Source: a virus
Virus record (IMG/VR): IMGVR_UViG_3300031857_001318
Span: 1-24,485 of that record
Reading direction: 5' to 3' (one strand)
DNA length: 24,485 nt
Shown: positions 1-24,485 of the stretch, in pieces
Layout of the letters: every line of letters starts with the position of its first letter
How positions within the stretch are numbered: the first letter of the stretch is position 1
Made by a program: the position numbers and the translations under genes
Notes under the pieces: generated by a model
Told to the model about the DNA's origin: nothing
The model's database searches: none
What the model saw: the letters and a program-made list of their open reading frames with translations, nothing else

Positions 1-185
1 CTACAACTACGCTTATAACTTATTCTGAAGGGAAAGTTGTAACGTTGACTCATGCTGCTCAGGTAGCTTTCAGCATGCGTACAGCTATTCAGAATGCAAT
101 CGTTGCTGCATACACTACACCTTGGTATGAAGTTACTTACACTGTAACTGTTCCACAGGCTGTTAGTGACATTGATGTTGCATAA
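1..185 (+). CDS. C-terminal end of an unidentified phage protein (partial)
   Basis: An open frame enters from the left edge (codons begin at base 3) and stops at a TAA at 183-185, giving about 60 residues of the C-terminus. The visible part is rich in Thr, Val, Ala and Tyr, ends in AVSDIDVA, and has the beta-strand-like alternation common in virion proteins. No motif identifies it. It lies directly upstream of a terminator and the first promoter of the tail module, so a structural role is likely by context only. It belongs to the preceding transcription unit, since the hairpin follows its stop by 23 bases. Confidence 0.7.
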   Translation, partial: TTTLITYSEGKVVTLTHAAQVAFSMRTAIQNAIVAAYTTPWYEVTYTVTVPQAVSDIDVA

Positions 186-208
186 TTAGCACAAAGGTCC
201 TAAACGAA

Positions 209-239
209 GGGTAGTCGCAAGATGCGTCTGCCCTTTTTT
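209..239 (+). terminator. Rho-independent terminator
   Basis: A hairpin with arms GGGTAGtCGCA and TGCGtCTGCCC pairs over 11 positions with one T-T mismatch, one G-T wobble and an AGA loop. It is followed directly by six T residues (234-239). It ends the upstream transcription unit. The T tract runs straight into the promoter box at 242, so termination and re-initiation are packed into about 40 bases. Confidence 0.85.
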
Positions 240-241
240 AT

Positions 242-249
242 TATCTTTG
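242..249 (+). promoter_or_regulatory. Bacteroidota-type -7 box (TATCTTTG)
   Basis: TATCTTTG fits the TAnnTTTG element recognised by the primary sigma factor of Bacteroidota. It stands after a terminator and 4 bases before the ATG at 254. Boxes with the same sequence and spacing recur at 7354 and 8134. No clear -33 TTTG element is seen; that interval is occupied by the terminator stem. The expected start of transcription falls at or next to the A of the ATG. Confidence 0.8.
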
Positions 250-253
250 CACT

Positions 254-952
254 ATGATTGATAACGTGAGAAAAACCGTGATGGCAATCCTTAGCAAGGA
301 TAATCGCGGATATGTTACTCCAGAGGAGTTCAACTTATTTGCAGCACAGGCTCAGATGGAGATCTTTGAGGAAGATTTCTATACGTTAGGCAATGAGATT
401 ACGAAGCAGAATAACAGACTAGGTGGAGATAGTTACTCCGATAGAGTAAATGCACTTATAGACAATATAGATAAGTTTAGAGACTCATTCTCGTCTGTAT
501 ATGGTGCGTCATACTTTTCGCTACCAACAAACCTTCATATGATCGATATGAATGGTGTTGTTTACAATGGAACGACTGAGGTTGAAAGGGTTCACAATCA
601 TCAGATCCTTGCACTTAACAGGTCGTTAGACACAGCACCATCTACACTGTACCCAGTATATGTTAAGACTGACAGCGGTCTGAAGGTATATCCAGACACG
701 ATTACGTCTGGAATTACAATCAACTATATCAGAGTCCCATCTACCCCTAAATGGACATGGGAAATACTATCTGCTGGAGAGCCAATGTTTAACCAAGGAG
801 CAAACGACTACCAGGACTTCGAGCTTCCGTTGTCGTATGAAACAAAGTTGGTGTACAAGATACTGCAGTTAGCTGGTTATTCAATAGGAGAGAACGAGAT
901 AGCACAAGCAGCGAACTCCATCGAGACACAAGATAAACAAGAGAAGTTATAA
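254..952 (+). CDS. Head-tail connector/adaptor-type virion protein
   Basis: This is a 232-residue protein beginning MIDNVRKTVMAILSKDNRGY. The N-terminal helical stretch with RGYVTPEEFN and the FAAQAQMEIFE segment (about residues 18-40) resembles a family of small structural proteins encoded before the tail tube or hub genes of Bacteroidota phages. A beta-rich centre follows, with a helical end near residues 195-225. It is the first gene after a promoter, and its TAA overlaps the next ATG by one base, so translation is probably coupled. By position it would be a ring protein linking portal and tail. The match rests on recalled family resemblance and gene order, so the exact ring position cannot be set. 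The ATG at 254 is favoured because the promoter box lies directly before it. Confidence 0.65.
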   Translation: MIDNVRKTVMAILSKDNRGYVTPEEFNLFAAQAQMEIFEEDFYTLGNEITKQNNRLGGDSYSDRVNALIDNIDKFRDSFSSVYGASYFSLPTNLHMIDMNGVVYNGTTEVERVHNHQILALNRSLDTAPSTLYPVYVKTDSGLKVYPDTITSGITINYIRVPSTPKWTWEILSAGEPMFNQGANDYQDFELPLSYETKLVYKILQLAGYSIGENEIAQAANSIETQDKQEKL

Positions 953-1839
953 TGGCATACATTTCAGCATATCAGTACTACACCAACGGTGGTGTGACGC
1001 CAACAGATGAGAATCATGGTGACTATCAGTATGTTACACTTGCAGATATTGTAAACAACTTCATACTGTACTACGTTGGTCAAGACAAGCAGATCGAGAA
1101 GGCTGCTCGTCATGAGGTGTTGTGGCATGCAAAGCAAGGGATAAAGAAGTTGAACTTCAGCTGTAATCCTATAAAGGCCATTGAGCTTGAGGTTGGTGAC
1201 AACCTAAAGTTCATCCTTCCAAACGACTATGTGAACTGGGTTCGTATATCTATTAGCGAAGGTGGTAGATTGTATCCACTACAAGAGAACAAACAGGCGA
1301 ATACTGCGTTAGGATATCTACAGGACAACAACCTTGAAATACTATTCGACCAGAATGGTGAGATATTGATAGGGGACAGTGACTTGGATCTGTCTCGTTT
1401 GTCTCAGTCCACATATACAGGTCCAGGGATATACAATGGATGCGAGGGTTGGTGCATTGATGGTAACTGGATATTTAGCCGTTACCTTGGGTCTAATCCA
1501 TCTGACCTAATAGCTGGGCCAACATTCAGAGTCAATCCTGGGGTGATAGATTTCTCTTCAGACATCGCAGGTCACAGAGTGGTATTAGAGTATGTGTCCG
1601 ATGGAATGAATGGAGGTGATAATACTCAGATTGTTGTGCATAAGTTCGCGGAAGAGTTTATCTATAGGTTCATTAAGTGGTCTATAATGAACGCAAAGCG
1701 TGGTGTTGCTCAGTACGAGAAGAATGCCGCAATGAAGGAGAAGAATGCAGCGTATAACAACGCTAGTATAATGATAAAAGGAATCCACCCATCTCGTCTA
1801 CTTATGACGCTGAAGGGGCAGGGTAAATGGATTAAGTAA
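952..1839 (+). CDS. Second connector/stopper-type virion protein
   Basis: This is a 295-residue protein. Residues about 25-60 carry VTLADIVNNFILYYVG followed by a helical HEVLWHAKQGIKKL segment, and residues about 75-105 carry ELEVGDNLKFILPNDYVNWV. This layout (a D-I-x-N-N-F helix, HAK-x-G, then LP-x-DYVN) is that of a very widespread virion protein of marine and Bacteroidota phages, encoded next to the tail hub gene. The C-terminal part is a beta domain followed by a basic helix (about 235-280). It overlaps the upstream gene by one base (TAATG) and lies 2 bases before the next one. It probably forms part of the ring stack between portal and nozzle. The family resemblance is fairly strong, but the biochemical role is inferred. 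Confidence 0.65.
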   Translation: MAYISAYQYYTNGGVTPTDENHGDYQYVTLADIVNNFILYYVGQDKQIEKAARHEVLWHAKQGIKKLNFSCNPIKAIELEVGDNLKFILPNDYVNWVRISISEGGRLYPLQENKQANTALGYLQDNNLEILFDQNGEILIGDSDLDLSRLSQSTYTGPGIYNGCEGWCIDGNWIFSRYLGSNPSDLIAGPTFRVNPGVIDFSSDIAGHRVVLEYVSDGMNGGDNTQIVVHKFAEEFIYRFIKWSIMNAKRGVAQYEKNAAMKEKNAAYNNASIMIKGIHPSRLLMTLKGQGKWIK

Positions 1840-1841
1840 GT

Positions 1842-4800
1842 ATGGCTGAAGTAAAGAATAGCTTTGTCGGTGGTCGAATGGAAAAAGATCTCGACGAAAG
1901 ACTAATACCAGATGGTGTTTACCGAGATGCACTGAATATTGATGTCGATACGGATAGCGGTTCAAACGTTGGTTCCGCTAGAAACTCTTTAGGCAACACC
2001 CTTGTTGGTGACTACACCACTGCTCGTGGTATGAGTTCTTACGATCCATCTACTGATAACGCAACTACTATAGGGGCGGTTAAGTATGAAGCTGACAACC
2101 TCCTTTACTGGTTTGTTGCGGCTGATACGTTTGATGGAATATTCGAGTATGATGAAGTCAACGACATCGTTACTCGTGTACTAGTATGTACCAAAGCAAC
2201 TCCAACAACGGAGAGCACGCTTAGATTTGCAAGGCGCTACCTCATTACTGGCGTCAACTACATAGACGGATACCTTTACTGGACTGATAACTATAATCCA
2301 CCAAGAAGGGTAAACATAGCTCGCGCCAAGGGTTATGCCATTGATGACGCTCGTATTGCTGACGATATTGATGTTATCGTAAAGCCACCTTTGGATTCAC
2401 CAAGGATACTAGTAACGAACGATGCAGGGATTCAGTCCAATAACATAGAGGAGAAGTTTCTATACTTTTCTGTTCGATACAAGAACATTGACGATCAGTA
2501 CTCAGCAATGAGTCCGTTTTCTGCTGTTGCTTTCCACGCTGGAGACTTTGAGCTAGACCCAGTGTCAGGGTCAAACAAGGCGATGACCAATGACTTCAAC
2601 TCATGTGTAGTTTCGTTTAATACTGGAGATCAGTTTGTTAAAGAGGTTCAGCTTTTAATGCGAGACGCTAGAAGTAACAACATATATGTTGTTGAATCGT
2701 TTAACAAGGAGAAGCTCGGTTTAAGTAATAATATAACTTACCCATTCACGTTTAATAATAATAAGACATACGGAGTACTAGACTCGGCACAGCTTGGAAG
2801 GTTGTTTGACAATGTTCCTTTGAAGGCAAAATCTCAGGAGTTTGTTGGGAATAGATTAATGTATGGGAACTACGTTCAGTTTTACGACATGAACGATTGT
2901 AATGGAGAGGAGATAAATGTTGACCTAGATGTAAACTATGAATCAACAACAGATATACTTAATGGAACACCTAGACGAACATGGAGGTCTGACAGAGACT
3001 ATGAGGTAGGTATAGAGTACTTGGATGAGTACGGTCGTTCTACAACTGTATTTACTTCTGAGAATAATACAACATACATACCAGCAACCAAGTCGGATAG
3101 AGCTAATAGCCTTGTTGTGAACATCAGTAACCCTCCTCCATGCTGGGCTACAAAGTATAGGCTGTTGGTAAAGTCTAGTAAGAAAGAGTACTACAATATT
3201 TTTCCGATAAGGATATATAGCGACACTTACTATAGGTGGTTGCAAATAAATCCATCCGACAGGGATAAAGTAAAAGAAGGTGGGTATGTTATAGTAAAGT
3301 CACTAGCTAGTGGACCAACTTACTCAAATAAGAGATACAAGGTTCTTGAGATCGCTCAGAAAAATGTTGACGGATGGCTTAACGGTAATGGATATGCTGG
3401 ACTATATTTCAAGATAAAAGTTGATGACCTTAATGAGGTTAATGTATATGGGCAGTATTGGAACTGGACTGTTGGTATTGGTAGTTCTACTTATGACCCA
3501 AGTTTCGTAAATGGTATATATCCTGTAGATCCTATAGATTCAAATGATCCTTCAAACTCATATACCGAGACACCTATACACTATGGAAATGGCGACCCAA
3601 ACGGTATTGTTCTAACTAATAACACATTCATACCAGATCCAACACCTACCAACTTATACAAGGATGAAAGGATAACTATTCAGATAGATACACCTACTAC
3701 ATATAGTGTATTAAAGGTAATAATAGGCTCTTCCATACCTCAGTATCCCGTGCCTGGAGCTATAGGATTGCCGATAGTACAAGGAGCATCAATTCAGACA
3801 TCTTTCTTTAGTGCTACATTTTCTCAATCAGCATATACCCCTGGTGATAAGTGGGTATTTAATTGTAAGTATGAGGATATACCATCCATATTTAAAACGC
3901 AAGGAGTAGCAATAGTCCCAGGTGAGGGCTGGTCTCCAACATCCCCAGAAACTGATAGGGCAATAGAGGCTAATGCTAGAATAAGATTGCAAGTATTTGA
4001 AGATATAGCGAACCCATCATATGGAACATCTTCAAATGGTCCAGTTCAAGAATTTGTATCCCCTAGAAGGTTTGATAATATAGAGGAGTGGTGGTATGAA
4101 TCTGGAGCTAGAGATCAGTTTATATATCTAGACTTGCAGGGTAATAATATAAAAGGTACCCAAGTAATTTTCAGAAGAGGTGAAAATTGGTCGTTAGTAA
4201 ATGGAGTTAATACGTCGTTCCCAACAAATCAAATAGACGTAGGTATTACTCCAGAGGCAAGAAATTATCCAGTTAGAATGCTTGTGTGTTCTTCTGTACC
4301 ACCTAATCCTGGTCAAGGTCCTGGTAATACGGGATCAGCAGCTGCTGGCCTGTATAACCAACAGACAGGTCCGACTAGTAAGTTTACGTTTAACTTCGAA
4401 ATACTACAACAGGAAGAACCTAACGTAGTTGAAACAGTTCCAGACGATAACAACCTTGAAGTATACCACGAGACAACTCAGACATACGACATTACTGGGG
4501 GTGTACACATGGCTATAACGACAGACTCTCCGAATAATGTGAATCAGACTGTTAATGGTAGCTTCTATACGAATGCGGTTATTAAGCTTAACTATCCTGG
4601 AAATGAGAACTCAGACTTCAATGCATGGACGTTTGGTAATGGCTTAGAGTCAGATAGAATTCGTGACGACTGGAATTCAACAACACTAGAGTACAGCCCA
4701 AGAGTTAATTCATACGTTGAAGACTACAGCCAAAGAAGATCTGAGTCTGCGATATGCTACTCTGGGATATATGGAGAGAATACTGGTGTTGACAAGTTGA

Positions 4801-5603
4801 ATGAGTTCAATTTATCAATAGCTAACTTTAAGTATCTAGACAAGGAGTTTGGATCAATACAGAAACTACACGCAGAGGACACAAACCTTTTGGTATTACA
4901 AGAGAACAAGGTGTCTAGAGTTCTTTATGGAAAGAACCTTCTATCTGACTCTGTAGGCGGTGGGTCCGTTGTGTCTATACCAGAGGTGTTGGGCTCTCAG
5001 ATACCATACCCAGGAGAGTGGGGTATTAGTGGTAATCCAGAGTCGTTCGCTGTATGGGGAGGAATAAAGTGGTTTACTGATCAGAGAAGAGGAGCTGTAT
5101 TGCAGATGTCTGGAGATGCTGAGCCAATTCCAATTTCAGATGCAGGAATGAGAGATCACTTTAGGGATCTTATGAGGGATCAGCCTTATGAGCAAAAGCT
5201 TGGGGCATACGATCCAGACAAGAACATGTATACACTTGCGTACAACAACAATAGCGTTCAAGAATGCGAGCTAACTATCAATAAGAATCAGCTGAAGATA
5301 GGTAGCCCTATAGCGAACAACCTATACCTATTCACGATAAACACAAGCACATCATGGACCGTTACACTATTGAATACTGGTTTCGGTACATCATGGATAA
5401 CAGCACTTGGTACTAACTCTGGGTATGGTATAGGAAACCAGGATATATACTGCAGTGTAGCAGCCAACGGGACTGGAGCTATAAGAAATGTGAAGTTTGT
5501 TGTTACATACTGCGATGGTCTTGCAAAGGAGTTTACACTTATTCAAGGAAGAAGCAAGAAAGGTAAGATAACATTAATGGTAATAAATAACGATAAATTC
5601 TAA
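1842..5603 (+). CDS. Tail hub/nozzle (stabilisation-type) protein with BACON-like C-terminal domain
   Basis: This is a 1253-residue virion protein. The N-terminus (NSFVGGRMEKDLDERLIPDG, then YRDALNIDV and GSNVG, about residues 6-45) is the signature start of large tail hub proteins of short-tailed phages with beta-propeller folds. Later blocks fit the same family: YLYWTDNYNPPRRVN near 145, KWFTDQRRGAVLQMS near 1075, and DPDKNMYTLAYNN near 1125. Residues about 464-853 have more AT-rich codons than the flanks and look like an inserted domain block. Residues about 1140-1245 resemble a BACON domain: a TINTSTSWTVTL strand, a G-rich middle, an NVKFVVTYCDG strand pair and a terminal EFTLIQG strand. 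It would sit at the distal tail and may help hold the virion to glycans. Its stop overlaps the next gene's ATG by one base. Confidence 0.75.
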   Translation: MAEVKNSFVGGRMEKDLDERLIPDGVYRDALNIDVDTDSGSNVGSARNSLGNTLVGDYTTARGMSSYDPSTDNATTIGAVKYEADNLLYWFVAADTFDGIFEYDEVNDIVTRVLVCTKATPTTESTLRFARRYLITGVNYIDGYLYWTDNYNPPRRVNIARAKGYAIDDARIADDIDVIVKPPLDSPRILVTNDAGIQSNNIEEKFLYFSVRYKNIDDQYSAMSPFSAVAFHAGDFELDPVSGSNKAMTNDFNSCVVSFNTGDQFVKEVQLLMRDARSNNIYVVESFNKEKLGLSNNITYPFTFNNNKTYGVLDSAQLGRLFDNVPLKAKSQEFVGNRLMYGNYVQFYDMNDCNGEEINVDLDVNYESTTDILNGTPRRTWRSDRDYEVGIEYLDEYGRSTTVFTSENNTTYIPATKSDRANSLVVNISNPPPCWATKYRLLVKSSKKEYYNIFPIRIYSDTYYRWLQINPSDRDKVKEGGYVIVKSLASGPTYSNKRYKVLEIAQKNVDGWLNGNGYAGLYFKIKVDDLNEVNVYGQYWNWTVGIGSSTYDPSFVNGIYPVDPIDSNDPSNSYTETPIHYGNGDPNGIVLTNNTFIPDPTPTNLYKDERITIQIDTPTTYSVLKVIIGSSIPQYPVPGAIGLPIVQGASIQTSFFSATFSQSAYTPGDKWVFNCKYEDIPSIFKTQGVAIVPGEGWSPTSPETDRAIEANARIRLQVFEDIANPSYGTSSNGPVQEFVSPRRFDNIEEWWYESGARDQFIYLDLQGNNIKGTQVIFRRGENWSLVNGVNTSFPTNQIDVGITPEARNYPVRMLVCSSVPPNPGQGPGNTGSAAAGLYNQQTGPTSKFTFNFEILQQEEPNVVETVPDDNNLEVYHETTQTYDITGGVHMAITTDSPNNVNQTVNGSFYTNAVIKLNYPGNENSDFNAWTFGNGLESDRIRDDWNSTTLEYSPRVNSYVEDYSQRRSESAICYSGIYGENTGVDKLNEFNLSIANFKYLDKEFGSIQKLHAEDTNLLVLQENKVSRVLYGKNLLSDSVGGGSVVSIPEVLGSQIPYPGEWGISGNPESFAVWGGIKWFTDQRRGAVLQMSGDAEPIPISDAGMRDHFRDLMRDQPYEQKLGAYDPDKNMYTLAYNNNSVQECELTINKNQLKIGSPIANNLYLFTINTSTSWTVTLLNTGFGTSWITALGTNSGYGIGNQDIYCSVAANGTGAIRNVKFVVTYCDGLAKEFTLIQGRSKKGKITLMVINNDKF

Positions 5604-7348
5604 TGAAGGCAGAGCAGAGATATAGCTTTACTGGAAGTTCAAACTTTGACTTGAATAACATCGAGCTTTCCCCTACTGGGCTGGCACTGTTCGACACAAA
5701 GACTGGAGTCGGAGGTGTTGACTATATGCCGTATGACGGAGCAACAGTCACCATCGCTTCTGGCTTAGTTGGATTAGACCCTAACGTTAAAGATTTTGAA
5801 ACGTCATTAAATAACAAGGCGTACTATCTTGTTACAGACACTGTGTATACAGAGGCTGACAAGGACACTATTATATCTCTAGCAACTCCAGTTAGTATGT
5901 CCCTATCTGGAGGAAGGTATGTAGGTACATTCGTATTTAGTAATCCTAGCAACTATGAATACCTATACCTTATATGGGACATAAGGGATAACCTATCAAC
6001 TGGAAGTGGATCTTACAGTGGAAAGGCTGCAACAAAGTACATCAATGTTGACTTCGGAAGTAACAAGGGCAAGGCTGGAATATCGCACACTGTTGGAGGA
6101 AACCCGTGTAGATTTATGCTTGAGTACAACGGTGCCATTGTTTCCGATACTGGATATATAGGACTTAACAGCGTAGCAAACTATAACGCCTTGATAGCAA
6201 AGGGTATTGATCCAGATGACATAAAACTACAGACTCCACTTAATGGTTTAGTTAACAACGGGTCTGCCACTATTAGATTCAAGAAGCACTTAGATATGGC
6301 AGACGCTGTGCTTACAGTGTATGCACCGTTGAACTCGTCATCATGGACTGTATCTAGGGTTATGCCTTCGTTGAGTACCTTCTATATCGATATAACAAAC
6401 GGAACTCTTGCGAATGTATGTTCTCAGACACCTAACGATCAGAAGTGGCATGATGGACCTCTAACGCTTCCATCGTATGGAGATAGAATATATGATGATG
6501 CTGACGGAGACACACTGTATGACGGAGGGAATGCATACCATATTATGAATCCAACGTCGTTGGGCGCACCTCCAGTATCTGGCGGTAAGTACATAGGAAT
6601 CAGAACTGATGGAGTTGTTATATCCTATGGTGAGTGCGACTGTGCAAGCATTGCTGTTCCTACTGTAAACCAGGTTGACCTTGATTTCGTTATAGGTAGA
6701 GAAGTAGACATCATACTTAGTGCCACAAACAGCCCAACATCATGGGCGATCGATGGGGCATGCGAAACATTCGAGCTTACTGGTGGAACGAAGGGAAGTA
6801 TATTCTCTGTCACGTTTTGTGATACCACTATAAAGAACGTGTCTGTAAATGCTGGGTCTACCGTAAGGGTTAGCGCTACTGCTGCAACACTTTCGTTTGG
6901 TAGTGGTACAGCTACATCTATCAGTGTAGACGACTCTTTCTACCTTCCAAACGGACTTTCGTTGAATAGTACGACAGGAAGACTTAGCGGAACTCCAATA
7001 GAGGCATGTTCTTTCGATGTAGACCTTATAGCAACAAACTGTTTCGGAAGTAGCTCACCTACAACTGTTACAATAACTGTAGCTACTGGTATTCAGTTAA
7101 CGCCGTTCGCAATGGATGTTGAAAATGTAAGTGCATCTGGAGCTACAGCATGTTTGATAAGTCCTACATACTCAATGATGTATCATAATGGTATTGGTGA
7201 CGTACCTACACTTGGTGATACCATATATGTGGACTATAAAGGTATAGATGTATTGATGGGTGGTAGCAGGTGGTACAATGTCGATGGATCATTGGATTCA
7301 ATAAAGGTATGCGAGACTGGTAAGGTGTGCGATACCCACACATGTTAA
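5603..7348 (+). CDS. Tail appendage protein with putative Ig (He_PIG-type) domain
   Basis: This is a 581-residue protein. Residues about 405-496 form a putative-Ig/cadherin-like domain with LPNGLSLNSTTGRLSGTP near 447-465, the hallmark of that fold. Two diverged copies of another small domain frame it: one near 290-345 (YGDRIYDDADGDTLYDGG, ending in ISYGEC) and one near 533-575 (LGDTIYVDYKGIDVLMGG, ending in IKVCETG). That domain is frequent in extracellular proteins and phage fibres of Bacteroidota. Cysteines are frequent in the C-terminal part (ECDC, CETGKVC, CDTHTC), which is unusual for a cytoplasmically assembled fibre. It is coupled to the hub gene by a TAATG overlap and is the last gene before a promoter. 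A receptor-binding or decoration role is inferred from domains and position; no enzymatic motif is visible. Confidence 0.6.
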   Translation: MKAEQRYSFTGSSNFDLNNIELSPTGLALFDTKTGVGGVDYMPYDGATVTIASGLVGLDPNVKDFETSLNNKAYYLVTDTVYTEADKDTIISLATPVSMSLSGGRYVGTFVFSNPSNYEYLYLIWDIRDNLSTGSGSYSGKAATKYINVDFGSNKGKAGISHTVGGNPCRFMLEYNGAIVSDTGYIGLNSVANYNALIAKGIDPDDIKLQTPLNGLVNNGSATIRFKKHLDMADAVLTVYAPLNSSSWTVSRVMPSLSTFYIDITNGTLANVCSQTPNDQKWHDGPLTLPSYGDRIYDDADGDTLYDGGNAYHIMNPTSLGAPPVSGGKYIGIRTDGVVISYGECDCASIAVPTVNQVDLDFVIGREVDIILSATNSPTSWAIDGACETFELTGGTKGSIFSVTFCDTTIKNVSVNAGSTVRVSATAATLSFGSGTATSISVDDSFYLPNGLSLNSTTGRLSGTPIEACSFDVDLIATNCFGSSSPTTVTITVATGIQLTPFAMDVENVSASGATACLISPTYSMMYHNGIGDVPTLGDTIYVDYKGIDVLMGGSRWYNVDGSLDSIKVCETGKVCDTHTC

Positions 7349-7353
7349 TTTAG

Positions 7354-7361
7354 TATCTTTG
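7354..7361 (+). promoter_or_regulatory. Bacteroidota-type -7 box (TATCTTTG)
   Basis: TATCTTTG lies between the stop at 7346-7348 and the ATG at 7366, with exactly four bases (CACA) between box and ATG. The whole intergenic region is 17 bases. No convincing -33 TTTG is visible upstream. The spacing predicts a leaderless transcript for the 253-residue structural protein. Confidence 0.8.
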
Positions 7362-7365
7362 CACA

Positions 7366-8127
7366 ATGGCTATAGAGACAGTTACATTTTCAGAAAGATC
7401 ACAGGGATGGACCTCGTTCTGGTCATTTAAGCCAGAATGGATGATTGGTCTTAACGGATCATTCTATACGTGGAAGGATGGTTGCTTATACAAGCACAAT
7501 ACTAACGCTACGCGTAATGCATTCTACTATGACTGGCCTAATACTGAGTACTACACGTATGACTCAACTCTTACCACTGTATTCAACCAGGAGCCAATGT
7601 CTAACAAGATGTTTAAGACGGTATCACTTGATAGTACACAGCCTTGGTATACAACTATAACAACTGATCTATCGAGCGGAACAATTTCAGACACCTATTA
7701 CAAGGAGAAGGAAGGTGAATGGTATGCGTTTATACGTAGACCAGATGATGGTTCATATGATACGATGTCTCTATCTACGCAAGGTATCGGGTCCGTTGTT
7801 TCGTACAACTCTGGAACATATACACTGCTATTCGCATTTGATATTGGCACAAGCATAAGTACTGGAGATAAGCTGTACAAGATTAACGGAACAAGTACAC
7901 TGACCCTACTTGGGACTGTTGCCTCACACACCGCTACAACGATAACCCTTACTGCAGCAACGGCATCAGCCATAGCTCCAGGAAATGTAATTGTATATGT
8001 AAAGAACTCAATGGCAGAGTCTTTTGGTGCTCGTGGATACTACATGGAGGTGCAACTTATAAATTCATCAACAACTGAGGTAGAAATCTTTGCAATTTCA
8101 TCATCCGTTTTTAAAAGTAACCCTTAA
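7366..8127 (+). CDS. Conserved phage structural protein
   Basis: This is a 253-residue protein. The first 130 residues carry the pattern of a widespread phage virion protein: a FSERSQGWTSFWSFKPEWM start, then LNGSFYTWKDGCLYKHN, then VFNQEPMSNKMFKT, then a W-containing turn and KEKEGEWYAFIR (about 112-123). Residues about 140-215 are Ser/Thr-rich beta repeats. The C-terminus (residues about 218-250) is another beta segment. This family usually lies among tail genes in phages of marine and Bacteroidota hosts; its structural role is known only in outline. It has its own promoter box and is followed by a second one 7 bases after its stop, so it can be transcribed as a separate unit or by read-through. 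Confidence 0.65.
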   Translation: MAIETVTFSERSQGWTSFWSFKPEWMIGLNGSFYTWKDGCLYKHNTNATRNAFYYDWPNTEYYTYDSTLTTVFNQEPMSNKMFKTVSLDSTQPWYTTITTDLSSGTISDTYYKEKEGEWYAFIRRPDDGSYDTMSLSTQGIGSVVSYNSGTYTLLFAFDIGTSISTGDKLYKINGTSTLTLLGTVASHTATTITLTAATASAIAPGNVIVYVKNSMAESFGARGYYMEVQLINSSTTEVEIFAISSSVFKSNP

Positions 8128-8133
8128 TTTTAC

Positions 8134-8141
8134 TATCTTTG
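8134..8141 (+). promoter_or_regulatory. Bacteroidota-type -7 box (TATCTTTG)
   Basis: TATCTTTG follows the stop of the structural gene by 6 bases and precedes the ATG at 8146 by four bases (CATC). It is the third instance with identical box and spacing. It would drive the acetyltransferase and the three internal-type protein genes downstream, since no terminator appears before 20526. Confidence 0.8.
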
Positions 8142-8145
8142 CATC

Positions 8146-8553
8146 ATGGAAGTAAGATACTTGAATGATGCCGACTACTCAGATACACTGGTCAAGTGGT
8201 GGGATTCATGGGGATGGGTGGCACCATCAAGGAAGATGCTTCCAGAAAATGGCACAGGTGGAGTGATGGTAAGCAAGGACGGTATAGATATATGTGCTGG
8301 GTTTGTTTACTTCACTAACTCCACTATGGCATGGGTTGAATACATCGTGTCAAATAAGGAGTACAGAATTTCTGACAGAGGAGAGGCTATAGAACTTCTT
8401 ATAACGACACTATCTGTTATAGCCCGCGACAAAGGTTATGAATTTGTTTATGCGTCAGTCAAGAACAAACCACTTATCCAAAAGTATGAAAGATGCGGAT
8501 TTAAGCTTGGTGATCAAGACTGTCAAGAATTAATAAAGATATGGCAGCAGTAA
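8146..8553 (+). CDS. GNAT-family acetyltransferase
   Basis: This is a 135-residue protein of about GNAT-domain length. A beta strand MEVRYLNDADY opens it. A central strand pair (about residues 48-68, DICAGFVYFTNSTMAWVEYI) leads into the acetyl-CoA loop KEYRISDRGEAIELLI at 71-86, which keeps the R-x-x-R-G-like arrangement as RISDRG. Residues 105-119, SVKNKPLIQKYERCGF, match the GNAT motif with N107, Y114 and GF at the end. The predicted reaction is acetyl transfer from acetyl-CoA to an amine; the substrate cannot be read from sequence. It opens an operon with internal virion protein genes and overlaps the next gene by 13 bases, so modification of a virion or host protein during late infection is plausible. 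Similar small acetyltransferases are known in phage structural clusters. Confidence 0.75.
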   Translation: MEVRYLNDADYSDTLVKWWDSWGWVAPSRKMLPENGTGGVMVSKDGIDICAGFVYFTNSTMAWVEYIVSNKEYRISDRGEAIELLITTLSVIARDKGYEFVYASVKNKPLIQKYERCGFKLGDQDCQELIKIWQQ

Positions 8554-9245
8554 CAACAGCATTGGCAGCAGGTACAGCACTTGCTGGAATGGGGATGAAC
8601 ATCGGTCAAGCAGTAAAGGCAAACAAGCAAGCCAAGGCAGCGGCAGGAGCTGCGGATGCAGCGGCAAAGCAGATCGCTAATATTAAAGAGCAAAATGCAT
8701 TTAATAGAGTACAAGTACCTACACTTGGATTCGATCTTGCTCGTCAAGGATTAGACAGAACTACTACAGCAGCATTAGGTGCGGCTCAAGGAGCTGGAGC
8801 TGAGGGGGTTATCGGTGCTGCGTCTAATATAGTACAGGCACAGAAAGACCAAGAGCTGGCATTAGCTGCACAGGCTGGAGAGATGGGGATGCAGAGAGAT
8901 CTGTACGAGGCTTCGGCACAGAGTGATATTAATGCTAGACAGGGAATTAGAGAGTTCGAGCTAGGATCCATGAAGCTTCAAGGAGCACAACAAGCAAAAG
9001 CCGATGCTGAGACTAGAAAGGCTGAGGCTATCGCTGGAGCTATTGGATCTGCTGGAAGTGCTTTGGGCTTTGGGGCTGAAATGATAGACCTTTATGGAAG
9101 CAAAAGATCCAATTCTGGAGCTGGCAAGCCTGGGTCATTTAAAGGAACAACTGTTCAAACTCAACAAGAGTACTTAAACCAGCTTGAACTGGATAGGTTA
9201 GATCAGTTCAAGAATCAAGGAATGAATTTATTGGGTATAAAGTAA
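8541..9245 (+). CDS. Internal virion protein, small (T7 gp14-like by position)
   Basis: This is a 234-residue protein, very rich in Ala, Gly and Gln. An N-terminal hydrophobic segment (TTALAAGTALAGMGMNIG, about 5-22) precedes a long Ala/Lys/Gln helix (25-50) and further amphipathic helices. A second hydrophobic stretch (IAGAIGSAGSALGFGAEMI) lies near 165-183. The C-terminus is polar. This layout fits the smallest of the ejected internal proteins of short-tailed phages, which line or build the channel through the host envelope. It overlaps the acetyltransferase by 13 bases and its TAA overlaps the next ATG by one base. The assignment is by composition and order; no sequence identity to a named protein is claimed. 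Confidence 0.55.
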   Translation: MAAVTTALAAGTALAGMGMNIGQAVKANKQAKAAAGAADAAAKQIANIKEQNAFNRVQVPTLGFDLARQGLDRTTTAALGAAQGAGAEGVIGAASNIVQAQKDQELALAAQAGEMGMQRDLYEASAQSDINARQGIREFELGSMKLQGAQQAKADAETRKAEAIAGAIGSAGSALGFGAEMIDLYGSKRSNSGAGKPGSFKGTTVQTQQEYLNQLELDRLDQFKNQGMNLLGIK

Positions 9246-10777
9246 TGGAATACGCAGGATACGTCTCGCCAGAAAAGTCTGTAGATTGGCAAGCCCTCTC
9301 TAACCAGATGGCTGAAAAGATTTACGGAATTGGCACAAAAAGAGAGGCAGAAAAAGAGGCTCTTGACAAGAAGGCTAAAGACCTTGAAAATATAGTTAAC
9401 GACCCATCTATAATGGGTAAAAGCCAGACGGCTAACCAGATGTTCTTGGATGGAGCATTCAATGCTAAGGATCAGATATGGAAGTGGAATAAGGACCTAA
9501 AGGCTGGCATCATCACCCCAAAGGAGTACAGCAATAACATAACAAACCTACAGGACAACTGGTCTATATTGGCATTATCAGCAAAGACATTTGATGAAAG
9601 ATATCAGGAGGTACTTAAGAGACAGGAAGAAGGCGTTGCTAGTAATCTTGAGCTTGAGTTTCTTGATAGATTCGGACAGATGGCAAACATACCAAACACA
9701 AAGATACAGGTATCGCAAGACGGTCGTGTATACATGGCGAAGGTTGACCCGAATACTGGAAAGGTTATTGGAGATGTTATGGATACAAGGACTATGAACA
9801 TGCCAGAAAACATACAAGTAAATAAGGTAGATGTCGGTTCAACTGTTGAGTCAATGACAGAGGGATGGGATCCATGGACCACATTTAAAGATCTAGGTCG
9901 TGGTGGAGAACTTACAATAACAGATATTAGACAAAACGAAGAGGTGTATGGTCCTATGAAAGCAAAGGTAGCAGAAGCTGTAGCCCCTAACTCAAACCCA
10001 AGGGCGCAAGTTTCTGTACTTGTAGACAATGGAGTTCTCAATGATCCTTCATACTACATGAATGATGCAGAATACAATTCAAAGAGACAAGAGCTTATTG
10101 ACGATGCCATTCAGATAAAAAAGACAGCTGGTAGTGCTAATCCAACTCTTACTGAAAAGGAAATAAAGGATCTTGAGACTAATCTTATTAAGATACAAAA
10201 AGAACCGAACGGCGTAATAAATCCAGTGCTTACAGAAGAACAGCAGAAATTAGCCAAGGATCGAGTAATGCAGGATGTCGATATTCGAATGGAGCGTAAG
10301 GTATCTGGGTCTCCTAAGCAGCAGTGGTCTTCTGGAGGTGGAACTACAACTACAACGACCACCAATAAAGAAGAAGAGATGAAGCGTGGATACGTTGCTG
10401 CCGCTAAAGCTTTTGGTATTGATCCATTCAAGACAAAAGAAACTGGTAGTGTTGTATACTCTGGAAATCATGACTTTGGAGGCTTAAGTAAGTCTTATCA
10501 GTATAGGAAGACTGGAAAAGGAATTGAGATATACAATGCTGGAGATCTTGACCCTAACACAAATCAACCTATCAAAAAAGGAGAAAGAATGATTCCAGCA
10601 ACACCTATAAAAATAGCAAAAACACCAGCTGATCTAGCTCAGTATGTATACAATGGTGAACCAGCATCCGCAGGTGCAGACTTTTGGAATGCAAGGAATT
10701 TATTCTACGAAGGAAACCCACCAAAAAGCGGCGGTGGTAAGAGCGGATCAGGAGACGATATATTTAAAAAAGAATAG
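9245..10777 (+). CDS. Internal virion protein, middle (putative)
   Basis: This is a 510-residue hydrophilic protein beginning MEYAGYVSPEKSVDWQAL. Residues about 20-120 are mostly charged helices. Residues about 155-180 form a beta patch (TKIQVSQDGRVYMAKVDPNT), and 230-330 are helical. A GGG plus seven-Thr run (about 367-376), encoded by ACA/ACT/ACG/ACC codons, is a flexible linker. A C-terminal domain (about 380-490) ends in a Gly/Ser/Lys-rich tail (GGGKSGSGDDIFKKE). No enzyme motif is visible. It sits between the Ala-rich small protein and the giant protein, the position of the middle member of a three-protein ejection set. Its stop TAG directly abuts the next ATG. Function is inferred from context only. 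Confidence 0.5.
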   Translation: MEYAGYVSPEKSVDWQALSNQMAEKIYGIGTKREAEKEALDKKAKDLENIVNDPSIMGKSQTANQMFLDGAFNAKDQIWKWNKDLKAGIITPKEYSNNITNLQDNWSILALSAKTFDERYQEVLKRQEEGVASNLELEFLDRFGQMANIPNTKIQVSQDGRVYMAKVDPNTGKVIGDVMDTRTMNMPENIQVNKVDVGSTVESMTEGWDPWTTFKDLGRGGELTITDIRQNEEVYGPMKAKVAEAVAPNSNPRAQVSVLVDNGVLNDPSYYMNDAEYNSKRQELIDDAIQIKKTAGSANPTLTEKEIKDLETNLIKIQKEPNGVINPVLTEEQQKLAKDRVMQDVDIRMERKVSGSPKQQWSSGGGTTTTTTTNKEEEMKRGYVAAAKAFGIDPFKTKETGSVVYSGNHDFGGLSKSYQYRKTGKGIEIYNAGDLDPNTNQPIKKGERMIPATPIKIAKTPADLAQYVYNGEPASAGADFWNARNLFYEGNPPKSGGGKSGSGDDIFKKE

Positions 10778-13700
10778 ATGAACGATAAACTAGAACAACT
10801 ATATAATCTGTATAAGAAGAATGGCATTATACAGTCTACTGACTTCAACACATTTTCATCCGCAAGTGATGATCAGAGAAAGAAATTATATGATCTAGGA
10901 AGACAAAAAGGTTTGTTTAAGACCACCGACTACAACACGTTTAGTTCGGCATTTAGACCTATTAAAAAAAAAGAACAGTCGGTATCACCATCCGCACAAA
11001 ATCAAAAACCTACTTCTTCGGCTACTCAGCAAACGAAGAAGCCAAAGCCTTCGGTATCTTCATCAGTAGGAGGTAGGTTTGCTGCTGTTACTGAAGCTGT
11101 TGAGAAAAAGAAATCAACAGCTCAGAAAGATACTAAGCCACAAGTAGTTTTCCAATCTCAAGAAGGAAAGCGTAATGATATATTTACTGGATACCCAGGG
11201 GAGGAAGGAAAGAAGTATAGACTTGATAACTCAACTGGTAAGCAAGTATGGATGGAGCTCACGTCTAGTGTTGTAGATAATGCGTTTGGTCCTACATATG
11301 ATTTGACGGGTCAAACCCCTGATTATTTAAAAGTATCTACCAAGAAAAAGAACTATGAAATATACAACACGCCTATAACAGACCCAGCTAGAGTGGCTGA
11401 GCTGAACAGGCACTTCAAAAAGAACGCTTCTTCGTCTGAGATAGACCAAGTATTCACTGGATTCCCTGGAAAGGAATCAAATGAATATAGGGTTAGAGAT
11501 AATAAATGGGAGAGAAAAGAGAAGGGATCTAAATCTTGGCAGACTGTTATAAATGAAGGCTCAATACTTGCTCTAAATAAGCAGTTCAAACAGAATGTAG
11601 AACCAACAAAAGATATAGAGAAAGCTAAGATAGATCAAAAGAAAGAAATTGAGAACAAGAAAAACATGAATATCCTTCTTGCATCAATAAACTCAGATCT
11701 AGTTGGCGCAGAAGAAGAATATGTAGCTGAAGAGCTTGATAAGAAATTTCCAGGATTCAAGTTTATAGAGCAAGGACCATTCACTGATCAGCTGCTTGTT
11801 ATTGCACCTAATGATAATAGGGTTAGTATTAGTCTAGATAATTTCACTGATGGTGACGATAGAACACAGGCAACTAGACTTAGAGAGTTCATTAGAAATA
11901 ATTCAGATCAAAATCTAATACTAGCATCGAAAAAATTATCAGCAGCTGAAGAAAAAGAGAGGAGATTTGTTGAGGAATCAACAAAGACAATGTATGAAAA
12001 TGACGTACCATCTGAGTTTAAATGGGTTGATGGCAAGCTAGTTGTGTCAACGTATTTAGATAAGCAGAAGGAGACCGAACAGTATAAGAACATAGAGATA
12101 GAACAGAAGCTCGCAAGAAAGGAATATATAGACAGGAAAGAGCAACAGTTCAATGATATATATCATCGATTCAAAGGTCAAAAGGCTGATGAAAAAGAAG
12201 TGTCTTCTGCATATGCTGCAATCAAAAAGGACGACTACGAGATAAGGAGAGTCAACCAGTATATGAATGACATTAAAGGTACTAGCGAGGATGTAGCTAA
12301 GGAAAAGGCTAGTGTTGAGGATTATACAAATGATGCAGTAAATAAACTTAGATCTGGAGAAATAACAAAGGATCAATTTGAAGCTGAGTACAAGCCAGAG
12401 ATAGATAGAAGAGTTGCAGAGCTAAAGAATAAAGGAAATGCACTTGCAGATGAACTGAATAATATCCAAAACGTAAACAAGGCTATAGAGGAGTCTGTAG
12501 CAAAGAATTACATAATAGATGAGGCGACGGGATCTTTTGGTGGAGGTATGACGTCTAAATTTGTTAAGGGTCTAACTTATCTTCCTAGATTAGCTTCGCA
12601 AGGAAGTGTATCTGCAAAAGATCAAGAGGATATAGTAAGGCTTATAACTGGGGGAGGAACAACAAAAGAATACATGGAGTCTGAGGATAGATCAGATCTT
12701 GTAAAATCATTGTTTGGCCTTTCTGAATCCATGGGTGCATTAGCATCTGGATCGGCATTTGGTGGAGGTGCTGCTACATACGCAGCATTCTACGCACAAT
12801 CATACTACGAGATGAAGGATGACTTGGATCAAGTAGAAGGTATGAGTGAAACATCAAAGGTACTTATGTCAGCTGTATACGGTGGTCTTAGTTCAGTACT
12901 GGAGAAGTATGGTATGGACCTGATTACTCAAAAGTCTGCTATTGGTAAGAACTTTAAGAACAATGTTCTAAAGAAAATGTTTGCTGATCTACCTAAAGAT
13001 GCGTCAAAGGAGTACATAGATGCAGCAATGATGAATAGCATTAAGATGACGCTTGCTGAAGCTGGATTGAAGTCATTTACTGGATCACTTGGAGAAGGTG
13101 TGACTGAATCACTTCAGTCTCTAACTCAAGTAGGAATAAAAGAAGCTTACGACTTGGCTAATGGATCAGAATTCTTTAATAACAAATCTGGATGGGAGAT
13201 ATTATCAGATGTAATATATGAAGGATATCTAGGCGCACTTGGAGGAGGTGTTATGTCTACAGTAGCATCATCTCCTAAAGTCCTAAAGAATGGAGTCTTA
13301 AATGCACTTAACGGAGAACAGGCTGAATTACTTATGAATGCAGCCAATACTGAAGGTATTGATAAGGCACTTATAACGAACTTAAAGGCTAGTGTTCTCA
13401 CTGGAAAGATAACAAAGGAAGAGGCTATCAATATATCAAATTCGTTTTCTAATGTTAAATCAAAGATAAATCAAATACCATCTGATCTGTCTGTTAGTGA
13501 TAAAGCAAAGGCTCTAGATCTGATGGTTGAGAAATCAACTATAGAAGACAGAATAGCTGGAAAGGATCCTAACCTTGTGTCTAAAGAGACTGAAAGAATA
13601 AACGAAATCAATAACCAGCTAAAAACAATATCACAAAATGCCGTTCAAGAGCAAACAACAGGTGAAGTTTCTGTTCAGCCAGAAACCACAACTGGCCAAG

Positions 13701-16700
13701 AAGTGGAGGGAGGAAAACCCGAAGCAGGACCTAAAGTCGTTACCGAAGAAGAAATCACAGCAAAAGAAAAAGAACTAGATTCTGTTTGGAGTGAAAAAAA
13801 TAAGCTACAAGATAAACTTGAAGGTCAAGGTCTAACTGAAGATGAAATAAGATCAAATGAAGACTTTAGATCTCTAATTGATAGAGCTGATGTTCTATCT
13901 TCAGAGATTTTCAAGCTTAAAGACAGTATTAAAGAAGAAGTAACAATAGACAAGCCTACTATAGCAATAAACGCTACCGTAGAGCTTGACAGGGTTAAGT
14001 CTGTTGACATGGAGTCAGAGGACGGTGCCACATTCAACCTTGATGGGACCAAGTACGAGGGCGGTGGGCTTATTGTCCCTGTGGCAAGTACAAACACTAC
14101 TGTAGAGGAGATAACTCCAGAGATGATAGCAGACTTCGTTGAGGCTAACTCTGGAAAGATTGGAGACAAGAACACTGTAAAGGTTGGTATATACAAATTC
14201 CCAAACAGTAATAAGGTGTCTATTGACCTAAATGTTGTAGCTCCAGAGTCTTCAAGAGGTCAGGCTATTGAGTTCGGTAAACAAGCGGACCAGGAATCAC
14301 TTTTCGACCTTTCAACTTTTGAGAATGTAAAGACTGGAGGGACTGGAATGAATCCAATGCAGTTTACAGACGATCAGTTCAAGGAGATAGCAAAGGCACT
14401 AAATGAGGGAAGGGTTCCAAATGTATTTGGTTCTCAGCAACCTGCTGCGCAAATGGATATGGATAACACACTTGAGAGAATCAAGGAGTCATCTAGAAAG
14501 TCAGACAGAAAGGCTGTAGGTATGTATAAGGCTGTACGTACAACCCTTCAAGCTTTGCCAGGCGTTAAGATAATTGTTCACGATACCACTGATGCCTATA
14601 GAGAGGCAATCGCTAAGGCTGAAGGAAAGACCAAAGAGCAGGTGTCGTTAGAGGAGGATGTAGACGGGGTTTCATCTGGAACATTCCTTGCTAACGGAGA
14701 GATACATATTGATGCAACAACTGCGAATGCAGTTACTGTATTCCATGAGGCATTCCATTATGCACTGATGAAGAAAGGTCTTTCTGGGAAGGCAATCAGA
14801 GAGATGGTAGATGGTATTAAGAAGTCTGTTAAAAATAAGGAGCTACTTGCAAGAGTAGAGGACTTTGCTAACCAGTACAGCGAAGGCGAGAAGAGCGAGG
14901 AGTTCGCTGTAGAACTTGGCGCCTTATTAGCAGCTACAGAAAGCGAGATGCTTACACCTAACAACCTGCAGAAGTTCTTCACAATCATTAACAATCTATT
15001 CAAGAAGGTTGGTCTACCAGCCCCATTTACAGCTGCGTCAACTCGTCAAGATGCGATCGACTTCATTAACTCACTTTCTAAAGGACTTCGTGAGGGGACT
15101 GATGTTGGGATTAGTGAGGGAATAACATCAACACTAGATGTAAAAGAAAGGAAGAATAGAAAAGTAAATATTGGTGAAGACTACAAGCTTTCATTTGTAA
15201 CGAAAGAAGATCTCATAGACATTGACGCACTTGTAAAAGATATAGAGTCTAAAGGACAAAAGGTTTGGTTCTGGGTAGCTGATCAGCTAGGAAGAGGTAT
15301 GTATGATGATGCCGTTATGGGAGATACTCATTACCTTGACGCTGGACCATCATTTGCTCTTGATCCAGAGAATAGATCTAAAGGAGTTATATGGGCGTCT
15401 GGAGCTGAGAAGTCATTGCTAGATAAAAACATAAAGAACAGTGATTATATATTCATTATAAGTGGATCACCTCAAAAGTCAAAGCTATTCAATAAGAGTG
15501 TATTTGATTTGTACTCAAAAAGAATTGGGGACTTCAAATCATTTAAAAAGAAAGTACTTGAAGCTGGTGCAACCAAGTCTATCCAAGAAGTATTAAATGC
15601 ACATGACTCATGGGAGTCATTAAGAGATGACGCATCTGTAGATAATCCTAAAACTAAAACGATTGGAACTGGCAGAAAGAAGTTTTTGATAGGAATAACT
15701 GATGCATTACAGAAGCCTAATTCTAAGACTTATAAAGTTCTTGAAAGCCTTAACGCTATATTAGATATTGAATCATTAAGAGACGATTTCTATAGGGAGA
15801 ATGAATTCGATATGAATGATGTTATGATCGTTCTTAAGCCTACTGCTGTTGGCGGTAAGTCGTCTCATTCTACGTATGAAAATGATATACTTGGAGAAGT
15901 TGTCGGAGTACCAGATAAGGTTGTGAATGCGGCTGATATTATGCCAGATGATGTATACGAGCAAGTTAAGGACATGCATAGAGCAATGGCTTCACAGAAG
16001 ATAGCTCCATATGGGTCTGGTGTAAAAAATGTAAAAAGCAGAAGCAAACGAAAGTTATCGCCATCTGTAGCTGAGAAGCTTACTGAAGACGGAAACGGAA
16101 ACTACGTATTCCAGCACTGGTCTTCAGGGAAGAGGGACGTTATAAAGCCAGGAAGTGGGCAGAACTCAATCACTGGTAAGGATGAAGCTTCATCGCTTTC
16201 AGCTGTTGGTGGATTGGCACAGTTCTATACAATGAAAGACCAGTCGGAGCCTGGTACTGGTAACGTGCTACATACGGTACTTGTACCGATGGATAAGGTG
16301 TACGACGCTAAGGAGGATCCTATGAACTTCGAGCCAGAGGCTAGAAGATTATTCAATGAGGCTAGACCTGGTCAGGGATTTGACGAGGGGTATAGAGCTG
16401 CGTTCATAACCAAGGTAGCAAACCAGAATGGTTTTGATATGACTGTATATCCTTGGAGGAATACGGAGCTTCGTGCTCAAACTACAATAGAACTTACTCC
16501 AGAGAGTGTAAATGTAGAATTCAAGGATAGAAAGAAAGATGAGTATAACGTTGGAGATAAAATTAACGTATATGGAAGAGATGCTGTAGTAACATCTGTT
16601 GATGGACCAGTAATTAACTACAAAGGTGAAACATCTCAAGGATCTATCAACGTTGAAAGATCACCAAGGTCTATTAGGAAGAAAAGAAAGGCACCAAAAA

Positions 16701-19700
16701 ATGAGGCTATATCTAAAGCCAAAGAAAAGTACGATATATCTATAGACAGGGGTAACAGCGTTGATCAAGCAAGAAAGTCAGCCATGTCTGACTTAAAGAA
16801 GAACGACTGGTATGCCAACGCAAGCGATATTGAAAGAGAGGATGCTGTTCGTGATCTTAGAAAGTTTTTTGGTCTGAAAGAAAAGTCTGCTCCTTCAGTA
16901 GCTAAAGTTAGCGCTACAAAGAAGACTACAGTAACTGTAGATGAGAAGACTGCACTTAAGGATCAACTGAAGCGTGCAGCTCGTGCAGCCCGTGGAGGAG
17001 CCAAGTCGATTAAGGACGCACAGAAAGCTATCGCTACAGAGATAAAGGCGATGGTTGAGACTGGAAGAGTGTCAGTGAAACAAGCTGCATCACTTACAGA
17101 CAGACTTGCTAAGCTAAATACAGAGAACCCTATCGCTGTTGAGCGATTCTTATCATACGCTGAGCGTGTATTCGAAAGAGCTGACTACGCACAGAGACTG
17201 AGCGATGCGTTCAAGGTACGAAGAGCTATCTCTAGATTATCAAAAGGAAAGAGCAACCAAGCTGAAGTAAAGGCTATGGGTAAGGCGTTCTTGGAGATAG
17301 ATCCGTCAATGGTTGACGACATCGATGTGTACACTGAGATGGCTAATATGATCTATGACGCAATGAAGCCTAGCAAGTCAGCTGGTACTGAGGCGATCTA
17401 TAAGAATGCTGCAGTTATCGCTGACGTTAATGCGTACACTGAGGAGATGGTCGCAGCTCAAGAGGAGCAGAAGAAGCAAGACATACTTAACATGTACAAC
17501 GAGCTTGTTACTGCTGGTGTTATCTCTTCTGATATGTCACTGAAAGATATTCAGACGATAATAAGTAAGATAAACGAGAACTTAGAGATAGAGATCGACG
17601 ATACACTACTGAAAGCTATCAATAGTAAAATAGATACTGGAAGCGTTAAGGAATATAACAAGGGAACATTTGATATGTTGTCCACCCTTGTTAGAGAGAC
17701 AATGAAGACTGGAGTAGATCCGCTTACTGGAGAGAAGGTCAAATGGGACGATCGTTCTATGGCTCTTATCAAGAAGCTAATGAATATGGACCTAGACAGA
17801 CTATCTATCAAGGAGCAGTTCAGTGCTATAGAGTCTATTCAGAACTTCATGGTTAACGGTATAACGTCTGGAATAGAAGCTACGGTGAATGCTTATGAGG
17901 GTACACTTAATGCGGATACTCTTGCAAATGAAGGAGTTAAGTCTAGAGACTTAAAGGTTTACTTCAGCAAGATGTTCGGACGAATGATGTCTTATGAGTT
18001 CGCATCGCTGCCTGTACTTATGGATAGTATGTTCGGAGGTGTAAAGTCTGGTGGTCGTGTCATGGAGATGATGGGCCTTACGAAGTACGCTAACGGAATT
18101 GCAAGGGCTACGAAGACAATGACTGGAATAATAAACGAGTACGGCGAGAAGTTCTCTAAGTCGAAGCCTAACGGTGAAGCATTCAACACAGCTAAGAACA
18201 CATACGAGAGAGGTATGCTATCGTTCTTGAAGCGTACAGTTATGGGTACAGATCTAGAGATGGATGCAGAGCTTGCAAGACGTATCGGGCTACTGCGTGA
18301 CAGTATTACAGAACTAAGAAAAGGAAGCAAGGAGGATAACGCCAAGGCTGATATCTACGATGAGCTATTTAACAAGCTTGGATTAGATAGAGAGAACGTT
18401 AGTATCATCGATATCGAGGCGAGAGTTGACGCTACAAACAGACAAGCTGTAGACTGGTGGATCAGCAAATGGGCTGAGCATTATCCAGACCTATACGATG
18501 TAAGTTTGTCAGTGTTCAATACACAGCTTGGGAAGGATCTGAACTATACACCAGACAGATTCTCGAAGATAGAGCGTAGTAGAGCCAAGTCAAAAGAGGA
18601 GCAGGACCAAATGCTTGCAAAAGCTGGTGCATTCTCTGTAGGCCTTGAGTTTACTGATAAGAGCAAGTCTGGAGTATTGATGGAGTCAAACAGACCACAG
18701 AAGACACCAGGGCGCTTCGTTGATCTTGACTTCGATGTAAGTAATTCATCAGCTATGAAGTCGGCACTGATCGACATTAATACTGCTGGATCCGTTCGTC
18801 AAGTTGACGCGTTCTTGAACTCTGAGTCGTTTAGTGATATGATCCCTAACGAGAAGGATTACAAGCTGCTTATCAATAGAGTGAACGACTATATCCGACT
18901 TACGAAAAGTAAGGAGGCTATGAGTTATGACTCATTCAAGGAACTAGACAAGGCACTTAATGTGCTTGCTGGATTTGGTACAGTTAAAGCGTTGGGTGGA
19001 GTTTTACAGCCTATTAAGCAGGTTATACCAGTTATGATCAACACGCTGGTTAACGCTGGTAATATTAACATGCGTGTAGCATTTGATAAGGACTACAACG
19101 AGTGGCTGAATAATAGCGGAATGGCTATTGCGAATAGAGGGATGGAGGCGTCGTCTGCTGTTGAGTCGGCAAACAAGTACTTAGATAAGGTGCCAGATGG
19201 TAAGGTTCAGACATTACTAAAGGCAGCTGACTCGGTGAATCAGTTCTGGCTTAAGACGTTCTTATCTAACTCTGACGTATTCATTGCTCGCGCATCATTT
19301 GAGGCGTACTACAAGCAAGACCTAAAGCGCAGAGGCAAGGATACCAATATCGACTGGAGCAATCATAAGATCGACCAAGAGGCCGCGAACTATGCACAAC
19401 ACATGGTTGACCGTCAGCAGAACATCTCTGACACGGCGATGGGTGGTAAGATGATGGCGTCTAATCAGACAGGAAGAAAGATCTTAAGAAAGACATTACT
19501 TCCGTTCGCTAACTTTGTTATGAACCAGAAGAACAGGATGTATTCTGATATTAGAGCGCTACAGAATCCTTTGGCTACTAAGGAAGATAAGGCTACAGCG
19601 TTCAGATCTCTTGTTGGTCTATCTTTGGAGATGATGACATTCCAGGCTATAGCATACGGCATTAGAGAGGCGTTCTCTTACGCTGCTGCAGAATTAGTTG

Positions 19701-20521
19701 GATGGGAGCCAGAGGATGAGGAAGAAAAAAAGAAACAAGCTAAGTACGCGAAACAGAATGTTGTTTCTCAAGGAGTAAAAGACTTCGTTTCACCAGTTCC
19801 ATTGACAGATGGTGTAACTCTTCTAGCATTCAACTATCTAGCTGGCAAATTCCAGGACGTATTCTTGTCTGACGGAAAGGATGTAGCAGAGGCTATCAAG
19901 GAGAAAAATAAATCTCTAGTCGATAATGGTAACGAGCCAATGACAGCTGATGAGGTGGCTGAATTTACTGACAAATACAACGACGAGCATAAGTGGGAAT
20001 TCAAGGATAAACAAGAGGTAGTTCCTTTGTTCGATCTTGGTACACCTAGTATTGTCCTTAAGAAGACTTACGATCTTTATACAATGCTTGAGACAGCTAG
20101 AACTGGTGAGTTCGAGAAGGATTACCAAGGACGTAAGACTAAGATGTACTTGACTAAGGAAGATAAAGAGATCTTGAAAACTATGGTAGCTCTAGAGTCT
20201 GCTTACTTAGTTGGAGCAGCTCCAGTTGAGGTAGGTCAGTTAACCAATAAGGTTGAGTCTTTCGTTAAAAAGAAAGGAATGACTGAAACTCAGAAGGAGA
20301 AGTACGATGCTGCTAAAGAGAAGTTTGGGAAGGTTGAGCCTTGGATGATGGAGATCGTTAAGTCTAAAAAGAAAGAAGATGGAGCAATCCAGGAGATAGA
20401 ATGGGTTAAATCATTCGGAGATCTTAACGAGAAGCAAGGAAGTAAGTATGTAGAGATCTTCAAAAAGAGAGAAGGACAGGTAACATACGATGATATGATG
20501 AGAATATCTAAGATGAAGTAA
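10778..20521 (+). CDS. Giant polyvalent internal virion protein with zincin metallopeptidase site
   Basis: This is a 3247-residue protein. Two short tandem repeats open it (LYNLYKKNGI...TDFNTFSSA, about 8-29; LYDLGRQKGL...TDYNTFSSA, about 37-58). Two units of about 90 residues follow, starting FTGYPG at 136 and FTGFPG at 226, each closing with an LN+xFK+N helix. Charged coiled-coil-like helices occupy 390-600, and hydrophobic Gly/Ala segments lie near 640-690 and 810-835. A zincin HEAFH is at 1323-1327, with EEF and E1379 downstream as candidate third ligand. Near 1777-1890 a FQHWSSGKRDVIKPG...QFYT pattern recalls ADP-ribosyltransferase-like folds of phage polyvalent proteins, without clear catalytic residues. 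The C-terminal half (about 2050-3247) is long helical bundles with a hydrophobic stretch near 2945-2980. It is probably packaged, ejected with the DNA and active in the host. Codon use changes in blocks along the gene. Confidence 0.65.
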   Translation: MNDKLEQLYNLYKKNGIIQSTDFNTFSSASDDQRKKLYDLGRQKGLFKTTDYNTFSSAFRPIKKKEQSVSPSAQNQKPTSSATQQTKKPKPSVSSSVGGRFAAVTEAVEKKKSTAQKDTKPQVVFQSQEGKRNDIFTGYPGEEGKKYRLDNSTGKQVWMELTSSVVDNAFGPTYDLTGQTPDYLKVSTKKKNYEIYNTPITDPARVAELNRHFKKNASSSEIDQVFTGFPGKESNEYRVRDNKWERKEKGSKSWQTVINEGSILALNKQFKQNVEPTKDIEKAKIDQKKEIENKKNMNILLASINSDLVGAEEEYVAEELDKKFPGFKFIEQGPFTDQLLVIAPNDNRVSISLDNFTDGDDRTQATRLREFIRNNSDQNLILASKKLSAAEEKERRFVEESTKTMYENDVPSEFKWVDGKLVVSTYLDKQKETEQYKNIEIEQKLARKEYIDRKEQQFNDIYHRFKGQKADEKEVSSAYAAIKKDDYEIRRVNQYMNDIKGTSEDVAKEKASVEDYTNDAVNKLRSGEITKDQFEAEYKPEIDRRVAELKNKGNALADELNNIQNVNKAIEESVAKNYIIDEATGSFGGGMTSKFVKGLTYLPRLASQGSVSAKDQEDIVRLITGGGTTKEYMESEDRSDLVKSLFGLSESMGALASGSAFGGGAATYAAFYAQSYYEMKDDLDQVEGMSETSKVLMSAVYGGLSSVLEKYGMDLITQKSAIGKNFKNNVLKKMFADLPKDASKEYIDAAMMNSIKMTLAEAGLKSFTGSLGEGVTESLQSLTQVGIKEAYDLANGSEFFNNKSGWEILSDVIYEGYLGALGGGVMSTVASSPKVLKNGVLNALNGEQAELLMNAANTEGIDKALITNLKASVLTGKITKEEAINISNSFSNVKSKINQIPSDLSVSDKAKALDLMVEKSTIEDRIAGKDPNLVSKETERINEINNQLKTISQNAVQEQTTGEVSVQPETTTGQEVEGGKPEAGPKVVTEEEITAKEKELDSVWSEKNKLQDKLEGQGLTEDEIRSNEDFRSLIDRADVLSSEIFKLKDSIKEEVTIDKPTIAINATVELDRVKSVDMESEDGATFNLDGTKYEGGGLIVPVASTNTTVEEITPEMIADFVEANSGKIGDKNTVKVGIYKFPNSNKVSIDLNVVAPESSRGQAIEFGKQADQESLFDLSTFENVKTGGTGMNPMQFTDDQFKEIAKALNEGRVPNVFGSQQPAAQMDMDNTLERIKESSRKSDRKAVGMYKAVRTTLQALPGVKIIVHDTTDAYREAIAKAEGKTKEQVSLEEDVDGVSSGTFLANGEIHIDATTANAVTVFHEAFHYALMKKGLSGKAIREMVDGIKKSVKNKELLARVEDFANQYSEGEKSEEFAVELGALLAATESEMLTPNNLQKFFTIINNLFKKVGLPAPFTAASTRQDAIDFINSLSKGLREGTDVGISEGITSTLDVKERKNRKVNIGEDYKLSFVTKEDLIDIDALVKDIESKGQKVWFWVADQLGRGMYDDAVMGDTHYLDAGPSFALDPENRSKGVIWASGAEKSLLDKNIKNSDYIFIISGSPQKSKLFNKSVFDLYSKRIGDFKSFKKKVLEAGATKSIQEVLNAHDSWESLRDDASVDNPKTKTIGTGRKKFLIGITDALQKPNSKTYKVLESLNAILDIESLRDDFYRENEFDMNDVMIVLKPTAVGGKSSHSTYENDILGEVVGVPDKVVNAADIMPDDVYEQVKDMHRAMASQKIAPYGSGVKNVKSRSKRKLSPSVAEKLTEDGNGNYVFQHWSSGKRDVIKPGSGQNSITGKDEASSLSAVGGLAQFYTMKDQSEPGTGNVLHTVLVPMDKVYDAKEDPMNFEPEARRLFNEARPGQGFDEGYRAAFITKVANQNGFDMTVYPWRNTELRAQTTIELTPESVNVEFKDRKKDEYNVGDKINVYGRDAVVTSVDGPVINYKGETSQGSINVERSPRSIRKKRKAPKNEAISKAKEKYDISIDRGNSVDQARKSAMSDLKKNDWYANASDIEREDAVRDLRKFFGLKEKSAPSVAKVSATKKTTVTVDEKTALKDQLKRAARAARGGAKSIKDAQKAIATEIKAMVETGRVSVKQAASLTDRLAKLNTENPIAVERFLSYAERVFERADYAQRLSDAFKVRRAISRLSKGKSNQAEVKAMGKAFLEIDPSMVDDIDVYTEMANMIYDAMKPSKSAGTEAIYKNAAVIADVNAYTEEMVAAQEEQKKQDILNMYNELVTAGVISSDMSLKDIQTIISKINENLEIEIDDTLLKAINSKIDTGSVKEYNKGTFDMLSTLVRETMKTGVDPLTGEKVKWDDRSMALIKKLMNMDLDRLSIKEQFSAIESIQNFMVNGITSGIEATVNAYEGTLNADTLANEGVKSRDLKVYFSKMFGRMMSYEFASLPVLMDSMFGGVKSGGRVMEMMGLTKYANGIARATKTMTGIINEYGEKFSKSKPNGEAFNTAKNTYERGMLSFLKRTVMGTDLEMDAELARRIGLLRDSITELRKGSKEDNAKADIYDELFNKLGLDRENVSIIDIEARVDATNRQAVDWWISKWAEHYPDLYDVSLSVFNTQLGKDLNYTPDRFSKIERSRAKSKEEQDQMLAKAGAFSVGLEFTDKSKSGVLMESNRPQKTPGRFVDLDFDVSNSSAMKSALIDINTAGSVRQVDAFLNSESFSDMIPNEKDYKLLINRVNDYIRLTKSKEAMSYDSFKELDKALNVLAGFGTVKALGGVLQPIKQVIPVMINTLVNAGNINMRVAFDKDYNEWLNNSGMAIANRGMEASSAVESANKYLDKVPDGKVQTLLKAADSVNQFWLKTFLSNSDVFIARASFEAYYKQDLKRRGKDTNIDWSNHKIDQEAANYAQHMVDRQQNISDTAMGGKMMASNQTGRKILRKTLLPFANFVMNQKNRMYSDIRALQNPLATKEDKATAFRSLVGLSLEMMTFQAIAYGIREAFSYAAAELVGWEPEDEEEKKKQAKYAKQNVVSQGVKDFVSPVPLTDGVTLLAFNYLAGKFQDVFLSDGKDVAEAIKEKNKSLVDNGNEPMTADEVAEFTDKYNDEHKWEFKDKQEVVPLFDLGTPSIVLKKTYDLYTMLETARTGEFEKDYQGRKTKMYLTKEDKEILKTMVALESAYLVGAAPVEVGQLTNKVESFVKKKGMTETQKEKYDAAKEKFGKVEPWMMEIVKSKKKEDGAIQEIEWVKSFGDLNEKQGSKYVEIFKKREGQVTYDDMMRISKMK

Positions 20522-20525
20522 AAAG

Positions 20526-20555
20526 AAAAGCCCCACCGTAATGATGGGGCTTTTT
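20526..20555. terminator. Bidirectional Rho-independent terminator
   Basis: A perfect 10-bp stem (AAAAGCCCCA and TGGGGCTTTT) with a 9-base loop is flanked by A and T runs on both sides. It therefore works as a U-tract hairpin on either strand. It ends the plus-strand virion operon 4 bases after the giant gene's stop and the minus-strand operon 2 bases after its last stop. Confidence 0.9.
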
Positions 20556-20557
20556 AC

Positions 20558-20767
20558 TTAGTCATCCAATGGTTTATCTAATAACCATTCGTTTATTTCC
20601 CAGTATGAATAGTCTTTGCATGTTATCTCATCAATAGAGTATATCTTCAACTCTGGCCTTTCAGATTTGGCATATTCTATAGCTTTATCTTCGCTTGAGA
20701 ATACGCCATAACAATCTTCATACTTATAGTAATCATCTGTCACTACACTCAAAACATATACCTTCAT
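20558..20767 (-). CDS. Small conserved protein (DUF7336-like)
   Basis: This is a 69-residue acidic protein starting MKVYVLSVVTDD. The pattern MKVYVLS...YGVFSSEDKAIEYA...IDEI is typical of a small family with a beta strand, a short turn, a GVFSSxxKA helix and a second strand (VFS-K-A-E proteins) found in phages and bacteria; its function is unknown. An ATG three codons upstream (20776) would add MTS and overlap the previous gene by 8 bases. The internal ATG at 20767 is preferred because it gives the family's usual start and lies one base after the upstream TAG. It is the last gene of the minus-strand operon. Confidence 0.6.
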   Translation of the reverse strand: MKVYVLSVVTDDYYKYEDCYGVFSSEDKAIEYAKSERPELKIYSIDEITCKDYSYWEINEWLLDKPLDD

Positions 20768-20768
20768 A

Positions 20769-21161
20769 CTAGTCATCCAAAAGATTACTATAAAACAACT
20801 GGAACACTACACCATACATCACTCGCGCAGAAATCACAATCATTAGGAATCCAATAAGCTGTAGCTCACAAGCATGCCATCCGATTACAGATAGTGCGGT
20901 CCATAGAGTTATATTATGTACCCACTGAAAGAAGTGCCATGCGTCTGTTAGGAATACAAGGATGTTGGTAGAGAATAAGAACTTAGATCCCATAGATGGA
21001 TTATTGTACTTATACTTGTTCCTCCATGAGAACGTTGGGTCCCACCAGTCTTCGTTCATATTTCTAAACACAGACCAACTAAACTTGTGCGCCAAGATAT
21101 CTTGCGTAGCTTTTGCAGCTGCCGATATCCATATAAGAAAAGAAACTACCGCCCACTCCAT
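20769..21161 (-). CDS. Small integral membrane protein, unknown function
   Basis: This is a 130-residue protein starting MEWAVVSFLIWISAAAKA. The first ~18 residues form a membrane segment. A polar loop follows with NEDWWDPTFSWRNKYKYNNP (about 37-56), then SKFLFSTNILVFLTDAWHFFQW (about 59-80), and hydrophobic helices to the end. The combination W-[DN]-P-x-x-SW-x-NKY plus K-F-x-x-ST-x-x-LV-F-LTD-x-WH is shared with a family of small Bacteroidota membrane proteins that I recall but cannot name by function. An ATG at 21242 in the same frame would extend it, but deep into the coding region of the upstream gene and without hydrophobic character, so 21161 is chosen. It overlaps the upstream gene by 16 bases. 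Confidence 0.6.
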   Translation of the reverse strand: MEWAVVSFLIWISAAAKATQDILAHKFSWSVFRNMNEDWWDPTFSWRNKYKYNNPSMGSKFLFSTNILVFLTDAWHFFQWVHNITLWTALSVIGWHACELQLIGFLMIVISARVMYGVVFQLFYSNLLDD

Positions 21162-21349
21162 GGATTCTTGTTTATTATAGTGTGATAAATAGTAAGCACA
21201 AACGTTGCAATTCCGAGTACAGCCATAGCTATGGCGAACCATGTGCCAGTTGTCTCCTGGTTGTATCTGAATAGCTTAATCATAGCTACCATAACTACGA
21301 AGGAAAATACTATTCCTCCGTAGTAAAAGATTTTTTCTATTAGTCTCAT
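21146..21349 (-). CDS. Two-helix small membrane protein (holin-like candidate)
   Basis: This is a 67-residue protein with two predicted membrane helices: FYYGGIVFSFVVMVAMIKLF (about 8-27) and TWFAIAMAVLGIATFVLTIY (about 36-55). A polar turn (RYNQETTG) lies between them, and the short C-terminus NKNPWSGR is basic. Size and topology fit small holins, but also superinfection-exclusion and other phage membrane proteins, and no endolysin is seen nearby. A promoter-like box lies about 36 bases upstream of its ATG. It shares an operon with the overlapping 130-residue membrane protein. Function is unproven. Confidence 0.6.
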   Translation of the reverse strand: MRLIEKIFYYGGIVFSFVVMVAMIKLFRYNQETTGTWFAIAMAVLGIATFVLTIYHTIINKNPWSGR

Positions 21350-21379
21350 TAGAATAAGTGTGTTAATTTTGTTTTCATT

Positions 21380-22084
21380 CTATGCAAATATAAATTTAGT
21401 TTTGTTTTTTATATATCCAACTAGCATAGCTCTCAAATTATTTTTGTTGATATTATTGTATATAGAGGCATCATTGACATTGTAATAAAATATGCCATTT
21501 TCAGTGTCAAGTACTATTCTAGACCTTGTGTTTTTAAATCCAGAAAACTTATCAATAAGAGCTAATTTTAACATCTGCTTTGTTTCATCAGTCATTGGTC
21601 TTCCATGCTTATGTTTGCCAGATTTAATCTTTGATTCCAATATTTTAGCTTTCCATTCTTCAGTGAATACCCTGCCTTTGAATCTGTTTGACAGTTTCTG
21701 CCTTGTCTCTTCACTTTTAGTTGTACCATACATTGGATTTTTAACACCAAGCTTTCCTTCAGAAAGTTTTTTAGAAGTATATTCAGAAACAACCCTAGGC
21801 TTACCATAAGATTCAGCTAACATAGAATTTAATCCGTTTGGCGCCAATGAATTATAATGATCTTGCCAGTGCCTCTCTCTTACATTCATTTCTTCAAATT
21901 CACATTCCTCTATTATTTCAAATATATGATTATCAACACCATGCTTTTTTAGCGAGTTAATTAATACAGTCTGAGTTTTGCATTGAAGATTTTTGTATTG
22001 CTTGAATCTTTTATCTACATTCCTGCTCTGACCTATATATATCTTGCCAGATGGTGACTTTATCATATATATTACACACTTCAT
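21380..22084 (-). CDS. GIY-YIG homing-type endonuclease with NUMOD repeats
   Basis: This is a 234-residue protein. The GIY-YIG nuclease domain occupies about residues 1-90: VIYMIKSPSGKIYIGQS (4-20) holds the paired tyrosine/glycine motif, R26 in NVDKRF is the conserved catalytic arginine position, and E70 in RERHWQDHY is the metal-binding glutamate position. N86 in NGLN closes the domain. NUMOD3-type DNA-binding segments follow (GVKNPMYGTTKSEETRQKLS near 113-132 and GRPMTDETKQML near 161-172). The C-terminal helix-turn-helix region (about 190-234) resembles NUMOD1. Such free-standing nucleases cut a cognate site and spread their own gene. It is wedged 4 bases after the metallophosphoesterase stop and is richer in A+T than its neighbours, consistent with a recent arrival. 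Confidence 0.9.
   Translation of the reverse strand: MKCVIYMIKSPSGKIYIGQSRNVDKRFKQYKNLQCKTQTVLINSLKKHGVDNHIFEIIEECEFEEMNVRERHWQDHYNSLAPNGLNSMLAESYGKPRVVSEYTSKKLSEGKLGVKNPMYGTTKSEETRQKLSNRFKGRVFTEEWKAKILESKIKSGKHKHGRPMTDETKQMLKLALIDKFSGFKNTRSRIVLDTENGIFYYNVNDASIYNNINKNNLRAMLVGYIKNKTKFIFA
21385..21392 (-). promoter_or_regulatory. Possible Bacteroidota-type -7 box (TATATTTG)
   Basis: Read on the minus strand, TATATTTG fits TAnnTTTG. It lies 35 bases before the ATG of the two-helix membrane protein and overlaps the last codons of the endonuclease gene. No -33 TTTG is obvious. Because it overlaps AT-rich coding sequence, chance is a real alternative. Confidence 0.45.
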
Positions 22085-22088
22085 ATTA

Positions 22089-23261
22089 TTAATTAAAGAA
22101 ATATGTTTTAGTTATCTTTTGAGATGTGTTCTTGGATATATTTTGCATTACAAATCCAGATCGCCCCTTCTTAAAGTTAGTCTGTGCCCACTCAGAAGAT
22201 GGACTGAATGCTGGATAGTTAAAGTATTCAAACTCATCAGATGTACACATATCAAATAAGCACTGATGAGAATCTCCCTTACTAAACTCTATATTCTCAA
22301 CAAATCTAAGGTCGCTGTTGTGTCTTATGTATTGAGATATCTTTTCGGAAGTTCTAGGATCTAACATAGGCTTGAATCCAAATTTCAAATTCCTAGAATC
22401 CTTTCCGTGAGTTATGATAAACGCATGCTTTCCGACAATATAGTGATTGATAAACCTCTGATGGTTAACCACATCTACATTAGCAAATTTATGCTCTGCT
22501 ATTTGTTTGAATGCTGAGTTAACTACATATCCGAATGAACCAGCATGATTGTCTTCACATATGTTATTACACCATATGTACTTATACTCACGAGCCAACA
22601 AACTTACAAGCAGTATCTTAGCTTTTAGTCCAGTATCAAAAGCTTCTTCATTAGTCATGTTCTGAGGTAGCTTATGACCTTTTCTCGTCGTTTCTCCATC
22701 CCATCCATCCATGTAGTCACCAAGCTCATCTATAATAAGAGTGTCGCCAGATTTGTTCTTAAGCACAAAGTCAGCCATTTCGTGTATTCTGTCTGTAAGA
22801 ACTACTTCGTTCCATTCTGAAGGATACAATGCTAATCCACCTCTGCTAGCGTCCATCCCCACGTGAACATCTGTCCATATAAGCCTATCGACTACATCTC
22901 CAACTTGCACGTTAGATATCCTTGCTATTGGCGTAGATGATTCAAGACAGTCAGATATTATCTTTTCGAAGTCTATACTAGCATAAGGATCTGACTCTCC
23001 TCTAACATTAATAGAATAGTGCTGACCCTTGTACCAGTAATGCTTAACATCGCTCGGATCTATTCCGTTCTTTTCGCACTCTGCTATAATGTCGTTATCT
23101 AGAGCCATGTGTTTCCGTATAGTACGGTTAACCATTATTCTAATAGAGTCGCTGTACTCTAGGTTGCCTTCTTTGCAGATCATCCTAGCGATCTCAACCT
23201 TATTCTCAATTCCAGATTCGTGTAGAGCGATAGCCCTACTTTTTATCAGTGATTTCTTCAT
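22089..23261 (-). CDS. Calcineurin-like metallophosphoesterase
   Basis: This is a 390-residue protein. The five metallophosphoesterase motifs appear in order: DVH (131-133, in WTDVHVGMD), GDYMD (181-185), DNH (237-239, in NNICEDNHAG), H285 (in IITHGKD) and GDSH (329-332). The last is normally G-H-x-H, so its first His is replaced by Asp. This is the two-metal core of the Mre11/SbcD and phosphatase superfamily, used on nucleic acids or phosphoesters. The first ~60 residues are helical and helix-turn-helix-like (KVEIARMICKEG), a possible DNA-binding part. The start chosen is ATG 23261. A GTG at 23285 would add eight residues but increases overlap with the upstream gene. The chosen start still overlaps it by 26 bases. 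Confidence 0.8.
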   Translation of the reverse strand: MKKSLIKSRAIALHESGIENKVEIARMICKEGNLEYSDSIRIMVNRTIRKHMALDNDIIAECEKNGIDPSDVKHYWYKGQHYSINVRGESDPYASIDFEKIISDCLESSTPIARISNVQVGDVVDRLIWTDVHVGMDASRGGLALYPSEWNEVVLTDRIHEMADFVLKNKSGDTLIIDELGDYMDGWDGETTRKGHKLPQNMTNEEAFDTGLKAKILLVSLLAREYKYIWCNNICEDNHAGSFGYVVNSAFKQIAEHKFANVDVVNHQRFINHYIVGKHAFIITHGKDSRNLKFGFKPMLDPRTSEKISQYIRHNSDLRFVENIEFSKGDSHQCLFDMCTSDEFEYFNYPAFSPSSEWAQTNFKKGRSGFVMQNISKNTSQKITKTYFFN

Positions 23262-23421
23262 CTCGGTATGTTTTTTGAATGTCACTCAGGCACTTTTTCA
23301 TATCTTTGATAGTATTATTGATAGTATTAGTATCAAGGTCCATCATGGCTTCGTACAGGTCTGTACAATGCTCATAGATCTCGTCCATTGTTGAGTTGAC
23401 ATAGTTAACTACACTTGCCAT
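23236..23421 (-). CDS. Small acidic helical protein, unknown function
   Basis: This is a 61-residue protein (MASVVNYVNSTMDEIYEHCT start), mostly helical with heptad-like hydrophobic spacing through residues 10-55 and a charged tail ending DEEITDKK. No family is recognised. It is the first gene after a promoter box (23442-23449), and its ATG lies inside one arm of a 10-bp inverted repeat, so its expression is probably regulated at that site. It overlaps the metallophosphoesterase gene by 26 bases, suggesting coupled translation. Confidence 0.6.
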   Translation of the reverse strand: MASVVNYVNSTMDEIYEHCTDLYEAMMDLDTNTINNTIKDMKKCLSDIQKTYRDEEITDKK

Positions 23422-23444
23422 ACTTAATTGATTTAGTATGGCAA
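23415..23444. repeat. 10-bp perfect inverted repeat, candidate operator
   Basis: The arms TTGCCATACT (23415-23424) and AGTATGGCAA (23435-23444) are exact reverse complements separated by 10 bases, so arm centres are 20 bp apart (two helical turns). One arm contains the start codon of the 61-residue gene (complement of 23419-23421). The other overlaps the last bases of the -7 box. The geometry suits a dimeric DNA-binding regulator. A hairpin in RNA read through from upstream is also possible. Confidence 0.65.
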
Positions 23445-23449
23445 ATGTA
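23442..23449 (-). promoter_or_regulatory. Bacteroidota-type -7 box (TACATTTG)
   Basis: On the minus strand TACATTTG directly follows the TAA of the 39-residue ORF and lies 20 bases before the ATG at 23421. It fits TAnnTTTG. The inverted repeat overlaps its last three bases, so a bound repressor would block it. No clear -33 element is visible. Confidence 0.65.
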
Positions 23450-23569
23450 TTACTTATTTTTTAGGTTAGCAATTCTTTCTTTGATTTTATCAACCTTTTG
23501 TTGATCTTTTTTCTTTTCGAAGTACTTAAGTTGGTTCTTAAGGGTCTTTCTTAAATTTACTAGATTCAT
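23450..23569 (-). CDS. 39-residue Lys-rich helical peptide
   Basis: An ATG at 23569 opens 39 codons ending in TAA at 23450-23452. The peptide begins MNLVNLRKTLKNQLKYF and is rich in Lys with few other charges, giving an amphipathic, strongly basic helix. It overlaps the end of the upstream gene by 32 bases and fills the only sizeable gap in the minus-strand operon; its stop touches the promoter box of the next gene. The regular codon use and helix periodicity favour a real gene, perhaps a nucleic-acid-binding or host-interaction peptide. It is short, so chance is possible. Confidence 0.5.
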   Translation of the reverse strand: MNLVNLRKTLKNQLKYFEKKKDQQKVDKIKERIANLKNK

Positions 23570-23816
23570 AAAGCTTAGATGAAAATTTAGGGTTAATAAT
23601 TTCGTATTCGTATGTAAACTCTGGAAACTTCTTGCTGTCGATTGTCTTCTTTACGAGCGACCTTAGCTCCCATGTAAGGATGTCAACTGGTATCTTGAAT
23701 GTCTCGTCATTAAGTATAACTGGATGGTTGTATAGCTTTGTAATTCGAATGTCTCTCTTTCTCCTAGCCCTTACGACAATATCGGAGATGTATAGCGACC
23801 TGCTATCCATTAACAT
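23538..23816 (-). CDS. Hypothetical protein
   Basis: This is a 92-residue protein starting MLMDSRSLYISDIVVRARRK. It has a short strand, a basic patch (RARRKRDIRITK), a PVILNDETFKIPVD strand pair and a helix (LTWELRSLVKKTID, about 49-62). The C-terminus is Lys/Ser-rich. It looks like a compact alpha/beta protein, and no family is recognised. ATGs at 23816 and 23810 are both possible; a TTG at 23819 is less likely. All overlap the upstream stop slightly, so it is part of one operon. Confidence 0.55.
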   Translation of the reverse strand: MLMDSRSLYISDIVVRARRKRDIRITKLYNHPVILNDETFKIPVDILTWELRSLVKKTIDSKKFPEFTYEYEIINPKFSSKLYESSKFKKDP

Positions 23817-24078
23817 CAACCATCTCGTTAGCTACCCACTGTCTAAATGCTAGGCCAGCATTATGCTGTTGGTCCGCAAGGGACTTCTTCTCTTCCATTT
23901 CAAGTCCCTCAAAGAACTTATTATCTGCTCTTCGTATCTCGTTTAGCAGTAGGTTAGCCTTCTGCGCCATTGAATGCCGAAACACGTTGGTGTCCTTAAG
24001 ATCTTCAATGAAATCTGCGATTGTTGGAAGTACCGTTGCCAGTGCAAGGTATTTCTGTGATGTTGTTGGGTTACTCAT
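23803..24078 (-). CDS. Hypothetical helical protein
   Basis: This is a 91-residue protein that appears almost entirely helical. The N-terminus is SNPTTSQKYLALATVLPTIA, the middle has FRHSMAQKANLLLNEIRRAD, and the end has LAFRQWVANEMVDVNG. No catalytic or metal-binding pattern is visible and I recognise no family. Its ATG overlaps the stop of the upstream DUF3310-like gene as ATGA, which is typical of translational coupling, and the next gene overlaps its own stop. Confidence 0.6.
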   Translation of the reverse strand: MSNPTTSQKYLALATVLPTIADFIEDLKDTNVFRHSMAQKANLLLNEIRRADNKFFEGLEMEEKKSLADQQHNAGLAFRQWVANEMVDVNG

Positions 24079-24458
24079 AATTCAAATTCTTTTAGGTATA
24101 AATCAATTACTCTCTTTGTTTTCTCAAGGTCTTCCTTGAGTTGTCCTTTCTTACGGCATCTTACCACCCGTTTAATTATATCGAATTCATATGCATTAAG
24201 GCCGTGATCTTCAGCAAACTTATACAGACTACCGTTTGAGTTGTCGTAGTGCTGATCAGTATCGCCTGGATCTACATGAAGTTCATATGCAGTTATAGGG
24301 AAGAATAACCACTGCCACTTATCATCATAAATGTTGACATAAAGTTCTGCACCAGGTGCATTTTTACATACTCTCGCTTGCACCACGTCATCGACATTAG
24401 ATACAATAACGTATTCACACATATCTTTAATTCTTACTCTCATAAAACTCTTTTTCAT
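24075..24458 (-). CDS. DUF3310-like protein with N-terminal extension
   Basis: This is a 127-residue protein. Residues about 70-125 follow the DUF3310 pattern: HY at 70-71, FAEDHGLNAYEFDIIKRVVR (81-100), then KKGQLKEDLEKTKRVIDLYL (103-122). This matches the family's H-Y, hydrophobic helix with I-K-x-V-x-R and KG-x-x-EDL-x-K motifs. DUF3310 occurs in many phage early genes, including the nucleotide-kinase region of T7-like phages, but has no assigned activity alone. Residues 14-62 form a separate beta-rich part (YVIVSNVDDVVQARV, YVNIYDDKWQWLFF). An internal ATG at 24443 could give a protein five residues shorter; ATG 24458 is kept. The first 27 bases of this strand in the window show nothing. 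Confidence 0.65.
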   Translation of the reverse strand: MKKSFMRVRIKDMCEYVIVSNVDDVVQARVCKNAPGAELYVNIYDDKWQWLFFPITAYELHVDPGDTDQHYDNSNGSLYKFAEDHGLNAYEFDIIKRVVRCRKKGQLKEDLEKTKRVIDLYLKEFEL

Positions 24459-24485
24459 TTAAACTTAATTCATTATAACTATACG

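Follow-up and report, generated by a model that had tools for sequence, protein, structure and literature searches.

Does a BACON domain close the large tail hub protein encoded in this virus record and, if so, what could it be doing at that place? The window, which is the whole stretch of 24,485 bases of the record, holds structural genes of a crAss-like phage. A sequence-only reading had proposed that the 1253-residue hub ends in a BACON-like domain and that this would bring a mucin- or glycan-binding module to the tail tip. In crAss-like phages, mucin or glycan binding is often ascribed to BACON domains, according to PMC9853417 largely without a binding test. Two arrangements are described in these phages: tandem BACON arrays close to tail genes, and single domains that are not near tail proteins (PMC6949934).

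A muzzle protein encoded in separate pieces

The hub of that reading is the muzzle protein, the gated end piece of the crAss-like phage tail. Residues 54-1253 were modeled with AF2 (mean pLDDT 75), and the model has the crAss001 muzzle gp44 (7qol_P/7qok_A) as its best PDB match by Foldseek (E 8.3e-18), with Z 15.4 and rmsd 5.0-5.4 over 439-478 aligned residues. The match pairs residues 1-951 of the model (hub 54 to about 1004) with gp44 56-1084, and within the propeller segment, residues 920-1020 of the model (hub 973-1073) have pLDDT below 50. Searches of the PDB with the profiles A1 and A2 missed gp44, which was recovered by fold comparison and by hhalign (probability 91.9% and 95.6%). PF25731 is above cut-off in three relatives (L010, L012 and L014); Pfam did not find it in the window's own chain 1, the whole 1253-aa protein has no Pfam match at E ≤ 1, and phmmer searches of hub and tail against the PDB returned only chance-level matches. 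The two genes ahead of the hub ORF match other virion-protein families. The crAss001 muzzle is described as a hexameric gated assembly at the tail end, and the name "tail hub" is given there to other proteins (PMC10172136). Muzzles comprise a ring-joining domain, a propeller, two Ig domains and a crass domain, and the fold match of the window's hub was read over the chain as a whole. The relatives found in the phage collection have Flavobacterium, Cellulophaga, Tenacibaculum and Maribacter as hosts, besides one environmental genome from Manatee Spring.

Table 1. Features of the split muzzle locus in the window.
Feature	Position	Strand	Basis and remarks
Muzzle (hub) chain 1	1842..5603	+	1253 aa; phrog_14478, E 5.6e-195; AF2 fold match to the crAss001 muzzle
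Last propeller ("pre") segment	4791..5237	+	Residues 984-1132; HMM coordinates; ends YDPDKNMYTL; hhalign to gp44 up to about 1200
Muzzle-fold break point, leading into the insert	5238..5270	+	Holds Cys1142 (codon 5265-5267)
BACON domain (profile and predicted fold)	5271..5546	+	Hub residues 1144-1235; AF2 strands, Foldseek 3zmr, A5 profile
Linker-like tail GRSKKGKITLMVINNDKF	5547..5600	+	Last 18 residues; pLDDT 59-78 per block
TAATG stop/start overlap, chain 1 and next gene	5601..5605	+	Sequence
581-aa insert protein	5603..7348	+	Shared module at seed residues 20-135; He_PIG Ig-like 409-494, E 1.4e-11
Muzzle chain 2, crAss_MUZ_C	7366..8127	+	253 aa; PF25729, E 5.8e-13

The hub ORF covers one part of the muzzle fold. 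The C-terminal piece, crAss_MUZ_C, is a separate ORF that aligns with gp44 from residue 1199 (hhalign) and with residues 1079-1323 of the Calle/phi38:1 muzzle (blastp). Where the propeller segment of the window's hub ends and MUZ_C starts, gp44 reads unbroken DVYFTYK-DHCLCYSE. The window shares with gp44 (7QOL, 7QOK; PF25731/PF25729) the fold and the C-terminal piece, but gp44 is one chain, in which the strands around about residue 1198 are contiguous and no BACON stands there. In the window, the two halves are separated by BACON and then by the 581-aa protein. The domain is at the end of the hub ORF, as had been proposed, but the muzzle fold extends past that ORF, and BACON starts an insert at the split.

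In crAss001 gp44, phi38:1, Calle, Gundel and elemo, MUZ_C belongs to the same chain as the rest of the muzzle, and in four loci (L003, L004, L005 and L008) the muzzle continues directly into it, with 4-19 residues between the two HMM matches. Cellulophaga phage phi38:1 gp097, like the Calle_1 structural protein, shows 33% identity to the window over residues 1-1136 and 32% over MUZ_C, but this muzzle is unsplit, having 4 residues between the HMM matches and no insert. On the other hand, Cellulophaga phage phi46:3 (gp111 and gp112) has its muzzle split at the same place and a later insert module resembling the 581-aa protein, but another domain occupies the position of BACON. In L012, the counterparts of chain 1 with BACON and of the 581-aa protein form one ORF of 1937 aa, which makes the TAATG border of the window a second break. 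By eye, the tail GRSKKGKITLMVINNDKF corresponds to the linker that joins the domains in the fused relatives L012, L006 and L007.

The break presumably lies in one beta-hairpin of a propeller blade, probably the B-C turn. Following the usual rule for propellers, such a turn would lie on the side of the Ig domains, and this would be the insert-bearing face. An intron or a programmed frameshift was considered as the cause of the split, but the window has no Rfam match at gathering score, the gap codes for a protein that has a hub-fused relative in L012, and the reading frame of the next gene relative to chain 1 varies among loci.

Other arrangements were seen in single loci. The muzzle of Maribacter phage Panino (L002:7989-11902) is annotated as two ORFs of 946 and 320 aa; its break falls within the propeller segment, at a different place from the split of the window. 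In L095 (8861-10738), MUZ_C is fused behind a 377-residue repeat region (GSID..F..G.GF type, recognized by eye), a further type of insert at this break. Two unsplit muzzle genes of 1466 and 1486 aa (L110 and L112) lie about 65 kb apart in IMGVR_UViG_3300046002_004363 (99,577 bases), possibly a chimeric assembly or two phages.

The domain that ends chain 1

The 1253-residue ORF contains the motifs INTSTSWTVTL and EFTLIQG, on which the BACON proposal had been built, and a Gly-rich GYGIGN, and the BACON core is slightly narrower than the 5255-5590 first delimited. In the AF2 model of the isolated tail, nine strand elements are predicted at residues 1144-1235 (pLDDT 83.3, pTM 0.71), making an Ig-like sandwich as anticipated with eight strands, and they recur at the same residues in the model of the full hub. 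The BACON domain of Bacteroides ovatus BoGH5A (3ZMR) comes first in Foldseek with the tail model (E 8.4e-6, rmsd 2.1 over 98 columns) and is also top by VIA-align (Z 11.6, but with rmsd 10.5 over 101). Compared with the domain within the hub model it gives Z 10.9 and rmsd 2.0 for 88 aligned residues. Sequence identity to 3ZMR is 15-18%, and the BoGH5A domain differs in being the N-terminal domain of a xyloglucanase and in having no Cys aligned to Cys1224 of the window.

Profile comparisons were based on A5, an alignment of 32 homologous hub tails, window included. Its best PDB match is again BoGH5A (3zmr_A 7-92, E 1.7e-9), and it also matches the C-terminus of the sulfatase 9s8x (E 2.2e-8). 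At E ≤ 0.1, PF13004 (BACON) is found in 16 of the 32 members (best 5.5e-8) and PF19190 (BACON_2) in 10 (best 2.1e-9). The expected family match is obtained with homologous tails, but the tail of the window alone reaches 15.6 bits against PF13004 (E 0.016), below the Pfam cut-off of 25 bits. PF19190 has no match in the window's own record, and no BACON match at E ≤ 0.01 is listed for five long BACON-type tails in alignment A6. With the tail alone as query, we were not able to find relatives, and only three weak records (E 2 to 5) came out of a tblastn search of phages at E ≤ 10. The tail has no match in NCBIfam, and in PHROGs only 1 of the 32 tails matched, to one unnamed family.

The signal of the tail is more than chance, since shuffled controls score far below it. 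A profile of the other 31 A5 tails gives 106 bits to the tail of the window and at most 18.8 bits to shuffles of the same letters (among the 1992 of 2000 reported). With the 18 members less than 35% identical, the tail still scores 81 bits, and the shuffles reach at most 10.5 (1998 of 2000 reported). Residues F1164, W1172, W1185, G1196, N1209, R1215, C1224 and Q1235 are invariant or nearly so in A5. Every one of the 43 hub ORFs matching the BACON HMM (duplicates counted) has exactly one match, and no tandem BACON was found in them.

By sequence profile and predicted fold, hub residues 1144-1235 are a BACON domain, and the models predict that it folds separately; a fold integral to the propeller, together with a lack of profile matches, had been named as refuting the proposal. 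A BACON-containing protein near tail genes is also described for p-crAssphage, gp64, but that one is a separate protein with eight tandem repeats (PMC6949934), set apart from the window here by its description. In the review PMC10136315, muzzle protein and BACON are treated separately. BACON in crAss-like phages is already known, and a single BACON on a split muzzle appears to be new: we found no description of one on the muzzle, at a chain-separating break, in the literature searched, which consisted of papers readable without subscription.

Distribution, position and divergence of the insert

From the 519 relatives confirmed in a scan with the separate MUZ_C, 80 were examined; these loci were picked by likeness to the split MUZ_C of the window, so that the split is over-represented. 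Together with the earlier loci, and after removing nine duplicates or near-duplicates, they make a classified set of 90 rows: 80 split, 5 unsplit and 5 without one piece. MUZ_C is a separate ORF in 80 of the 85 rows with both pieces (window counted), a count from a biased sample, and a five-sequence profile finds BACON in 28 of the 80 split rows. A scan from the unsplit side gave 29 loci, being 15 unsplit, 13 split and 1 broken elsewhere.

In a tree of 88 muzzles, obtained by a quick search and with several rows on long branches, the 31 BACON rows fall within one group of 32 (SH-aLRT 97). The sole row of this group without BACON, L031, keeps the split. In this sample BACON was inherited within one group, with one loss, and its absence from L031 while the split stays indicates an added module and not a core part of the muzzle. 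In L031 (9691-9740), chain 1 stops at the hairpin (YVLSFSNQSF, then stop), with the MUZ_C ORF immediately downstream; BACON is present in the near relatives L030, L032 and L051. In another 46 split rows, which together form one side of a branch, the site of BACON is taken by a different beta domain, here called type B and defined by a profile of our own. It shows no sequence relation to BACON (hhalign probability 0.4%) and no Pfam name at E ≤ 0.01. Phage phi46:3 (L006) is placed under "other", on a long branch. The 9 unsplit rows occupy three places of the tree, which amounts to 3 changes, although the starred branches force only 1, and the elemo-like unsplit rows adjoin type-B rows (support 89).

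The position of BACON is highly conserved: in 31 of 31 BACON rows the A5 profile match begins 1-3 residues past the end of the propeller segment. What follows is more variable. After type B, a shared next module lies inside the muzzle ORF in 46 of 46 rows. After BACON it was found in 18 of 31, opening the next ORF in 13 (the window, L010, L014, L022, L024, L027, L028, L041, L045, L059, L073, L077 and L099) and continuing the muzzle ORF in 5 (L012, L053, L056, L079 and L087); the remaining 13 of the 31 rows gave no match to it. The stop/start arrangement after BACON varies among loci, and in five of them (L030, L035, L042, L049 and L051) the chain stops right after the domain. The 13 rows without the next module and the five chain ends at BACON imply that a pure spacer role does not cover all cases. 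The MUZ_C chains of L030 (9716-10744) and of matching ORFs in L031, L032, L035, L036, L042, L049 and L051 have an extra N-terminal region that starts MCDCIK and measures 83-188 residues; in L031, the one member scanned, Pfam names MUZ_C alone.

The divergence of BACON outpaces that of the propeller parts and is close to that of the crass region. In 15 non-overlapping pairs, BACON has a lower identity than the N-terminal part (14 pairs), the pre segment (13 pairs), MUZ_C (12 pairs) and the crass region (9 pairs); its median identity is 53%, against 79, 89, 73 and 57%, respectively. Type B behaves likewise, with a lower identity than the N-terminal part in 20 of 22 pairs and than the crass region in 15 of 22. 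Each end of the domain has a cysteine nearby in 30 of 31 BACON tails (L037, the exception, is truncated), as is the case in 45 of 46 type-B tails. Cys1142 is invariant across the 32 A5 rows, and Cys is otherwise scarce in the BACON chains, with 2-9 in the preceding 1,066-1,252 residues. Such conservation suggests that a Cys1142-Cys1224 disulfide probably closes the BACON domain.

Possible adaptor or binder at the presumed hairpin

We suggest that, once the muzzle gene was broken at the presumed propeller hairpin, the fold came to be built from at least two chains. The first strand of chain 2 (crAss_MUZ_C) would pair with the last strand of chain 1 and complete the propeller in trans, and the break would be left as a surface site holding the insert. 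Its first module, a single BACON attached to chain 1 and probably stapled by Cys1142-Cys1224, would then most likely be a rigid Ig-like adaptor outside the muzzle. It would connect the propeller edge left open by the break with the adhesin-type modules of the 581-aa protein, and these would reach toward the host surface. An exposed, disulfide-stapled adaptor fits three sets of data together: a domain that is single, fixed by descent and first after the break; its fast divergence; and the Cys at its ends. We consider it rather probable that the split muzzle carries BACON as an exposed adaptor for host-contact modules, the complex of chains being itself a proposal. The tail-tip placement of the sequence-only reading would hold roughly, but by homology the domain hangs from the propeller and not from the distal crass domain, which gives no support for the extreme tip.

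Fast divergence fits a receptor-binding domain as well, and the strongest alternative is that BACON is itself the receptor- or glycan-binding module, its copies attaching to polysaccharide on the host, on particles or in mucus and thereby helping to trigger the opening of the gate. A direct binder fits the divergence better than an adaptor does, placing BACON among the faster-diverging muzzle parts, and it explains the five chains in which BACON is the last module. Carbohydrate binding is implied by the family's name, but published results on BACON domains are divided. Gut phage BACON-bearing proteins displayed on phage K1F are reported to have raised epithelial adherence (PMC13370021). However, the BACON of BoGH5A reportedly bound no substrate tried (PMC9853417, PMC12853789, PMC6949934), and the last of these papers describes a linker. 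A domain that determines host range might be expected to swap, while this one was inherited in one group with one loss, and no exchange between BACON and type B was found across the 88-muzzle tree, though the adhesin idea would expect it. The mucin- or glycan-binding claim lost ground on the same BoGH5A result, and the hosts of the cultured relatives are flavobacterial and not gut bacteria, which gives no cause to think of mucin. We regard direct binding as a possible but doubtful explanation.

It is very improbable that the muzzle was simply broken by mutation or assembly error, with the BACON tail as a by-product of a longer ORF. L037 does resemble a frameshifted copy of L036, and the five loci in which a single ORF holds both BACON and the module after it indicate that the break after BACON is not universal; against this, the same break recurs in 13 of 31 BACON rows with varied stop/start arrangements, and the break before MUZ_C spans both large tree groups and the cultured phi46:3. 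A generic Ig-like decoration that merely resembles BACON, with no special relation to it, is the least probable explanation. In its favor, the tail model has Z 8-10 with a large number of Ig-like and chaperone folds, and the window alone is under the Pfam cut-off; against it, 3zmr is first in Foldseek, VIA and sequence-profile searches and half of the tails match BACON itself.

The split suggests that a gate-bearing tail end piece may be built from separately encoded chains. Only tentatively would we extend this to a lineage with a multi-chain muzzle, in which the propeller would be completed in trans and a disulfide-stapled adaptor in the opened hairpin, BACON or type B according to the group, would couple host-contact modules directly to the gate. 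The locus sets BACON at a defined place on a protein with a relative of solved structure, which makes the question of spacer or binder directly testable, as well as the role of the muzzle in host contact. Natural comparisons are the BACON-less L031, the unsplit muzzles of the cultured phi38:1, Calle and elemo, and the split one of the cultured phi46:3.

Some observations concern the neighboring genes. In the protein at 5603-7348, residues 111-316 resemble a hypothetical protein of Flavobacterium psychrophilum phages (about 25% identity, E 2e-6), a hint, from sequence likeness, of a module common to other tailed phages. Its counterpart in L010 (4198-7074) and L014 (4189-7074) has about 960 aa with long poly-Thr linkers, and poly-Thr-like runs also occur in the tails of L054, L055 and L057; the ORF beside it in L010 received no Pfam name. 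Just after MUZ_C, a 135-aa gene (8146-8553) shows weak likeness to GNAT acetyltransferases (PF00583, E 0.12) and matches phrog_17252 (E 1.3e-41), and ORFs of 135 aa, likened by length and position, are found at the same place in L010, L011, L012 and L014. A 3247-aa ORF (10778-20521) adjoins the tail genes, with all its Pfam matches below cut-off and an HExxH-like FHEAFHYAL seen by eye. On the minus strand, 21380-22084 encodes a GIY-YIG endonuclease with a NUMOD3 motif, likely a homing endonuclease.
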